A stretch of 64,000 nucleotides of DNA, from the NCBI GenBank assembly GCA_019359725.1, contig JAHHGR010000012.1:1-64000 (forward strand). The letters run 5' to 3'. The notes under the pieces were generated by a model. The model was given only the letters and a program-made list of their open reading frames with translations. It searched no databases and was not told where the DNA came from. This stretch comes from Aphanocapsa lilacina HA4352-LM1. Lineage in GTDB: Bacteria; Cyanobacteriota; Cyanobacteriia; Gloeobacterales; Gloeobacteraceae. Of the stretch, positions 1 to 64,000 are shown piece after piece. The position numbers were made by a program, and so were the translations under genes. The number at the start of each line of letters is the position of its first letter. Position 1 is the first letter of the stretch.

Positions 1-113
1 CTTGCAATGTTGTATGTGTCAGGAAGTCAGTTATGTGCATTGGCTGGGAAAATTGCTGGGCAGCTGGAGGCGCAGGGTCTGGCCCCTCGAACTGTGTGCA
101 AGCGTTCACTGAT

Positions 114-359
114 TCAACACTTCTGGGGTTTGAGTAAGCCTTGCAGGCCCTCTTGTTCGTAGCAACGGAACCAGCGACGGAGGGTGGAAGTATCTTTACC
201 CAACAGGCGTGCGATAGTATTCTCGAAGGGGGCGATGCCACTGGCATACAAGTACAGAGCGTGCAGCCGCTCTCTTGCCCAGTTGGTTGTTTGCTCAGCC
301 ATCAACTTTTGTAGCTGGGCAGGAGACTGTGTAACGGTAAGAGTGAGGAGTTTGGGCAT
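114..359 (-). pseudogene. IS630-type transposase N-terminal fragment
   Basis: 81 codons with the look of the N-terminal helix-turn-helix region of IS630-family transposases: a segment with ARERLHALYLYASG followed by a recognition-helix-like STLRRWFRCYEQEGLQGLL. The reading frame stops right after this DNA-binding part, so the catalytic DDE domain is absent. No good continuation of the domain was found in the other frames of the 113 bases to the window edge. A second IS630-type remnant, this time the C-terminal part, lies near 14.5 kb. Could be annotated simply as a small HTH protein; a decayed insertion sequence is more likely. Confidence 0.55.
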
Positions 360-617
360 GATGTTTGCTCGGTCAGATATTTCTATTATAGCGCTTATCT
401 ATTGCGCTAAATGGTATTAAAGATGGTTCCATACCTGACAAAATACAAAGAAAAAGCCTGCGTTCTCAATTGGCAGATATGGCAGAGGTAATGGATCTGT
501 AAGTTGTGAGCTGGTAGTTGATCGTCAATGATTCAGAACTGGCCTCAGCCGGTTTTCTCCAAAGCTGTTAAGAGTTCATAAATGTATCTTCCCGAATAGA
601 TAAACAAGGCATCTTGT
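360..617. other. AT-rich intergenic stretch
   Basis: About 260 bases, clearly more AT-rich than the surrounding genes. No convincing reading frame, RNA gene or terminator was seen. It lies between a transposase fragment and the DUF1823 gene, so it may be residual mobile-element DNA; that is inference. Confidence 0.4.
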
Positions 618-986
618 CTATCTATCGCGGCTTTGCCGCAAGTGGCTGAGCAGCCAATTGACGGCGGTGGCCCGGCGGGTGCGCCGGGGATTGAGTTCCG
701 AGACCTGATAGCCGCCAAAACCCAGCTGCTCCTTAAGTAGCTGTTTATCGGCCTCTGGAATCGAGCGGGTGAGTTTGACGGTGGCCGGGCGGCTATCGAT
801 AAAATCGGGCGGCTCCGGGTAGTCGTTGCGCCAGGATGGCTCCACCCCGGAATTGTCCCAGGCTCCCGAGGCGTCTTGCCGGTAACCCAGGCATTGCCAC
901 AGCAGGGCGTTGACCGCCGCGTCGGGCAGCCGCTCTTCGAGAATGTCCCAGAAGGTCGCTTCCGTCAGGGGCGGCAGATCCGGCAT
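618..986 (-). CDS. DUF1823 family protein (cyanobacterial conserved)
   Basis: A 122-residue soluble protein matching the cyanobacterial family DUF1823. The hallmark is a central block with YPEPPDFI followed by RPATVKLTRSIP and an LLKEQLGFGGY segment, then a basic TRRATAVNWLL tail. Function is unknown. The start chosen is the ATG at 986, which gives the usual MPDLPPLTE beginning; an in-frame GTG at 998 would add four residues. A tRNA-Leu gene lies just upstream on the same strand. Product family is confident, role is not known. Confidence 0.85.
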   Translation of the reverse strand: MPDLPPLTEATFWDILEERLPDAAVNALLWQCLGYRQDASGAWDNSGVEPSWRNDYPEPPDFIDSRPATVKLTRSIPEADKQLLKEQLGFGGYQVSELNPRRTRRATAVNWLLSHLRQSRDR

Positions 987-1014
987 TGTCTGAGGCACCC
1001 ATGGGTGAACCTAT

Positions 1015-1096
1015 GCGGTCGGAGAGATTTGAACTCTCAAGGAATTGCTTCCACTAGCACCTCAAGCTAGCGCGTATACCGTTCCGCCACGACCGC
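1015..1096 (-). tRNA. tRNA-Leu (anticodon GAG)
   Basis: On the reverse strand the sequence opens with GCGGTCG and closes with CGACCGC, giving a perfect 7-bp acceptor stem. The anticodon arm CTAGC-TTGAGGT-GCTAG carries anticodon GAG, which reads CUC leucine codons. A variable arm of class II length (GGAAGCAATTCC region) and a T arm with GAGAGTTCAAATCTCTC complete the cloverleaf. Length is 82 nt without CCA; the CCA end is not encoded. No intron is present. Confidence 0.95.
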
Positions 1097-1218
1097 GAAT
1101 TTTTAAGCTTTTCCATTATCAGAAATGGGCGGCGGCAGTGTCAATGGTAGATAGGCCGCACCGGGAGCGATGGGCATCGGTGTTAAGATGCCGATCGAGT
1201 TTATGGGGAAGTAATGTC

Positions 1219-1431
1219 GTGACCTTGCAGGTGGGAGAACGGGTGCGCGTCGCCTACGTCAATCCGCGCCTGCACGGCACCGCCCTCAAGGACCGGCGCG
1301 GGGTGGTCACCGCCCGACTAGAGCCGGTCGAAGGGCTCAAATGGCCGATTCTTGAAGTCGACCTGGGCGATCAGTTCCCCCGGCGCTACTTCCCGGAACA
1401 CCATCTTCGGCGCGACCCCAGAGAAACTTGA
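1219..1431 (+). CDS. small hypothetical protein, possible SH3-like fold
   Basis: A 70-residue protein starting at GTG 1219 with a GGGGAAG ribosome-binding site about eight bases upstream. It begins with VGERVRVAYVNPRLHG and has a later RRGVVTARLEPVEG strand-turn pattern like small SH3/KOW-type beta barrels such as those in cyanobacterial photosynthetic subunits, but it is not a recognisable NdhO or NdhS. Its TGA stop overlaps the ATG of the next gene (TGATG), so the two are probably translationally coupled. Function unknown. Confidence 0.55.
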   Translation: MTLQVGERVRVAYVNPRLHGTALKDRRGVVTARLEPVEGLKWPILEVDLGDQFPRRYFPEHHLRRDPRET

Positions 1432-2369
1432 TGCGCAAAAATCCCAATTTGCTTCTCGTAGCGCTACTCTTGAGCCTGACTTATCTTGTACAGCTCACAC
1501 TGGCCCAATCAAAGCCGGCTGCAAGCTCCACCTTACGCCTTGCCTTTGACGAGTTGGGTCCAAAGGACCGGAAAGTCCAGAGGCGTCTGCGCCTCGGGAA
1601 AGTCGAGGCCGTTATCCTTCCTGAGCAGATCCGCGAGCCGGATGGCAGCCTGCAGTGGCAGGCCGACTTCACGGTATTCGTCGATCAAAAGCGGGTCGCC
1701 ACCTCTCGGGTAGACCCGTACAACCCGGCCTTGCTCGTTCAGATAGCCGAAATGGACCCACTCAATCCATACCCGGAGGTGCTCCTATCCGTTTTCACCG
1801 GTGGAGCTCACTGCTGCAATGACATGACAATTTTTACCAGTAGCGTGGATGGCACGGCCTGGAAGCCAGTGGAACTGGAGGGCTTCGATGGCGAGGCAAC
1901 CCCCTTCGAGCAGCTCAACGACGATGGAATTTTTAGATTCGTGACCAGCGATAATGCATTTTTGTACCGCTTCAGCAGCTACGCCGACAGTTACCCGCCG
2001 GTGCAAATCTGGCAGCTCAATGCCGACCAATTTGAAAATATCTCGTTCGACATGCGCTACCGCCCGCTGCACAGCAAACGGCTCGCCGAGATGTGGAACA
2101 CCCTCAAAACGCGGCCTTTCGGCGATTCGGGCATCAACGGCACCCTGGCGGGGTACGTGGCCACCAAAGCGGTCCTGGGTGAGTTGGGCAGCGGTTGGGA
2201 ATTGATGCTCAAGCGGTACGACCGGACTTCCGACACCGGTCTAACAGAGTGTCGCGGCGAGTACGACGATCGCGGCCGATGCAAAGGGCAATTGAAGCGC
2301 TATACAAATTTCCCGGCCGCTTTGCGGACATTTTTGTTTGAGAGTGGCTACATCAAGTCCGGCAACTGA
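1431..2369 (+). CDS. exported hypothetical protein
   Basis: 312 residues. The N-terminus has a clear signal peptide: MRKN, a hydrophobic core rich in Leu, then an Ala cleavage region before about residue 26. The mature part includes a segment with LLSVFTGGAHCCNDMT containing a Cys-Cys pair, and a C-terminal Cys pair (ECRGEYDDRGRCKG), so disulfides in the cell envelope are likely. No known domain recognised. The start ATG at 1431 overlaps the stop of the upstream small gene. The role is unknown; an envelope or periplasmic location is inferred from the signal peptide. Confidence 0.7.
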   Translation: MRKNPNLLLVALLLSLTYLVQLTLAQSKPAASSTLRLAFDELGPKDRKVQRRLRLGKVEAVILPEQIREPDGSLQWQADFTVFVDQKRVATSRVDPYNPALLVQIAEMDPLNPYPEVLLSVFTGGAHCCNDMTIFTSSVDGTAWKPVELEGFDGEATPFEQLNDDGIFRFVTSDNAFLYRFSSYADSYPPVQIWQLNADQFENISFDMRYRPLHSKRLAEMWNTLKTRPFGDSGINGTLAGYVATKAVLGELGSGWELMLKRYDRTSDTGLTECRGEYDDRGRCKGQLKRYTNFPAALRTFLFESGYIKSGN

Positions 2370-2489
2370 AGTCACTCCTTCGGGAACCGTTACCGACACC
2401 GTTACGATAGAGCCTGTGGTCGGCACGATCTCGAAGCTTAAGCCAATTTACAAAACCAACCCGCAAAGCAAGACTACAGGAGAACGAAA

Positions 2490-3266
2490 GTGATTACCCT
2501 CGCCGGCAAAAAGGCCCTCGTCACCGGCATTGCCAACAACCGCTCGATCGCCTGGGCGATCGCCCAGGCTTTTCACGCCGCCGGGGCAGCGCTCGCAGTC
2601 ACCTACCTGCCCGACGAAAAAGGCCGCTTCGAGGCCAAGGTGCGCGAATTGAGCGCTCCGCTCGCCCCCGAGATCTTTGCCCCCTGTGATGTGCGCAGCG
2701 ACGAGCAGATTGCCGCGCTGTTCGAGACGATTGCCCAGAAGTGGGGACAGCTCGACATCCTGGTGCACTGCCTGGCTTTTGGCAACAAAGAAGACTTGCA
2801 GGGACCGTTTACCGGCGTTACCCGCGACGGCTACGGCCTGGCGATGGAGGTGAGCGCCTTTTCGCTCATCGCCCTGGCGGGCAAAGCCGCACCCTTGATG
2901 CCGGAAGGCAGCAGCATTTTGACGCTGACGTACATCGGGTCGGTGCGGGCGATGAGCGGCTACGGCGTGATGGGGCCGGCCAAGGCCGCCCTGGAGGCGA
3001 ACACCCGCTACCTGGCCGCCGAACTGGGGGCCAAAAACCTGCGGGTCAACGCCGTATCCGCCGGCCCCATCCGCACCCTCGCCGCCTCGGGCGTCGGCAA
3101 CATCCACGAGGCCATCCACAAAACCGAAGAGATGTCCGCCATCAAGCGGGCGGTCCGCCAGGAAGAAGTGGCCAATACGGTGCTGTTTCTGGCAAGCGAT
3201 CTGGCCTCCGCCATCACCGGCCAGACTATCTATGTCGACTGCGGCTTCAGCATCATGGGGGGCTAG
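2490..3266 (+). CDS. fabI: enoyl-[acyl-carrier-protein] reductase [NADH] FabI
   Basis: A 258-residue short-chain dehydrogenase fold of the FabI type, which reduces trans-2-enoyl-ACP in the last step of each fatty-acid elongation cycle. The N-terminal KKALVTGIANNRSIAWAIA is the divergent FabI nucleotide-binding motif. Catalytic residues are visible as Tyr148, Tyr158 and Lys165 in the stretch around LTYIGSVRAMSGYGVMGPAK. Start is GTG 2490 preceded by AGGAG. Its TAG overlaps the GTG of cutA by one base, so the two are co-transcribed and coupled. Length matches the family. Confidence 0.95.
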   Translation: MITLAGKKALVTGIANNRSIAWAIAQAFHAAGAALAVTYLPDEKGRFEAKVRELSAPLAPEIFAPCDVRSDEQIAALFETIAQKWGQLDILVHCLAFGNKEDLQGPFTGVTRDGYGLAMEVSAFSLIALAGKAAPLMPEGSSILTLTYIGSVRAMSGYGVMGPAKAALEANTRYLAAELGAKNLRVNAVSAGPIRTLAASGVGNIHEAIHKTEEMSAIKRAVRQEEVANTVLFLASDLASAITGQTIYVDCGFSIMGG

Positions 3267-3607
3267 TGGAAGGCGCGCTGCTGGTAGTGCTCACCACCGT
3301 TCCGGACCACGCGAGCGGGATTGCCATTGCCCGTACCCTGGTCGAACGCCGTCTTGTCGCCTGCGCCCAACTGCTGCCGCCGATGGTCTCGGTGTTCATC
3401 TGGCAGGACAAGCTTTCGACTGAGACCGAACAGTTGCTCCTGCTCAAAGTGCCCGCTGAAGTTTACGCGATGCTGGAAGTGGCTCTAGGCGATTTGCACC
3501 CCTACGAAGTGCCCGAGGTCGTCGCCCTCGAAGCGGTGCAGGTCTCCGAGGGCTACCTGGGCTGGGCGGTAGCCCAAACCAGCACGAGTGCACTGCCCCC
3601 CGTTTAA
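3266..3607 (+). CDS. cutA: divalent-cation tolerance protein CutA
   Basis: 113 residues with the CutA1 pattern: an initial strand LLVVLTTVPD, then IARTLVERRLVACAQLLP, a central SVFIWQDKL loop, and the HPYEVPEVVALEAV motif that is the family signature. CutA1 forms a trimer of ferredoxin-like subunits; the bacterial proteins are linked to copper tolerance, although the biochemical role is unsettled. GTG start at 3266 overlaps the fabI stop codon (TAGTG). It ends three bases before the converging ktrA gene. Confidence 0.93.
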   Translation: MEGALLVVLTTVPDHASGIAIARTLVERRLVACAQLLPPMVSVFIWQDKLSTETEQLLLLKVPAEVYAMLEVALGDLHPYEVPEVVALEAVQVSEGYLGWAVAQTSTSALPPV

Positions 3608-3609
3608 AA

Positions 3610-4341
3610 CTACGACTCGGCCCTGGTGCGGGCGGCGTGGTCGGGCATGGTCAGATCCGCTTTGGGCAATTGATCAAGATCGCGGTTGGCGCCGATCATG
3701 ACGATGACGTCCCCTGCGCCGATGCGATCATCCGGGTCGGGATTGACGTTGAAGCGGCCGTCGTGGCGCAAGGCGAGTACGTTCACCCGGAAGCGGCGGC
3801 GCAAATCGAGATTGCGCAGGGTCTGGCCTGTGAATTCGCGCGGGGCCACCACCTCGACGATGCTGTGCTCCGGGTCGAGTTGCAGCGATTCGAGCATGCC
3901 GCGCGAGGTAAGCGAAAGGGCGACGTTGCGGCCCATGTCGCTTTCGGGGTAGACCACCCGGTCGGCGCCGACTTTTTCGAGCACCGCGCCGTGGATGGGA
4001 GTGGTGGCCTTGGCCACTACGTAAGCGATCCCCATCGCCTTAGCGTTGAGGGTGGCAAGGATGCTCTCCTGCAAGAAGCTGCCGATGGCAACTACCGCCA
4101 CCTGAAATTCGCCCACCCCAATCTGTTTGAGTGCATCCGGATCGGTGGCGTTGACCTGCAGTACCTGGGTGGCGATGTTCTCGCAGGCCGCCCGCCGCAC
4201 GCGCTCCTCCTCCGCGTCGACTGCGAGCACGTCGTAGCCCAGGTTGTGCAGAGTGCGGGCCACCGAAGTGCCAAACCGGCCCAGGCCGATGATCAAAAAC
4301 TGGTTGCGCCGCTCTTTTTTAAGCCATCCCATCAGGTTCAT
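3610..4341 (-). CDS. ktrA: KtrA-type potassium-uptake regulator (RCK domain)
   Basis: 243 residues with an N-terminal Rossmann RCK_N domain (LIIGLGRFGTSVARTLHNLG, a GxGxxG nucleotide-binding motif near residues 17-24) and a C-terminal RCK_C domain from about residue 145. In this family the protein forms a cytoplasmic octameric ring that gates the KtrB translocator in response to bound nucleotide. It follows the ktrB-like gene by only four bases on the same strand, which supports the pairing. No membrane segments. Confidence 0.9.
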   Translation of the reverse strand: MNLMGWLKKERRNQFLIIGLGRFGTSVARTLHNLGYDVLAVDAEEERVRRAACENIATQVLQVNATDPDALKQIGVGEFQVAVVAIGSFLQESILATLNAKAMGIAYVVAKATTPIHGAVLEKVGADRVVYPESDMGRNVALSLTSRGMLESLQLDPEHSIVEVVAPREFTGQTLRNLDLRRRFRVNVLALRHDGRFNVNPDPDDRIGAGDVIVMIGANRDLDQLPKADLTMPDHAARTRAES

Positions 4342-4345
4342 ACCA

Positions 4346-5707
4346 CTAACCTATCAGAATCTGTTCTTCCGGCTGGCGGTACGGGAAGGTCGGCTTCTGC
4401 GACAGCAGCGCCTCGGCGAGCAGCAGCACGCCCACCCGGCCCAGGTACATGCTGAAGACCAGGATGAGCTGTCCTACCACCGACAGCTTCGGGGTGATGC
4501 CGGTCGAAAGTCCCACGGTGCAGAAGGCGGAGACCGCCTCGAAGAGCACCTGCACAAAGCCGGGCTCCGGATCGCTGAGGGTGAGGCCCACCAGGGCGAC
4601 GGCAATCGCGGCAATCGAGCCGAGCAGCACCGCGCTCGCCTTGCGCACCGCACCCACTCCGAGGCGCCGATCGAATAGCAGCACATCCTCCCGACCTTGA
4701 ATCACAGCCAGCATGTTGCTGGTGAGAATGGCGAAGGTGGTGGTCTTCAGGCCCCCCCCGGTGGAAGCAGGCGAGGCCCCGATGAGCATCAGCAAAATCA
4801 TCCAGAATAGCCCTGCTTCCAGCAGGCCATCGAAAGGGACGGCGTTGAAGCCGGCGGTACGGGCGCTAATCGAATGAAAGATAGCACCCGCCACCTGCGC
4901 ATCAAGGCTGAGCCTGCCCAGGGTGAGGGCATTGGTCCGCTCGATGAGAAAAAAACAAACCGAACCCACCACCACCAAAATTGCCGAGGTGAGCAGCACC
5001 ACCCGCGTATGCAGCGATAGCGGCGCGGGCGGGGCGGGCTGCTTGCCGAAGACCAGCCGCACCAGCCGCAGCAAGATTTTTTCGTACAACTCGATCCACA
5101 CCTGGTAGCCGAGCCCCCCCGCCAGGATCAAAAATCCCAGCCCCCCTAGAACCCAAAAATTGTTCTGCCAGGGAATCAGGTTGTCGCTTCTGAGCCCGAA
5201 CCCGGCGTTATTAAAGGCGCTGACGCTGTGGAAAATCGCCGACCATAGCCCGGGGAGCAGTCCTTCCTGTCGAACCATAGTCGGGGCAATCACAAGCGCC
5301 CCCACCAGTTCGAAGCTGAGCGTCAGGATGGCGACGCGGGCCACCAGGCGCGGCACAGCCTTATCGCCAAGACTACCCAACGCCTCCTGCAGAGCAAGAC
5401 GGTTTCTCAGGCTGATGCGACGCCCGACCAGCAACAACAAAAACGTGGTGGCGCTCATGTAGCCGAGGCCGCCCACCTGAATGAGCAACAGGATGACCAG
5501 TTGGCCAAAAAACGAGTAGTAGCTGCCCGTGTCGACCACCACCAATCCGGTGACGCAGACGGCGGAGGTGCTGGTAAATAGCGCTACCAACCAGGGGGTC
5601 CACTCGCCCGAGGCCGTCGACCAGGGCAACAGCAGCAGTAGAGTACCGATCGCAATGAGCAGCAAAAACCCCAGGCAGATGGTTCGAGCAGGCGAGAGGG
5701 TGGGCAT
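4346..5707 (-). CDS. ktrB: KtrB-type potassium/sodium-coupled transporter
   Basis: 453 residues of TrkH/KtrB membrane protein. Four pore-loop regions typical of the superfamily are visible: TSTSAVCVTGLVV, SVSAFNNAGFGL, SISARTAGFN and AVSAFCTVGLSTGIT, each with the conserved Gly of the selectivity filter. It transports K+ across the cytoplasmic membrane together with KtrA. The ATG has AGGAG at a good distance. Gene order on this strand is antiporter, ktrB, ktrA with gaps of about 24 and 4 bases, suggesting a single cation-homeostasis operon. Confidence 0.92.
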   Translation of the reverse strand: MPTLSPARTICLGFLLLIAIGTLLLLLPWSTASGEWTPWLVALFTSTSAVCVTGLVVVDTGSYYSFFGQLVILLLIQVGGLGYMSATTFLLLLVGRRISLRNRLALQEALGSLGDKAVPRLVARVAILTLSFELVGALVIAPTMVRQEGLLPGLWSAIFHSVSAFNNAGFGLRSDNLIPWQNNFWVLGGLGFLILAGGLGYQVWIELYEKILLRLVRLVFGKQPAPPAPLSLHTRVVLLTSAILVVVGSVCFFLIERTNALTLGRLSLDAQVAGAIFHSISARTAGFNAVPFDGLLEAGLFWMILLMLIGASPASTGGGLKTTTFAILTSNMLAVIQGREDVLLFDRRLGVGAVRKASAVLLGSIAAIAVALVGLTLSDPEPGFVQVLFEAVSAFCTVGLSTGITPKLSVVGQLILVFSMYLGRVGVLLLAEALLSQKPTFPYRQPEEQILIG

Positions 5708-5731
5708 GCAGACTCCTGAGGGAGTGCCGCT

Positions 5732-6958
5732 TCAGGAACTGCCGACGGTAACCGCCATCGGTTCGCGACGCAACAGCAGTCCCAACAGTAGCGGTCCAAA
5801 AAACGTGGTGAGAATCACCATGATCACCACGGCGGTGTGGTTGACGCCGGTGAGTACCCCGGAGGCCAGGCCGACGCTGGCAAAGACCAGGCCGACTTCG
5901 CCGCGGGGCACCATGCCGGCGCCGATCGCAAACTTGTTGGCCTTGACGCCGAAAGCTGCCCAGCCGCACACCAGTTTGCCCAGCACGGCAGTGACGCTCA
6001 ATCCCCCGGCCAGCAACAGCGCCTGCTGATTGCCCAGCAGCGCCAGATTCACCCCGGCGCCGACGGTGATAAAAAAAATCGGCAGAAAAAAGTCGGTGAC
6101 CGGCCTGAGTTGCGCTTCGAGGTCGTGGCGCTTGTCGGTCTCAGCGAGCACCAATCCGGCGGCAAAGGCGCCGATGATCGCAGCGGAGCCCAACAGTTCG
6201 GCCAGGTAGGCAAGGGCGAAGGCAAAGACCAGCGAGGCGGTGAGCAACTCACCGCGGGTGCGCAGCCGCCGCACGATCCCCAGAAAAACGGGCATAAAGC
6301 GGTTGCCGATCACAATCGCTCCCACCAGAAAGCCCAGCGACGAGAAGACGATGCGGGCTACCTCGCCCAGCTCAAGGCTACCCCCCTGGGCGATCCCCGC
6401 CACCACCGAGAGGACGATCACCCCCAAAATGTCGTCGAGCACCGCCGCTCCGAGAATGATCTGCCCCTCGGTGCGCTTGAGGTAGCCCAGATCCGAGAGC
6501 ACCTTGGCGCTGATCCCGATGCTGGTGGCAGTGGAGGAGGCGCCCACGAAGATGGCGAGCAGTTCCCCCGCTCCGGCAAATTTCATCACGCCGTAACCCA
6601 GGGCAAAGGGTACCACCATACCCACCGCCGCCACGGCCACCGCCTGGGGACCGAGCTTGAGCAATCCCCGCAGATCCGATTCCAGACCGATTTCAAACAG
6701 CAGCAGGGTGACGCCCACCTGGGCAAGCAACAGCAGCACCGGCTGGGTCGGGTCGATGAGCTTGAGTCCCGAGACACCGACCGCCAGCCCCGCCACCAGT
6801 TCGCCCAAGACGGCGGGTTGCCTGAGGCGCAGGGCCAACTCGCCGCCGAGTTTGCTCGCCACATAGATGACGATGAGGCTCGCAAGCAACTGCCCCAGAC
6901 TCAAAAGGCCTTCGGGCAGGGCTCCGGGAGCCGATGCCGCGATGAGTGGGTAGAACAT
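5732..6958 (-). CDS. CPA2-family Na+(K+)/H+ antiporter
   Basis: 408 residues with about 12 hydrophobic segments and the pattern of Kef/NapA-type monovalent cation:proton antiporters: LRQPAVLGELVAGLAVG near the N-terminus, a SSTATSIGISAKVL helix, then GAAVLDDILGVIVL with the paired aspartates that bind the cation in electrogenic members, and MVPRGEVGLVFA near the end. No C-terminal TrkA domain. The ATG at 6958 has GGAG seven bases upstream and is preferred over an in-frame GTG at 6991. It is the first gene of a likely operon with ktrB and ktrA. Confidence 0.9.
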   Translation of the reverse strand: MFYPLIAASAPGALPEGLLSLGQLLASLIVIYVASKLGGELALRLRQPAVLGELVAGLAVGVSGLKLIDPTQPVLLLLAQVGVTLLLFEIGLESDLRGLLKLGPQAVAVAAVGMVVPFALGYGVMKFAGAGELLAIFVGASSTATSIGISAKVLSDLGYLKRTEGQIILGAAVLDDILGVIVLSVVAGIAQGGSLELGEVARIVFSSLGFLVGAIVIGNRFMPVFLGIVRRLRTRGELLTASLVFAFALAYLAELLGSAAIIGAFAAGLVLAETDKRHDLEAQLRPVTDFFLPIFFITVGAGVNLALLGNQQALLLAGGLSVTAVLGKLVCGWAAFGVKANKFAIGAGMVPRGEVGLVFASVGLASGVLTGVNHTAVVIMVILTTFFGPLLLGLLLRREPMAVTVGSS

Positions 6959-7124
6959 GGCATAACTCCGTTGAGTTGCCCCGGTAGACACAGTGGGACA
7001 AATGACTCACCTGTCTGACAGACTCCACCACACCGGGAGAATTGATCTTCCTTAAGATACACCGGCTGACTGTGTGGCCGCGGTGAGTACAGCTACCGCA
7101 CCCGGATCAGCCGGCCCATCAATA

Positions 7125-8483
7125 TCAAGCGTGAAATAGACCCAGTTGGCCGTTGGTGCCACCGGCGGGCAGACCCTCCTCGCGCGCGAGGAGATCAAGG
7201 GCGGCGGTGGTGGTCACCTCCAGCACCTCAGCGTCGCTCTCGCACTCGTTGGTGTCGGGCAGGCCGGGGCTGTCGCCCTTGATCAGCGCCTCGGCTGTTT
7301 CGACGAGGGCCAGGCGCAAATCGGCCAGTTCGGGGCGGCTCTCGAGGTACTGTCTGAGGGCGTCAATTGGATCGAGGGCGCAACTTTCGCCCAGCCCCGG
7401 CACCCGCGGCTGGCTGAGCTGGCTAATCAGCTCCGGCTGCAACTGGTAAGAAAAAGCCCCCTCCAGCATCTGGCGCAAGCCGGCGGTGTCGATGCGCTCG
7501 ATCTGATGGGGATGCAAACGGTAGAGCACCCGCACGATCGCCCCTTCGATTTTGTGCTTGCGCAAGATCGCCGCCAGGTCGCCCTGGGGATCGCCGCTGT
7601 CGGCGAGGTTGGCCTGGATCGTCTTGAAGCTGCGGGCGGGCACGCTCACAAATTCGTAGCGGCAACGGCCGCGCTCGACCTCGGCGAGGATAAAGCCTTT
7701 GGATTCTTTTTCTTCGCCAAAATCGACCCGCTCGATCGATCCTGGATAGATGATGGGCGGATCTTCGCAGAGCACCTGGTGGCGATGGACATGGCCCAGG
7801 GCCACGTAGTCGAACTCAGAACGGGCGAGCATCGCGAGCGGAATGCTGAAGCTGCGACCCACCGCCAGGTGGCGCTCGGCCCCAAAGACGGCGTTTTCGA
7901 CCATCAGATGACCGAGCAAGACTGTCGGTACCGCCGGGTCGAGGCGGCGCACCTGCGCCTCGAGGGCCAATTTCATCCGCTCGACCAGGGCGAGATCGAC
8001 CTGCTCGAGGCTCTTGCCGCGCATCTCCTCGCGCGTCAGCAGCGTCGAGCGATTCACCCAGGGCAAGCTCAACACCTGCACCGGCCCCGAGCGCGTGGCG
8101 ATCGGGTGAATCTGCAGCCTGGAGCCTACCACAAAGCCCGGCACCTGCAGCGCCGCATAAATATTGAGGCTCGCCCCGCCCACCCCCCGCCCGTGCAGGT
8201 CGTGGTTGCCCACCAGCAGCACCGTCGGAATGCCGGCGTCGGTGAGGCGCTTGAACTGGCGGGCAAACTCCTCCTGGTGGGTCGGCTCCGGGGTGGCGTT
8301 CGGAAATGCGTCTCCCCCGAACAGCGCCAGGTCAACCCCCTCGGCCAGGCCGCGGTCGATTGCCTGCGACAGACAATACAAAAAATCTTCAAAACGGGTA
8401 TGCAACCCGGTGGCAGGGTTGATGCGCCCGTGGGATAGGCCGCTACCCAGGTGAATGTCCGAAATGTGCAGCAGACGAACCAT
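7125..8483 (-). CDS. SbcD/Mre11-type DNA exonuclease (metallophosphoesterase)
   Basis: 452 residues. The N-terminal metallophosphoesterase domain shows all the metal-binding blocks in order: DIHLG at residues 9-13, ALFGGDAFPN, VGNHDLHGRG, LLGHLM and ALGHVHRH. The C-terminal part is a cap and accessory region as in SbcD/Mre11, which trims DNA ends together with the SbcC/Rad50 ATPase. No sbcC lies in this window, so the partner is elsewhere or absent. Transcribed divergently from cysC. The family is secure; calling it strictly SbcD is a reasonable inference. Confidence 0.85.
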   Translation of the reverse strand: MVRLLHISDIHLGSGLSHGRINPATGLHTRFEDFLYCLSQAIDRGLAEGVDLALFGGDAFPNATPEPTHQEEFARQFKRLTDAGIPTVLLVGNHDLHGRGVGGASLNIYAALQVPGFVVGSRLQIHPIATRSGPVQVLSLPWVNRSTLLTREEMRGKSLEQVDLALVERMKLALEAQVRRLDPAVPTVLLGHLMVENAVFGAERHLAVGRSFSIPLAMLARSEFDYVALGHVHRHQVLCEDPPIIYPGSIERVDFGEEKESKGFILAEVERGRCRYEFVSVPARSFKTIQANLADSGDPQGDLAAILRKHKIEGAIVRVLYRLHPHQIERIDTAGLRQMLEGAFSYQLQPELISQLSQPRVPGLGESCALDPIDALRQYLESRPELADLRLALVETAEALIKGDSPGLPDTNECESDAEVLEVTTTAALDLLAREEGLPAGGTNGQLGLFHA

Positions 8484-8634
8484 AAGCCCTATAGACGCAT
8501 GTCCTCAACGCATTGTACAGCCTGTAGCCGCCGGACGACAGAAAGCCCTCAAAAAAACTGCACGATCAGATACCATTTTGTTAAACTTCACCTGTTATGC
8601 TCAGTCCCAATTTCTCGAAGAAGAGCAACATCCC

Positions 8635-9159
8635 ATGGGTAAAGGTGTAACACTCTGGTTCACCGGCCTGTCCGGCGCAGGCAAAAGCACAATCTCCGGC
8701 ATTGTAGCCAAGAAACTCCAGGAGATTGGCAGAAACGTCGAAGTGCTCGACGGCGACGAGGTGCGGCTCAATTTGAGCGCCGGGTTGAGCTTCAGCAAAG
8801 CCGACCGCGACACCAACGTCCGCCGCATCGGCTATGTGTGCCGCCTGCTTTCGCGCAACGGCGTCATTGCCATCAGCGCCGCCATCAGCCCCTACCGCAA
8901 TACCCGCGAAGAACTGCGCGCCAATATCGTCGATTTTCTAGAAATTTTCGTCGACTGTCCGCTCGATGTGTGCATCGAGCGCGACGTCAAGGGCCTGTAC
9001 GCCAAGGCCCTCAAAGGGGAGATCCCGGCTTTCACCGGTGTGTCGGACCCCTACGAAGCCCCAACCAACCCGGATCTGACCATCCTGACCAACACCGAGT
9101 CAAAGGATGAATCTGCCAACCGCGTCGTCCAATTGCTGTACGAGCGCGGCTACCTCTAG
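8635..9159 (+). CDS. cysC: adenylyl-sulfate kinase CysC
   Basis: 174 residues. It phosphorylates adenylyl sulfate to PAPS in sulfate assimilation. The P-loop GLSGAGKST lies near residues 11-19, followed by the APS-kinase motifs DGDEVR, SFSKADRDTNVRRIG and ISPYRNTREELR, and the substrate-lid region PAFTGVSDPYEAP. The start chosen is ATG 8635 with GAAGAAGAG ten bases upstream; longer in-frame readings exist back to 8455 but they overlap the divergent nuclease gene. Standard length for the monofunctional enzyme. Confidence 0.95.
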   Translation: MGKGVTLWFTGLSGAGKSTISGIVAKKLQEIGRNVEVLDGDEVRLNLSAGLSFSKADRDTNVRRIGYVCRLLSRNGVIAISAAISPYRNTREELRANIVDFLEIFVDCPLDVCIERDVKGLYAKALKGEIPAFTGVSDPYEAPTNPDLTILTNTESKDESANRVVQLLYERGYL

Positions 9160-9259
9160 ATAGACACCGCCCGCGCTTTACATAACCATACAAATAGTCA
9201 TGGAAGCGCAAATTCTGGGATATCCTGTTAACGTTTTGCAGCATGGGAGCGAAAGCGCC

Positions 9260-9382
9260 GTGATCGAACCGATTCTGTTGGGCATGGTCCTCGGCTTTGT
9301 GCCGGTCACCATTGCCGGACTGCTCGTGGCAGCCTGGCTGCAGTACAAGCAGGGCAATCCCTCTGGCCTGGGCGAGAAGTAA
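9260..9382 (+). CDS. petG: cytochrome b6f complex subunit PetG
   Basis: 40 residues with a single membrane helix: [20 protein letters not shown], then [10 protein letters not shown], the sequence signature of PetG, a small stabilising subunit of the b6f complex. The start is GTG 9260 with GGGAG about ten bases before it; an in-frame ATG at 9200 would add 20 residues with no family counterpart. A strong intrinsic terminator follows 34 bases later. Its presence shows the genome is from an oxygenic phototroph. Confidence 0.93.
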
Positions 9383-9416
9383 AACTGTTGACCCGTTCGA
9401 GAATCCGTGTGAGAAG

Positions 9417-9438
9417 CCCCGCCTGTGCGGGGTTTTTT
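9417..9438 (+). terminator. intrinsic terminator after petG
   Basis: A 6-bp GC stem CCCCGC-CTGT-GCGGGG followed directly by six T. It ends the petG transcript and separates it from ppx. Confidence 0.9.
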
Positions 9439-9517
9439 GCGGGTGGGTGCGCGGCGATTCCCCGCGTTGGGGTGTATCTTCTCCGTTACAATTGGAGCAA
9501 ACTTTGCACGCAACCCC

Positions 9518-11182
9518 ATGCTCGAACCCGCGGCTGACGCAGAGAAGACCCTGGCTGCCATCGACATCGGCACCAACTCCATCCACATGGTGGTGGTGCA
9601 TATCCGCCCCCGACTGGCCGGCTACACAATCGTCGCCCGCGAGAAGCAGATGGTGCGCCTGGGCGAGTACTGCCAGAAGACCGGCTGGCTGACGCCCGAG
9701 GCGATGGTGCGCGCCCTCGACGCGCTGCGCCACTGCAAAGCCTTTGCCGAGGGGCTGGGAGCGCAGGAAATGATCGCCGTCGCCACCAGTGCCGTGCGCG
9801 AGGCACCGAACGGGCCGGAATTTTTGCTGCAGATCCAGCGGGTGGTCGGGCTCAAAGTCGACTTGATCTCCGGGGAGGAGGAGGCGCGGCGCATCTACCT
9901 CGGGGTGCTCTCCGCCATCGAGTTCGACAACCGCACCCACGCCGTCATCGACATCGGCGGCGGTTCGACGGAGTTCATCCTGGGCGACGGCCGCGAGCCG
10001 CGCTATCTGGCGAGCGTCAAGGCGGGGGCGGTGCGCCTCAGCGAACAGTTTGTTCAAAGCGACCCGATCTCAGGCCGCGACTACGGCCGCCTGCGCAACC
10101 AGGTGCGCAATTTGATCGAGCCTGCCGTGGACAAACTACTGGCCCTGGGGCCGTTCGAGCGCCTGGTCGGCACCTCCGGGACGATCATGACCCTGGCGGA
10201 GATCGATGCGCGACGGGGGGGCAGCTTTCCTACCTCGCTACAGGGCTACGCGTTGACGCTTGCCAGTCTTGAGCAGATTGCAGCGCAGTTGCGCGAACTC
10301 GATCTCGAAGCGCGACGCCGTCTACCCGGAGTCTCCGAGCGCCGCGCCGACATCATCGTCGCCGGGGCGACCATTCTGCTCGAAGCGATGCAGATGCTGG
10401 GGGTGGGCTCGATCACCGTCTGTGAGGCGGCGTTGCGCGAGGGGCTCATCGTCGACTGGATGATCGGCCGGGGACTGATTGCCGATCGGTTGCGCTACCA
10501 GGGTTCGGTGCGCGAGCGCAGTGTGCTGCAGTTGGCCGACAAATTCAACCTCGACACCACCCACGCCGAGCAGGTGACGCGTCTGTCGTTGAGCCTTTTT
10601 GATCAGTCCCGGGGCCGGTTGCACCGCTGGAGCGACGCCGATCGCGAGCTACTGTGGGCGGCGGCGATGTTGCACAACTGCGGTCACTTCATCAATCATT
10701 CGAGCCACCACAAGCATTCGTACTACCTGATTCGCCACGGCGGCATGCTCGGTTTCACCGAAGAAGAGATCGAGGTGATCGCCAACGTCGCCCGCTACCA
10801 CCGCAAGAGCACCCCCAAAAGCAAGCACCGCGAATTCCAGCGCCTGGCCAAAGAACACAAGCGCCTGGTGCGCCAGATGAGCGTGTTTTTGCGGCTCGCC
10901 TCCGCCCTCGATCGCCGCCACAAAGGGGCCGTGCGGGGCGTCCGGCTCACCTTTGCTCCTCAAGAAGTTGAGCTTTTTGTCCAACCGCACGACCCGGCCG
11001 ACCCGTGCGAGATGGAGCTGTGGAACGCCGAATTCAAAAAAGCCGAGTTCGAACAGGAGTTCGGCCGCACCCTGGCCATTGCCCTAGAGCCGACCGCGGC
11101 CGAAACGCTCACGGTCCTGGGCGCCAAGGCCGAAACGCAACCCGACGCGGTGAGAGTGCCGCAGGGCAGTTGGGTATCCTAG
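9518..11182 (+). CDS. ppx: exopolyphosphatase / Ppx-GppA phosphatase with HD domain
   Basis: 554 residues. An N-terminal ASKHA-type Ppx/GppA domain starts with AAIDIGTNSIHMVVV, followed by SAVREAPNG, SGEEEARRIYLG and the second phosphate motif VIDIGGGSTEFI. A C-terminal HD-like domain contains LHNCGHFINHSSHHKHSYY around residues 385-405. This architecture hydrolyses polyphosphate or pppGpp. Start chosen is ATG 9518, giving the normal family N-terminus; longer readings run into the petG terminator. Two unrecognised genes follow closely on the same strand. Confidence 0.92.
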   Translation: MLEPAADAEKTLAAIDIGTNSIHMVVVHIRPRLAGYTIVAREKQMVRLGEYCQKTGWLTPEAMVRALDALRHCKAFAEGLGAQEMIAVATSAVREAPNGPEFLLQIQRVVGLKVDLISGEEEARRIYLGVLSAIEFDNRTHAVIDIGGGSTEFILGDGREPRYLASVKAGAVRLSEQFVQSDPISGRDYGRLRNQVRNLIEPAVDKLLALGPFERLVGTSGTIMTLAEIDARRGGSFPTSLQGYALTLASLEQIAAQLRELDLEARRRLPGVSERRADIIVAGATILLEAMQMLGVGSITVCEAALREGLIVDWMIGRGLIADRLRYQGSVRERSVLQLADKFNLDTTHAEQVTRLSLSLFDQSRGRLHRWSDADRELLWAAAMLHNCGHFINHSSHHKHSYYLIRHGGMLGFTEEEIEVIANVARYHRKSTPKSKHREFQRLAKEHKRLVRQMSVFLRLASALDRRHKGAVRGVRLTFAPQEVELFVQPHDPADPCEMELWNAEFKKAEFEQEFGRTLAIALEPTAAETLTVLGAKAETQPDAVRVPQGSWVS

Positions 11183-11210
11183 GACCACATTCGCCCCGGA
11201 CTGCAGCGCA

Positions 11211-11654
11211 ATGGACCGCAAGCTGGAACCAGCAACCGACCAGTGGCCCCTGCCGCCTCTGAGCCACGGTACCCTCCTGGACCAACTGGCCGCCGAACTG
11301 GCCGCGTGCCGACGGCACTACCGCACCCTGGCCGACCAGTTGGAGGCCGCCCGCGCCGAGGCTAACGAGCGCGAGGCGGTTGTGCTGGAGCTCACGGAGC
11401 AAGTCCGTGTCCTGGGCGAAGAGAATCGCCGTCTCGAAGTGCGGCTGCGGGAAGTGCCCGATGTGTACCGGCGCAAATTTGCCGGGCGGCTGGAGGCGGT
11501 GGCGGAGCGCATCGAAAGGCTGCTGGCCGAGAATGCCCACCGGCGGCGGACCGCCGCGGCCGATCCCCGCCGATGGGCCGCCCTTGAGGCGTTGGTGGCC
11601 GCGCAGCCGCAATCTCCGCCCCGGCTCGCCCCCCCGCCGGTGGGCGGGCGATGA
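11211..11654 (+). CDS. coiled-coil hypothetical protein
   Basis: 147 residues. From about residue 20 to 105 the sequence is heptad-like and highly charged, for example LDQLAAELAACRRHYRTLAD and LTEQVRVLGEENRRLEVRLR, which predicts a long coiled coil. The C-terminus is Pro-rich (PQSPPRLAPPP). No known family recognised. It lies 28 bases after ppx and its stop overlaps the next gene's start (ATGA at 11651-11654), so it probably belongs to a ppx-linked transcript. Confidence 0.6.
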   Translation: MDRKLEPATDQWPLPPLSHGTLLDQLAAELAACRRHYRTLADQLEAARAEANEREAVVLELTEQVRVLGEENRRLEVRLREVPDVYRRKFAGRLEAVAERIERLLAENAHRRRTAAADPRRWAALEALVAAQPQSPPRLAPPPVGGR

Positions 11655-12421
11655 TTCCCCCGCTATCGGTAGCCGGCCCGGCGGAGCTGACCGGAGCCCT
11701 CGCACAGAGCTACCGCCGCTGGGGGGGCGAAGTCCGGGTGCTTGAAAATGCGTCGTTACCGGTTCTCGAACCGGCCGGTCGGATCATTTGGCTGGCGCGG
11801 CCGGATAGCGCCTCGCCCGCTACCGCCCTCTTCGAGCGCTGCGCCGACCTGGCACCTGCTGAAGTACCCCTCACCTTGCCCGACAGTACGGCTGCTTTCC
11901 TGGTTCTGCCGCTGGTGCTCACGGCGCGGGGGGTGCTCTACGCCGAGGCGATCGGCATGGCAGGGAGATATCTTTGGCAGCCCGAGCCGCTCTCCGACAA
12001 AGCGCGCCAGATTCTCTACCGCTTTGCCCGCGGCCTCATCGATCTGTCGGAGCCGCTTCCCCCAGGCGTTTACATGGTCTACTTCGCGGTGGTCTGCGGC
12101 GCTGTGCGCTTCGAGAAACTGACTGCCCATCCCGATCGAACGGCCCTGGTGACCCTGACCAGCCAGCGGCCGGATCTGTTTTGCTGCCACTGGCGCTGTG
12201 CCCTCGGCCTACCGGTGGTCGACCTGCAAGTGCACCGTCCGACCGCTGCGGCCTTTGTCGGCGACTGGCCGGACGATTTGCCGCTGCGCGCGGCCCTGGA
12301 GCCCGAAGCGTCGCTCGATGCCGCCGCGGGCCTGGTGCTGGTGCAGGCTCCCACCCTCCAGCAGGCGCGCGGCGGAGTGCAGACCCTCCTGGGCGAGACG
12401 GATGTGGATGCCGGTCGGTAG
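11651..12421 (+). CDS. hypothetical protein
   Basis: 256 residues, no signal peptide or membrane helix. A segment LPPGVYMVYFAVVCGAVRF vaguely recalls the ATP-grasp fold of PurK-like enzymes, but the metal and ATP residues of that family are not evident, so no function is assigned. Two adjacent cysteines occur in DLFCCHWRCALGLP. It is translationally coupled to the upstream coiled-coil gene by an ATGA overlap and ends 36 bases before the DUF885 gene. Confidence 0.55.
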   Translation: MIPPLSVAGPAELTGALAQSYRRWGGEVRVLENASLPVLEPAGRIIWLARPDSASPATALFERCADLAPAEVPLTLPDSTAAFLVLPLVLTARGVLYAEAIGMAGRYLWQPEPLSDKARQILYRFARGLIDLSEPLPPGVYMVYFAVVCGAVRFEKLTAHPDRTALVTLTSQRPDLFCCHWRCALGLPVVDLQVHRPTAAAFVGDWPDDLPLRAALEPEASLDAAAGLVLVQAPTLQQARGGVQTLLGETDVDAGR

Positions 12422-12457
12422 AATCGGCAGGTTTCGTCGAGCGATTTAGGGTTATCG

Positions 12458-14329
12458 ATGTTCTCTATGCTTTTGAAGCGCCGTACCGTACTTGCCGCCG
12501 CCGGTTGCTGGCTTGCCGCCCGTCAGGTCCGGGCCGCCCCGACGGCGGAGCGCGACACCCGGGCGCAAACGCTTTTCGAGGCGATTCTGGCCGAGGGTTT
12601 CGCAAGCGATCCGGTGGGTGCCACCGCGGTAGGAGAGCACCGCTACGACGATCGCTGGCCGGATGTGAGTTCCCTGGGTCGGGAGCGCGACCGCGAACGC
12701 ATCCGCACTGCCCTGGCCCGGCTTGCCGCCTTCGGGCGTCAGGATCTGTCGATTGATACCCGCATCGATTTCGACTCGCTGGTGGGTAGCCTCGAACTGG
12801 CCCGCTTCACCGACCAGATCGAGGCGCCCTGGCTGCATAACCCCCTCTACTACACCGGCAACATCGGCACCGGCCTCGACGAACTGGTCAGCCGCGAATT
12901 TGCCCCAGCCGGGGTGCGTGCCGCGAGCGTCGCCGCCCGTCTTGAGAAGCTGCCCGGTTTCGTGGAAGAGGCAATCACCAATCTGCGCCGAGGTAAGCCC
13001 CTCGCTCCCCACTCGCGCGTGGCGGTGGGCCAACTGGCCGGAACGCTTCTATTGATTCAAAAAGAGATCCCCGACAAGCTCAAAAATGCTTCCCCGGCTT
13101 TGCGCCGCCGCATCGCCGCCGCCACCCCCGCCGCTGTTGCCGCCGTCGAGAAGCTGCGATCCGTAGTCCAGAACGAACTGCTGCCGGGGCCAAGTGAGAA
13201 CTGGCGCCTGGGCCGCACCAACTTTGAGCGCAAGCTCCGGCTCACCCTGGAGACGAACCTGGGGGCCGACGCAGTCTATGCCCTCGCCCGGCAAGAGCAT
13301 GAGCGGGTGCGTGCGCGCATGGCGAGTCTGGCGCGCGAGTTGTTCGTGCCGCTGTTCGGTGCGGCGGCACTCAAGACCCTCGAAGCCAGCCCGGAGGCGG
13401 ACGAGCGCATTATTCGGCGCGTGCTTGCAGAACTGGCCACTGACCACGTCCGTGCCGAAGACCTGCGCGCCGCCTGTGAGAGCAACCTCGAACGGCTTAG
13501 CGCCTTTGTGCGCGAGCGCAAGCTGGTGCCCCTCGACGGGCAGGCGATACTCAAAGTGATCTGGACGCCGCCCCAGCAACGGGGGGTAGCAATCGCCGGT
13601 CTGGCCGCTCCTGCTCCCCTCGACGCCGACAAACCGGGATTGCCGAGTTTTTATCTTGTCCAGCCGGTGCCCGAGGACTGGACACCCGAGCGGCGCGAAT
13701 CCTTCCTGCGCGAATACAACAACTTTATGCTCGAAATTCTCTCGATCCACGAGGCGATCCCCGGCCATTTCGTCCAGGGCTACTACGCCAAGCGTGTCCC
13801 GTCGAAGGTGCGCAAGGTGAACGCCAACGGCCCCTTTGTCGAGGGCTGGGCGGTTTACACCGAGCATGTGATGGTCGAGGCGGGCTACGGCGGGCCGGAC
13901 CCCGGTAAAGACAAACCCGCAGGTCTCACAGACGCGCTGTGGCGCATCAAGCAAGATCCGGCCCTCAGGGCAAAGGCCATCGCCCTGCACGGTCAAAAGT
14001 TCTATCTGCGCACCGTCACCAACGCGATCCTCGATCATGCCATCCACGCCGGGACGATGGGCGAAGAGGAAGCCGTGGCGCTGATGGTCGATCGCTCCTT
14101 CCAGCAGGAGGGAGAAGCACGGGCCAAGTGGGTGCGCGCCCAGGTAAGTTCCACGCAGCTAAGCACTTACTTCGTGGGAGCCCAGGCTTGGTTTCGATTG
14201 CGTGAGGAAGCAGAAACACGGGCCAAAGCCAGAAACGAACCCTTCGATCTGATGGATTTCCACGCCCAGGCCCTCGCCCACGGCGCTCCCCCGGTCAGCC
14301 GCCTGCCCGAATTGATGGGCTGGAATTAG
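12458..14329 (+). CDS. exported DUF885 metallopeptidase-like protein
   Basis: 623 residues of the DUF885 family. The signature HEAIPGH lies at residues 431-437 and the downstream acid sits in FVEGWAVYTEH (Glu462), a gluzincin-like zinc-site arrangement. The N-terminus LLKRRTVLAAAGCWLAARQVRA looks like a Tat-type signal peptide (paired arginines, hydrophobic stretch, Ala-x-Ala end), so the protein is probably exported folded. Substrate is unknown. A long hairpin sits 17 bases after the stop codon. Confidence 0.85.
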   Translation: MFSMLLKRRTVLAAAGCWLAARQVRAAPTAERDTRAQTLFEAILAEGFASDPVGATAVGEHRYDDRWPDVSSLGRERDRERIRTALARLAAFGRQDLSIDTRIDFDSLVGSLELARFTDQIEAPWLHNPLYYTGNIGTGLDELVSREFAPAGVRAASVAARLEKLPGFVEEAITNLRRGKPLAPHSRVAVGQLAGTLLLIQKEIPDKLKNASPALRRRIAAATPAAVAAVEKLRSVVQNELLPGPSENWRLGRTNFERKLRLTLETNLGADAVYALARQEHERVRARMASLARELFVPLFGAAALKTLEASPEADERIIRRVLAELATDHVRAEDLRAACESNLERLSAFVRERKLVPLDGQAILKVIWTPPQQRGVAIAGLAAPAPLDADKPGLPSFYLVQPVPEDWTPERRESFLREYNNFMLEILSIHEAIPGHFVQGYYAKRVPSKVRKVNANGPFVEGWAVYTEHVMVEAGYGGPDPGKDKPAGLTDALWRIKQDPALRAKAIALHGQKFYLRTVTNAILDHAIHAGTMGEEEAVALMVDRSFQQEGEARAKWVRAQVSSTQLSTYFVGAQAWFRLREEAETRAKARNEPFDLMDFHAQALAHGAPPVSRLPELMGWN

Positions 14330-14345
14330 CCGTGGTTTACCAAAA

Positions 14346-14389
14346 CGGGCTGATATCCCCGTGCTTCAGCACTGGGGGATATCAGCCCG
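14346..14389. repeat. long perfect hairpin (15-bp arms with nested stem)
   Basis: Arms CGGGCTGATATCCCC at 14346-14360 and its exact reverse complement at 14375-14389. The loop contains a second stem GTGC-TTCA-GCAC. There is no T run, so it is not a classic intrinsic terminator. The inner CCCCGTGCTTCAGCAC motif resembles the subterminal hairpins of IS200/IS605-type elements; with an IS630 remnant just downstream, a mobile-element end is plausible. Confidence 0.75.
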
Positions 14390-14456
14390 GCGAGCCGGTA
14401 GGCGAGCAAGCTTAATCCTATGGCCCAGGGCTGTATGGTAAGTCTAAGTAGACGGG

Positions 14457-14761
14457 TCAATTAAAAAGGTAGCGTTCGCACGCGTATCCCTGATGACGGT
14501 AGCGGCCGTCTATCGCCTCGATCACCGCCACACCCAGTTCGTATCCCATCTCGTAACTTCGACCTTGCATCCCGTGACGTTTGATTGGCAACCACTCCCC
14601 TTCGATGTCATTCAACTGCGGACTGTACGGCGGCAAAAAGAAAATGTACAATCCCTGCTCTTGCCCTTGCGGCCATTTCTGCCGTACACGCCAATGGCGT
14701 GGTTTTTGAGTTGCAGTAAAGCTTGCTCTTGTTCTGGCGTCAGGGCAATGCGATGGGGCAT
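14457..14761 (-). pseudogene. IS630-family transposase remnant (C-terminal)
   Basis: The reverse strand encodes a DDE-transposase tail: GLYIFFLPPYSPQLNDIEGE, with the family's conserved PPYSPxLNxIE motif, running to a stop at 14457. The frame continues upstream through WRVRQKWPQGQEQ without a start. A short MPHRIALTPEQEQALLQ beginning lies in a different frame at 14761. Catalytic Asp residues of the first part are missing. The element is deleted and frameshifted, therefore inactive. Confidence 0.8.
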
Positions 14762-14827
14762 GGCAGAAAGGCGAGAGCTACAGCTTTTAAGTGATACGGT
14801 TTTTCCACAACCGGCTACTTAGTACTG

Positions 14828-15004
14828 ATGAAATCCATATCCAGCCGAGGCGTGGACATTGGCGACTTGAGCCAAATGCTTGGGCTGGCTGATGATCAGG
14901 CCCTCGATCAGATTCGGACGGTAGTAAGCACTTATCTTGCTGATGCGGCAGAAGATCTTGAAAGCCTGATTGTATTGGGCAAGCTTGAATTTGAAGAGCG
15001 ATGA
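14828..15004 (+). CDS. small acidic protein, unrecognised
   Basis: 58 residues: begins MKSISSRGVDIGDLSQML and ends with an acidic helix ESLIVLGKLEFEER. No signal peptide or membrane helix. It lies ten bases before a second small gene, in a region between two pseudogenes. The size and pairing recall toxin-antitoxin modules, but no family is recognised. It could also be the C-terminal remnant of a larger gene interrupted by the transposase fragment. Confidence 0.4.
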   Translation: MKSISSRGVDIGDLSQMLGLADDQALDQIRTVVSTYLADAAEDLESLIVLGKLEFEER

Positions 15005-15013
15005 AAATCTGCT

Positions 15014-15301
15014 ATGCCCGACATCTACACGCCGCGCCCCGATATCGTGACGCGCTTTCTCAAAGAAGCCGGTTTCGAAAGCCAGGTTCAGCCGACGATT
15101 TTGAAGGACAGGCCGAAGGAAATTACCTATCGTTTCCGCACCAAAGATACTTATGTGGAGTTCTACGTCCACGACATCAAAGCCCTCCCGGAGCGGCCCA
15201 AACCGATGTTCGAGCCTGCGTCCGCGGTGGGTGGTGCGCTGGTTGGCGCGGCTGTGGTCGCGGCTGTGGGCTGGTGGTTCGTCAGGCGTCGTACTGTGTA
15301 G
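15014..15301 (+). CDS. hypothetical protein with C-terminal membrane helix
   Basis: 95 residues. The N-terminal two thirds are soluble (ITYRFRTKDTYVEFYVHDIK); a single hydrophobic segment GGALVGAAVVAAVGWWF near residues 74-90 is followed by RRRTV, the pattern of a tail-anchored membrane protein with a positive inside end. Its stop at 15301 directly abuts the broken Fic gene, so the C-terminus may have been formed by that rearrangement. Function unknown. Confidence 0.5.
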   Translation: MPDIYTPRPDIVTRFLKEAGFESQVQPTILKDRPKEITYRFRTKDTYVEFYVHDIKALPERPKPMFEPASAVGGALVGAAVVAAVGWWFVRRRTV

Positions 15302-15335
15302 CTAAAATCTCCACGGCCGACTGTTTTTCCCATAA

Positions 15336-15827
15336 CACCTGGCAGTGGTCGTTTTTTTGGAGATTCATCCGTTCCAGGACGGCAACGGCCGCCTCAGCCG
15401 GATACTGACCACCCTGCTGCTGTTGCGGGCGGGGTATGCCTACCTGCCCTACAGTTCGCTTGAGAGCGTCATCGAGCAGCACAAGGAGGGATACTACCTG
15501 GCCCTGCGCCGCACCTAGGGAACCATCCGCACCGGGCAACCGGACTGGCAACCCTGGTTGCTGTTCTTCCTGCGAGCCTTGCACAAGCAGATGCAGCGGC
15601 TTCGGGAGAAGGTGGAGCGGGAACGGCTGCTGATAACCGACCTTCCCGACCTGTCCGTCCAGATTCTCGAACATCTTCGCGATCACGGCCGCATCACGAT
15701 TGGGGAGGCTATGACCATGACCGGTGCCAGCCGCAATACCCTGAAGCTGCACTGACGGTCCCTGCTCGATCGCAGGTTGATCCAGCTCCATGGCCAGGGG
15801 CGGGGATCCTGGTACAGCCTTTCATAG
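15336..15827 (+). pseudogene. Fic family protein, truncated, two internal stops
   Basis: Reading in one frame gives a clear Fic AMP-transferase core motif HPFQDGNGRLSRI followed by LTTLLLLRAGYAYLPYSSLE, and a C-terminal winged-helix-like segment (GRITIGEAMTMTGASRNTLK). The frame is broken by TAG at 15516 and TGA at 15753, and good Fic-type sequence resumes after each. The N-terminal half, including the usual inhibitory helix, is missing. The gene is inactive unless stops are suppressed. Confidence 0.88.
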
Positions 15828-15896
15828 CCGATCGTTTTGATAAGAGTCGGCGCGCTGTCATTGCTGTGAAGAGAAGGAGCCGGCTATTACAGCGTT

Positions 15897-16814
15897 TTAG
15901 CCGCCACCTTCCTCGCGCAACCGGCGGGTCATCAGGGCCGCGAGCGCTTCGGTGGGGGGGCGCAGGCCGTCCAGGACAGCGCAGATTTGATTGGTAATCG
16001 GCACTTCAAGTGCGCTGCGCTGGGCGTATTCAGCGAGGATGGCGGCGGTCGCCACCCCCTCGGCGGTCCCTTCGAGACGCTCGAGAACAGCTTCTAGAGA
16101 TTGGCCTTTGCCCAGGCCAAAACCCACCTGGTAGTTGCGGCTCAGGGGGCTGTTGCAGGTAGTGAGCAAGTCGCCCAGACCCGACAGACCGTAAAAAGTC
16201 TCGGCAAGTCCCCCCCAGTGGGTGCCTACCCGGATCATCTCAGCCAGACCGCGGGTAATCAGGGCGGCCTTGGCGTTGGCCCCCAGGCCCAGGCCGTCGC
16301 TGACCCCGGCGGCGATGGCGATCACGTTTTTGAGCACGCCCCCCAGCTCCACACCGCGCCAGTCGGCACTGGTGTAGACCCGGAAGCGTTCGGAGGCGAG
16401 GCATTGCTGGATGCGTCCGGCCGCCTGGCCGTCGGCGCTTGCCACCACCGTGGCCGCCGGCAGACCGGCGCGGATCTCAGCAGCCAAATTCGGTCCGGAC
16501 AGCACCACCAGCGGATGGTCGGCAAAGCGGGCCTGCCAGAGGCTGGAGGCGGGGCGGGCCGTGCGGCGATCGAGCCCCTTGGTGGCGTTGACCACGATCG
16601 CCCCCGCAGGCAGCCCAAGGGCTATAACCTGATCGATCACCCCGGCCACCGCCGCCATCGGCAGACAACTGAACACTGCCTCCGCCTGTGCGAGAACTTC
16701 ACCCAGAGGCAATGCTTCCGAACGCGACCACACCCGCACCTGATGATCCTGGTCCGCAGCAAGGCCCGCCAGGGTCGTTCCCCAGGCGCCGCCTCCGAGT
16801 ACGGCGATGCGCAT
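15897..16814 (-). CDS. gpsA: glycerol-3-phosphate dehydrogenase [NAD(P)+]
   Basis: 305 residues. It reduces dihydroxyacetone phosphate to sn-glycerol 3-phosphate for phospholipid synthesis. Nucleotide-binding motif VLGGGAWGTTLA at the N-terminus, VVNATKGLDRRT, then the catalytic-lysine region GGVLKNVIAIAAGVSDGLGL and GLSGLGDLLTTCNSPLSRNY are all as expected for GpsA. Slightly shorter than many homologues. Its ATG overlaps the stop of the upstream gene (TGATG), so the two are coupled. Confidence 0.95.
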   Translation of the reverse strand: MRIAVLGGGAWGTTLAGLAADQDHQVRVWSRSEALPLGEVLAQAEAVFSCLPMAAVAGVIDQVIALGLPAGAIVVNATKGLDRRTARPASSLWQARFADHPLVVLSGPNLAAEIRAGLPAATVVASADGQAAGRIQQCLASERFRVYTSADWRGVELGGVLKNVIAIAAGVSDGLGLGANAKAALITRGLAEMIRVGTHWGGLAETFYGLSGLGDLLTTCNSPLSRNYQVGFGLGKGQSLEAVLERLEGTAEGVATAAILAEYAQRSALEVPITNQICAVLDGLRPPTEALAALMTRRLREEGGG

Positions 16815-17155
16815 CAGGGTTTTTCGGCTGGAACCGTCTCGCCGGTAGGAGCGGGATTGATGATCTTAGGAGTGATGCGCACGTCGGTGCGGCGGAAATT
16901 GTTGATCGCATCGTCGAGGCCGCGGTCGCGGTCGCGCTTGTATTGATCCATGTTGCGGACGGAGCCCATGTTGGCCTGGTGGATGAGATCCATCATGTTC
17001 AGGCCACCGCCGGGGGTGCCGAAGGTCGTGTCTCGCTCGGAACCGGGCTGGGGCTGGCCGGTCGCGGTGTTGGGCGTCACAGTCGAAGTCGATTGGGCTT
17101 CGGCCGCCGCCGTATTCAACACCAACAGGCCCAACAGGCAAAGAAGTAGGCGCAT
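16814..17155 (-). CDS. small exported protein
   Basis: 113 residues from the ATG at 17155, which has GGTGAG just upstream. It opens with a typical signal peptide (MRLLLCLLGLLVLNTAAAEA) and continues as a Thr/Gly/Pro-rich region and a Met/Asn/Arg-rich region (NMDQYKRDRDRGLDDAINNF). No known domain. Its stop overlaps the gpsA start, an arrangement that suggests co-expression but does not explain a functional link. Confidence 0.6.
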   Translation of the reverse strand: MRLLLCLLGLLVLNTAAAEAQSTSTVTPNTATGQPQPGSERDTTFGTPGGGLNMMDLIHQANMGSVRNMDQYKRDRDRGLDDAINNFRRTDVRITPKIINPAPTGETVPAEKP

Positions 17156-17285
17156 AGAACTCACCAGGATGAGGCGACTTGCAACCATCTTACGTACCGG
17201 AGCGTTTTTCGGATGGTGGGGTTTTAGGACAGCGTAGCGCATCATTACTTTATAAAATGCGTGCCCATACTTCTGGTAGAATTTT

Positions 17286-18667
17286 TTGCTGGATTTGCCC
17301 CCAAGGCGCACCCCAACCACCGGCCGATGGCCCGGCTCGACCGATAGTCGGCAGAGCCGTTTGCACTTCATCGACCTTTGTCACAGGAAACACCAAACCT
17401 CCCAGGGAGCGGTGGTGCACAAGACCGACCAGCTCAACTTGAGCGGGCTCACCGGCGCGGGCATTACCGTGGGGGTTCTCTCGGACAGCTTCAACACCAA
17501 CACTACAGCCAGCACCCGCGCCCCGGACGATACAGCCGCGGCCGTTATGTGGCCTCCCGCAGCGGTATTGCCAACAACTTCTCGACCAACCAGCCGCTGG
17601 AAATTCCGGCAAGCGACCTTGCCGCCGGTCAAACCTACCGGATTGTCATTGCCAAAAGCAGCGCCACCCGCGCCCCCGGCGTACCCCAGCAGGCAAGCCG
17701 CCTGCGCTATGTCGTCTTCGGGGGCACTTACACCGGTGAATTCAACGACGCCCCCGGCACCTTCGTGGCAACCTACGGCCACAACTCGGCCCTCAACGGC
17801 AATGGGGGTCGCCGCCTACGTCTACGACGACACCTTCGGGGCGCCGCCCTTCAACCCGGTCTTAGAAGACTTTTCATCCCCCGGCCCGGTCACCATCGCC
17901 TTCGACAAAGCGGGCAACCGCCTCACCACCCCCGAGGTGCGCAACAAACCCGACTTTGCCGCGGCCGATGGCGTCAACACCACCTTCTTTCCGCCCGGGC
18001 CGCTCAGCAGCACCGACGTCGAGGGGGACGGCTTTCCAAACTTCTTCGGCACCAGTGCCGCCGCTCCCCACGCCGCCGGGATCGCCGCCTTGCTGCTGCA
18101 AAAAGCGGGCGGTCCCAATTCGCTGAGTGCGGCGGCAATCCGCACGGCCCTGCAGAGCACCGCCCCGCCCCGCGATATCGACCCGCTCTTTGCCGCCGCG
18201 GGTGCAGGGGTGGTGGGCGTCACCGGCAACGGCGCCGGCAGTACCGATGCCAATTTCTTTCGCATCGTCCTGGCGTCACCCTCCCCGCCCTTACCATCAA
18301 TCTTGCTCCGGCGGGCCTCATCTTCGACCCGAGCGCCAGCGGCGGCTTCCCGCTCACCACCGGCACCAGGACCGGCACCACCCTCCCCGCCATCACCTCC
18401 GCCGGACCGAGTGCGCCCACCGCAACGCTCACCCTCACCTTCACAAGCTTCGACTCCGGCGACACCCTCAACTTCGGCATCGAGCGGGATCTGGCCACCG
18501 GCGGCTTCGGTAACTCCGCCGACGCCCTGGCCGGAGCAACCTTCACCGCCACAACCTCCACGGGCACCCTGAGCGGCACATTTATCAATACTGTTTTCAG
18601 TGGCTACTCGCCCTTCGACGGCTTCGGTTTCATCGACGCCCAGGCGGCGGCTGATTCGCTTCCTTAG
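17286..18667 (+). pseudogene. subtilisin-like (S8) serine protease remnant
   Basis: Pieces of one subtilase alternate between two frames. Frame one carries GLTGAGITVGVLSDSFNT (region of the catalytic Asp) near 17.44 kb; frame two carries about 17.54-17.80 kb (ASDLAAGQTYRIVIAKSS); frame one returns for 17.81-18.27 kb with the catalytic-Ser motif GTSAAAPHAAGIAALLL; frame two finishes to 18667. At least three frame changes are needed, one at a G5 run near 17806. The His-containing HGT block is missing, which implies an internal deletion. Inactive as read. Confidence 0.85.
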
Positions 18668-18804
18668 TCCAGCGCCCGGCTGCCGAGGAGCATCCGCTGC
18701 TTCGCAGTCCGATTCCAATTTTCCGAATTTTTTCGTACTTCTTTTATCTCAAAAAGTGCACCTCAGGTAGAGTATGGATGCTCTCCCCTACCAAGGAGGT
18801 CAGT

Positions 18805-20040
18805 GTGAGGAGCCCCTTCCCCTTCTATCGTCGCGCAGAAATTGTCGAACTTTTTTCGACCTATTTGAGTTGGAATATGGGTCGTCCGGCGGGCTGGATC
18901 GCCGATGCCCAGTTGCAATTGAGTATCGAACATTCCCTCAGCCGCCTTGCCCAGGCGGATGCCTCCCGGCGCTTCTGGGTGCTGTACTGGCATCGCATCT
19001 GGCAGGACGACCAGACCGTCGGCGCTGAGGCGCGCCGCCTGGCGGCGCGCCACCTGTGCGCCTATTTGCAGGAAGCCTGTTACCGGGCGGCCCGCCGGGC
19101 CAGTACCCGCTTTACCAGTACCCGTTTTGAAGTGTTCGATTTGTTTCAGATCGGCATGCTCAAGTGCGACCGGGTTTTGCGCGGTTTTCAGCCGGAACGC
19201 GGCGACAGTCTCGACAATTATGCTACTTCGGTCTTCCACAGCATCATCGGCGAAGCGCTGCGCCAGCATCAAGAAGCCGACATCAGCTCGCCCTGGGCGC
19301 TGTTGCGGCGGGTCACCCAGCGGTTTTTAAGCGCGTCGCTGGGGCAGGTACCCTACGATGCACGCACCATCCGCTGTTATGTGCTCGCCTGGATCTGCTT
19401 TCGTGAACTGTACTGCCCGGCGCCCCGGCGCGATTCCGCCCGGCTCGCAGACCCGGATTCGGCCACCTGGCAGAGCGTCTGCGCCCTGTACCACCGCGAA
19501 AGCATCGGCCAGGGCCTTGCCGCCGGACCGCCGCCCACCCCGCAACTGATCGAGCAATGGCTGCGCCAGTGTGCGGTGGCTGTCCGCGCAGCGCTCGTTC
19601 CGGATGTCCGTTCGCTGGGGGGTGCGCCTGGGGACGGCACCGCCCTCGACCGGCTGGAGACGCTGCCCGTCGTGCAGCAACCGTCCGAATTCGAGCGACT
19701 GATCGCCCAGGAGCAAGAACAGGAGCGCGAGGCGTTGCACGAACGGCTCAACGCGCTTTTGGGCGAGGCCATCATCCAGGTGCAGGCGCAGGCCGACCGG
19801 GATCTGCTGCAGTTGTACTACCAGGGTGGGACGACCCAGAGCGAGATTGGCGAGCGCTTCGGTATCAGGCAATGGACGGTTCACCGCCGCCTCAAGCGCC
19901 TCAAGGCGCAATTGCTCGAACAGCTGGCCCCGCGCTGCGCGCAGGTTCTGCATAGGCCGCTTTCGCTCGCCCTACTCGAAGCTATAGGCACAGTCCTGGA
20001 GGAGTGGTTGCAGGCTTACCACGGCGACCGCTGCGAATAA
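18805..20040 (+). CDS. sigma-70-like RNA polymerase sigma factor
   Basis: 411 residues from GTG 18805, which follows a perfect AAGGAGGT by four bases; an in-frame ATG at 18778 lies upstream of that site and is less likely. A region-2-like segment is visible around FEVFDLFQIGMLKCDRVLRG (residues 105-125). A helix-turn-helix of region 4 type, GTTQSEIGERFGIRQWTVHR, lies near residues 340-360. The linker between them is unusually long. It heads a six-gene cluster with DUF1822, PAS, caspase-WD40, DUF928 and TPR-CHAT genes; DUF1822 and sigma genes are typical neighbours in cyanobacteria. Probably directs a dedicated promoter set; its targets are unknown. Confidence 0.8.
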   Translation: MRSPFPFYRRAEIVELFSTYLSWNMGRPAGWIADAQLQLSIEHSLSRLAQADASRRFWVLYWHRIWQDDQTVGAEARRLAARHLCAYLQEACYRAARRASTRFTSTRFEVFDLFQIGMLKCDRVLRGFQPERGDSLDNYATSVFHSIIGEALRQHQEADISSPWALLRRVTQRFLSASLGQVPYDARTIRCYVLAWICFRELYCPAPRRDSARLADPDSATWQSVCALYHRESIGQGLAAGPPPTPQLIEQWLRQCAVAVRAALVPDVRSLGGAPGDGTALDRLETLPVVQQPSEFERLIAQEQEQEREALHERLNALLGEAIIQVQAQADRDLLQLYYQGGTTQSEIGERFGIRQWTVHRRLKRLKAQLLEQLAPRCAQVLHRPLSLALLEAIGTVLEEWLQAYHGDRCE

Positions 20041-20108
20041 GCGCAGCGGTCCTTGCCCTCGCCATCGACGCCCCTTTGTCCGCGGACTCTCTCACTTTCG
20101 TCGTACCC

Positions 20109-21266
20109 ATGGATTCAAACGACCTCTGGCTTGAAATCTCTGAAGTTGGGCGCGAAGCCGCCCGCCAGCGTGCCGAGCCGCTCGGCGCCCCGGCGGCGGT
20201 CTGGCGGGCTTACCTGGGGAGCCTGGCGCTGGCAGGTGTGCAGGACTGGCTGTGCGAGGCGGGCTGTGTAGCTCGAATCTGGCCGGGGGAGGCGGCTTTG
20301 CCAAGTTTCTGGCCATGGGTGGCGGGGACGGCCCTCGCCGTCGGCGAGCGGCGGCTGCTGGTGGTTGCAGGCGAAGCATCGATGGCTGACGAACTGCGCG
20401 TGCCGCAGGAGTGGATAGATATTCCCGGCTGGGCGGCGGATTATTACCTGGCCGCCCAGGTGGAGCCGGAGGCGGGAGCGGTGCAGCTGTGGGGGTTTAT
20501 CAGCCACCGCCACCTCAAGGAAGTGGCCGTTTACGATGCTCAGTGCCGTCAGTACTGCCTGCTCGCAGGCAATCTAGTGCGGGAGGTGGCCTGTCTGCCG
20601 GCCGCTCTGCACCTCGAACTGGCGGAGCCGACCCGCGCCCCGCTCGCCGCCCTGCCGACCGTGCCGCTGGGCCAGGCCCGGCAGTTGCTGGCCCGGCTGG
20701 GTGACCCGGCCCTCCCGATGCCCCAGTGGACGGTACCGTTTGGCCTGTGGGGGGCGCTGATAGCCCACGGCGGCTGGCGGCAAAAGCTGTACGAGCTGCG
20801 TCTGGGCCTGCCTGAACAGCGCTCGGTACCCGACTGGATCCAAGCGGGTGTCAGCCCACTGGGCGAACTCGCAGGCTGGCGGCGCTGGCGGCTTCGGGCC
20901 GAACCGGGGGGCACCCGTGCCCGCGGCCGCCCGCGCGGGGGGCCGCCCGTGGGCATGCTGCTCACGCGCCGTCTGCGCATCGCCGGAGCAGACTACGAGC
21001 TGCAACTGCAACCTGTCGAATCGCCGCACGGCAACGTCTGGCGATTCGAACTGCAGGCGGCTGAAGTCGGCGAACCTGTGCCGCCCGGCTTCGTGCTGCG
21101 CCTTTTGGCCGAAGACCTGCAGGGATTTGCCAACAACGAAGACAGTGCCGAGCAACCCGTCGAGCGGCTGTACGTCGAAGTGGCCGTCGACCTGGGCGAC
21201 ACCCTCACCTGGGAAATCGAGCCGGAGCCGGAAGGTTTTGACCGGGAGATTTTGCGGTTGGCTTGA
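20109..21266 (+). CDS. DUF1822 family protein
   Basis: 385 residues. The family hallmark is the block EWIDIPGWAADYYLAAQVEP near residue 100 followed by LWGFISHRHLKE and a later segment with a Tyr/Cys-rich turn. No signal peptide or membrane helix, so cytoplasmic. Start is uncertain: the ATG at 20109 has no clear ribosome-binding site, while in-frame TTG 20076 and GTG 20004 would add SLTFVVP, a strand that resembles the beginning of other DUF1822 proteins and would overlap the sigma gene. Function unknown. Position right behind a sigma factor suggests a regulator of it, by inference. Confidence 0.78.
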   Translation: MDSNDLWLEISEVGREAARQRAEPLGAPAAVWRAYLGSLALAGVQDWLCEAGCVARIWPGEAALPSFWPWVAGTALAVGERRLLVVAGEASMADELRVPQEWIDIPGWAADYYLAAQVEPEAGAVQLWGFISHRHLKEVAVYDAQCRQYCLLAGNLVREVACLPAALHLELAEPTRAPLAALPTVPLGQARQLLARLGDPALPMPQWTVPFGLWGALIAHGGWRQKLYELRLGLPEQRSVPDWIQAGVSPLGELAGWRRWRLRAEPGGTRARGRPRGGPPVGMLLTRRLRIAGADYELQLQPVESPHGNVWRFELQAAEVGEPVPPGFVLRLLAEDLQGFANNEDSAEQPVERLYVEVAVDLGDTLTWEIEPEPEGFDREILRLA

Positions 21267-21389
21267 GTGCTCCCGCCGCTTGCACCGATGGCAAATATGT
21301 AAAAAATTGTGGCCGAGATCCGCCCAAAGGTTCGGCTCAAATCGATTTTCCGGCACCAAATTCCATCTGAATACGTAGCCGCCAGGTGG

Positions 21390-21419
21390 CATTGATGGCT
21401 ATCAATGACGCTAGGAGGT
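21390..21419 (+). promoter_or_regulatory. hairpin just before a strong Shine-Dalgarno
   Basis: Inverted repeat CATTGAT-GGCT-ATCAATG (7-bp arms, 4-base loop) is followed six bases later by AGGAGGT, the ribosome-binding site of the PAS gene. It could be an operator or a 5'-UTR element that controls access to the ribosome-binding site. Confidence 0.5.
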
Positions 21420-21429
21420 AAGTTCACCA

Positions 21430-21840
21430 ATGTTCGACGACTGGCGCATGCGATATCTTCTTGAATGTTTACCACAAATTGCCTGGACTGCGAGAGCAAA
21501 CGGTGCTCTCGATTGTTGCAACAAGCGAGCCCTGGACTACACGGGCATGAGCACGGAGCAGCTGCAGGGTTGGGGATGGAAGGCGGTTGTCCACCCGAAG
21601 GATCTGCCCAGTTGTCTACAGCGTGGGTACAAAGCTACGCGCAACGGCGAATCGTACGCCATGGAATATCGGCTGCGCGCCGGCGATGGGAATTATCGAT
21701 GGCACCTGATGCAGGTGCAGCCGATCCGCAACGCCGAGGGCCGGATTGCTCAGTGGTTTGGCACCTGTACCGATATCGACGCCTACCAGTCCTGCATCCG
21801 GCCTGCACCCGACAGCGAGAGCGGACCGCACAAAAGCTAG
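21430..21840 (+). CDS. stand-alone PAS domain protein
   Basis: 136 residues that consist almost entirely of one PAS/PAC module: LLECLPQIAWTARANGALDC, then LDYTGMSTEQLQGWGWKAVV, HPKDLPSC and the PAC strand pair YRLRAGDGNYRWHLMQVQP. No kinase, cyclase or HTH output domain is attached, so it must act by binding a partner or as a small sensor. The ATG follows AGGAGGT by ten bases, predicting strong translation. It sits between DUF1822 and the giant caspase gene in a co-directional cluster. Cofactor cannot be told from sequence. Confidence 0.85.
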   Translation: MFDDWRMRYLLECLPQIAWTARANGALDCCNKRALDYTGMSTEQLQGWGWKAVVHPKDLPSCLQRGYKATRNGESYAMEYRLRAGDGNYRWHLMQVQPIRNAEGRIAQWFGTCTDIDAYQSCIRPAPDSESGPHKS

Positions 21841-21852
21841 GACCGCTTTTTT
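21820..21852 (+). terminator. possible terminator or attenuator after the PAS gene
   Basis: AGCGG (21820-21824) pairs with CCGCT (21843-21847), followed by T6. An overlapping alternative pairs GCACAAAAGC with GCTTTTTTGTGC. The mutually exclusive stems resemble an attenuator, placed between PAS and the caspase gene. It would reduce rather than abolish read-through. Confidence 0.5.
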
Positions 21853-21947
21853 GTGCATAGATGTTCTAGGGTTACCCCTACAAGCAGGCAGAGTCGGCGT
21901 CGGCAAGGCCCGGGCGATGCTGCGCCGAAGGTACGAGGGGAGAAGCG

Positions 21948-24900
21948 ATGCCGCCGTTGGGTCTGCGCACCAGCCGAGACGACCGTCTGCTGCACGCGGC
22001 GGTGGGAAGGCTCTGGATGCTGATGGTCGGCGTCGATATCTACGCAGATCCGCAACTGGGAGTGCTGGGGTGCGCCGTCTGCGATTGTCGGGAACTGGCC
22101 GGGGCCCTGGCCGGGCTCACCGGCCGCTTCGAGCGGCGCGTGGAATTGGTGCACCACGCGCAGGACGGACGACCGCCGCGGCTGGGGGCGGTGCGCGCCA
22201 GTCTGGCGCAACTGGTCGCTGAGGCACAGCCGGAGGACACGGTGGTGTTTTATTTTTCCGGCCACGGCGTGCTCGACCGGCGCTGCACCGAAGTGTTCTT
22301 TTGTCTGGCCGATACGCGCCTGGGCGCTCTGGAGCAGACTGCCCTGGGACTGCCGGAGTTGCTGGGGTCCCTGGCCAATTGCCGTGCCCATCAGCAGCTG
22401 CTCTGGCTGGATGCCTGCCACAGCGGCGCCGGGTTCGCCCCGGCCGGGGCGAACCCGGCCGACGATGCGGCAGGCCGGCTGGTGGCGGCTCTGCAGCGGC
22501 ATGCCCACCAGCGGCGCAATCTCTACGCGCTGCTTTCGTGCGACGCGGGCGAGCACTCGTGGGAGTTTCCCGAACTGGGCCACGGCGTATTCACCTACCA
22601 TCTCATCCGCGGTCTGCGCGGCGAAGCGGCGGACCGCCAGGGTGTGATCGATATCGACGGCCTGTACAAATTCGTCTACTACCAGACCCTGCGCTATATC
22701 GATCAGATCAACAAACAGTTGCGCCTGTTGAACCGCCAAAAAGGCTGCCTGGGCGAGAGCGAGCGCTTTCGGCTCTATTCTCTACAGACACCCAAGCGCT
22801 TTGTCGGCGGGGTGGCCCCGGTGGTGCTCGGCCGCTCGCCGCGGGCGGCAGGGGCTCCGCAGCCTCGCCGGGCGCTGGTGATCGAATCGCTGGTCGGTCG
22901 AGGCGTGGGCGTGAAACTCAGCCGCGAACTGGCCCGCCTCGGTCGCTTCGACATCCGCTATTGGTCCGCTGAATCCGTCCCCAGGCAGTGGCTGGCCCTG
23001 CAGCTGGCCGATCCACCGGTGGCGCAGACGGTGCTGGTTTACCTGGGGGGGCGCATCACCTGCACTGGAGACGGGGATCTGCATCTGGATCTCGGTGGCA
23101 CCGCCGTGGGTCTGTTGTGGCTGGACCAGCAGATGCAGGCGGGGCACCGCGACCGGCGCCTCTGGATTTGCGACTGGGTTGTGGAGCCTGGGAACCTGGA
23201 AGCGGTGCGCCGCTGGCTACAAAGCCAGCAGCGGCCGCAAACCCCTGGCTTGTGCCTGATGGCCGGGTTGTCGGCGCCTGGCTTCGCCGGGCGCTTTGGG
23301 GAGGCGCTGGTGGCCACCCTGGCCGCCGCCGGGGCCGGATTGAGCGTTGCTGAATGGATAGCCAAGTTGCAGGACCAGACTGCCGCAGACGCCACGCACT
23401 TCGAAAGCTGGCTTTCTTCGGTCGAGGGAGTCGTCGAGGTTCTCCCCGGTGACCCGGCGGCACCTTTTGACGTCAAGATTTGCCCTTATATGGGGCTAAG
23501 GGCCTTCGCAGAGGCAGCGGCCCCATTTTTTTACGGGCGCGGGCCGCTCGTGGCCCGGCTGCTCCATGCACTGCACGAGCGGTCGTTTGTGGCGGTGGTT
23601 GGCGCGAGCGGCTGCGGAAAATCGTCGCTGGTGCAGGCGGGGTTGATGGCGCAGCTGCGGCAGGGGGGCATGATTCCGGGCAGCGGGCGCTGGCGCCTTT
23701 GCACGATGCAGCCGGGAACCCACCCGCTCGCGAATCTGATCGCACGGCTGGGGGAGTCGGGGGCGCCGGACGCCGGCGGGCCGGATCGCCGGGAGTTGGA
23801 GGGGTTGGTGTACCTGGGGGCGGAGGGGTTTGTCCGCTGGCTGCGCACCCGGCCGGAGCCGGTGCTGGTGCTGGTGATCGACCAATTCGAGGAGCTTTTG
23901 ACCCTCAGTGCCGCCCTGGAGTGCGACCGATTTATCGAACTGGTGCTCGGGGCTTTAGAACATGCGCCCGACCGCTTCAAGCTGGTGATTACGCTGCGGG
24001 CGGACTGTGCCGAGGGCGCTTTGCGGTTGCGGGGGTTGCACCGGCTGCTGGAGCGCTCGGTGGTCTACCTGTCCGCAGAACTCAGCCAGGCCGACTACCG
24101 TGACATCATCCTCAAACCGGCCGCCCAGGTCGGCCTGCAGGTAGAGCCGGAACTGGTGGAGGTGCTGCTGCGGGATCTCGAGCGCAGCCGCGGCGAACTG
24201 GCGCTGCTCGAATTTGTCCTGGAGCAGTTGTGGGAGCGGCGCGCGGGCGGTTGGCTCACTCTGCGGGCCTACCGGCAGCAGATAGGCGGCATCGAAGGCG
24301 CCCTGGAGCGCAAAGCCGAGGAGGTTTTCGGCGCGCTCTGCCCCCAGGCGCGCGCCTGCGCCCACTGGCTTTTTCTGTCGCTCACCCAGTTGGGAGAAGG
24401 CATGCCCGACACCCGCAGGCGGGTACGCAAGGCGGATCTGCTGGTGCCGCGCTATGGCCCGGCTCTGGTCGAACATACGCTCAAAGCCTTCAGCGACGCG
24501 CGTTTGATTGTGATTGGCGCCGAGGAAAACAGGGGTCAGGCCGCCGGTACCGGCAGCGGACGCGGCGCCGCTGCCGACGATGAAGTCGCCGGGGCCATCG
24601 AGCAGTTGCACGCCGAGGTGACCGTGGAGGTCGCCCACGAGGTGCTGATCCGCAACTGGTCGACTTTGCGCTGGTGGCTTGAGGAGAACCGCGCCCGATT
24701 GCGGGTGCAGCGGCAGATCGAGCAGGCGGCGCACCTGTGGTTGCAAAGCGGCCGCAGCGACGAATTTTTACTCAGCGGCGCGCGGCTGGCCGAGGCTGAG
24801 GAGTTGCACCAGGGCTGTGCCGACGAGCTGACCGCCACCAGCAACCGCTTTATCGAGGCGGGCCTGGCGCAGCGGGCAGCCCTGCAGCACCGCCAACAAC

Positions 24901-26993
24901 GCGCGCTGGTGCGCACCAGGCTGGCGGCCGGGGCGATGGGAGCCCTGGCGCTGGTGGTGGCGGTGTTGGGCGGTGTGCTCTTCAAGCTCGTGGGCGACCT
25001 CCAACACAACGAGATCGCCACCCATACCGCCTACGCCCGCAGCTTTTTGAGCACCCACCGCGGGCCGGAGGGTCTGCAGGCCGCCCTGCGGGCCGGCAGA
25101 CAGCAGTTGCAGGCCCTGTCCGCCGACACCGGGCAGACCCGCCAGACAGAAAGCATCCTGCGCGAAGCGCTCAGCACCGTTCAGCAATGGAATCGCATCG
25201 AGCATCCGCAGTGGGTGACAAGCGTCGCCTTCAGTCCCGGCGCGGCGTTGCTGGCGAGCGGCAGCGTCGATGGGCAGGTGCGGCTGTGGCGTCCCGACGG
25301 CACCCTGGTGCGCAAGATAGCGACGCTCGCCGGCAGCGCCGCTCACAAACCCAACCTTCAGGTGCGCTTCAGCCCCGACGGCGGGTTACTGGCGGTGGCC
25401 CGCGACGACGGCATCGTGGCGCTGCAGCGGTCCGAGGGCGGACCGGTGGTGAGGCTGCGCCATCCGCGCGGCGTCTACGACGTGCGCTTCTCGCCCGGGG
25501 AGGCGACCCTGGCCACCGCCAGCTCCGACGGTTGTGTGCGCGTGTGGAGCGTCGAAGGCCGGTTGCTGCGGACCCTGGCCGATCCCGGCAATCCGGTATT
25601 TGCCCTGGCCTTCAGTCCCGACGGCGACTTGATTGCCGCCGCCTCGGCCGACGGCGCCATCCGACTGTGGCGGCGCGACGGCCGCCTGGGCGCCACGCTG
25701 CGCGGTCACCGCGACTGGGCGCTGGCGGTGGCTGTCAGTCCCGATGGGCGCGTCATCGCCTCTGGCGATCGCACCGGGGCGGTCAGGCTCTGGAGCCGGG
25801 AAGGCCATGCGCTCAAATCCCTGCGCGGCCACAGCGAAGCCGTCTTTGCGGTCGCCTTCAGCCCGGACGGTGCGCTTCTGGCCACCGCCGGCTTCGACCG
25901 CACCGTGCGGCTGTGGCGGCCCGACGGCACTCCCGCCGGGGTGCTGCAGGGCCATAGTTCCGACATCACCTCCCTCAGCTTTGGCGGCGACGGCCAGACC
26001 CTCGCCACCGCCAGCCTCGACCGCACCGTGCGGCTGTGGCGTCTGCAGCCGCCCCTGCGCCGAACCCTTTATGGCCACACCGACGGGGTACTGAGCGCCC
26101 GCTTCAGCCCGGATGGAGCGCTTGTAGCCAGTGCGGGCGACGATCGGACAATTCGCCTGTGGAGTCGCGACGGCAAGCCGCTGGCAATCCTGCGCGGCCA
26201 CGCGCAGGCGGTGCTCGATGTCGCCTTCAGTCCCAGGGGCGATAGCCTCGCCACAGGCGGCGGCGACGGCACGGTGCGGCTATGGCGGCGCGACGGCACC
26301 GCCCTCGGGCAGTTGAGCGGGCACACCGGCCCGGTGCACTCGCTGCGCTACAGCCCCGACGGACACCTCCTCGCCACCGCGGGCGAGACCGTTCGCCTCT
26401 GGAATGCGCAGGGGGCATTGCAGCCCGCCTTTGGAGGCACGCCAGGAGGTGTGCTCGATGTCGCCTTCAGCCCCAGGGGCGATCGCCTCGCCACAGGCGG
26501 CGGCGACGGCACGGTGCGGCTATGGCGGCGCGACGGCACCGCCCTCGGGCAGTTGAGCGGGCACACCGGCCCGGTGCACTCGCTGCGCTACAGCCCCGAC
26601 GGACACCTCCTCGCCACCGCGGGCGAGGAGGGCATGGTGCGGATTTGGGAGACCGACGGCCGTCTGCGGCAGAGCTGGGCCGCCCACGCAGACTGGATCG
26701 ACGCGCTCGCCTTCAGCCCCGACGGCCGCACCCTCGCCACCGCCGGGCACGATCGCCTGGTCAAGCTGTGGAGTCTTGACGGGACGCTGCTCAAAGTGCT
26801 CGAGGGGCACGCTGCCCCGGTGACGAGCGTCGGATTCAGCCCCGACAGCCGGACGGTGATTTCTGCAGGACTCGACAAAACTGTGTTGCTCTGGGATGAT
26901 TGGCAGCTCGATGTGGCGGGCCTTGTCGCCCGCGGCTGCAATTGGCTTGCAGCCGGTCCCGACAACACGCCCAACCGCCGGTGCAAATATTGA
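21948..26993 (+). CDS. caspase (C14) - STAND ATPase - TM - WD40 protein
   Basis: 1,681 residues. Residues 20-290 form a caspase-like C14 domain with the catalytic dyad visible as His106 (FYFSGHG) and Cys157 (LDACHSG). A STAND-type NTPase follows: Walker A GASGCGKSS at 552-560 and Walker B VLVLVIDQFEELL at 639-651 with Asp645. A hydrophobic helix at about 992-1012 (LAAGAMGALALVVAVLGGVL) is the only likely membrane span. From about residue 1085 to the end the chain is WD40 repeats, around fourteen FSPDG-type units, enough for two propellers. Start ATG 21948 follows GAGGGGAGAAG. Two neighbouring WD repeats are a nearly exact recent duplication. As in known orthocaspases, the enzyme probably cleaves after Arg/Lys; WD40 and STAND parts suggest signal-triggered oligomerisation. 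Confidence 0.9.
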   Translation: MPPLGLRTSRDDRLLHAAVGRLWMLMVGVDIYADPQLGVLGCAVCDCRELAGALAGLTGRFERRVELVHHAQDGRPPRLGAVRASLAQLVAEAQPEDTVVFYFSGHGVLDRRCTEVFFCLADTRLGALEQTALGLPELLGSLANCRAHQQLLWLDACHSGAGFAPAGANPADDAAGRLVAALQRHAHQRRNLYALLSCDAGEHSWEFPELGHGVFTYHLIRGLRGEAADRQGVIDIDGLYKFVYYQTLRYIDQINKQLRLLNRQKGCLGESERFRLYSLQTPKRFVGGVAPVVLGRSPRAAGAPQPRRALVIESLVGRGVGVKLSRELARLGRFDIRYWSAESVPRQWLALQLADPPVAQTVLVYLGGRITCTGDGDLHLDLGGTAVGLLWLDQQMQAGHRDRRLWICDWVVEPGNLEAVRRWLQSQQRPQTPGLCLMAGLSAPGFAGRFGEALVATLAAAGAGLSVAEWIAKLQDQTAADATHFESWLSSVEGVVEVLPGDPAAPFDVKICPYMGLRAFAEAAAPFFYGRGPLVARLLHALHERSFVAVVGASGCGKSSLVQAGLMAQLRQGGMIPGSGRWRLCTMQPGTHPLANLIARLGESGAPDAGGPDRRELEGLVYLGAEGFVRWLRTRPEPVLVLVIDQFEELLTLSAALECDRFIELVLGALEHAPDRFKLVITLRADCAEGALRLRGLHRLLERSVVYLSAELSQADYRDIILKPAAQVGLQVEPELVEVLLRDLERSRGELALLEFVLEQLWERRAGGWLTLRAYRQQIGGIEGALERKAEEVFGALCPQARACAHWLFLSLTQLGEGMPDTRRRVRKADLLVPRYGPALVEHTLKAFSDARLIVIGAEENRGQAAGTGSGRGAAADDEVAGAIEQLHAEVTVEVAHEVLIRNWSTLRWWLEENRARLRVQRQIEQAAHLWLQSGRSDEFLLSGARLAEAEELHQGCADELTATSNRFIEAGLAQRAALQHRQQRALVRTRLAAGAMGALALVVAVLGGVLFKLVGDLQHNEIATHTAYARSFLSTHRGPEGLQAALRAGRQQLQALSADTGQTRQTESILREALSTVQQWNRIEHPQWVTSVAFSPGAALLASGSVDGQVRLWRPDGTLVRKIATLAGSAAHKPNLQVRFSPDGGLLAVARDDGIVALQRSEGGPVVRLRHPRGVYDVRFSPGEATLATASSDGCVRVWSVEGRLLRTLADPGNPVFALAFSPDGDLIAAASADGAIRLWRRDGRLGATLRGHRDWALAVAVSPDGRVIASGDRTGAVRLWSREGHALKSLRGHSEAVFAVAFSPDGALLATAGFDRTVRLWRPDGTPAGVLQGHSSDITSLSFGGDGQTLATASLDRTVRLWRLQPPLRRTLYGHTDGVLSARFSPDGALVASAGDDRTIRLWSRDGKPLAILRGHAQAVLDVAFSPRGDSLATGGGDGTVRLWRRDGTALGQLSGHTGPVHSLRYSPDGHLLATAGETVRLWNAQGALQPAFGGTPGGVLDVAFSPRGDRLATGGGDGTVRLWRRDGTALGQLSGHTGPVHSLRYSPDGHLLATAGEEGMVRIWETDGRLRQSWAAHADWIDALAFSPDGRTLATAGHDRLVKLWSLDGTLLKVLEGHAAPVTSVGFSPDSRTVISAGLDKTVLLWDDWQLDVAGLVARGCNWLAAGPDNTPNRRCKY
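26211..26387 (+). repeat. WD40 duplication, copy 1
   Basis: 177 bases that recur 240 bases downstream with only two differences seen (26231 and 26244). It encodes a WD40 unit from VLDVAFSPRG to LLATAGE. Confidence 0.9.
26451..26627 (+). repeat. WD40 duplication, copy 2
   Basis: Second copy of the 177-base WD40 segment, offset by exactly 240 bases (80 codons), so the frame is kept. The near identity, including silent positions, shows a recent duplication or gene conversion in the propeller. Confidence 0.9.
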
Positions 26994-27030
26994 TCAGTTG
27001 CCTGTGCCGAACTGGAGCCAAAGACCGCCT

Positions 27031-27888
27031 ATGCCCATACTGCTTTATCGACTTGCCTGGGCCCTGCTCGTGATGAGCATGGCCTGGCGAGGGTGGGCAG
27101 CGCCTGCGGCGGCCGGGGAAGCGCCAAAAACTCCCCCACCCGCCAGGCCCCACCCTGGCGAGCGCCCGGTGCAAAAACCGGCCGCGCCGGGTCAGAACTT
27201 CTTCAAGCTCGTGCGCACGCGCGATCGCCGCCTGCCGGCGCAGCGGGTCAGGCAACTGCGCTCGGCGGGATGCGATCTACCGGTGCCGGCACCGCTGACT
27301 GCCCTGGTGCCCAGAAGTTCGCCCGGCTTGACCCAGGCTACCCATCCCACCTTCCTCTGGCACCTGCCGACCCTGGGCGCCTCCGCCCCGCCGGTGCTGT
27401 TTACCCTGGAATCGCGCGAGGGACACATTCTCTATCGGACCCACCTGGACCCCCACGGTCTTGCCCCCGGCGTCGTCGCCCTCGCGCTGCCGTCCGGGGT
27501 GCCGCCGCTGGCCCCCGGCCGGGATTACCACTGGTCGGTGACGCTGCTGTGCGATCCAGACGATCCTTCGGCCAACCTGACGGTGGATGCCTGGGTCAGC
27601 CGGGTTGTGCCGAGTGTTGCCTGGAGACGGCGGCTGGAGCAGGCCCCACCGGCGGAACGAACCGCTTTGCTGGCCGAGGACGGCTACTGGTACGATCTGC
27701 TGCCTGAACTGACGGCGCTGCACCGCACCGCAACCGGTGCACCACTTGCTGCCGGGCGCTGGCAATCGCTGCTGCGCTCCGAGGGACTCGATGTGATCGC
27801 CAATGCCCTGCCCATACCGACGTTTGCAGGGATCTCGCAATTTCCGGTGGCCTTGAACCAAATTTCTGTTCCGAACGTCCGACCCTAG
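27031..27888 (+). CDS. exported DUF928 family protein
   Basis: 285 residues from ATG 27031. A signal peptide (LLYRLAWALLVMSMAWRGWA, then APAAAG) leads into a Pro-rich linker and the DUF928 body: LTQATHPTFLWHLP, FTLESREGHILYRTHL, LAPGRDYHWSVTLLCDPDD and WVSRVVP. The body looks like an all-beta domain with two cysteines. In cyanobacteria DUF928 genes sit next to CHAT-TPR, DUF1822 and sigma genes, as here. It starts 37 bases after the caspase gene and ends 39 before the CHAT gene. Periplasmic by its signal; biochemical role unknown. An in-frame start at 26896 would overlap the caspase gene and is rejected. Confidence 0.82.
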   Translation: MPILLYRLAWALLVMSMAWRGWAAPAAAGEAPKTPPPARPHPGERPVQKPAAPGQNFFKLVRTRDRRLPAQRVRQLRSAGCDLPVPAPLTALVPRSSPGLTQATHPTFLWHLPTLGASAPPVLFTLESREGHILYRTHLDPHGLAPGVVALALPSGVPPLAPGRDYHWSVTLLCDPDDPSANLTVDAWVSRVVPSVAWRRRLEQAPPAERTALLAEDGYWYDLLPELTALHRTATGAPLAAGRWQSLLRSEGLDVIANALPIPTFAGISQFPVALNQISVPNVRP

Positions 27889-27927
27889 ACCCGAGGGTTC
27901 ATCTGTTTCCCTCCTGCGCCCTGAACT

Positions 27928-30537
27928 ATGGCCGCATCCGAGTATCAGCCGCCCCGTCGGCTTGCAAGAGGGCTGGCGGCGCTGGCGGCGGCGCTGCTGC
28001 TGGTGAGCTGTCCCGGAGCACTTTTCGCCCAGGCCCAGCCTGCGGCCGAAGCGGACCGCCTGAGCGCTCAAATCCGATCGTTGCAGGCGGCCGGGCGGTT
28101 TGCAGAGGCGATCGTTCTCGGTCGGCGGCGGCTGGAATTGCTGGAGCAGACGCTTGGAGCGGAGCATCCGCAGGTGGCCGACAGCCTCAATAACCTGGCC
28201 GTGTTGCACGGGGTGCAGGGCGATTACGCCGAGGCGGAGGCTTTGTTCGAGCGGACGCTCGCCCTGCGCGAGCGCGCCTTTGGCCCGACGCACCCGCTGG
28301 TCGCCAAGGGTCTCTATGGTCTGGCGATGCTCTACGGGGCGCGCGGCAACCTCACCGAAGCGCAACCGCTCGCCGAACGGGCCCTGGCCATCCGCCGCCA
28401 GACCCTGGGTGCGGACCACCCGCAGGTGGCCAAGAGCCTGCACGGCCTGGCGATGCTGCTGATGGCCCGCGGCGCCGGCGATACGGCGGCAGAAGGGTAT
28501 TTTCTGGAGGCGCTGGCGGTCTGGAAGAAAACCCTGGGCGCGGAGCACCCGGAGGCGGCCCGCAGTCTGCACGGTCTCGCGATGCTGTGCCGGTTGCGGG
28601 GCGAAGTCGAGCGTGCAGAGGCGCTGTTCTTGCGCGTCCGGGCCATCTGGGAAAAAGCCTACGGTCCGGATCACCCGGATGTGGCGCGCAGTCTGCACAG
28701 CCTGGCCGGGCTCTACCTCGATCAAGGTCGCCTGGACGAGGCGGAACCGCTGTTTCGCCGCGCCTTTGCCGTTCGCGAAGCCTCGCTCGGGGCGAACCAC
28801 CCCGGCCTGGCCCAGTCGCTGCAGGGTTTGGCACAGCTCGCGGTCCGCCAGGGGGAGCCCGAGCGCGCCAGAACGTTGATTGCCCGCGCCCTTGAGATCC
28901 AGGAGCACAATCTGGCGGATTCGCTCGCCGCGGGTTCAGAACGCCACAAGCGCGATTACTTGCAGGTTCTGACCGCTGCCACCGACACGGCCATCTCGCT
29001 GCACCTGCGTTCTTCCCCCGCCGATCCTGCCGCCGCCCGGCTGGCCTTCGCCACCGTCCTGCGGCGCAAGGGCCGTATCCTCGATGTCCAGAGCGGCAGC
29101 CTCGCGGCATTGCGCGCGCACCTTGCCCCAGCCGACCAGGTGCTTCTCGACCAATGGACTGCCGCCCGCACGCGGCTTGCCACCCTGGCTTTCGGGGTTC
29201 TGGGCGAGGACGCACCGGTGTCCGCCGCCACCGGCGGGTCGCAATCTTTGCAGCGCGAAGCCGAACGCTTCGAAGCCGCCCTCAGCCGCCGCAGCGCCGA
29301 ATTTGTCGCCCTTTCTGCTCCGGCTGACCCGCAGTCGGTACAAAGGCAGATTCCAGGCGCGACTGTCCTGGTGGAACTGATGCTCTACCGGCCACTTAAC
29401 TTGCAGGCCACCCGCTTCAGTGAGCAGTTCGCCGCGCCGCGTTACGCGGCCTACCTGTTCGATGGGCGCGGCGCACTGGACTGGGTGGATCTAGGCGAGG
29501 CCCAGGCGATCGACGCGACAGTCCAGGTCTTTCGCAATGCCGTGCGCAACAGCGCCCTGCCGACAGCTGAACTCAAAGCCGCCGCCCGCCGGCTCGACCG
29601 AGTGCTGATGGAGCCGGTGCGCGCTAAACTCGGCGGGCGGCGAAGGCTGCTGGTCTCCCCCGACGGGGCGCTCAATTTGATCCCCTTTGCGGCTCTGGTA
29701 GATGAGCAGGGTCGATTTCTGGTGGAACGCTTTACCATCCAGTATCTGGGTTCCGGCCGGGATCTGCTGCGGCTGGCTCGCCCGGCCGGTCTTCGACGCC
29801 CACCGCTGTTGATGGCCGATCCGGATTTTGACCGGGCGGGTGCCGTTGTCGATCGCCTCGCTGCGGCGGGCAACATCGAAACGCGGGCGGGAAAGTTTGA
29901 TGCACTCGGTTTTGCGGCGCTCCCTGCCACCGCCAAAGAAGTCGCGGCCCTTGCCGAACTGCTGCCGGACGCACAGGTGCTCACCCAGGCGGCGGCCACC
30001 GAAAGCGCCCTCAAGCGCTCGTCCGGCCCAAGCATTCTGCACATTGCCACCCACGGCTTCTTTTTGCGCCCGACTGCCCAGGCGCAAAATCCACTGTTGC
30101 GCTCGGGGCTGGCCCTGGCGGGGGTGAATGTCCGTAAAAGCGGCGGTGATGACGGTGTGCTCACCGCCCTGGAGATGGCCGGGCTCGACTTGCGCGGAAC
30201 CCGACTTGCCGTGCTCTCCGCTTGCGAGACGGGACTTGGGGATGTCGAAAGCGGTGAGGGCGTCTATGGTCTGCGGCGTGCCCTGACCCTGGCGGGAGCC
30301 GCAAGTCAGCTGGTGAGCCTCTGGCGGGTGGAGGACGCCACGATCAGGGATCTGATGGTCGGTTTCTATGGAGAATTGCGCGCCGGGGCAGGCAGTGGCG
30401 ATGCGTTGCGCCGGGTGCAACTGACCATGCTGCGCAGCCGCCATTACCGCCATCCCTACTACTGGTCGGCATTCATCCCTTCCGGGGACTGGCGGCCCCT
30501 TGCTGAATTGTTTGCGCGGCCGGGGCGGCGTCCTTGA
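27928..30537 (+). CDS. exported TPR-CHAT protease
   Basis: 869 residues. The N-terminus has a signal sequence (LAALAAALLLVSCPGALFAQ); LVSC ending at Cys28 fits a lipobox, so it may be a lipoprotein, though signal peptidase I cleavage after AQA is also possible. About six kinesin-light-chain-type TPRs of 42 residues cover roughly 75-330 (for example HPQVADSLNNLAVLHGVQGD). The C-terminal CHAT domain carries the clan-CD dyad His709 (HIATHGFF) and Cys766 (SACETGLG), followed by GVYGLRRALTLAGA. It closes the cluster with the caspase and sigma genes. Substrate unknown. Confidence 0.9.
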   Translation: MAASEYQPPRRLARGLAALAAALLLVSCPGALFAQAQPAAEADRLSAQIRSLQAAGRFAEAIVLGRRRLELLEQTLGAEHPQVADSLNNLAVLHGVQGDYAEAEALFERTLALRERAFGPTHPLVAKGLYGLAMLYGARGNLTEAQPLAERALAIRRQTLGADHPQVAKSLHGLAMLLMARGAGDTAAEGYFLEALAVWKKTLGAEHPEAARSLHGLAMLCRLRGEVERAEALFLRVRAIWEKAYGPDHPDVARSLHSLAGLYLDQGRLDEAEPLFRRAFAVREASLGANHPGLAQSLQGLAQLAVRQGEPERARTLIARALEIQEHNLADSLAAGSERHKRDYLQVLTAATDTAISLHLRSSPADPAAARLAFATVLRRKGRILDVQSGSLAALRAHLAPADQVLLDQWTAARTRLATLAFGVLGEDAPVSAATGGSQSLQREAERFEAALSRRSAEFVALSAPADPQSVQRQIPGATVLVELMLYRPLNLQATRFSEQFAAPRYAAYLFDGRGALDWVDLGEAQAIDATVQVFRNAVRNSALPTAELKAAARRLDRVLMEPVRAKLGGRRRLLVSPDGALNLIPFAALVDEQGRFLVERFTIQYLGSGRDLLRLARPAGLRRPPLLMADPDFDRAGAVVDRLAAAGNIETRAGKFDALGFAALPATAKEVAALAELLPDAQVLTQAAATESALKRSSGPSILHIATHGFFLRPTAQAQNPLLRSGLALAGVNVRKSGGDDGVLTALEMAGLDLRGTRLAVLSACETGLGDVESGEGVYGLRRALTLAGAASQLVSLWRVEDATIRDLMVGFYGELRAGAGSGDALRRVQLTMLRSRHYRHPYYWSAFIPSGDWRPLAELFARPGRRP

Positions 30538-30639
30538 GCCAGCTCATAGAGCAATCACTTCACTCCCGCCGCCTGCGGTTGTGTGTCAAGCTGGGAAAAT
30601 GGCCCATTTGCGCCAATCGTTATCTGGAGAAACCTCACC

Positions 30640-31827
30640 ATGTCCCGCCTGGCTACCCGCGTCGCTTCGTTGACCCCATCGCTCACGCTTGCCATCGCCG
30701 CCAAGGCCAAGGCGCTGGCGGCGGGCGGCGTCGATGTGTGCGGCCTGAGCGCCGGGGAACCCGATTTCGATACTCCTGCTCCCAGCAAGGCGGCGGCCAA
30801 GGTGGCCCTCGACCGCGGCGAGACCAAGTACGGGCCGGTGGCGGGGCAGCCGCGCCTGCGCGAACGGATTGCCCAGAAGCTGGAGCGCGAAAACGGTCTG
30901 CCCTACACCCCCGAGCAGATTCTGGTCACCAACGGCGGCAAGCAGGCCCTCTACAACGCGATCATGGCCCTCATCGAGCCCGGCGATGCGGTGCTCATCC
31001 CGAGCCCCTACTGGCTGAGCTACCCGGAGATGGTTTCGCTCGCGGGCGGTACCTCGGTGCTCTTGCCCACCACCGAGGCAACCGGTTTCAAGATCACCCC
31101 TGCGCAACTGGAGGCCGCCGTCACCCCCCGCACCCGGTTACTCATTCTCAATTCCCCCTCCAACCCAACGGGAATGGTCTACAGCCGCGCCGAACTGGAG
31201 GCGGTTGCCGGGGTAATCCTCCGCCACGACCTGATGGTCCTCTCCGACGAAATCTACGAAAAACTCGTCTACGACGGCGTGCAGCACTACAGCATCGGCA
31301 GCCTGGGGCGCGAGGTGTTTGCGCGCACGATCACCAGCAGCGGCTTCAGCAAGGCTTTTGCGATGACCGGCTGGCGGCTCGGGTACCTGGCCGGTCCTAC
31401 GGATCTGATTAAAGCCGCCAGCGCCATCCAGAGCCACAGCACCTCCAATGTTGCCGCCTACTCGCAAGCCGGGGCAATCGCGGCCCTCGAAGATCCGCAG
31501 GTGGCGCTCGAAGTAAAGCGGATGGTGCGCGTCTTTGCCGAACGGCGCACCGCCATGTACGAAGCGGTGGCGGCGATCCCGGGCCTGCGCTGCGCCCGCG
31601 CCCAGGGAGCTTTTTACCTGCTGCCGGATATTTCCGCCACGGGGCTCACTTCGACGGCCTTCTGCGAACAGCTGCTCGAGCAATTCTACGTTGCCGCGGT
31701 CCCCGGCATCGCCTTCGGCTCCGATAGCCACGTCCGCCTCTCTTATGCCACCGACCTCGACACCATCGACAAAGGCGTCGAACGGCTTGGACAATTTGTG
31801 CGCCAGTGCCTGGCCGTACGCGCCTGA
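30640..31827 (+). CDS. aspC: aspartate aminotransferase, PLP class I
   Basis: 395 residues of class I/II aminotransferase. The PLP-binding lysine is Lys238 in SSGFSKAFAMTGWRLGY; NSPSNPTGMVYS and LSDEIYEKLVYDG are the usual cofactor-contact motifs, and the final Arg-containing HVRLSYA block binds the substrate carboxylate. It interconverts aspartate and oxaloacetate with glutamate. ATG 30640 has GGAGA ten bases before. It lies 102 bases after the CHAT gene on the same strand but has no evident link to it. Confidence 0.92.
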   Translation: MSRLATRVASLTPSLTLAIAAKAKALAAGGVDVCGLSAGEPDFDTPAPSKAAAKVALDRGETKYGPVAGQPRLRERIAQKLERENGLPYTPEQILVTNGGKQALYNAIMALIEPGDAVLIPSPYWLSYPEMVSLAGGTSVLLPTTEATGFKITPAQLEAAVTPRTRLLILNSPSNPTGMVYSRAELEAVAGVILRHDLMVLSDEIYEKLVYDGVQHYSIGSLGREVFARTITSSGFSKAFAMTGWRLGYLAGPTDLIKAASAIQSHSTSNVAAYSQAGAIAALEDPQVALEVKRMVRVFAERRTAMYEAVAAIPGLRCARAQGAFYLLPDISATGLTSTAFCEQLLEQFYVAAVPGIAFGSDSHVRLSYATDLDTIDKGVERLGQFVRQCLAVRA

Positions 31828-31833
31828 AGCACT

Positions 31834-33072
31834 CTACAAGATGCTCTCCAGCCCCGCGATGAGCCGGTCGATCTCTGCGGGTGTGTTGTAGTGAACCATC
31901 GAGACGCGCACGATTCCCCCGGCGGGGGTGAGGCCAAGGCTGTCGATGAGGCGGCGGGCATAGAAGTCGCCCCAGCGGATGCCGATCTTAAGCGGGTCGA
32001 TCTGGCTGGGGATCTCCGAGGCGTGGCGGCCCGGAATCCAGAAACTTACCGTCGGGACGCGCCGCCTGCCGTCCGCCTCGGGTAGACCCAGGATGCGCAC
32101 GTTCGGCTTGCCGGTCAAATAGCTGAGCAGACGCTCCGCCAGGTACTCCTCATGGCGGGCGATCGGTTCGAAAGCCTGCTCCACCCGGCCGTGGACGGTA
32201 TCGGCCGGAAGCTCGGCGTGCAGCGCGGCCAGCTCTTCGCAGTAATCGACCAGGCCCTCCATTCCCCAGGCCAGTTCGAAATTGGCGTTGCCGGGCTGCA
32301 GCTTGTAGGGAATGTCGTCTTTGCCGATGAAGAAGTGGTTGAGACTCGCCAGCTCCAACAGCCAGTCGCGCTTGCCGTAGAGGACCGCCGCGTGGGGACC
32401 GTAGGTCTTGTAGGTGCTGAAGGTCAAAAAATCGACACCGGTGGCGCGCACGTCGATGGCGCGGTGGGGAGCGTAGGCGACCGCGTCGATGCAGACGCGC
32501 GCTCCGTAGCGGTGGGCCAGCCGAACGATCTCGGCCATCGGCTGGATGGTGCCCACGACGTTGGAAGCGTAGGTGAAGCACACCAGCCGGGTGCGCTCGC
32601 CCAACAACATCTCCAGATCTTCCGGTTCCAGCCTCCAGGTCTCGGGGTTGATCTTCCAGATCTTGAGGACGAGCCCCCGCTGGTGGGCCAGGCGCACCCA
32701 GGGGCCAATGTTCGATTCGTGGTCACAGTCGGTGACGACGATCTCATCGCCGGGCTGCAGGCCAGGAGCCATCGCCGCCGCCAGGTTGGAAAGCAATTGG
32801 GTGGAGGAGGAGCCGTGGACGATCTCCTCGGCGGACGCAGCGTTCAAGTAGGCGGCCATCCGGGCGCGGGCCAGGTCGAGTCGGGCGGTGGCCGCCTCGG
32901 AGATCGCATAGGAGGCGCCAATTTGTACGTTGGTGGTCAGCAAAAAATCGGCAATCCGCTCGACCACCCGGCCGAGAATCTGGGAACCGCCCGCGTTGTC
33001 CAGAAATACCCACTCTCCCGCAAGCGCCGGAAACTGCCGCCGCACAAAGTCGAGATCGAGCATATTATTCAT
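31834..33072 (-). CDS. cysteine-desulfurase-like aminotransferase (class V)
   Basis: 412 residues of the class V aminotransferase fold, SufS-like subgroup. The PLP lysine is in FSTYKTYGPH; VTDCDHESN and CIDAVAYAPHRAID are the expected upstream cofactor motifs. The start gives FLDNAGGSQI, typical of this branch. The protein may be a cysteine desulfurase or act on another substrate; the usual active-site cysteine loop of SufS/NifS was not clearly located, so the substrate is left open. Convergent with aspC and divergent from the dioxygenase gene. Confidence 0.8.
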   Translation of the reverse strand: MNNMLDLDFVRRQFPALAGEWVFLDNAGGSQILGRVVERIADFLLTTNVQIGASYAISEAATARLDLARARMAAYLNAASAEEIVHGSSSTQLLSNLAAAMAPGLQPGDEIVVTDCDHESNIGPWVRLAHQRGLVLKIWKINPETWRLEPEDLEMLLGERTRLVCFTYASNVVGTIQPMAEIVRLAHRYGARVCIDAVAYAPHRAIDVRATGVDFLTFSTYKTYGPHAAVLYGKRDWLLELASLNHFFIGKDDIPYKLQPGNANFELAWGMEGLVDYCEELAALHAELPADTVHGRVEQAFEPIARHEEYLAERLLSYLTGKPNVRILGLPEADGRRRVPTVSFWIPGRHASEIPSQIDPLKIGIRWGDFYARRLIDSLGLTPAGGIVRVSMVHYNTPAEIDRLIAGLESIL

Positions 33073-33180
33073 AGTTGCGTTTGCTGAGCGCCTTTCCCAA
33101 TCTATCCCGGATGGCAGTGTCGCAGGCCCTGGCCTCTGTAAAAAATGTTTATCGTGCTACATTTTGATTGGGGAGCGATT

Positions 33181-33186
33181 TATAAT
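33181..33186 (+). promoter_or_regulatory. consensus -10 box upstream of the dioxygenase gene
   Basis: TATAAT lies 30 bases before the dioxygenase start codon in an AT-rich divergent intergenic region. The position 17 bases upstream (TACATT) is a poor -35, so the promoter may need an activator or an alternative sigma factor. Confidence 0.4.
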
Positions 33187-33215
33187 GGGTCTGGACGCAG
33201 CAGAGGAAAGCGCGC

Positions 33216-33869
33216 ATGGAACAGTTGTTTACCCTGCAGCGGCTGGATTTTGATGTCTCTGAAATTCGTACCTATTTTGCATCGCTCCCAGCCGATCAGT
33301 ACACGCCCGGCGGTTACCGCACGCGCCGATTTGATCGTTTCAAGCTGTCAGCTGCAGGACTGGTAAAACTGCCTCATCAAGATTTTTACCAGAGCAGCGA
33401 TTACAATCCCAAGCTGGGCGGGATTGTGCGCTCCTATCAGCCTCTGGCCGACGAGTTGATCGGACTGGCAAGTTTCGCTCAACTGTTACAAACGTTTGCC
33501 CGCCTGTCGGGATTGCGCGGCGAGGCCGTCGAAATCGGCGTGCACCAGCTGGAGATCAGCTGCAGCGAGGGACATTTGGGCTATCCCGCTCCCGAGGGCA
33601 TCCACCAGGACGGCTTCCAGGTGATCGGCATCTACGTGGTGGGTGTGGACAACCTGCAGGGGGGCGAGACGCTTCTGTACCGCGAGAGGCACGGCAAGCC
33701 AATTTTGCGCTGGACGCTCGATCCTGGCGAACTGCTGGTCATCAACGACCGCGAGCTGTTTCACTACACCTCGCCTGTCCGGGTGCAGCAGCCGGGCCGG
33801 GGAGTGCGCGACGCCTTCGTCTTCACGGCGAATGTGCTTGCGGGTGGGCAGTACAGCACCGCCGCCTGA
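33216..33869 (+). CDS. 2-oxoglutarate/Fe(II) dioxygenase
   Basis: 217 residues resembling the 2OG-Fe dioxygenase family that includes amino-acid hydroxylases. The metal triad is visible as His130 and Asp132 (GIHQDGFQ) and His183 (ELFHYTSPV), with Arg198 (RDAF) a good 2-oxoglutarate ligand. It would hydroxylate a small substrate, possibly a free amino acid; this cannot be fixed by sequence. ATG 33216 follows AGAGGAAA. Divergent from the cysteine-desulfurase-like gene. Confidence 0.8.
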   Translation: MEQLFTLQRLDFDVSEIRTYFASLPADQYTPGGYRTRRFDRFKLSAAGLVKLPHQDFYQSSDYNPKLGGIVRSYQPLADELIGLASFAQLLQTFARLSGLRGEAVEIGVHQLEISCSEGHLGYPAPEGIHQDGFQVIGIYVVGVDNLQGGETLLYRERHGKPILRWTLDPGELLVINDRELFHYTSPVRVQQPGRGVRDAFVFTANVLAGGQYSTAA

Positions 33870-33873
33870 GCGC

Positions 33874-35115
33874 TTAGCGGTCGGTGTACGCCACGCGCCA
33901 GACGATATTGCCCGCGTCGTCGGCCACCAACAGCGATCCGTCCGCGAGGGTGGTCACTCCTACCGGTCGGCCGTAGACCTGGGAGCGGGCCTCATCGGCG
34001 ATAAAACCGGTCAAAAAGTCCTGGGCGGGACCGGTGGGCTGACCGTTGCGAAACGGTACAAACAGCACCTTGTAGCCTGCGAAGCGCGAGCGGTTCCAGG
34101 AGCCGCGCTGACCGATAAAGGCACCGCCGTGGTAGGTGGCCGGAAACGTGCGCGCCCGGTAGAAGGCGAGCCCCAGCGAGGCGGTGTGGGCGCCCAGGCC
34201 AAAATCCGGCTCGACGGCCTTGGCCACCAGGTCGGGGCGCTTGCCCTTCTGGCGCGGATCTTCATTCTGGCCGAAGTAGGCGTAGGGCCAGCCGTAGAAG
34301 GCACCCTCGCGCACGCGGGTGAGGTAATCGGGGACCAGGTCGTCCCCCAGGTGATCGCGCTCGTTGACGACGGTCCAGAGGCCGTCCTCGCCGGGCAGCC
34401 AGTCCATGCCCACCGGGTTGCGCAGGCCGCCGGCAAACACGCGCAGGCCGCTCCCGTCCGGGTTGACCTCCAGAATCGCCGCGCGCCTTGGGTCTTTGGC
34501 GTCGATGTTTTCTTCATCGACGTTGGTGGCTGAGCCCACGGAGATATAGATTTTTTTGCCGTCCGGGCTGGCCGTCAGATTGCGCGTCCAGTGGTTATTA
34601 TAGCCGGTGCCGGGCAGATCGACGATCTTGGTTCCCGGCGCGTCGATGCGCAGTTGGCCGCTTTTGTAGGGGTAGCGCAGCAGGCCGTCGGTGTTGGCCA
34701 CGTAGAAACTGTCGCCCAGCACCAGCATGCCGAAGGGCAGGTTGAGGCCGCTGAGAAACACCGATCGCACCTCGGGGGTACCGTCGCCGTTGCCGTCGCG
34801 CAGCAGGGTGATGCGGTTGGCAGAGGGGCCGTACCTCGGGGTGCGCGACTCAGCCACCAGTACGTCGCCACCAGGCAGCACGTACAGCCAGCGCGGGTTG
34901 TCGAGTTGCCCGGCAAAGCGGCTCACCCGAAAACCCGCCGGGGCCATCGGAGTGCGACCCTCCGACCAGCCGATTGCTGCGGAGCGCTTGGTGGCGGAGG
35001 GGGTGGCAAAGGGCTGGGGCAGCCTCTCTTTGGCAGTGGCGGAAGGTGCAGCCTGAGTGCCGAGGGCCAGACAGAAGGCAAATGTGACTGCAGCAGCGCG
35101 AAATACGCAACCCAT
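33874..35115 (-). CDS. PQQ-dependent sorbosone/glucose dehydrogenase-like protein, exported
   Basis: 413 residues. A signal peptide (AAVTFAFCLALGTQAAPSA) precedes a six-bladed beta-propeller of the glucose/sorbosone dehydrogenase family: LDNPRWLYVLPGGDVLVAES, GYNNHWTRNLTASPDGKKIY, GLRNPVGMDWLPGEDGLW and NERDHLGDDLVPDYLT are the typical PQQ- and metal-site blades. Likely periplasmic and oxidises a sugar or related compound. It ends five bases after the dioxygenase gene in convergent orientation. Confidence 0.85.
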   Translation of the reverse strand: MGCVFRAAAVTFAFCLALGTQAAPSATAKERLPQPFATPSATKRSAAIGWSEGRTPMAPAGFRVSRFAGQLDNPRWLYVLPGGDVLVAESRTPRYGPSANRITLLRDGNGDGTPEVRSVFLSGLNLPFGMLVLGDSFYVANTDGLLRYPYKSGQLRIDAPGTKIVDLPGTGYNNHWTRNLTASPDGKKIYISVGSATNVDEENIDAKDPRRAAILEVNPDGSGLRVFAGGLRNPVGMDWLPGEDGLWTVVNERDHLGDDLVPDYLTRVREGAFYGWPYAYFGQNEDPRQKGKRPDLVAKAVEPDFGLGAHTASLGLAFYRARTFPATYHGGAFIGQRGSWNRSRFAGYKVLFVPFRNGQPTGPAQDFLTGFIADEARSQVYGRPVGVTTLADGSLLVADDAGNIVWRVAYTDR

Positions 35116-35281
35116 GGCAGATCCTTATCGTGCAGTTCTGCAACGGATCGTAACCCGTGTCTTCACAGTTTGCGGCAGCCGCAGACAACCGCTCAGGGGC
35201 GTAAAGCGGCTGCGGCTCGGATTTGGTCGAAAGCCGGAGCGCTCCCGAGCGCACCAGTCAAGCACGCCGGGTCCGAGGCGA

Positions 35282-36367
35282 TCAAGGATTGGTCCCGTCG
35301 TTGCCGGCCCTGGGGGTGCGCACCACGTCGCCGCGCACGCGGATACGGCGAGTGGAGGCGCTGCTGTCCACCAGCAGCAGATGGGCCAGCTCGACATCGT
35401 CGTAGTTGACCAGGCCGAAGCGCCGACGCAGGTCCTCCAACTCGTCGCCCGCCGCCCCCGGCAGCCGCAGCGGGTGGGTCTCCAGGCGCAGGCGATTCTC
35501 GCCGCGGCGCAGCAGGGCGGCGGGAAGCCTGACGGCAATGTTGTCGCCGTTAAGATAAATCTTCTGCAGCGGCCGGTCGTTGAGGTAGATGCGCAACCCG
35601 TCCGGACGGCTGCCGGCAAACTGGCCGAGGGCCGACTGGCCGGCGGCGACGGAGTGGGCCGTATCGAGGCCGATCAGCGAACCGATGCGCAGCGTCAAAT
35701 CCTCAGGCTCGCCGTCGATCTCGAAGGCGCGCTCCAGGCGCGGCCCCTGGGCCTGGAGGCGAAATTCGCTGTAGTTGGCCGAACCATAGCCGTACTTGTC
35801 GTCCCCCAGGTGGTGCACCCGGTCGTCGAGCACCACCAGACGCGGCGAGAGCCGCTCCAATTCCAACCGGAACTGCCGGCGCTTGCCGCCGGCAGCGGCC
35901 GAAGGTGCGTAGTTGTCGGCCTTGGCGGTGAGGATCTTGCCGGCACTCGATTGGGGCAGCTTGAAGCGGCCCTCGCCGTCGGTGCGCACGGTCACCCCTT
36001 CGTCAGGAAGCGACACTTCCACCCCCGCCAGCGGTTTGCCCGTGGCCCGATCGACCACCACACCGCTGTCGGCGCTCTCGGCCTGGATTTCACCCGGCCC
36101 CTGGCCGCGGGTCATCCCCGTCAACCGCCCGGCCAACTTCTCGCGATCCGCATTGGTGATACGGCCGTCGCCGTCGCCGTCGGCCGCCCGGATCTGCTCG
36201 TCCTGCAGCAGTGCCGTCCCCGCCAGGTAAGCGTCGATGGTCTCGATGTCTTTTTGATCGAAGCGGCCGTCGCCATTGGCATCGCCGCTCTGGGCCACCG
36301 CCGGGACAGCCAGCACAACCAGAACTGCTGCAATCGCGCTGAGCAAGGCATAGACGGCCACGGCCAC
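35282..36367 (-). CDS. exported dockerin-repeat / carboxypeptidase-regulatory-like protein
   Basis: 361 residues. After a signal peptide come two EF-hand-like calcium loops of dockerin type I, DANGDGRFDQKDIE and DGDGDGRITNADREKL, about 35 residues apart. A carboxypeptidase regulatory-like (Ig-fold) domain follows (SGVVVDRATGKPLAGVEVSL). The C-terminal third is a probable beta-sandwich with YLNDRPLQKIYLNGD. It looks like a calcium-dependent envelope or extracellular adhesive or structural protein. No cohesin partner is seen here. Confidence 0.75.
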   Translation of the reverse strand: MAVAVYALLSAIAAVLVVLAVPAVAQSGDANGDGRFDQKDIETIDAYLAGTALLQDEQIRAADGDGDGRITNADREKLAGRLTGMTRGQGPGEIQAESADSGVVVDRATGKPLAGVEVSLPDEGVTVRTDGEGRFKLPQSSAGKILTAKADNYAPSAAAGGKRRQFRLELERLSPRLVVLDDRVHHLGDDKYGYGSANYSEFRLQAQGPRLERAFEIDGEPEDLTLRIGSLIGLDTAHSVAAGQSALGQFAGSRPDGLRIYLNDRPLQKIYLNGDNIAVRLPAALLRRGENRLRLETHPLRLPGAAGDELEDLRRRFGLVNYDDVELAHLLLVDSSASTRRIRVRGDVVRTPRAGNDGTNP

Positions 36368-36472
36368 AATCCGAAGCGACCGCCTTCAATCTAATCGATG
36401 GGGCAACGAACGGCAGGCGGGATCGAGCCGCCCCGGGCGCAGTAGGATGGAAACACAATATAAAGTTTTGTA

Positions 36473-36808
36473 ATGTCCAGCAACTGGTTCCGCGATCTGT
36501 TGATGTTCGATGGATTCCTCGCGCCCGAGGGCGAAGTGCAGAGGGAAGCCCCCCCTTGCGCAACCGAAGGCGGTGGCTCGGGCGTCGCAGGCGGTGGCAC
36601 CCGCCCCGGCGGTCATTCCGATGGCTCCCGAGCCACCCGAAAAGCCTGCCCCCAAATCGGGCCGGCTCTAGTGCCGGAGGAGCCCGCAGCTTCAGTTGTT
36701 CCTGCTGCTGTCGAAACCGAGCCTGAAAAGCCGCAGGCCGAGCAACCACTCGAAGCGCAACCGGTGGCCGACTGGCGGTGCATCTTGGGCTGGACCGTTC
36801 GGGATTAG
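36473..36808 (+). CDS. hypothetical Pro/Glu/Ala-rich protein, frame uncertain
   Basis: 111 codons beginning MSSNWFRDLLMFDGFLAPEG and ending ADWRCILGWTVRD. The middle third in this frame is low-complexity Gly/Ser/Arg, while the +1 frame over the same bases gives a Pro/Ala-rich run (AVAPAPAVIPMAPEPPEKPA) that matches the style of both ends. A C7 run at about 36546 is a candidate slip site, so two compensating frameshifts may have occurred. No known family; could be non-coding. Confidence 0.35.
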   Translation: MSSNWFRDLLMFDGFLAPEGEVQREAPPCATEGGGSGVAGGGTRPGGHSDGSRATRKACPQIGPALVPEEPAASVVPAAVETEPEKPQAEQPLEAQPVADWRCILGWTVRD

Positions 36809-36818
36809 GTGACGAGGG

Positions 36819-37502
36819 TCAGGGAGTTTTGGAAGCCGCTCCCGGCGACGGTACGGAAGCCTCGGTGGCCTTGAGAATTTTGTCGCCTGCCCGAATATTG
36901 GCCACCACGTCCATGCCGCTCACCACCCGCCCGAAGACCGCGTAGCGACCGTCGAGGGCGCGGATCGAAGGGTTGTCGCTCAGGGCGATATAGAACTGGG
37001 AACTGGCCGAGTTGGGGTTGTTTTCGCGCGCCCAGGCGAGGGCGCCCTTGGCGTGGGGAAGCACCGGCGGGGTGGTGGGTCCGACGATGCGGCCGTAGAT
37101 GGGCTCCGTGGCCCCGGTGGGTTTAATTTCCAGCGGAATCGTGCGCCCGCGGCCGGTGGCCGGGTCGATAAAGCCGCCGGTGCCGTCGCTTTTGGGGTCG
37201 CCGCCCTGGATGACAAAATCGGGCACCACCCGGTGGAAGACCAGGCCGTCATAAAATTTGCGCTTCACCAGATCCAAAAAATTACCGGCGGAGACTGGGG
37301 CGTTCGGACCGTCCAGTTCGAGCACAATCGCTCCTTTCGTCGTGTCGAGCTTGACGTAGGCCTTAGTAGTGAGCTGGGGCAGAGTTTTGATCCGCTCGGG
37401 CGAAGCGGCGGCCGGGATCGGCCCGGAAGGCGGGTCCGCCGCCAGGGCGAGGCCGGGAATCACCAGAAGCAACGCGAGGGCTGAAGCGCACAATCGAAGC
37501 AT
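36819..37502 (-). CDS. exported cyclophilin-type peptidyl-prolyl isomerase
   Basis: 227 residues from the ATG at 37502. A signal peptide (CASALALLLVIPGLALAADP) leads to a cyclophilin domain with GNFLDLVKRKFYDGLVFHRV, DFVIQGGDP and SASSQFYIALSD. It catalyses cis-trans isomerisation of prolyl bonds in the periplasm or lumenal space. A second exported cyclophilin with the same architecture is encoded at 54028-54756, so the window holds a paralogous pair. An in-frame upstream start at 37559 would bury the signal peptide and is less likely. Confidence 0.9.
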   Translation of the reverse strand: MLRLCASALALLLVIPGLALAADPPSGPIPAAASPERIKTLPQLTTKAYVKLDTTKGAIVLELDGPNAPVSAGNFLDLVKRKFYDGLVFHRVVPDFVIQGGDPKSDGTGGFIDPATGRGRTIPLEIKPTGATEPIYGRIVGPTTPPVLPHAKGALAWARENNPNSASSQFYIALSDNPSIRALDGRYAVFGRVVSGMDVVANIRAGDKILKATEASVPSPGAASKTP

Positions 37503-37615
37503 GCAGACACGTCCAAAATCACCGCAACGATGGTAAAGCAATGCTTCGCCCGCCGCCACGGCGATCCCCCGGCAAAGCTAACTTAGAGCAATCAGCAAAG
37601 CAACGGAGTCAAGGC

Positions 37616-39130
37616 ATGGAATTTGAAGCGGTCCGGATCTCTCCGGGGGAATATCGGGGGGACGCCCTGCTGGTGGGTCTGTTCCAGGACGGGCCGGAAC
37701 CGGCCCAGGCCCTGGCCGCCCTCGATGCGGCGGTGGCGGCGATGGTGCTCGAAGTCATTTCTGAAGAAGAATTCAAACCAAAAAGCCGCCAGAAGCTCAC
37801 GGTGCGCGTGGGCGGCGACACCGGCCTGCGCAAGGTGCTGCTGGTGGGTCTGGGCGAGCAGGCCAAGTACAAGCCTGAGTCGCTGCGCCAGTGCATCGGC
37901 GAGGGTGCCCGCGCCCTCAAGGCGATCAAGGCGACCACCGCCGGGGTGTGGGTGCCGCCCCTGAGTGAGGGCGGCGAAGAGGCGACCGTCGAAGCGCTCG
38001 TCGAGGCGATCCGCCTAGCCCTACACGAGGACAGGCGCTTTCGCTCCAAAAAATCGGACAGCGAAGAAAACGGCAACAGCAACAACGGCGGCGAGAGCAA
38101 ATTGACCAAAGTGAGCCTGGTGGTGGCGGGCGAAGGCGACTACGCCGAGGCCGTCCGCCGGGGCAACATCCTGGCCGAAGGGACAATCTTTGCGCGCGAA
38201 CTGGTCTCCGCCCCCGCCAACTACGTCACCGCCGTCACCCTGGCTGAGCAGGCGACGGCCATCGCCGAGGCGAACGGCCTGGAGTGCGAGATTCTCGAAA
38301 AAGAAGATTGCGAACGGCTGGGTATGGGCGCGTACCTGGGAGTGGCCCAGGGCACCGATTTGCCGCCCAAATTCATCCACCTCACCTACAAACCCGCCCA
38401 CGGCACCCCGCGCAAGCGCGTCGCCATCATCGGCAAGGGCATCACCTTCGACTCGGGTGGACTGTCCATCAAACCCGCCAAGGGCATGGAATTGATGAAA
38501 GTCGACATGGGCGGGGCCGCCGCCGCCCTGGGAGCCGCCAAGGTCCTGGGGCAGCTCAAACCCGACATCGAAGTGCACTTTATCGTGGCGGCCACCGAGA
38601 ACATGGTCTCAGGCCACGCCATCCACCCCGGCGACATCCTCACCGCCTCCAACGGCAAGACCATCGAAGTCGACAACACCGACGCCGAGGGACGGCTCAC
38701 CCTGGCGGACGCACTGGTCTTCTCCGAGAAACTGGGCGTCGATGCCATCGTCGATCTGGCCACCCTCACCGGCGCCTGCGTCGTCGCCTTGGGCAACGAT
38801 ATTGCGGGGTTGCTCACCGAAAATGAAGAGCTGGCCCGGCAGATCCGCGCGGCGGGTGAGGCGAGCGGCGAGAAGTTCTGGCAGCTCCCCATGGAAGAGA
38901 GCTACTTCGAAGGGATGAAGTCGGTGGTGGCCGACATGCGCAACACCGGCTCGCGCGAAGGCGGCACAATCACCGCGGCGCTCTTTCTCAAGCAGTTCGT
39001 CGAGAAGACCCCCTGGGTGCACCTCGACATCGCCGGTCCCGTGTGGACCGAAAAGCAGAAAGGCTATACCAACCGGGGCGGTACCGGCTTCGGCGTGCGC
39101 ACGCTGGTGCGCTTCGTGCTGGCGCAGTAG
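37616..39130 (+). CDS. pepA: leucyl aminopeptidase (M17)
   Basis: 504 residues. The C-terminal catalytic domain shows VAIIGKGITFDSGGLSIKPA (metal-binding Lys and Asp), MKVDMGGAAAALG, and the family signature NTDAEGRLTLADAL, binding two divalent metals. It releases N-terminal residues from peptides. A Glu/Asn/Ser-rich insert near residues 142-160 lies in the linker between domains. ATG 37616 follows GGAG. An intrinsic terminator lies about 100 bases downstream. Confidence 0.95.
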   Translation: MEFEAVRISPGEYRGDALLVGLFQDGPEPAQALAALDAAVAAMVLEVISEEEFKPKSRQKLTVRVGGDTGLRKVLLVGLGEQAKYKPESLRQCIGEGARALKAIKATTAGVWVPPLSEGGEEATVEALVEAIRLALHEDRRFRSKKSDSEENGNSNNGGESKLTKVSLVVAGEGDYAEAVRRGNILAEGTIFARELVSAPANYVTAVTLAEQATAIAEANGLECEILEKEDCERLGMGAYLGVAQGTDLPPKFIHLTYKPAHGTPRKRVAIIGKGITFDSGGLSIKPAKGMELMKVDMGGAAAALGAAKVLGQLKPDIEVHFIVAATENMVSGHAIHPGDILTASNGKTIEVDNTDAEGRLTLADALVFSEKLGVDAIVDLATLTGACVVALGNDIAGLLTENEELARQIRAAGEASGEKFWQLPMEESYFEGMKSVVADMRNTGSREGGTITAALFLKQFVEKTPWVHLDIAGPVWTEKQKGYTNRGGTGFGVRTLVRFVLAQ

Positions 39131-39232
39131 CGGCGGGCGGTCTATGGGGCTGGGTGAATTAAGAAGAGAGCCCAGAAATTCCCCCCTGGACAATCGGACA
39201 TATCCCGACTGAGCTCTGTCGTGTTTCCCTCT

Positions 39233-39259
39233 GCCCCGAGAATACACGGCGGGGCTTTT
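39233..39259 (+). terminator. intrinsic terminator after pepA
   Basis: GCCCCG at 39233 pairs with CGGGGC at 39250, followed by TTTT. It lies between pepA and the converging trpA gene and fits the pepA transcript. Confidence 0.7.
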
Positions 39260-39284
39260 CCCTGTGAGATTGTGTTAATGTTCC

Positions 39285-40115
39285 TTAACTTTTTGCAGGA
39301 AGAGTTTGGCTGGCCTCTTTCAATTGGCGAGAGAACTCGGCGAGCCGCCCGAGGCGCTCTTCCGGGGCAGCGGTGGCCAGCAGTTGCACGCAGGCGGAAC
39401 CGACGATGACGCCGTCGGCCCCCAGGCAAGCCACTGCGTGGGCTTGCTCGGCAGTGGAGATGCCGAAACCGACGGCCACCGGACGGGTGGTGAGGGCGCG
39501 CAACTGGGCAAGGGACGTGCGCACCGAGGAGGCGACCTCGGCGCGCGCGCCGGTCACCCCGGTGGTGCTTACCAGATAGACAAAGGCGGTGGTGCGCTCG
39601 GCAATCCGTCTGAGCCGCTCGGGGGGGCTGGTCGGCGCCACCAGCCAGATGACGTCGAGCCCGTGGACGTTTGCGGCCGTCTGGAGCGCATCGCCTTCTT
39701 CGACGGGCAGATCCGGCACCAGCAGGCCGCTGGCGCCACTGGCGGCGAGCCGTCCAACAAATGCTTCGATTCCCATCGCCAGGATCAAGTTGAAGTAGGT
39801 GAAGACAATCAGCGGTGCGCGCAACTCGGGGGTGAGGCGGGCCACCAGATCCAACACGGCGCCGGGGGTGGTGCCCCGGGCAAGGGCGCGGGTGGCCGCC
39901 GCCTGAATGGTCGGTCCGTCGGCGAGCGGATCGGAGTAAGGCAGGCCCAATTCCAGCACATCGGCGCCGTTGCGGTCGAGGGTGAGCAGCGCCTCGGCGG
40001 TGGTCTCCAGATCCGGGTCTCCCGCGGTGATAAACGGGATAAAGGCAACTTCCCGCCGCGCGTGCAAGGCGGCAAAAACGCGGGCGATGCGGCCGGGGGA
40101 AGCAGGACTGGACAT
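39285..40115 (-). CDS. trpA: tryptophan synthase alpha chain
   Basis: 276 residues with the TrpA barrel motifs: FIPFITAGDPDLETT, LELGLPYSDPLADGPTIQAA (the catalytic Glu and Asp lie in these blocks), VPDLPVEEGD and STTGVTGAR. It cleaves indole-3-glycerol phosphate and passes indole to TrpB. AAGGAGA precedes the ATG. No other trp gene is nearby, so the pathway is scattered in this genome. Confidence 0.95.
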   Translation of the reverse strand: MSSPASPGRIARVFAALHARREVAFIPFITAGDPDLETTAEALLTLDRNGADVLELGLPYSDPLADGPTIQAAATRALARGTTPGAVLDLVARLTPELRAPLIVFTYFNLILAMGIEAFVGRLAASGASGLLVPDLPVEEGDALQTAANVHGLDVIWLVAPTSPPERLRRIAERTTAFVYLVSTTGVTGARAEVASSVRTSLAQLRALTTRPVAVGFGISTAEQAHAVACLGADGVIVGSACVQLLATAAPEERLGRLAEFSRQLKEASQTLPAKS

Positions 40116-40217
40116 GGGCGTTCTCCTTGGGTGGCGCGGGGGTTCCCAACGGCGGGATCGGTGTTAACGTTGATTGTGAAATATGAAGCGGCGATGCCGT
40201 TACCGTCCGGTGACAGT

Positions 40218-40637
40218 ATGCAGGAAAGCGAGTCCAATCGGCCATCCTACGGCGATCCTCCCTGGTTGACCAGCGACGACGACACCGTGGCCAAAGCCCG
40301 CGCCCAACTGGTGGGCGACTACAACATGTGGGTGCAGCTGAGCGGCGGCGACCGGGAACTGGCTAAACAAATTCTGCTCAAAGATTTCCCGCGCGGGCCG
40401 TTTGAGGGGGGGTCCGACGAGAATCTGCGCGCCCACCTGGCGAGCCGTTTTCCGTGGCTGTGGGCCTACACCGCCTTTCAGTATCGCGCCGGTATTTTTA
40501 ATACGATCACCTTCATCATCATGTTGGCGGGGCTCATCTACATCGCCCTCGTCTACGTCCCCCGCGATCAGCGCGCCAAGACCACCGGTTCGCTCGACAC
40601 CGCCCCCGCCCTCCTCGCCGTCTCCCGCCCGGGATGA
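40218..40637 (+). CDS. hypothetical protein with one membrane helix
   Basis: 139 residues. The N-terminal 90 residues are soluble and acidic, with KARAQLVGDYNMWVQLSGGD and PFEGGSDENLRAHL; one hydrophobic segment TITFIIMLAGLIYIALVYV follows near residues 97-115. An in-frame ATG at 40194 would add eight residues. Its stop overlaps the nanE start (ATGA at 40634-40637), so the two are coupled. No known family. Confidence 0.55.
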   Translation: MQESESNRPSYGDPPWLTSDDDTVAKARAQLVGDYNMWVQLSGGDRELAKQILLKDFPRGPFEGGSDENLRAHLASRFPWLWAYTAFQYRAGIFNTITFIIMLAGLIYIALVYVPRDQRAKTTGSLDTAPALLAVSRPG

Positions 40638-41365
40638 AGGACCTGAGCGCCCTGCGGGGGCTGATTGTCTCCTGCCAGGCTCCGGAGGGTTCTCCCCTGC
40701 GCGATCCGACGATCATCGCCGCCATGGCCGCGACTGCTGTCTTGAACGGGGCTGTCGCCGTGCGCATCGAATCGCCCGAACATATCCGGGCGGTGCGCGC
40801 CCGCGTGGATGTGCCGATCGTGGGTCTCTGGAAGCGCCCCGACGCGGACAGTCCCGTCTACATCACCCCGACTTTCGGCGATGCGGCGGCGGTGGCCCAA
40901 AGTGGTGCCGATATTGTCGCCATCGACGCCACCGGCAGAACCCGGCCGGGGGGCGAGTCACTGGCGGAGCTCATTGGGCGCATCCACCGCGAACTGGACA
41001 GGCCCGTGCTTGCGGACGTGGCCACCGTAGCTGAAGGCGAAGCGGCTGCCCGCCTCGGTGCCGACATTGTGGTCACGACCCTGTGCGGCTATACCGAGGC
41101 GACCCTCGGCACACCGCTTCCGGCTTTGGACCTGCTGGGAGCGCTGGCCGGACGGCTTACCGTACCGGTCTGGTGTGAAGGGGGGGTGCAAAGCCCCGAG
41201 CAAGTTGCCCTTGCCTTCGCCCGCGGCGCCCGGGCGGTGGTGGTGGGGACCGCCCTGACGGGCCTCGACGCGCGCGTGCGCGCCTTTGCCGAGCGGGCCG
41301 TGTCGCCCGCGATGCAGACAAATCCGGGTACGGCTTTCCACAATCGGGCCAACCCGTCGCTATGA
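40634..41365 (+). CDS. nanE: N-acetylmannosamine-6-phosphate 2-epimerase
   Basis: 243 residues of the NanE TIM barrel. Typical motifs: LRGLIVSCQAPEGSPL, AVAVRIES, VPIVGLWKRP, DIVAIDATGRTRPGG and a C-terminal phosphate-binding GARAVVVGTALTG. It converts ManNAc-6-P to GlcNAc-6-P. No sialic-acid lyase or kinase gene is next to it, so the physiological source of substrate is unclear. It overlaps the upstream membrane-protein gene by four bases. Confidence 0.9.
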   Translation: MKDLSALRGLIVSCQAPEGSPLRDPTIIAAMAATAVLNGAVAVRIESPEHIRAVRARVDVPIVGLWKRPDADSPVYITPTFGDAAAVAQSGADIVAIDATGRTRPGGESLAELIGRIHRELDRPVLADVATVAEGEAAARLGADIVVTTLCGYTEATLGTPLPALDLLGALAGRLTVPVWCEGGVQSPEQVALAFARGARAVVVGTALTGLDARVRAFAERAVSPAMQTNPGTAFHNRANPSL

Positions 41366-41398
41366 TGTGCTGAATAATCTTTCGGTGAGCGCACTACC

Positions 41399-43054
41399 AT
41401 GACCTCCAGCCCGACCGCCGCTGCACGGACCGAAGGGGAAGCCGCCCCCACCGTGCCGACCCAGGTCGAAAGCGGAACCGCCCAGCGCCCTGGGCTCGCC
41501 CGCGAGATGGTCGCGATCCTCGATTTCGGTTCGCAATACTCGGAGTTGATCGCCCGCCGCATCCGCGAGACCAGAGTCTACTCCGAGGTGCTGAGCTACC
41601 AGACGCCAATTGCCGAAATCCGGCACCTGGCCCCCAAGGGGATCATCCTCTCCGGCGGTCCCAATTCGGTCTACGAGGCCTACGCGCCCCAGTGCGACCC
41701 GGCCCTGTGGGAGCTGGGCATTCCGATTCTGGGCGTCTGCTACGGCATGCAACTGATGGTCCAGCAGTTGGGCGGGGTGGTCGGGCGGGCCGAGCGGGCC
41801 GAGTACGGCAAAGCTTCGCTATTTATCAACGATCCGACGGACCTGTTCACCAACGTCGAAGACGGCACCACGATGTGGATGAGCCACGCCGACTCGGTCC
41901 TGCGGATGCCCGAGGGTTTCGAGTTGCTAGCCCACACCGAGAACACCCCCTGCGCCGCCATTGCCCACCACAGCCGCCACCTCTACGGCGTGCAGTTCCA
42001 CCCGGAGGTGGTGCACTCGCGCGGCGGCATGGCCCTGTTGCGCAACTTCGTCTACCATATTTGCGGCTGCGAACCCGAGTGGACGACCGCCGCCTTTATC
42101 GAGGAGGCGATCCGCGAGGTGCGCGCCCGGGTGGGCGACAAACGGGTGTTGCTCGCCCTTTCCGGCGGGGTCGACTCTTCGACGCTCGCCTTTTTGCTGC
42201 ACCGGGCGATCGGCGACAACCTGACGTGCATGTTTATCGACCAGGGCTTCATGCGCAAGAACGAGCCCGAGCGGTTGGTCAAGCTCTTCAAAGAACAGTT
42301 CCACATCCCGGTCGCCTACGTCGATGCGACCGAGCGCTTTATCGTCCGACTGGAGGGAGTAAGCGACCCCGAGCAAAAGCGCAAAATCATCGGCGACGAA
42401 TTTATCCGGGTTTTCGAGTCGGAATCCCTGCGGCTCGGGCCTTTTGACTATCTGGCCCAGGGGACGCTCTACCCCGATATCATCGAGTCGGCGGGCGAAA
42501 ATATCGACCCCAAGACCGGCGAGCGGGTGGCCGTCAAGATCAAATCCCACCACAACGTCGGCGGCTTGCCCGAAAATTTGCGCTTCAAGCTAGTCGAACC
42601 GCTCAAACGACTCTTCAAAGACGAAGTGCGTCAGGTGGGCCGCGCCCTGGGGCTGCCGGAGGAAATCGTCCAGCGCCAGCCCTTTCCGGGGCCGGGTCTT
42701 GCCATCCGTGTGCTGGGAGAACTCACCAAGGACAAAGTCGACATCCTGCGCGAGGCCGACTTTATTTTGCGCCAGGAAGTGAACCGCTCCGGCCGCTACA
42801 ACGACTACTGGCAGTCGTTTGCGGTGCTGCTGCCGGTCAAGACCGTGGGGGTGATGGGCGACCGGCGCACCTACGCCTACGCCCTCGCCCTGCGCTTTGT
42901 GACCAGCGAGGACGGCATGACCGCCGACTGGGCGCGCGTTCCCTACGACCTGCTGGAGCAAATCGCCAACCGCATCGTCAACGAGGTGCCGGGCATCAAC
43001 CGGGTAGTGCTGGACATCACCTCCAAGCCGCCCGGCACGATCGAGTGGGAGTAA
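41399..43054 (+). CDS. guaA: GMP synthase (glutamine-hydrolysing)
   Basis: 551 residues. An N-terminal class I glutaminase domain has the nucleophile in GVCYGMQLM and the His/Glu pair in FHPEVVHS. The ATP-pyrophosphatase domain starts with [18 protein letters not shown], a P-loop-like motif, and the dimerisation domain includes [16 protein letters not shown] and ends [14 protein letters not shown]. It converts XMP to GMP. The first 35 residues are an extra low-complexity leader not needed for activity; an internal start is possible. Confidence 0.95.
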
Positions 43055-43058
43055 GGTT

Positions 43059-43820
43059 TCAACCCAGGGCATCGGGATCGATACCCCGAGAGCGCAAGTA
43101 GTCGGCGAGCCGTTCGGCGCGTTGCCGTTCTTGGTCGGCGCGCTGCTGCTCCTGGGCGATACGCTCCTCGGCCTGTCTGTACCGCTCCCAGGCCGGCAGC
43201 CGCCGCTGTCCCTGCGCGTCGAACCAGTAGAGCCACTCGCGCTGCCAGCCTTCAAATTCGCCCTCAGCGCGGCCGAGACCCAACTGCAATTCAGGCAGCC
43301 ACACCGGTTCGCCGGGCTGCAACACGTAGCCGGTGTCGGTGAGTTTGTAGACTTCGAGCGGCTGGGGTTTGGGTTTGCGCCGTCCGGGCTTCGGATTGTA
43401 AATCGCGTAGTACAGCACGCCCAGTTGACGGTACAGCTCCATCTTGCGGTCGTACTCGCTGCGATAGGTCTGGGAGACCACTTCGAGCACAAAAATCGGG
43501 ACGGTGCCGTTTTCCTCCCACAGCACGTAGCTGAGCCGGCCGTTCGGATCGACGCGCCGCTCCACCCCCACGCTCAAAAAACCGTCCGGGACGACGGGCG
43601 GCTGGAGCGGATCGAAGTAAATCCCCATGTCGATGGCAAAAAACCAGTCGCTGCGCTCGGCCCACAACAGTACCAAAATCGAGCGCAGCAGGGCGGGAAC
43701 CAGGTCTTGCAGTTCGTTGTCCACAGGCGTTTCGTCGGAATCAGGCAGTTCCGCCGAAGAGGGCAGGCACCGCAGCGGGTCGTACTGAAACATAGTTGCC
43801 GGGAACACGGACGACGCCAT
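43059..43820 (-). CDS. Uma2 family (DUF820) protein
   Basis: About 253 residues. The Uma2/DUF820 fold, of PD-(D/E)XK nuclease type, is visible as WFFAIDMGIYFDP, VVPDGFLSVGV, VPIFVLEVVSQTYRSEYDRK and YRQLGVLYYAIYNP. The C-terminal 60 residues form a Gln/Arg/Glu-rich coiled coil. The start is uncertain: ATG 43820 is used, but a TTG at 43859 overlapping the TerB-like gene's stop, or ATG 43793, are possible. Family members are abundant in cyanobacteria; the role is not established. Confidence 0.8.
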   Translation of the reverse strand: MASSVFPATMFQYDPLRCLPSSAELPDSDETPVDNELQDLVPALLRSILVLLWAERSDWFFAIDMGIYFDPLQPPVVPDGFLSVGVERRVDPNGRLSYVLWEENGTVPIFVLEVVSQTYRSEYDRKMELYRQLGVLYYAIYNPKPGRRKPKPQPLEVYKLTDTGYVLQPGEPVWLPELQLGLGRAEGEFEGWQREWLYWFDAQGQRRLPAWERYRQAEERIAQEQQRADQERQRAERLADYLRSRGIDPDALG

Positions 43821-43855
43821 TCTAGCAAGTCTGGTCAAATGTTCATGCTCTGGAT

Positions 43856-44308
43856 TCAACCGTGGAACAGTTCCGGCTGATTGCCGGTGTAGTCGGCTAG
43901 CAGTTGCTGGAGCTTCTCAGGGGCGATGCGCATCGCCCGGGCGAGGGCGACCACGTAATCGCGCTCTTCATCGGAGACTTCCCGGTCGGCCAGGGCGGTC
44001 CGGACTGCCAACTCGAAGGCGGGCTCCAGCTCGTCCCGAGCAAGCGCCCGCATCGCTCCGTTGAATAGCGCCCCCGCCCCTTCTTCCTGGTAGATGCGAT
44101 TGACTTTGGTACTGGCGGCCTGCATGGCGGCGGCATCGAATTCGGCGTCGAGCAGATGGTCTGCCATTACCCCGAGTTCTTCGGTCTGGACAACGCCGTC
44201 GCTGAACATCGCCAGTGCGCCGATGGCCAGCTTCGCCTCCTTGGCGCTCAACTGTTCGGTGCTCACGGCGGTGCTGTTGAACACACTGTCGTACTCCCCG
44301 ACAACCAT
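43856..44308 (-). CDS. TerB-like alpha-helical protein
   Basis: 150 residues from ATG 44308, which has AGGAGGA seven bases upstream; a longer reading to 44353 has no such site. The sequence is all-helical with a duplicated acidic pattern: AIGALAMFSDGVVQTEELGV and VRTALADREVSDEERDYVVA, like the TerB/tellurite-resistance fold with metal-binding acidic residues. Its stop TGA overlaps the possible TTG start of the Uma2 gene, suggesting one transcript. Actual involvement in tellurite resistance is not implied. Confidence 0.65.
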   Translation of the reverse strand: MVVGEYDSVFNSTAVSTEQLSAKEAKLAIGALAMFSDGVVQTEELGVMADHLLDAEFDAAAMQAASTKVNRIYQEEGAGALFNGAMRALARDELEPAFELAVRTALADREVSDEERDYVVALARAMRIAPEKLQQLLADYTGNQPELFHG

Positions 44309-44515
44309 TCTGGTCCTCCTGCGCAGACTACGGGAATAGCTACGTATCGGCATTTACGCCAAAACTTCCCGCAAAGATTTTACCAAATGCCACTTGAGCC
44401 GCGCATTTGCCGGTAGCGCAATAAGCATTCTTAACGTATTGCCGGCAGTCGTCCCACCCGGGCCGATGCGACAATGGCGGCAGGCGTGCGGCCCCAGGCC
44501 AAGGAGCCAAGTTCT

Positions 44516-45197
44516 ATGTTCCTACCTTCGGATCAAAAAATTCTCCCTCTAGAAAACGGCGACCATTTGAACCGCGTGGAATTTGAGCGACGCTACGCAG
44601 CGATGCCCCACCTCAAGAAGGCGGAACTGATCGAAGGAGTAGTCCACTTGTCCTCAGCCGTCCGGTTTGCGTCCCACGCCGAACCCCATGCCTCGCTCAT
44701 CACCTGGTTGGGGGTGTACCGGGCCGCCACGCCGGGTGTCCGGCTCGGAGACAACGCGACGGTCCGGCTTGACGGTGACAATGAGCCCCAGCCCGATGCC
44801 CTGCTGCGGCTCGACCCGGCCGTGGGAGGCCGCTCACGGCTGAGCGGCGACGGCTATGTGGAAGGGGCGCCGGAACTGGTGGTAGAAATTGCGGCCAGCT
44901 CCGCTTCTTACGATCGCAATAAAACTGCGCGCCTACCGGCGCAATGGGGTGCAGGAGTATCTGCTCTGGTTGGTTGAGGAGCAACGCCTCGAATGGTTCT
45001 ATCTGGAGCAAGGGGAGTACGCGCTTCTCAGCCCTGATGAGCAGGGCACCCTGTGCAGCCGGATTTTTCGGGGACTGTGTCTGGCCGTCTCTGCGCTGCT
45101 GGCGGGGGATCTGGCCCAGGTTCTCGGTACGGTGCAGCGGCGCCTTGATACCCCTGAACACCGGGCTTTCAACAACAGGATGCACAGCGAGTCCTGA
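44516..45197 (+). pseudogene. Uma2 family gene with a frameshift
   Basis: The first 135 codons from ATG 44516 (with AAGGAG upstream) encode a Uma2 N-terminal part: HLKKAELIEGVVHLS, DNEPQPDALLRL and GAPELVVEIAASSASYDRNK. After ATAAAAC at about 44923 the family sequence continues in the next frame as KLRAYRRNGVQEYLLWLVEE and runs to 45197. One or two bases have been lost in the A run. The full protein would be about 225 residues. A second, intact Uma2 gene lies 0.7 kb away on the other strand. Confidence 0.85.
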
Positions 45198-45305
45198 CGC
45201 ACGGCAAACCGCCCCCGAAAATCCGTTGTTTCTCCGCGGTCGGTATTTCAAGTACAAGTCATTTTGCCGCTATCCTACATAAGGACCAAACCCAGCAGTC
45301 ACCCG

Positions 45306-45509
45306 ATGGAAAACATCAGTGTTCCCTTTGAATCCACCCGCTTTCAGTTGCCCGCGGCGGCCCAACAACGTCTGCAGACTTTATTGTCCCGCCAGGAGGC
45401 GGGTGAGGAGTTGACGGCCCGCGAACGCAAAGAAGCAGAGGGTCTGCTCGGATTTTCAGAACTGTTGTCTTTGCTCCATCTACATGCGAGGTATGCTCCT
45501 CTTAACTAA
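45306..45509 (+). CDS. small hypothetical protein
   Basis: 67 residues from ATG 45306. It is helical and charged: AAQQRLQTLLSRQEAGEELT and ARERKEAEGLLGFSELLSLL. Similar short proteins are common in cyanobacterial accessory regions, sometimes next to toxin-like or nuclease genes, and no biochemical role is known. No partner ORF of suitable type follows; the next 220 bases are non-coding. Confidence 0.6.
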   Translation: MENISVPFESTRFQLPAAAQQRLQTLLSRQEAGEELTARERKEAEGLLGFSELLSLLHLHARYAPLN

Positions 45510-45730
45510 AGAAGCGGGAAGCATCTTCATAAGCTCCTTTCAACAACTGCGAAGCGGCTCGCTTAGCACCTATGCCAACTCCATTTTTCTCTGGTTTTGC
45601 GAGGGCTGAAGCGGCCCGGCTTTGTTGGCGGCTTCGTTGGGGGAAGGACAACCGCCTGGGTAAATCTTGGTGCTTCGGTAACTGAAGCGGGATACTGGGG
45701 GCATCGTTCGCCAGGCATAAGGGGGAAGCT

Positions 45731-47032
45731 GTGAGTGGAATGCCGCTAGCCGTGTTCGTTCCGTGGTTGCACATGCATCAGCCGCCCATCTGGGTGGGTG
45801 ATGGCGAAGAGGGGCGGCTGATTGGCAATCTCGAAAAGATGCTCCACGGTCCGGAAAATTCCGAGGAGCGTTGGAATGCGGGCTGGTACGCGCAAGCTTA
45901 CCTCAACCCCGCCCGTTACGTGCAACGGCTGAGCGCACAGGGCTACGCGCCCCGGCTGATGCTCGATTACTCGGGGGTGCTGCTCGAAGAACTCGACAAA
46001 CTCTCCCACGACGGCACCTTTGCCAACTACCACGTGCGGGGCGAACCCTTGGGCAACGTCATTGCCCAACTGCGCAAGATGCTTGCCGAGTATCCCGAGG
46101 CGGTCGAATTTGCCGGGACGGCCTACAGCCACTGTTATTTCCCGGCGACACCCGAGCGCGACCACGAGGCCCAAATTATGGAGTGGCGGGCGGTCTTTGC
46201 CGAATTGTTCGGCGAAAAAGCCCTCGCGCGCGTGCGCGGCTTCTGGCTGCCGGAGATGGGCATGCTCGGGGACGGCATCGAGGCATTGCGCCTGGTGCGG
46301 CTGATTCAAAAGTGTGGCTACGAGTGGGTGATCTTGCCCGCCGCCACCCTGGAACGACCTGAGGGCTGGTCCACCGTGCAACTGGAAAATCAAGTGCACC
46401 GGTTGGTGATCACAGCCGAGGGCGAGCGCGAGGAGATCCTCTGCGTCGTGCGCGACACCGAGATGGGCATCCGCCAGCAGAGCGGCCAGAACGCCGACGG
46501 CTGCATCGGCACCGCCCGCCAACGTGGCACAGCGCTCAAACAGACGAATACGCAGACTCCCGCCCTGGTGGTGCCCACCTCCGACGGCGAGAACGGCAAT
46601 GTGATGATGTTCGAGTTTTTCCCGAACGGGTTTGCGCCGCTCTTCGAAAACCAGGTCCACTGGCGGGATATCGAATTTCTGACCGTGAGCCAATATCTCG
46701 ATCGATACCTGCCGGACGGTCCGGCCTCGCAGGTACGACTTGCGGCCGGGGGCGGCTCCTGGATTGGCGGCCACCACAGTTGGAAAGCGGGAGAGCGGCG
46801 GGTGCAGGTACTCGAGGCGGTCGAGCAACTTAGCCGCGACGTCGCCCGGGCGCGCATGGGCGCGTCTCCCCGCGACGAATGGGCGCTGGAGCAGGCCGCC
46901 CACGCCCTGCTGGTCTGCGAGACAAGTTGCTATGTCTACTGGGATAGTGAGTTCTGGACCGAGCAGGCTTACCGCTGTCTCGGGTGGGCGCGGACGCTGC
47001 TGCCGACGCCTTCAAGGACCGAAGGGGACTGA
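45731..47032 (+). CDS. glycoside hydrolase family 57 protein
   Basis: 433 residues of the GH57 (beta/alpha)7 barrel type: an N-terminal FVPWLHMHQPPIW with the His-Gln-Pro motif, then YSHCYFPATP, GFWLPEMGM (a good candidate for the catalytic Glu) and WVILPAATLE. It may act on alpha-glucans or be a branching-type enzyme; the exact specificity is not clear. The start is GTG 45731 right behind GGGGGAAG. It overlaps the first possible start of the pentapeptide gene, whose true start is further on. Confidence 0.82.
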   Translation: MSGMPLAVFVPWLHMHQPPIWVGDGEEGRLIGNLEKMLHGPENSEERWNAGWYAQAYLNPARYVQRLSAQGYAPRLMLDYSGVLLEELDKLSHDGTFANYHVRGEPLGNVIAQLRKMLAEYPEAVEFAGTAYSHCYFPATPERDHEAQIMEWRAVFAELFGEKALARVRGFWLPEMGMLGDGIEALRLVRLIQKCGYEWVILPAATLERPEGWSTVQLENQVHRLVITAEGEREEILCVVRDTEMGIRQQSGQNADGCIGTARQRGTALKQTNTQTPALVVPTSDGENGNVMMFEFFPNGFAPLFENQVHWRDIEFLTVSQYLDRYLPDGPASQVRLAAGGGSWIGGHHSWKAGERRVQVLEAVEQLSRDVARARMGASPRDEWALEQAAHALLVCETSCYVYWDSEFWTEQAYRCLGWARTLLPTPSRTEGD

Positions 47033-47076
47033 AATCGTACAATGGACAGCGGTTATCCCCATTTTGGAGCAAACCC

Positions 47077-47742
47077 GTGGGTCATCCATCGGCAAAAACG
47101 GCTTTGATCGAGCGGATCCGCTCCGGCGAGGCACCTTTAATCGACTTGTCCGAGGCGGACCTGCTGCGGGCGGACCTGCAGGATGTCAATCTGGTGGGGT
47201 CAAAGCTGGAGCGGGCTGCTTTGGTGCTCGCCAACCTGCGCGGAGCGAGGCTTACAGGAGCGGATCTGCACAGAGCCAGCCTGGTCGGGGCGGTGCTCGA
47301 GGAGACGGATCTGGGAGCCGCCTGCCTGCGCGACGCGGACCTGACTGCTGTCAGCGGCGGCCGGGCGGTGCTCGAAAAGGCGGACCTTTCGCGGGCGAAC
47401 CTGCGCGGGGCGGACCTGGGCGGGGCGAATCTGCGCGAGGCGGACCTTTCGCGCACGGACTTGCGCGGGGCAAACCTGCGCGGCGCGGACCTGCGCGGGG
47501 CAAACTTGCGCGACAGCAGCCTGGAGGAAGCCTGTCTGAGTGCCGCCAATCTGGCGGGGGCGGATTTTAGCCGCAGTTGCCTACGGGGCGCGGCCTTCGA
47601 TGAGACCGGCGAGGCGGCGGGGGCCGATTTTTACGAATGCCGCGAACTCGACCCGGCCTGGGCCTCGGGGCTCATCGAACTGGGAGCGCTCAACGTCGAA
47701 CCGCCTCCCGACCGCGAACGCCGGCTAATCTCCCCGCAATAG
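47077..47742 (+). CDS. pentapeptide-repeat protein
   Basis: 221 residues. From about residue 24 to 185 the sequence is tandem pentapeptides of type A(D/N)Lxx, for example LSRANLRGADLGGANLREAD, which fold into a right-handed quadrilateral beta-helix. About 30 repeats are visible. GTG 47077 with GGAG seven bases before is the best start; an in-frame ATG at 46984 would overlap the GH57 gene. The function of such repeats varies and is not predictable here. Confidence 0.88.
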   Translation: MGHPSAKTALIERIRSGEAPLIDLSEADLLRADLQDVNLVGSKLERAALVLANLRGARLTGADLHRASLVGAVLEETDLGAACLRDADLTAVSGGRAVLEKADLSRANLRGADLGGANLREADLSRTDLRGANLRGADLRGANLRDSSLEEACLSAANLAGADFSRSCLRGAAFDETGEAAGADFYECRELDPAWASGLIELGALNVEPPPDRERRLISPQ

Positions 47743-49689
47743 ACGACTTGGGGCCGTGCTCGATTCACCCGGCATGCGGGTGATCACCTGCCTGTCGACC
47801 AACCGCGCCACCTCCGAGGCGAGGTCCTCCGGCTCGACGGGCCGGGGAGGCTGGATAGCGAAGCTTGCAAGCACCATCCGGCGCTCCTGTGCTTCGATTT
47901 CTGCCGCGGGGTAAGGCTCCTCCTGCTCGCCAAGCTTGCGCACCAGGGAGCAGCAGAGTCCCTCGCAATTGTAGGCGGGAGCGGCGGTGATAAGCACATC
48001 CGGGCGGTAACTCTCGAACTGCTCGAGGGCCGCTTCGACGCGATCGACACCCAGCACCCGCGCTCCTTGAGCGGCAAGGGCGGCACGGAGTGTGCGGCAC
48101 AGTTCGGCATCTTCCACCACCAGCAGCAACCGCAAGCCGCTCAGGGTTGCCGCCTCTGCCCCATCCTCGGCGGCCTCCGCCCCACCGCTGCGTGTGGCCT
48201 CAAGGGGAAGGCGGACTGTAAAGCTACTGCCCCGGTTTTTGCCGTCGCTTTGCACTTCGATTGTGCCCTTGTGCAGGTGCACCAGATGCTGCACCAAACT
48301 CAACCCCAACCCCAAGCCGCCGTGGCGACGGGTGGAGGTGCCGTCGGCTTGACGAAACACTTCAAAAACGTGCGGCAGAAATTCGGCGTCGATGCCCACG
48401 CCCGTGTCGCACACCGTCAGCTGCACCTGACCCGCTACCGCCTCCAGATTCACACTCATCATCCCCCCGGGGGGGGTGAATTTGATGGCGTTGGCAATCA
48501 AGTTGGCGGCGATCTGCTGGAGACGGCGCGGATCGCCCCAGAGCGGCTCGAGGTTCTGGGCGATGCGGGTTCTGAGGACGAGGCCTTTGTCGCGGATTTG
48601 TGCCCGCATGGAAGTCAGCACGTTTTCGACCACCGCGCGCAGATCGACGCTGCAGCAGCGCAGACGCAGCTGGCCACGCAGCATATAGGACGCATCGAGC
48701 AGGTCGTCCACCAGTTGGGCCTGCAGGCGGCCGTTGCGCTCGATCGCCTCGGCGGCCTGCTCGATGGCGGCGGGGTTCATCCGGCCGCGCCGCAGCAGCT
48801 GGCTGAAGCCGATGATCGAGTTGAGGGGGGTGCGCAGTTCGTGGCTCAGGGTAGCCAGAAATTCGTCCTTGGTGCGGTTGGCCGCCTCAGCTTCGGCGCG
48901 CGCCTGGCTCTCAGCCTGGTGCAGCCGGGCATTTTCGATCGCCTGGGCGGCGCGATTGGCCAGTTCTTGCGCCAACGCCAGATCGTCACTGCCGTAGCGC
49001 CGGGAAGTGCGGCCGCCTACAAAAGTCAGTGACCCGAGAGTACGGCCCCCCGCCACCAGGGGCACGCACATGTAGGAACCGACCTCAAAACAGCGCATCA
49101 ATTCCAGGTGCTCGCAGCCGATGCCGTGGGCGGCGGTCAGCCAGTCTTCGACCACCGGTACGAGCTCAGGCAGGCCGGTGCTTACCACCCGGGCCGGTCC
49201 GTACAGAGCATTGGGTACAAACGGATAGCGCCGCTCGACTTCCCAGGCAAGGCCCGTGCTCCGCAATGCAGCGTTAGCGGTAATCAGCCGCCGGATGGTC
49301 CGGTCATCTTCGAGCAGATCGGTGATGCAGATGTCGGCCAGATGCGCTACGGCGAGTTGAGCCACCGTGCTCAGCGTGGCGGCATAATCGAGCGAAGAAG
49401 CCAGGATGGCAACGGCATTGGCCAAAAAATGAGAACGCTCGGCAGCACTTTTTTGCTGGGCTTTAAGCCGGGCGCACTCTTCGGCTGCCTCGCGATGCAA
49501 CTGATCGCTGGAGCGCAACGCTTCGACCTCTTGCTGCAACCGGGCAAGCTGTGCTACTAGGTCTGCTCTGGAGATGTCTTCGGGTGTTTTCACAGGAACG
49601 CTCCACGGATAGGCACCATGGAAAGATGCACTTTGTTCTGAAGGACACACCACAGAATCATCGATCTGCTGGATGTCCCTTAAATCCAT
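47725..49689 (-). CDS. GAF-domain sensor histidine kinase with degenerate receiver
   Basis: About 654 residues with no membrane helix. Order: an N-terminal coiled coil, a GAF domain (about 80-255), a HisKA domain with the phospho-acceptor histidine in ATLSHELRTPLNSI, an ATPase domain with N box (IAANLIANAIKFTPPGG), VCDTGVGID and GLGLGLSLV, then a receiver-like C-terminus. That receiver lacks the phosphorylatable Asp: at the expected place it reads PDVLITAAPAY. It would act as a cytoplasmic sensor kinase with a pseudo-receiver. No response regulator gene is adjacent. ATG 49689 is taken as the start. Confidence 0.85.
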   Translation of the reverse strand: MDLRDIQQIDDSVVCPSEQSASFHGAYPWSVPVKTPEDISRADLVAQLARLQQEVEALRSSDQLHREAAEECARLKAQQKSAAERSHFLANAVAILASSLDYAATLSTVAQLAVAHLADICITDLLEDDRTIRRLITANAALRSTGLAWEVERRYPFVPNALYGPARVVSTGLPELVPVVEDWLTAAHGIGCEHLELMRCFEVGSYMCVPLVAGGRTLGSLTFVGGRTSRRYGSDDLALAQELANRAAQAIENARLHQAESQARAEAEAANRTKDEFLATLSHELRTPLNSIIGFSQLLRRGRMNPAAIEQAAEAIERNGRLQAQLVDDLLDASYMLRGQLRLRCCSVDLRAVVENVLTSMRAQIRDKGLVLRTRIAQNLEPLWGDPRRLQQIAANLIANAIKFTPPGGMMSVNLEAVAGQVQLTVCDTGVGIDAEFLPHVFEVFRQADGTSTRRHGGLGLGLSLVQHLVHLHKGTIEVQSDGKNRGSSFTVRLPLEATRSGGAEAAEDGAEAATLSGLRLLLVVEDAELCRTLRAALAAQGARVLGVDRVEAALEQFESYRPDVLITAAPAYNCEGLCCSLVRKLGEQEEPYPAAEIEAQERRMVLASFAIQPPRPVEPEDLASEVARLVDRQVITRMPGESSTAPSRLLRGD

Positions 49690-49803
49690 TGACCCCAAAA
49701 TGCCTGCCCGACGCCTCCCGCTCCGGTAAGAACTCGGGCTCCCTCCGTTGTTAGTGAGGCCGGACCGACCGCCCGGCAGAAAGTTGGGGGGTCGGTGTCT
49801 CCA

Positions 49804-50043
49804 CTACGGCGGGATGAAGCCCGAGCGGCCCTTGGGCTGCAGTTCGCCCACCAGCGCGCTCGCTCCGTAGACGGTGCGCAGCGATTCGAGGAGCCCGCGG
49901 CTGTCGACGGCCACCGCCCGGTTGAGGGCGGCGTCGAAGCCAAAGGCACCGCCGAGCGAGTGAATGTTGCCCTCGAATTTTGGATGGTTGCTCGCTGCAA
50001 TTGCCGCTTCACCTTCTTCCCAGAGCAACTGAAGATCGACCAT
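49804..50043 (-). CDS. hypothetical small protein
   Basis: 79 residues from ATG 50043 (84 from 50058): MVDLQLLWEEGEAAIAASNH followed by HSLGGAFGFDAALNRAVAVD and a C-terminal segment GASALVGELQPKGRSG. No known family was recognised. It sits directly after the monooxygenase gene on the same strand, with a few bases of overlap if the longer start is used. It could be a remnant of a larger gene. Confidence 0.35.
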   Translation of the reverse strand: MVDLQLLWEEGEAAIAASNHPKFEGNIHSLGGAFGFDAALNRAVAVDSRGLLESLRTVYGASALVGELQPKGRSGFIPP

Positions 50044-50048
50044 ACACG

Positions 50049-50570
50049 TCACCTGCATTCCGTAACGTTCGACGGATCACCGGTGACGGGAGCAGAGCGC
50101 TTCGCTGGTTCGATTTCGCTTATGAACCGGCGCACGATCCCGCCGTCCGCAATCGGTTTGGCGAGGGTGCGTTCCGCGGTCTTGAGCAGGTTCTTCACGT
50201 AGGGGCGCTGCCAATGCGACATCAAGGCCTCGGGGCTGCGCCAGATCTCGTAGAGCGTGTATCGCCCCGCTTGGTCACGCACTTTGTGGGCATTGAAGAC
50301 TATGGCGCCTGGATCGAGTTTTGCGCAGCGCGTGAGAATAGCGAGGGCCTGTTCGAACTCGGCCTCCGATCCAGGCTTGACGTCGAATTCGACGACCAGA
50401 GCTGTTTCGCCATTCGGGCTTGTGGCCTGGACTTTCTCCTGGGCGACCGCAGAGCTGCCCGCAACGGCCATGGCCAGGCAAATTGCAAAGGCCGCTTTTA
50501 CTGCCGCAAGCTGGCCGATCAAGCCCATTGAGGTCAGTTGTCGGCGGAGCCAAAAGCACTCGGTACGCAT
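50049..50570 (-). CDS. exported antibiotic-biosynthesis-monooxygenase (ABM) family protein
   Basis: 173 residues from ATG 50570, which follows GAGGAA. The N-terminus has a signal peptide (VKAAFAICLAMAVAGSSAVA). The mature part is a single ABM ferredoxin-like domain: ETALVVEFDVKPGSEAEFEQ, then FNAHKVRDQAGRYTLYEIWR and SHWQRPYVKNLL. Relatives include quinol monooxygenases such as YgiN, but most members have unknown substrates. Export is unusual for this family. Confidence 0.75.
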   Translation of the reverse strand: MRTECFWLRRQLTSMGLIGQLAAVKAAFAICLAMAVAGSSAVAQEKVQATSPNGETALVVEFDVKPGSEAEFEQALAILTRCAKLDPGAIVFNAHKVRDQAGRYTLYEIWRSPEALMSHWQRPYVKNLLKTAERTLAKPIADGGIVRRFISEIEPAKRSAPVTGDPSNVTECR

Positions 50571-50609
50571 GGGTTTCCTCATCAATAGATGTTGGTTGGT
50601 ACTGTGGCT

Positions 50610-50836
50610 TTACGACTCGAATCCGCCCCTTGTGTCGCGGGCACCGTGCAGCACACGCAGGATCACCAGCTCGCTCTGTGACGGCATGGAGTAGATTGCG
50701 TACTGCCCATGAAAAGCGACGCGCAGACGAGGCCGCCCATTTCCGGGGGGTGTCTGGCTGCATCTAGGTTTCGTAGAACTCTAGTGCGTAGCTGCCTCAG
50801 CAGCTCTTGCAATTGAATTTGTGATAAAGGTTCCAT
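50610..50836 (-). pseudogene. RelE/ParE-type toxin remnant, frameshifted
   Basis: The reverse strand encodes a clear C-terminal ParE/RelE segment, GRPRLRVAFHGQYAIYSMPS then ELVILRVLHGARD, ending at a TAA at 50610. An ATG at 50836 starts a different frame (MEPLSQIQLQELLRQLRTRV), and the two meet near 50742 with a one-base mismatch of frame; the total length of 227 is not a multiple of three. The N-terminal half of the toxin is not recognisable. No antitoxin gene was found. Confidence 0.7.
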
Positions 50837-50863
50837 CACAGAAATTCCCTAGCTAATAGACTT

Positions 50864-51433
50864 TCAACGCGGGCGCTGACGGTACTTCTGCTCGATACAG
50901 CGCTGGTAATCGACCCAGTTGGTGCTTTTGATCTGGGCGTTGCAACCGGCGTAGGGGTCGGCAAAGGTGATGGTCCGGGTAGCGTAATCCGCTCGGGAAG
51001 GCGCTTTGCGCTCGACATTCGCCACTTCGACACTACGGGCGGGTTTTGTCGGCTTGGCCTTGGCGCTCTTCTGGGGGCTTTTCCGTGCCGCCGTCTTTGT
51101 AGAGCGGTTCTTCGTCGATTTGGCGACCCGCTCGGAGCGGGAGACTTTTGCTTGCTTGGCGGGCCGTTCTGGTTTTTTGCGGGCCGATTTGACCGATTTC
51201 TCGGAGCGTTCCGATTTTTTGGTCCGCTTCGTACTTTTTGCTTTTGCCGTTTTGCCGCGCTCGACGCGCTCGCTGCGGGAAGTATCGTTGCTCTTGCGCT
51301 TCGGCTTTGCCGTACTATCGGCCGCCGTCAAACCCAGACCGAAGCACAGAGCAATCAACACCAGACACAAGCGCACGACCGAACGCACAGCAACCCCCGA
51401 CAATTGCAAGCCAGGATAGCACTTGGCCGTCAT
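50864..51433 (-). CDS. exported lysine/serine-rich repetitive basic protein
   Basis: 189 residues. A hydrophobic signal (VVRLCLVLIALCFGLGLTAA) is followed by about 100 residues of K/S/R/A-rich low complexity (for example KAKSTKRTKKSERSEKSVKS), like histone H1 or lysine-rich cell-wall-binding tails. The last 45 residues are different and contain two cysteines (YAGCNAQ, YQRCIEQKYRQ), probably a disulfide. It overlaps the upstream histidine kinase gene by four bases (ATGA), so the two are expressed together. Electrostatic binding to surface polymers is a guess. Confidence 0.65.
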   Translation of the reverse strand: MTAKCYPGLQLSGVAVRSVVRLCLVLIALCFGLGLTAADSTAKPKRKSNDTSRSERVERGKTAKAKSTKRTKKSERSEKSVKSARKKPERPAKQAKVSRSERVAKSTKNRSTKTAARKSPQKSAKAKPTKPARSVEVANVERKAPSRADYATRTITFADPYAGCNAQIKSTNWVDYQRCIEQKYRQRPR

Positions 51434-53076
51434 GCCCGCTGGGCGGTCGCCACGATCTCCGTAATAATGCGGGTGCCCTGACCGGGGGCGGTGTGCAGGG
51501 TGCTGTGGGCCTGGGCGCCGACGATCTCGACGCGGCGCAAATAGCGCTCCAGGGAGAAGATGCCCGAGTGGGGACGGCGATCTTGCGCCGATTGGACGTC
51601 GAAGCCGGGGCCGTTGTCGCTCACTTCAAGGGTGTAGCGCACCAGATGCTTCTGGCGGGTGCAGTTGAAGACGACGTCGACGTGCACCGGGGTACTGTCC
51701 AGGCAAGCGTACTTGATGACGTTCCAGGTCAGTTCCGAGAGCACCTGGTAGAACGTGGCGGCAATGCGGCGGTCGCGGGCGCTCTCGGCCAGGTTCAAAG
51801 CCCAGGTGCCCCAGGTGGCGGCGTCCACGGGCTGGCCCTCCCACAGCCAGTGAAAGTGGCTGTCCACCCCCCGGCGGATGAGGCGGTCGCAGATGGGCTC
51901 GATGGCGTCGGCAAAGGCCTGGCCGCGGGCAAATTTGTCCTCGGTGCCGTTGCGCAGGACCCGCAGTTCGTTTTCGACCTCCTGGCAGCGCTCCATCGCC
52001 TCCGCCAGCCGCCAGGCATAATGCCCCGCCTCCGGGTCGTCGGAAGCTTCGAGATCGTGGATGATTTCGCGCAGCAGCCCCTGGGCCGCCATAATGCTCT
52101 GCTGGGCGGTGTTGTGCAGTTCGCTGCTAAATTCGGCTCGGTGCTGGGATTCCCAGGCGGCGAGCGCCCGCCGGGCGCGCAACTGGTAGGCGCGGTTGAG
52201 AATCTGTACAAACAACCCCGGCACCGCCGCACCGCAAACCACCGCCACAATCACCGGCTCAGAAGGCGACAGCGTCACCAGGGCCGCGAGCAACAGCGCC
52301 AACAGGGCCGCTCCCAAAACCAGCGGCAGCACCCGGCCAATCGATAGGGGCCGCTCCTGATCGAGGATGCGCGTCCAGGCCATCTGGTTTTGAAGCGCGT
52401 GCACAAAACTGAGGGCAAGCCACAAACTCAACACCAACAGCGCCGCTATCTGCGGCTCCTGAACCAGCGGATAGGCCACCAGGGCGTCCAACCAGTGATC
52501 CGGGGCAAAAGGGGCGCGCGCCAGCTGCAGCAGCGTCTCCCCCCAGCCGGGGCGCATCATCACCGGAAAGTCGACTTTGCCGCGCAAAGGGTCGAGCGCC
52601 TTCGTCTGCTCCTGCAATCGGCGCTGCAGTTCGAGACTGGTCGGGGTGGGTTCGGCCCGGGTGTCGAGTAGGCCCTGGGCGATGCCGTAGGCTGAGCGGG
52701 CCTGGTCCGGTTTGCCGGCTTTGACGAGCGCTTCGGCGTAGCTCGACCAGCCCATCACCTCGCGCTCGAGCAGCCCCCAGTGCCGGGCGAGGGGAATTTG
52801 CACCCGCGCGTGGTACTGCCCCTGGGGAAGGGCCAGCTGCAGAGTCCACAAAACGGCGGCGCTCAGAAAAATGCCCAGACCGATGCCTCTGAGGGCCAGG
52901 AGGAACTGACGCAAAAAAGCCTGGGGGTCGCGCTGTGGGCGTGGGGCGACCGTAGCCGTCGGCCGGGGCGGCCGGGGCGGCGGCTGCAAGGGCCGCGGGG
53001 GCGCCTGCCGCCGCAAAAGTTTGGCCGTGCGCCGCACGGCTTTGCGCAGTTGCCGCTGGGTCCAGATGGTCTGCAT
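51430..53076 (-). CDS. membrane histidine kinase
   Basis: 548 residues. A Pro/Arg-rich cytoplasmic leader (about 1-55) precedes a membrane helix (LGIFLSAAVLWTLQLAL), an extracytoplasmic region with tandem helices, and further helices at about 200-280. The dimerisation region ELHNTAQQSIMAAQGLLREI resembles the HisKA_3 type with the acceptor histidine. The ATPase domain has VLSELTWNVIKYA and DNGPGFD and ends with GQGTRIITEI. No receiver gene is nearby. Together with the co-transcribed lysine-rich exported protein it may monitor the cell surface. Confidence 0.75.
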   Translation of the reverse strand: MQTIWTQRQLRKAVRRTAKLLRRQAPPRPLQPPPRPPRPTATVAPRPQRDPQAFLRQFLLALRGIGLGIFLSAAVLWTLQLALPQGQYHARVQIPLARHWGLLEREVMGWSSYAEALVKAGKPDQARSAYGIAQGLLDTRAEPTPTSLELQRRLQEQTKALDPLRGKVDFPVMMRPGWGETLLQLARAPFAPDHWLDALVAYPLVQEPQIAALLVLSLWLALSFVHALQNQMAWTRILDQERPLSIGRVLPLVLGAALLALLLAALVTLSPSEPVIVAVVCGAAVPGLFVQILNRAYQLRARRALAAWESQHRAEFSSELHNTAQQSIMAAQGLLREIIHDLEASDDPEAGHYAWRLAEAMERCQEVENELRVLRNGTEDKFARGQAFADAIEPICDRLIRRGVDSHFHWLWEGQPVDAATWGTWALNLAESARDRRIAATFYQVLSELTWNVIKYACLDSTPVHVDVVFNCTRQKHLVRYTLEVSDNGPGFDVQSAQDRRPHSGIFSLERYLRRVEIVGAQAHSTLHTAPGQGTRIITEIVATAQRA

Positions 53077-53143
53077 GCCCTTTAACTTAGCAAAAGCGCC
53101 CCGAACGGTTCGCTAAGCTATCTCAAGATGGGATCCCCAAGCG

Positions 53144-54031
53144 ATGCTGCTGCAGTTGCGCGTGCTCAAAAACGACGAATTTGCCGAGGAAGAAATCTTT
53201 CGCTTCCAGGGCAACATCATCCGCATCAGCTGGGACAGCGACGGCAGACTGATGGCCGGTCGCACCCGCCGGCCGCTGTTGGTTTTCTATCAGCACGAGA
53301 ACGGCTGCCGGGTGCGCTGCGTGCCCGCCGAGGCCATCAAGCTCAACGGTCTGCCCCTCGATCGCGAACAGCGTCTCGCCCCGGGCGATCAGCTCGAACG
53401 CGCCGACGGCCTGACGGCGGTGGTGAGCAATGTGAGTTTGCCCGACGAGAAACAGCCGGGCGTCTTCTTGTTCGCCAACAACTTGGGGGGGCAGGGCTGG
53501 CCGTGGACCCGCTATCTGGCGGTGGCGGCCTTCGCCGGCCTGGGCATCGCCGCGATCCTGGCCGGCACCCTGGGTATCGCCTGGAGCCTGCCCGATGCCC
53601 GTCTGCAGCTCAGTCGCGCCATGGGTGGCGCCGCACCGGTTGCTTCACCCACCGCCGACGGCGATGTGCGCGGGGTGGCCCTCGGGCTCAAAGAAACCCT
53701 GTGGCAGGTAAGCGAGTCGCGGGCCGTCTCCCCCGACGAACTGCTCGCCGAACTGGCCGCCGCCCGGCGCATCGCCCAGCAACTCTCGCGGCTGCACTCC
53801 GACGACAAGCTCGCGGTGACGGTGGCCGCCGCCGTCAACAGCTTCTACCAGCTCTCGGCGGGGATCGTCGCCTCTGACCCCGAGTTTTACCAGGCGGCGG
53901 TCGAATCGGCGCGCCGCTGCCTGGGGGTGGCGAACGCCAACCCGTCGGAGGAGCTGGTGGTTTTCTACCGCTCCCTCGCCCAGATCAGCCTGCGCGAAGC
54001 GGAGCGCCGCTTGCAGGCAGCCTCGCGCTAA
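53144..54031 (+). CDS. membrane protein with FHA-like N-terminus
   Basis: 295 residues. Residues 1-105 are beta-rich with IKLNGLPLDREQRLAPGDQL, the style of a degenerate FHA domain; the key phosphothreonine-binding residues are not obvious. One membrane helix follows at about 128-146 (VAAFAGLGIAAILAGTLGIA). The C-terminal half is helical. It is divergent from the histidine kinase and ends in a four-base overlap with the converging cyclophilin gene. No family assigned with confidence. Confidence 0.55.
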   Translation: MLLQLRVLKNDEFAEEEIFRFQGNIIRISWDSDGRLMAGRTRRPLLVFYQHENGCRVRCVPAEAIKLNGLPLDREQRLAPGDQLERADGLTAVVSNVSLPDEKQPGVFLFANNLGGQGWPWTRYLAVAAFAGLGIAAILAGTLGIAWSLPDARLQLSRAMGGAAPVASPTADGDVRGVALGLKETLWQVSESRAVSPDELLAELAAARRIAQQLSRLHSDDKLAVTVAAAVNSFYQLSAGIVASDPEFYQAAVESARRCLGVANANPSEELVVFYRSLAQISLREAERRLQAASR

Positions 54032-54756
54032 TTGAGGGCCGAGCCGGTGGCCGGGTTGTCCCCGGAGACGACGGTGGCCGAGACAATCTTGTCGCCCACC
54101 TGAATTTTGTCGACCACATCCTGGCCTTCGATCACTTTGCCGAAGACGGCGTATTCGCCGTCAAGCTGCCGGGTCTCCGCCAGGGTGATATAGAACTGCG
54201 ACGAGGCCGAGTTGGGACTTTGCGACCGGGCCATGGCCAGAACCCCCCGGTTATGGACGAGTACCGGCGGCTGGGTGCGGGGGTTGCGCCCGCTGAGGCT
54301 AAAAGTCTGGCCATAGAGAATCTCGCCCGGCTGGCCGTCGCCGGTAGTGGCGCGGATCTCCAAAGGCAGCGAGCGCGGCTGGCGCGTGGCCGGGTCGATG
54401 AAGCTGCCGGTGCCGTTGCCGAGCGGGTCGCCGCCCTGGATAACAAACCCCGACACCACCCGGTGAAACGCAAGGTTGTTGTAGAACCCGCGCTTGACTA
54501 GATCGACGAAGTTGCCGGCGCTGAGCGGAGCGTTATCGCCGTCGACCTCGAGGAGGATGCGGCCTTTGGAGGTGTTCAGCTCGACGGTTGCCTTGCCCGC
54601 GAGGGAGGGCAAATCGGCCCGGGCGCCGCTGGGATTGTTCACCGTGGGATTCTCCTGTGGGTCGGCCGGTGGTAGTCCGGCCTGGGTGCAGGCGGTCATG
54701 GCCAGGACGAAGGCGACGCCCGCGAGTGCGCCGGCCAACCGTCGTATCCGTTGCAT
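54028..54756 (-). CDS. lipoprotein cyclophilin-type peptidyl-prolyl isomerase
   Basis: 242 residues. The N-terminus VAFVLAMTACTQAG contains a good lipobox (MTAC), so the protein is probably lipid-anchored. The cyclophilin domain has GNFVDLVKRGFYNNLAFHRV, GFVIQGGDPLGNGTGS, SASSQFYITLAE and VFGKVIEGQDVVDKI, closely parallel to the protein at 36.8 kb. Converges with the FHA-like gene with a four-base overlap of stops. Confidence 0.9.
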   Translation of the reverse strand: MQRIRRLAGALAGVAFVLAMTACTQAGLPPADPQENPTVNNPSGARADLPSLAGKATVELNTSKGRILLEVDGDNAPLSAGNFVDLVKRGFYNNLAFHRVVSGFVIQGGDPLGNGTGSFIDPATRQPRSLPLEIRATTGDGQPGEILYGQTFSLSGRNPRTQPPVLVHNRGVLAMARSQSPNSASSQFYITLAETRQLDGEYAVFGKVIEGQDVVDKIQVGDKIVSATVVSGDNPATGSALN

Positions 54757-54807
54757 GGAAGCAGATTCCTCGAACGTTTTTGCCGCCCAGAGATTGTACC
54801 GTGAGTG

Positions 54808-55173
54808 TCAGGCGCCGGGGACCGCCCCGCCTACTTCTTGCTCGAAGCGTCGGCGCTCGGGGCTATAGGTTCCCCAGACCGAATCGATGTGCTCGCGGCA
54901 GCAGTGGACGGCCCAGGCGGAAAGATCCGCCGGATCTTCGCCATAAAGATCGCGCAATACTTCCGGGGTCACCCGGCAAAATGCCGGGCGCGTCTGGTAG
55001 ATGCCGCAGGTGCGCGTGGATTTGTCGAAGTGAACGCACCAGCCGTCGGCACCCACCAGCGAGTAATAGAGCCGCAGCAACTCAGGACTGAGGCACTCCG
55101 CCAAAAACGGCCGCTCCTCGGGAGCCAAGTAGCAGCAGGCGCCGCAATTTTGTACACAATGCCAGCGTTTCAT
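54808..55173 (-). CDS. YkgJ family cysteine-cluster protein
   Basis: 121 residues. Cysteine pattern NCGACC at the start, then WCVHF, TCGIYQTRPAFCR and HCCREH, matching the zinc- or iron-chelating YkgJ (UPF0153) family. The metal and function are unknown. It lies 10 bases after the L,D-transpeptidase gene on the same strand, so the two may be co-transcribed, without an obvious functional link. Confidence 0.88.
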   Translation of the reverse strand: MKRWHCVQNCGACCYLAPEERPFLAECLSPELLRLYYSLVGADGWCVHFDKSTRTCGIYQTRPAFCRVTPEVLRDLYGEDPADLSAWAVHCCREHIDSVWGTYSPERRRFEQEVGGAVPGA

Positions 55174-55183
55174 AGGGGGCTTT

Positions 55184-56554
55184 TCACAAAGCCGTCCGGG
55201 CGGAGGTTTTTGCCAGCACCGTCACCGGCACGCCCATCGCCGCCCATTTCCACAGCCAGCCGGCATCCTCAGAGGCGCCAGAGCGCTTGTTGAAGCGGCG
55301 GGTGGCCATATTCACGCAGCCGTGGCTGACGCGGGTGCCAAAAGCATTGTGCCACCAGGCACCGTGAAAGGCGTAACCCTCGTGAAAAAACTGAGCGTAA
55401 GGAACGTTCTCGACCACGTAGTGGCCGGGCTCGCCCGGGTCGGCGCGGCTGCGCATCGTCTTGATGGCGTAGCGGTCGTAGATGTAGAAATGGCCGGTGA
55501 CCGTCGGGGTGCCCGCTTTGCCGGTGCTCACTCGGAAAGTACGCACCACCCGGCCATTTTCGACCGCCGCCACTTTCTGGGTGTCGAGGTAGATGTAAAT
55601 GTGCCGGTCGGTGCCGGTGGTGAAGCTGAAGTCAAAGGGCTTCTCCAGATAACCGCCGCCCACGGCCGCAAGACCGTCCGCACCGACACTCACCCGAATG
55701 GTGCTCACAGCCGGCCAGCCGCCCGCGGGCGTGAAGCGCAGCCGCCGACTGCCCACCCAGCGCCACTTGCCTGCGATCGCCTCGCCTTTGTCGGTTTGCA
55801 CAGCGATGTGGTTACTTGCCTGAGCGCGCTCTAGCAGTGGCTCGCTGAAGGTCAACTGCAGCGGCAACGCCAGCCCGAGGTTGTCGAGGCCGCGGGTGTT
55901 GGCCTTGACCGTCAATGGCGGCGGCGCGACCAGGTCGAGTTTCAGGGGCGGCAAAGGCACACCGGTGGTAGTGGACCAGACGAGCTGCACCGGGTAGCGC
56001 TTGCCCTGGGTGGGGTTGCTCGCCGCGAGGCGAAAGGAGCGGCGGTCGGCGGCGGGCTCGACAGCAACGGCCAGATCGCCAAGCACGCTCAATTCGCCCA
56101 CCGGTCGGTCGAACTGGAGCGTCACCGAGCGATCGGGCTTAAAAACCCGCTCGGTGGGACCGGAGAGCCTGGGGATGGCGACGGTCTCGAAGTGCATCAC
56201 TGTGCTCACCACCTGCTGCGTCCACTCGCGCTCGACGCGCGCAGCAATCGTGTAGCGGGTCCCAAAGGCCAGGGGCGGCTTGAGGGTGAGGCGCCGTTCA
56301 TCACCTTCGCTCGCCACCGGTCGGCCGAGATTGTCCTGCACCTGCACTTCGCTCAGGCGGCTGCCGAGGCCGATAGTCTCGATGACGACCGGCTCGCGCG
56401 GATCAACCTCGGTAGCACCGTCGGTGGGAACCATGCCCACCCCCAACGGAATCACCTGCCACCAGGCAAAAAATCCGAGACCCGCCGCCGTCACCGCGAC
56501 GGCAAACCAGCGGGTGACCGGTTCCCAGCTGAAAACTTGTTTGACTTCGCTCAA
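55184..56554 (-). CDS. L,D-transpeptidase (YkuD domain) with Ig-like repeats
   Basis: 456 residues. One N-terminal membrane anchor (WFAVAVTAAGLGFFAWWQVI), then tandem Ig-like domains in the central region, and a C-terminal YkuD domain with the catalytic motif HGAWWHNAFGTRVSHGCVNM, whose SHGC cysteine is the nucleophile. It forms 3-3 peptidoglycan cross-links or attaches proteins to peptidoglycan in the periplasm. It lies 9 bases after the pdxA gene on the same strand and the two share a transcript by position. Confidence 0.88.
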   Translation of the reverse strand: MSEVKQVFSWEPVTRWFAVAVTAAGLGFFAWWQVIPLGVGMVPTDGATEVDPREPVVIETIGLGSRLSEVQVQDNLGRPVASEGDERRLTLKPPLAFGTRYTIAARVEREWTQQVVSTVMHFETVAIPRLSGPTERVFKPDRSVTLQFDRPVGELSVLGDLAVAVEPAADRRSFRLAASNPTQGKRYPVQLVWSTTTGVPLPPLKLDLVAPPPLTVKANTRGLDNLGLALPLQLTFSEPLLERAQASNHIAVQTDKGEAIAGKWRWVGSRRLRFTPAGGWPAVSTIRVSVGADGLAAVGGGYLEKPFDFSFTTGTDRHIYIYLDTQKVAAVENGRVVRTFRVSTGKAGTPTVTGHFYIYDRYAIKTMRSRADPGEPGHYVVENVPYAQFFHEGYAFHGAWWHNAFGTRVSHGCVNMATRRFNKRSGASEDAGWLWKWAAMGVPVTVLAKTSARTAL

Positions 56555-56563
56555 TGGACTACC

Positions 56564-57607
56564 TCACAACGCAGCAGGAGCAGTAAGGGAACGGGTGGCC
56601 CGCCGGTTCGCCAGTTCGGCCGCCAGGGCGATGGCCGCAACCATGCTCTGGGGACGGGCGATGCCGCGGCCGGCGATATCGAAGGCGGTGCCGTGATCGG
56701 GGGAAGTGCGGACGATAGATAGACCGATGGTCGTGTTGACGGCTTGATCGAAGGCGAGCATTTTGACCGGGATGAGGCCCTGGTCGTGGTAAAGGGCCAG
56801 ATAGGCGTCGCAGGCGCCGTGGTGGGCGGTCCCGGCCCAGGCGTGCGCCGCTTCTATCCACAGCGTATCGGGCGGCACCGGGCCAAGCAACCGGTCTCCC
56901 GGCCAATCGGCAATCAGCGGCGCCAGCCAGTCGCGTTCCTCGCTGCCGAGCTGGCCGTTTTCGCCGCTGTGGGGGTTGAGGCCCGCCACGGCGACTTGCG
57001 GGTCGCTCAGGGCGAAGTCGTACTCGAGACTGTCGAACAACAGTGCGAGCTTGGAGCGCACCAGTTCAGGGGTAAGGGTCGTAGGAACTGCAGCGAGGGG
57101 AATGTGGGTGGTGGCGAGCAGCACCCGGAGGGGCCAGCCGTTGGCAGGGGAGCGCGCCACGAAGAGCATTCCGTAGCGTTCGGCGCCGCAGGCACGGGCG
57201 AGGACTTCGGTCTGCCCCGGATAGCGGTGTCCGGCCAGATGCCAGGCGGACTTGTGGATGGGAGCGGTGACCACCCCGGCGCAGCGGCCCACCTGCGTCG
57301 CTTCGATGGCCGCCTGCAGATAGGCAAAGCTCAAATCCCCGGCGTGGGCACAGAGCTTACCGGTCTCAATCGGCTGCGAGGACGGCAGATCGTCGATCTC
57401 AAGGTCGTCGGGGTTGGCGAGCGGATCCGGGCTCAAGGCGCGCAAGTACAAATAGGCTTGCTCCAGCAGACGGCGGCTGCCGAAGACCAGCGGCCGACAA
57501 AGACCGCGCAGGGTGTCGTCGGCCAGGGCCTTGAGCACCACCTCGGGGCCTATCCCCGCCGGATCGCCTATGGTAATTGCCAGAAAAGGAGGAGGCGTCT
57601 GCTGCAT
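56564..57607 (-). CDS. pdxA: 4-hydroxythreonine-4-phosphate dehydrogenase
   Basis: 347 residues from the ATG at 57607. It oxidises 4-phosphohydroxy-L-threonine in pyridoxal-phosphate synthesis. Motifs: [20 protein letters not shown] at the N-terminus, [40 protein letters not shown] with metal-binding His, and [20 protein letters not shown], all of PdxA. A longer reading to 57640 uses TTG and is unlikely. Confidence 0.95.
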
Positions 57608-57745
57608 CGTGTCGCCCTGCCCGCCTGCGCTTGTGCGCAATTGTCGAGTTTTGCCTGTTGGAGAGTTTTTCTTTTAGCGTACTCTAATGTGAAGTGCCGC
57701 AGTGACCTTCCGGGGGCGCCGAATGCTGATTGAGGAAAACGCTGC

Positions 57746-59116
57746 ATGAAAGTGGGAGTGATTGGCACAGGGTACGTCGGTCTGGTTACCGGCGCCTGTC
57801 TGGCCCGGGTCGGCCATCGGGTGCGCTGCATGGACAACGACACCGCCAAGGTTGAGCGCCTCAAGCGGGGAATGATGCCCATCTATGAGCCTGGGTTGGA
57901 AGAACTGGTCCGCCAGGGCGTCGGGGAGGGGTTGCTGGAATTTACGGACGCTCTGGCTGCGGTTGTCGAGCATGCCGAAGTGCTGTTCATCACCGTCGGT
58001 ACCCCTTCGCGTCCAGACGGATCGCCGGATCTTTCCGCCGTCCGGGCCGTGGCCCGCAGCGTCGGTCAGCATCTAGACGGACGCTACCGCGTCATTGTCA
58101 ACAAATCGACCGTTCCGGTCGGTTCGGGCAACTGGGTACGGATGCTGGTCGAGGACGGCGCCCGCAAAACCGTGCCGGCCCTCACCGATGGCGGCGGTGC
58201 AGGTGCGCAGGCGGGTGAGCCCGACTTCAACATCGTCAGCAACCCCGAGTTCCTGCGCGAAGGCAGCGCCGTTTGGGACACCTTTCATCCCGACCGCATC
58301 GTCATTGGTGCTGAATCTGAGCGCGCCGAGCAGGTGATGCGCGAGCTGTACCGCCATTGGGTGAGCCCCGATGAGCCCGAGCGCGAGCCTGTGCCGCTGG
58401 TGGTGACCGATCTGGCCTCCGCCGAGATGATCAAGTACGCTGCAAACGCTTTTCTGGCCACCAAGATTTCGTTCATCAACGAGATCGCCAATATCTGCGA
58501 ACGGGTCGGCGCCGATGTCTCGCGGGTGGCCCAGGCGATTGGTCTCGACAAGCGCATCGGCAACCAGTTTCTCAATGCCGGTGCCGGGTGGGGCGGCTCG
58601 TGCTTTCCCAAAGACGTCTCGGCCCTGGTAAGCACCGGCCAGGAATACGGCTACGAGTGCGCCCTGCTCAAGGCGACGCTGTCGGTCAACGACACCCAAA
58701 GAAAACGGATCATCGAGAAGCTGCAGCGAGAACTGCGCATCCTCAAAGGCCGGACAATCGCCATCTGGGGATTGGCCTTCAAGCCACACACCGACGACAT
58801 CCGCAGCGCCCCGGCCCTGGAAGTGGCCAACCAGTTACTCAATTTAGGCTGCCGGGTAGTGGCCCACGACCCGGTGGTGACGGCCGCTCAAGCCCACAGC
58901 CAGGTACCGGATCTCCAGATAGCCGACAGTGCCCTCGGCGCTCTCGATCAAGCCGACGCCCTGGTGGTGATGACCGAATGGCCCGAGTACCCGCAATTCG
59001 ACTTGGGTGAAGTCGGCCGCCGCTTGCGCGGGCGCGTGATTATCGACGGCCGAAACTGCCTCAAGCGCGAGATGGTCCAGGAAATGGGCCTGGTCTACGT
59101 CGGCATCGGTCGCTGA
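57746..59116 (+). CDS. ugd: UDP-glucose 6-dehydrogenase
   Basis: 456 residues. N-terminal Rossmann motif VGVIGTGYVGLVTGACLARV, then VFITVGTPSRPDGS, an NKSTVPVG block, SNPEFLREGSAV and the catalytic cysteine in GGSCFPKDVSAL, with C-terminal LAFKPHTDDIR. It makes UDP-glucuronate for exopolysaccharide or glycan synthesis. ATG 57746 lies 138 bases from the divergent pdxA gene; a TACTCT element at about 57695 could be the -10. Confidence 0.95.
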   Translation: MKVGVIGTGYVGLVTGACLARVGHRVRCMDNDTAKVERLKRGMMPIYEPGLEELVRQGVGEGLLEFTDALAAVVEHAEVLFITVGTPSRPDGSPDLSAVRAVARSVGQHLDGRYRVIVNKSTVPVGSGNWVRMLVEDGARKTVPALTDGGGAGAQAGEPDFNIVSNPEFLREGSAVWDTFHPDRIVIGAESERAEQVMRELYRHWVSPDEPEREPVPLVVTDLASAEMIKYAANAFLATKISFINEIANICERVGADVSRVAQAIGLDKRIGNQFLNAGAGWGGSCFPKDVSALVSTGQEYGYECALLKATLSVNDTQRKRIIEKLQRELRILKGRTIAIWGLAFKPHTDDIRSAPALEVANQLLNLGCRVVAHDPVVTAAQAHSQVPDLQIADSALGALDQADALVVMTEWPEYPQFDLGEVGRRLRGRVIIDGRNCLKREMVQEMGLVYVGIGR

Positions 59117-59140
59117 GGTGGACCGGGTGTCCAGGGTGCC

Positions 59141-59587
59141 CTAGCAGCGCCGCCGATCGGGGCTTGCTCCCGGCCCACCGACGGGTCCGCGGGGATTCTC
59201 CCAGTTGGTTCCGGGGCCACCCACGGCTCCCGGCGGGTTGCCGTCGCGGTCGCGCGCCGCATAATACCCGCGCCGGTCGGGGCTGCTACCCGGCCCGCCC
59301 GTCGGCCCAGGCGGGTTTTCCCAATTGGTGCCGCGCCCGCCTACCCGGCCCGGCGGATTGTTGTCGCGGTCCGCCGGTAGACACCGACGGCGGTCGGGGC
59401 TCGCCCCCGGTCCACCCGCAGGTCCGCGGGGGTTTTCCCAGTTGGTCCCCGGTCCGCCTACCCGACCCGGCGGATTGTTGTCGCGGTCCGCGGCCGAGGC
59501 TGCACCGACCATCAGACCGAAAGCAAGGGCGCAGGTGATACCGCCAACGGCAGCCGTCCGGATGTAACCGCGTACTTTGTCCAGCAT
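59141..59587 (-). CDS. exported Pro/Gly-rich tandem-repeat protein
   Basis: 148 residues from ATG 59587, which follows AAGGAGCC. After a signal peptide (GGITCALAFGLMVGAASAAD) the mature chain is three repeats of about 37-40 residues, each DRDxNPPGxVGGxGTNWENP followed by xGPxGGPGxSPDRRR; only a few positions differ between copies. The chain ends in Cys. No known family. It looks like a structural or surface-associated, collagen-like spacer protein. A ribosome-binding site and clean signal support it being real. Confidence 0.7.
   Translation of the reverse strand: MLDKVRGYIRTAAVGGITCALAFGLMVGAASAADRDNNPPGRVGGPGTNWENPRGPAGGPGASPDRRRCLPADRDNNPPGRVGGRGTNWENPPGPTGGPGSSPDRRGYYAARDRDGNPPGAVGGPGTNWENPRGPVGGPGASPDRRRC
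59144..59470 (-). repeat. three tandem coding repeats
   Basis: Three direct repeats of about 110-120 bases encoding the NPPG...NWENP...SPDRRR unit. Copies one and two share long DNA stretches, showing recent duplication. Confidence 0.85.
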
Positions 59588-59770
59588 TGGAAAGGCTCCT
59601 TCGCACAAATGATATCTACCTTCTTTCGATGCTAGGCACTGCCCTGGGGTTCAAACATCGGTCCGGCGATATATACGCGAAGCAGCAAAATATCTTTCGT
59701 CCGCGCCACCGACAAACGGCGCGGCAAGCCGTTGACAAACCGCTGGCGATCGCTTATCGACTGTTCTGGC

Positions 59771-61522
59771 CTAACGGGCGTAGTCCTGCAATCCCTGGGC
59801 AATGGCGTCGGCGATCAGTTCCTGATACTCAGGCTGCTGCAACTGAGCGCGCTCCTCGGGATTGGTCAGAAACCCCACCTCCAGCAACACCGCAGGTACG
59901 GCGTTGTGGCGGGTTACATAGAGACCACGCACCCGCACGCCGCGATCGGGCTTGCCGGTGCGCTCGACCAGGCGGCGGTGCAGCACGTAGGCGAGGCGGG
60001 CGCTTCGGGAATGGGTGTAGTAGGTCTCGATGCCCTGGATATCGCCGCGGCTGGGCATCGTGTTGACGTGAACGCTCACGAAAATATCGCCCTGGGTCGC
60101 CTTGGTGATGTCGACGCGCTCGCCCAGCGAGATGAACGTGTCGTCGGAGCGCGAGAGGATCGTGTAGTAGCCGGCGGCGCGCAGCTTATTGTTGAGCCGG
60201 CGGACGATGGCGAGGTTGAGGTCTTTTTCGCGCACCCCCTCGCGCATGGCGCCGGGATCTTTGCCGCCGTGCCCGGCGTCGAGGACGATACGTCGGCCGC
60301 TGCCGTTGGGCAGCGGGTCGTAGGTATCAGGGACGGGGCTCGTCGGTGTGGTGCTGCGCCGGTACAGAGGCACCAGCACCCGGCGCCGCTCGCCGTCGAG
60401 CGGCCTCGGATCGCCCACCCGCGTGCCGGGCAACACCCGCACCAGCGCCACCACCGTGCGATCGTCGACCTGGCGAATGTTGAGGTTGTCGATGGGGCTG
60501 GCGGCGTCGATGAGCGGTCCGGAGAAGTTGGCCGGTAGCTGCGCAGGGCTGAAGACAATCCGAAATTCGTTGGGATTTTCCCAGTTGGTCTCCAGCCGTG
60601 GCGGCAGGTCGCTGTTAAACACCAGCCCCTCGGGGGTCAATTGGGCCGATTGCAACGACACTTTCTCGCCGGTGGGAGCCGTGGCGGCGGGCGCAGAACC
60701 GGCCGGGCGGATAAGCACCCCGCCCAAATCGGCGCTGTAGCGCGCTTCCCAGGCATTGGCCGCCCCTGCCCCCAGATCGAGCACCACTCTCACCAGCGGC
60801 GGGTCGTCTTGAAATTGACCGGTGCGCAGGCGGGTGACGCCCTGCTGGTTGACGGCCAAATTGCGCTCGACAAAATTCTTGGCCAGTTCAGCCTCTTCAA
60901 TATCGACGACGACGCGCGGCGGTTGCTCCTCCAGCAGCCGGGCGTCGGAGCGCACGTAGCCGCCCGTTTTGACCAAAAATCCTTCGGGGCGCACCTCGAT
61001 GCCGCCTACCAGGACCCGGCGACCGACCGCAGGCGGCATCGTCGTCAGCGGCGGCGCGACCACCGGCGGCGCGCTCGGGGCGCTTGGCGGCGGCGGCGGC
61101 ACGTTCGGCAGCAGTTGCACCAGCCATTGGTCGGGGGCCACCTGGCGCACGCGCACCTGCTCAGGCTGCAGCTGCGGGCCATCCTCGGCCAGTTCCATCA
61201 CCATGCGCGCCGTCTGCGGGTCGAATTGCCCGGCGCGCACGAAGCGCACCGGACCGCTGCGCACCGACGCGTCCGAGGGCGCGAACACATCGGCCCCCGG
61301 CAAATCGACAACAACCCGTCGGGGTTTTTCGACAATCTGAATGCGCGGTTGCACGCTGCCGCGGGTAAAAAATGAAAGCTGCTGAGCCTGGGAGTCGAAT
61401 TGCCAGCCGGTCAGTTGCGGCATCGCCAGGGCGGTGGAGCAGCAGGCAAGACAGGATGCCCAGGCGAGGGCGCTGCTTGCAGACCACAGTACAACCCGTT
61501 TGTTCCTCACACGCCGTGCCAA
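59771..61522 (-). CDS. N-acetylmuramoyl-L-alanine amidase with AMIN domains
   Basis: 583 residues. A signal sequence (WSASSALAWASCLACCSTAL) leads to two AMIN-type beta domains (about residues 40-130 and 170-250) and a third related stretch, joined by Pro-rich linkers. The C-terminal Amidase_3 domain has the zinc ligands in RIVLDAGHGGKDPGA, VSVHVNTMPS and the catalytic Glu in VLLEVGFLTNPEER. It cleaves peptidoglycan between MurNAc and the peptide during septation. Family and domain order match cyanobacterial AmiC-type enzymes. Confidence 0.9.
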   Translation of the reverse strand: MARRVRNKRVVLWSASSALAWASCLACCSTALAMPQLTGWQFDSQAQQLSFFTRGSVQPRIQIVEKPRRVVVDLPGADVFAPSDASVRSGPVRFVRAGQFDPQTARMVMELAEDGPQLQPEQVRVRQVAPDQWLVQLLPNVPPPPPSAPSAPPVVAPPLTTMPPAVGRRVLVGGIEVRPEGFLVKTGGYVRSDARLLEEQPPRVVVDIEEAELAKNFVERNLAVNQQGVTRLRTGQFQDDPPLVRVVLDLGAGAANAWEARYSADLGGVLIRPAGSAPAATAPTGEKVSLQSAQLTPEGLVFNSDLPPRLETNWENPNEFRIVFSPAQLPANFSGPLIDAASPIDNLNIRQVDDRTVVALVRVLPGTRVGDPRPLDGERRRVLVPLYRRSTTPTSPVPDTYDPLPNGSGRRIVLDAGHGGKDPGAMREGVREKDLNLAIVRRLNNKLRAAGYYTILSRSDDTFISLGERVDITKATQGDIFVSVHVNTMPSRGDIQGIETYYTHSRSARLAYVLHRRLVERTGKPDRGVRVRGLYVTRHNAVPAVLLEVGFLTNPEERAQLQQPEYQELIADAIAQGLQDYAR

Positions 61523-62079
61523 AATTTTTAATTACTATAGCAACTCTTGGCGTGTTTTCTGTTGCGATCGAGCGTATTTTTTGGCAGCAACCGCTCAATA
61601 AATGCTTCCCCCCGGTCCCTGTCCGGTCATTCCGCCCTCGCGGGCATCGGCACCGCCTCGAAAGCGATCTGAACCAACGGGCCGCCGGGTTGCGCGAAGC
61701 GGTTCGGGCAACCCGGCAGAGAACACCCCGGACGAAGAAGCGGCCCCGCAGGTTCCGGTCGAGGTCGGGGGGATGGAGAATACTTTGGGTATATATGGCG
61801 AAGCGGGGTGCTGGGGCGGACGCGCGGCACCCCTTGCTCTACCTGCAACCGACGCTCGCCGGGCGCGCCGAAGTGCACACGCGAAAGAAACATCGCGACC
61901 GATGCCCTGGTTGCAACAGGGAAAACGGACGGCGGGGGTTCTCGCTCCCCGGCGGGTCAGCAGCCTCCGGCTGTCGCGGGCGGCTTGCCGACAGGGTTGA
62001 ATCCGGTGGGCCGGCTCGGTACACATTGCCAGTAACACAACGCCGGCTGCTGCCTCGAAGGCCGTTTTTCGAGCCGGGT
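61523..62079. other. 557-base stretch without an accepted gene
   Basis: Reading frames exist on both strands but none has a recognisable domain or a good ribosome-binding site. The composition is GC-rich, so chance open frames are expected. The left 60 bases are AT-rich (TTTTTAATTACTATAG) and may hold the amidase promoter. A short TATATATGG at about 61791 stands out. No tRNA, terminator or repeat was recognised. A decayed gene is possible. Confidence 0.4.
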
Positions 62080-62457
62080 TCACTGGAAGCGGTAGTCGGG
62101 GTCGTGGGTATCCGGCAACTGGCCCTGGGGGATCTGGGTATCGGCAATCTGCCCCAAGCCCCAGGCGATGATCGCTTTCAAAACAGGCCGCAGGCTTTTT
62201 CCTTTGTCGGTGAGTTGATAGTTCATTCGACGAGAATGGCTGCTGTAGGGCTGCTTTTGCACCAGGCCCAGTTCATCGAGCAGCTTGAGGCGGTTTGTCA
62301 AAATATTCGTCGAGATCCCTTCGGGGGATTCTAAAAACTCCTCGAACCGTTGCTTTCCGAGGAACATCATGTCCCGGATAATCAGCAGCGTCCAACGATC
62401 GCCGATCAAATCCAAGGTACGGGCAATCGGGCAAAAAGAGCGTCTTGGTTGGCTCAT
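62080..62457 (-). CDS. HxlR family transcriptional regulator
   Basis: 125 residues. The winged-helix HxlR fold begins with CPIARTLDLIGDRWTLLIIR, whose N-terminal Cys is used as a redox or electrophile sensor in some family members, followed by FLGKQRFEEFLESPEGISTN and the wing YQLTDKGKSL. It is divergent from a truncated oxidoreductase gene and the intergenic region holds two inverted repeats, so it probably regulated that gene and itself. Confidence 0.9.
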   Translation of the reverse strand: MSQPRRSFCPIARTLDLIGDRWTLLIIRDMMFLGKQRFEEFLESPEGISTNILTNRLKLLDELGLVQKQPYSSHSRRMNYQLTDKGKSLRPVLKAIIAWGLGQIADTQIPQGQLPDTHDPDYRFQ

Positions 62458-62478
62458 GGCTCGGGGCAGTGGCTGATT

Positions 62479-62536
62479 ACTTGCATTTTACAAGCCAGGC
62501 CTGCTAGGCTGCGCACTAACTTGCAAATTAAAAGTT
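62479..62536. promoter_or_regulatory. candidate HxlR operator (two inverted repeats)
   Basis: CTTG-CATTTTA-CAAG at 62480-62494 and AACTT-GCAAATTAA-AAGTT at 62518-62536, with ACTTGCA repeated in both. They sit about 39 bases apart between the divergent HxlR and SDR genes. Confidence 0.5.
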
Positions 62537-62550
62537 AAGAGGCAAAACCG

Positions 62551-62790
62551 ATGGGCGCGTTGAAAGGCAAGCATGTCGTGGTGGTCGGTGGCAGCCGCGG
62601 CGTCGGCCGGGTCATTGTCGAAGCGGCGATCGCCGCAGGCGCCCGTGTGCTCGCGGTCGCTCGGGGGCAGCACTGGAGCGAGTGCTCGGTGAACTCGCGG
62701 TTCATCCCGGCAAAACTCGCGGCGCCCACCGGTTGACATCCCCCACCGCTGACCTTACATTGTGGGTAGTTGAGAATAAATAGCAGCAAG
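62551..62790 (+). pseudogene. short-chain dehydrogenase, truncated after the N-terminus
   Basis: The first 40 codons are a good SDR nucleotide-binding beginning: KGKHVVVVGGSRGVGRVIVE then AAGARVLAVARG. After that the frame reads QHWSECSVNSRF and stops at 62734, while the next frame continues as AALERVLGELAVHPGKT, more like an SDR. So a frameshift lies near 62665, and the rest of the dehydrogenase (catalytic Tyr-x3-Lys) is missing before the next gene. Confidence 0.75.
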
Positions 62791-62823
62791 ACCCAGCCGC
62801 ATCCGAGGAAAGCGTCGCCAGAT

Positions 62824-63078
62824 ATGGAATTTACGAAAGCGCCGGAGTGTGCCCAACTCGTCTCTGTGCATCCCTGGGAACGGACGATGGTCCAGCAACG
62901 CCTCGAAGACCTTGGCATTCGCACACAAGTTTCAGCGCAGGGCCAACTGCTGGCCCTGGTGGAACCGGGAGAAGCGGGTATCCAGCAGGCCCGCCAGATT
63001 CAGTCGGTGCTGTTTCGCTTTCGCGGTCGGCGCGGCGACATGATCGACTGGCTGGAGAGTTGCTGGGTTTGCTGTTAG
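62824..63078 (+). CDS. small conserved cyanobacterial protein
   Basis: 84 residues from ATG 62824. It has a C-terminal MIDWLESCWVCC with Trp and Cys, resembling a family of short cyanobacterial proteins of unknown function that end in a similar W-x-x-x-C-W pattern and start with a WERTMVQQRLEDLGI-like helix. No signal peptide. It follows the broken SDR gene directly. Confidence 0.6.
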   Translation: MEFTKAPECAQLVSVHPWERTMVQQRLEDLGIRTQVSAQGQLLALVEPGEAGIQQARQIQSVLFRFRGRRGDMIDWLESCWVCC

Positions 63079-63141
63079 TCCGAAGATTTCCCACAGCTGT
63101 CCTGTAGCCTCCGGATTGCGCCCCGAGATTATTGTCCGCAA

Positions 63142-63164
63142 CACCTATGCATGATACATAGGTG
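63142..63164. promoter_or_regulatory. palindromic site upstream of the porin gene
   Basis: CACCTATG-CATGATA-CATAGGTG, a perfect 8-bp inverted repeat with a 7-base spacer, 20 bases before the porin start codon. The position suits a repressor operator or a 5'-UTR stem. Confidence 0.55.
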
Positions 63165-63184
63165 CAATTGCAGGATGTCGGTAG

Positions 63185-64000
63185 GTGAAGCGGGGGTGGA
63201 TACTGGCAGGAACGGCGGCTTGGATAGTGGCAGCGCCGAACGTTGCGTTCGCTCAGGGTGAAGATTTCTGGTCCGGACCGACTCAAATGGTGGCCGTTGA
63301 CGCCGTGTCGGGCCTGGAGCATGTGGAGCCCGAAAGTTGGGCTCGCCGGGCTTTGAGTACCCTGGCCCGAGGCAAGTTGCTGCAGGGGGTGCCCGGGCTT
63401 CTGCTGCAAGGGGAAAGGCCCCTCAACCGTCTGGAGTTTGCCGCGGCCCTGGCCGCGGCCCTCGATGCCTTGGACACTCTGATCGTTGGCGGCGAAGAGC
63501 ATTTGACCCATACGGATCTGGCAGTGCTCGGACGGTTGCAGGCGGATTTCGAGCCGGAATTGGCACTGCTGCGCGTCCGGACCGCAGCACTGGAGGCAAA
63601 AGCCAGCAATCTGGAGGCGAACCTGTTTTCGCCCACCACCAAGCTCGACGGCTCGGTGGTGCTTGCCCTCACCGGCGGGGGTGGGGGGGCGGGCAGCCGC
63701 ACGCCCGCGTCGTCGAACAGGGGGCGGTGCTCGCCACGGTCATGCCGGAGGCGATCCGCAACAGCACCAACGACGCTTACGGCATCAACGCCGAGTGGGC
63801 GATCACCCCCCGCTTCGCTCTGTTTGGGCGCTACGGCCTTGCGTCTACCCAGGTAAACGCCTTCGACGGGTACGCTTTCTCGGGGGTGCGCTCCAACACC
63901 TGGCACGTCGGCTTTGCGCTACCGAATCTTTTTGCCCCCGGCAACAACCTGAGCGTCGCCTACGGCCAGCCCGTCCGCGTTTTTGCCGGCACGGCTGCGG
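63185..64000 (+). pseudogene. OprB-type porin with SLH-like domain, frameshift at a G7 run, cut by the right edge
   Basis: GTG 63185 starts a signal peptide (GWILAGTAAWIVAAPNVAFA), a surface-layer-homology-like segment (ESWARRALSTLARGKLLQGV and RPLNRLEFAAALAAALDALD), a coiled coil (to about residue 145) and VVLALTGGGGGAG. At the G7 run 63683-63689 the porin sequence moves to another frame: RVVEQGAVLATV, INAEWAITPRFALFGRYGLA and FALPNLFAPGNNLSVAYGQP, to the window end. One more G would restore the frame. Cyanobacterial members are outer-membrane porins anchored by the SLH part. Whether the frameshift is real, a phase switch or a sequence error is open. Confidence 0.8.

Follow-up and report, generated by a model that had tools for sequence, protein, structure and literature searches.

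Gene content of the locus

The window analysed, meaning the whole stretch of 64,000 nt, covers positions 1 to 64,000 of the forward strand of contig JAHHGR010000012.1 from Aphanocapsa lilacina HA4352-LM1 (GCA_019359725.1). Six co-directional open reading frames are present at 18805-30537 in the frames given by an earlier note on this DNA, and profile matches to all six bear out the families it had named: a sigma factor, DUF1822, PAS, a caspase-STAND-WD40 giant, DUF928 and TPR-CHAT. The His/Cys dyads it had reported, His106/Cys157 in the caspase giant and His709/Cys766 in TPR-CHAT, were exact. The features are as follows.

18805..20040, + strand: sigma-70 family factor (TIGR02937, Sigma70_r4/r2; AAGGAGG before 18805)
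20109..21266, + strand: DUF1822 protein, predicted anti-sigma-like regulator (PF08852, E 1.6e-101; AF2 model, pLDDT 87; sigma adjacency; proteins of another class)
20916..20918, + strand: Arg270 codon of DUF1822, candidate cleavage site (R/K conservation; pLDDT < 50 at 265-280)
21430..21840, + strand: lone PAS domain, accessory (PF08447, PAS_3, E 1.7e-15)
21948..26993, + strand: putative receptor protease, caspase-pseudocaspase-nSTAND1-TM-WD40, 1681 aa (profile matches, hydropathy, Foldseek)
22017..22679, + strand: caspase domain with His106 and Cys157 (NF047832, residues 24-244)
22788..23471, + strand: pseudocaspase domain, dyad lost (Foldseek, alignment A5, hhalign)
23484..24761, + strand: nSTAND1 NTPase domain (PF20703, E 1.6e-111)
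24936..24992, + strand: one TM helix, flanked by basic residues towards STAND (hydropathy and charge)
25188..26897, + strand: WD40 region, predicted extracytoplasmic (13 WD40 stretches; topology)
27031..27888, + strand: DUF928 protein, predicted exported (PF06051, E 3.2e-47; N-terminal hydrophobic signal)
27928..30537, + strand: TPR-CHAT protein, predicted exported, with His709 and Cys766 (CHAT, E 6.8e-92; TPR; N-terminal signal)

The sigma factor matches TIGR02937 (E 6e-36) as well as Sigma70_r2 and Sigma70_r4. It is 411 aa long from the GTG at 18805, which is preceded five bases 5' by AAGGAGG, or 420 aa long from the ATG at 18778, and its regions 2 and 4 are widely spaced (99-165 and 339-374 in the 420-aa numbering). 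Export of DUF928 and TPR-CHAT, as previously proposed, is predicted from N-terminal hydrophobic signals on both proteins.

The intergenic spaces flanking PAS are wide (163 and 107 nt), and a single operon is therefore uncertain, more than one transcript being allowed; promoter and terminator scans were uninformative (2 against 1.2 expected, and 4 against 8.3 expected). Comparison with same-genus relatives, leaving out the DUF928 rows, gave dN/dS values of 0.11-0.50 for five of the six genes, and the gene downstream of the cluster found no match there. The DUF928 protein is 87-89% identical to those of two same-genus relatives.

Architecture of the caspase giant

The N-terminal caspase domain of the giant matches NF047832 at 101 bits, under the 140-bit cut-off of that model, and its His-Cys dyad is invariant in the 16 rows of alignment A7. 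Residues 281-508, which were absent from the earlier note, form a second caspase fold without the dyad. The predicted model of this pseudocaspase was matched by Foldseek to metacaspases and caspases (best E 2.2e-6, probability 1.00), and hhalign paired it with the caspase domain (probability 46, E 2e-4). The claim rests on alignment A5, hhalign and Foldseek, because the profiles of the middle region and of the caspase may be cross-contaminated by iteration.

The remainder of the giant comprises the nSTAND1 domain, one TM helix and the WD40 stretches. A TM helix follows STAND in 24 of the 25 STAND-bearing caspase giants, the other being a fragment at a locus edge, and the basic residues beside it number 4-8 on the N side and 0-3 on the C side; the WD40 half is predicted to lie outside the membrane. 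Taken with the export signals, this topology makes plausible the division of labour between an inner and an outer half suggested before.

Fold and conserved basic residue of DUF1822

The AF2 model of DUF1822 is composed of an alpha/beta part, a helical middle and a C-terminal beta-rich part, with a low-confidence loop at residues 265-280. A sequence search of the PDB returned no relative at E <= 1, and a fold search with the model returned no match at E <= 0.001.

Within the loop, position 270 is occupied by R (144) or K (5) in 149 of 158 aligned DUF1822 proteins (146 of 155 distinct ones). Orthocaspases cleave after positively charged residues, as described in PMC6426788, and Arg270 is a candidate site for a cut by the caspase. 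The residue stays basic at loci lacking a nearby caspase as well, and the position could have a role in binding rather than cleavage.

Conservation of the neighbourhood

The six genes had been taken as one candidate system. The full set was found only in the window and in two same-genus relatives, whose DNA is 93-95% identical to it. At a third same-genus locus, L051, PAS and TPR-CHAT are absent from the surrounding 20 kb, no PAS gene lies between DUF1822 and the caspase gene, and the spacings between sigma, DUF1822 and caspase genes are -3 and 4 nt (first-start ORFs). Four further loci of the same order (L052, L053, L055 and L056) carry the sigma-DUF1822 pair without a labelled protease. On these grounds, the six-gene set was rejected as a conserved unit.

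At the level of the pair, co-occurrence was seen in two sets of loci around DUF1822 (81 in set 1 and 80 in set 2, three of them common to both). A co-directional sigma gene occupies the position directly 5' of DUF1822 in 54/80 set-1 and 77/79 set-2 loci with a gene there. Short genes of 213-259 aa located 5' of some DUF1822 genes (12 co-directional) were kept out of this count; they were rejected as degenerate sigma factors, with an hhalign probability of 5 for 11 of them against the sigma family, and weak TIGR02937 matches were found in 4/16 scanned short 5' neighbours. Mirror-tree analysis gave an all-pairs r of 0.84 (Mantel p 0.001) and an r of 0.59 for 24 within-genome pairs, with concordant nearest neighbours in 30/52, which shows co-inheritance, not binding.

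Protease labels lie nearby in 60/81 loci of set 1 and 39/80 of set 2. An EACC2-type gene is directly 3' of DUF1822 in 39/80 set-1 loci, a count that is partly circular because the EACC2 profile derives from genes of that set, against 6/79 in set 2; alignment A1, which fed into the profile, has one row without CHAT, probably the chloride-channel-like protein of L082. In set 1, 35 large genes without a label lie directly 3' of DUF1822 and in its direction; 34 of them have CHAT, 24 CHASE2 and seven Peripla_BP_6. DUF928 is usually found after the protease gene, and its 29 copies in set-1 DNA, against 1.2 expected, represent an enrichment of about 25-fold.

Sigma and DUF1822 might instead form an independent, general-use pair, with the caspase receptor, DUF928 and TPR-CHAT as a separate module that adjoins it in some genomes. 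In support of this, 41/80 set-2 loci have no protease label nearby, at many Nostocales loci DUF1822 is followed 3' instead by genes for a membrane protein of ~155 aa and for an oxidoreductase-like protein, and the four same-order loci lack a labelled protease. However, EACC2-type genes occur in 45/81 and CHAT-labelled genes in 27/81 set-1 loci, where only ~4 CHAT genes would be expected in the DNA (from 665 CHAT genes per 234.8 Mb), and the sigma-DUF1822-caspase trio of L051 is nearly overlapping. We consider an independent pair unlikely.

DUF1822 N-domain proteins in another class

ECF sigma factors paired with transmembrane zinc anti-sigma factors of the RseA and RsiW type are released by proteolysis, and the zinc anti-sigma motif is H...HxxxCxxC. 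The window DUF1822 differs from these regulators in having neither the zinc motif nor a TM helix, and in that the protease proposed for it is a caspase.

The DUF1822 N-domain was also found at the head of large proteins in small genomes of another class of the phylum, which we take to be Vampirovibrionia (PF08852, best E 6.8e-13). Alignment A8 contains 26 of them, from 28 loci, and hhalign linked them to two alignments of cyanobacterial DUF1822 with probabilities of 86 and 69 (E 5e-6 and 5e-5). In 21/26 cases the gene lies 13-107 nt before an ECF-sized sigma gene (186-200 aa); the putative regulator gene thus adjoins the sigma gene here and in the cyanobacterial sets, as in pairs of the RseA/RsiW type. 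Further likenesses to that type are one predicted TM helix in 23/26 and the HxxxCxxC motif in 6/26. In those six an invariant His stands 26 residues ahead of the motif, which is absent from the other 20/26. The zf-HC2 profile matches 4/6 of the motif-bearing proteins (best E 7.7e-5). Five of the proteins were scanned, of which four have TonB_2-like ends (one below the cut-off) and three were found by hmmscan to contain DUF1822, although each of the five genomes had been hit in the genome search.

When the zinc region was run as a profile against the PDB, no anti-sigma hit was convincing, the top ones being a designed helical barrel (E 0.0026) followed by 3hug, RsiW and DdvA (0.06-0.44). The helical middle of cyanobacterial DUF1822 was considered as a zinc-less anti-sigma domain and rejected, since hhalign did not align it with the zinc region.

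DUF1822 is probably a sigma regulator, because the N-domain in the other class heads proteins encoded before a sigma gene, some of them with a zinc anti-sigma-like motif. The idea that DUF1822 is a partner or inhibitor of sigma is thus supported by these zinc-motif proteins and by adjacency in both locus sets; such a role was not found in print in the part of the open-access literature that was searched.

Comparison with known systems

A parallel with Csx29 of the type III-E module had been drawn for this locus, and it holds as a likeness in working, not as kinship. The type III-E protease belongs to clan CD, as does that of the window. Membership was rejected on the six window proteins, none of which gave a type III-E match; the type III-E sigma model NF041236 scored 17.9 bits on the window sigma (cut-off 100). 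Unlike the type III-E module, the window TPR-CHAT carries a putative export signal, and the lack of any PDB chain matching DUF1822 at E <= 1 is a further difference. What the Csx29-Csx30-CASP-sigma module shares with the window is a protease beside sigma and a candidate inhibitor, which in type III-E is cut within a flexible loop (PMC10028731).

The association of a caspase-type protease with sigma and DUF1822 has already been published (Kaur et al. 2021, PMC8195603). As in the EACC2-caspase systems described there, the giant has a caspase-superfamily domain with a variable C-terminal sensor region and lies beside ECF sigma and DUF1822 genes. The alpha+beta EACC2 domain before the caspase was not found in the giant, as judged by placement only (the match to the caspase model begins at residue 24). 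Unlike in those systems, the window caspase is at the extreme N-terminus and is followed by a pseudocaspase and STAND-TM-WD40. DUF928 does not appear in the main text of PMC8195603, and CHAT occurs there only within author names. Section 9 of that paper labels DUF1822 a TPR protein and states no anti-sigma role; the label is not supported for the window protein, which has no Pfam TPR match at E <= 0.01 and mixed secondary structure without TPR in the AF2 model.

The same section proposes autopeptidase activation with sigma output. This agrees with a conflict- or defence-type system (Kaur et al. 2021), in which the caspase would process itself, sigma would be one output, and DUF1822 would be a scaffold or another partner, not the substrate. 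The varying sensor domains in the third gene slot also fit, as do the PADLOC matches on the giant (caspase model 2.3e-12, repeat model 9.9e-42, weak mads_3 and mads_8) and on sigma (weak Csa3 and CARF3). Nevertheless, no PADLOC model matches DUF1822, PAS, DUF928 or TPR-CHAT at E <= 0.01, the DUF1822 model is devoid of TPR repeats, and DUF1822 stands beside sigma even where no protease is labelled. We consider a defence-type system unlikely.

The caspase domain of the giant has the His-Cys dyad of orthocaspases, and its second domain resembles the pseudo-orthocaspases of PMC6426788 in having a caspase fold without it. Unlike them, the pseudocaspase shares its chain with an active-type caspase, behind which it is fused; the terms 'tandem' and 'two p20' are not in the main text of PMC6426788. 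Pseudo-orthocaspases are there considered most likely not to regulate active ones, a statement made of separate proteins. In one Nostoc, a cluster similar to the window places DUF928 next to genes for a CHASE2 sensor and for WD40 proteins, an arrangement interpreted as extracellular signalling; the passages of PMC5587647 on this cluster connect it with neither sigma nor DUF1822.

A proposed protease-gated sigma switch

The best explanation of the locus, which we hold tentatively and with somewhat less than even confidence, is a transmembrane, protease-gated sigma switch. The WD40 part outside the cytoplasmic membrane, perhaps with exported DUF928 and TPR-CHAT, would sense a ligand; the signal would cross the one TM helix, and the STAND NTPase would assemble and activate the cytoplasmic caspase, for which the fused pseudocaspase may be a built-in partner or regulator. 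DUF1822, encoded directly beside sigma, would hold the sigma factor, and the active caspase would cut it and free sigma. The cut would most likely fall after Arg270, in the loop between the helical middle and the C-terminal beta-rich part. The locus suggests that an outside signal could switch genes on via the cutting of a regulator. This interpretation retains the sigma partner or inhibitor and the inner/outer split of the earlier note, and abandons its six-gene system as a conserved unit.

A chance neighbourhood of unrelated genes would suit the presence of the exact six-gene set in three same-genus genomes only, but it is contradicted by the sigma-DUF1822 adjacency in two sets, disfavoured by the excess of DUF928 copies and by the dN/dS values, and very improbable.

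A broader proposal, possible but doubtful, is that DUF1822 makes up a large sigma-regulator family of the cyanobacterial phylum that has no name as yet, and whose N-domain makes it kin to the zinc anti-sigma-like membrane proteins of another class. In the window's class it would have become soluble and would serve as a substrate for membrane receptors with either a CHAT or a caspase protease, which would cut it at a single conserved basic residue in a modular relay from outside to transcription with interchangeable sensors (CHASE2, periplasmic-binding and WD40).

The association of the DUF1822 N-domain with sigma genes of another class, the caspase-pseudocaspase-STAND-TM-WD40 layout, the DUF928 enrichment and the conserved basic residue of DUF1822 are new here. 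The proposal points to one residue and one complex that can be tested, and it assigns roles to DUF1822 and DUF928, both domains of unknown function. If it is true, bacterial caspase and CHAT proteases would gain a defined substrate and output, and WD40/STAND receptors would be tied to transcription, not only to cell death.

Gene content of the cluster and its relatives

The order, strand and families of the six window genes (sigma, DUF1822, PAS, caspase giant, exported DUF928 and exported TPR-CHAT), as listed in an earlier note, were recovered by ORF reading and family searches, and both His/Cys dyads sit at the residues it gave. The host genome (4.2 Mb draft, 99 contigs, 95% complete) gave a single match each for DUF1822 and DUF928 and three for CHAT, so no second cluster copy was seen there. 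Five of the six genes showed dN/dS of 0.11-0.50 between the window and the same-genus loci L045 and L049. Just 5' of the sigma gene (window 17286-18667), a subtilisin-like gene, of S8 type by eye, is split across two reading frames; the close relative L049 has a single 801-aa open frame there (L049 11988-14393).

In two collections of DUF1822 loci, both biased toward strong DUF1822 matches, genes were assigned labels by profiles expanded from window proteins and by an EACC2-type profile derived from genes of set 1. Set 1 comprised the window and 80 loci of at most 20 kb around DUF1822, picked roughly best first, with some skipped, among the matches listed in a genome search (DUF1822 match in 135/194 genomes). 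Set 2 contained 80 loci, mostly Nostocales, the best 80 of 495 obtained with one peptide pattern. Three DUF1822 proteins are common to both sets (L065/L171, L070/L203 and L071/L173).

The earlier note had proposed a search for co-occurrence of the six families. The sigma-DUF1822 pair was widespread, with sigma as the same-strand gene immediately 5' of DUF1822 in 54/80 (set 1) and 77/79 (set 2) loci, but among the labelled loci the full set was found only in L045, L049 and the window, which belong to one genus and share 93-95% DNA identity. L051, of the same genus, contains sigma, DUF1822, the caspase giant and DUF928, its first three genes spaced by -3 and 4 nt (first-start ORFs), and lacks PAS and TPR-CHAT within 20 kb; from this comparison of gene sets, PAS is accessory. 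Further copies in the same relatives (L048 and L050) have a caspase giant nearby on the opposite strand, and six loci of the order (L046, L047, L052, L053, L055 and L056) have sigma-DUF1822 with no labelled protease. Three others, L054, L057 and L058, are incomplete, being either fragments or partial matches.

Genes labelled CHAT, EACC2-type or caspase were found in 60/81 set-1 and 39/80 set-2 loci. The absence of any protease label, as assigned by profiles, from 41/80 set-2 loci counts against a protease link. An EACC2-type gene lies co-directionally and directly 3' of DUF1822 in 39/80 set-1 loci, a partly circular count, and in 6/79 of set 2. In L060, L131, L147 and similar Nostocales loci, the genes 3' of sigma-DUF1822 encode, by eye, a membrane protein of ~155-169 aa and an oxidoreductase-like protein. 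The usual sigma place is occupied by 213-259-aa proteins of unknown family, with a weak and unproven sigma likeness, in L099, L104-L107, L109, L113, L116, L118, L120 and L121.

Third slot and DUF928

In set 1, the 35 large same-strand genes that immediately follow DUF1822 and had received no label encode CHAT (34), CHASE2 (24) and periplasmic-binding (7) domains. Kaur et al. 2021 (PMC8195603) describe an EACC2-caspase with a variable C-terminus associated with an ECF sigma and DUF1822; we take the set-1 pattern as theirs, matched by description rather than with their EACC2 alignment. The third slot of the window is occupied by a caspase that carries a different sensor.

DUF928 was present in 28/81 (set 1) and 18/80 (set 2) loci, always together with an EACC2-type or caspase label. 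Immediately 5' of DUF928, the same-strand gene is EACC2-type for 19 and a caspase giant for four (L045, L049, L051 and the window) of the 29 set-1 copies, and EACC2-type in 18/19 cases in set 2. These 29 copies compare with 1.2 expected in set-1 DNA, against a background of 186 genes in 43 genomes (234.8 Mb, rounded sizes), all selected as DUF1822-bearing except the window's own. DUF928 beside CHASE2 and WD40 genes has already been reported in one Nostoc (PMC5587647). An exported TPR-CHAT would be unable to act on DUF1822 in the cytoplasm and would thus be an outer partner.

DUF1822 and sigma regulation

The AF2 model of the window DUF1822 is good (pLDDT 87) and does not support a TPR nature. 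No PDB relatives were found by sequence (E <= 1) or fold (E <= 0.001).

DUF1822 matches in another class of the phylum, from 1.6-2.3 Mb genomes picked for having such matches, span no more than the first 130-266 positions of the profile and fall within open frames of 323-1372 aa; 3/38 of these matches are under the family cut-off. Twenty-eight loci were fetched, and 26 proteins were analyzed after omission of L219 and L220, weak matches from a genome of another family. A sigma gene of 186-200 aa follows by 13-107 nt in 21/26; none is seen in L234, L236, L239 and L240, and L213 reaches the contig end. One TM is predicted in 23/26. Just past the DUF1822 part, 6/26 (L215, L217, L228, L236, L237 and L239) contain HxxxCxxC, four of them with the sigma gene, and a His 26 residues ahead is invariant in all six, matching the arrangement of ligands in zinc anti-sigma factors. 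The zf-HC2 family matches four of the six, the first under the cut-off. Among five scanned proteins, hmmscan reported DUF1822 in three and TonB_2-like ends in four, one under the cut-off. A PDB profile search with the zinc region produced no convincing hit: the top match was a designed barrel (E 0.0026), with 3hug (RslA), RsiW and DdvA behind it at E 0.06-0.44. Around region 4, the sigma families of the two classes align with each other (prob 97, E 4e-10).

This fusion and gene neighbourhood argue for a place of DUF1822 in sigma regulation, in line with its proposed role as a sigma partner or inhibitor, but they do not indicate which part would bind sigma.

In L214-L218 and most of L221-L238, the DUF1822-N membrane protein and the ECF-sized sigma gene are followed by a large gene, with double zinc ribbon plus TPR and AAA matches in the two scanned (L214 and L218; only L214 reaches a cut-off). 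L220 (8161-9399), from a 6.1 Mb genome that belongs to a different family within the phylum, encodes a 412-aa protein that matches DUF1822-N weakly and contains an HLLACATC motif.

A candidate cut site in DUF1822

Among the 158 DUF1822 proteins of at least 280 aa from both sets and the window, 144 carry R and 5 carry K at position 270 (141 and 5 of the 155 distinct proteins). It lies in residues 265-280, the sole segment of at least three residues with pLDDT < 50, where the second-best column is Gly268 (96/158). Orthocaspases are described as cleaving after positively charged residues (PMC6426788), and position 270 is a candidate cut site. The basic residue is also kept in loci with no nearby caspase, implying that, if this is the cut site, the protease sometimes acts from elsewhere, or that the residue has another role.

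Predicted layout of the caspase receptor

Residues 281-508 of the giant gave an AF2 model (pLDDT 78) with 43 PDB matches (E <= 0.001), led by one plant and one yeast metacaspase (E 2.2e-6, prob 1.00), with caspases making up almost all the rest; sequence comparison with the caspase domain was suggestive at most (prob 46). RGR- and LDC-like stretches (GGR and ICD in the window) replace the SGHG and DACHSG of the first domain, so the dyad is gone from this pseudocaspase. According to PMC6426788, cFLIP is an inactive partner of caspase-8, but in the view of that paper pseudo-orthocaspases of bacteria very probably do not act as regulators of active ones.

By hydropathy and charge, STAND is followed by a TM in 24/25 STAND-bearing relatives (a count that includes the window), and basic residues flank this TM on the side facing STAND; no TM is predicted in nine caspase-pseudocaspase proteins lacking STAND. 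The WD40 match starts past the TM in 21 STAND-bearing giants; L168 and L195 have an extra earlier WD40 call and L083 has no WD40. At window 26211-26627, WD40 blocks are near-identical to a second such block (in the L049 comparison, 96% across 177 bases), pointing to recent repeat duplication or conversion; no repeat at 25000-27000 was listed by a tandem-repeat finder.

The best reading of the cluster is a caspase-receptor variant of the published sigma/DUF1822/protease association; what is new here is the evidence on the nature of DUF1822 and the layout of the receptor.
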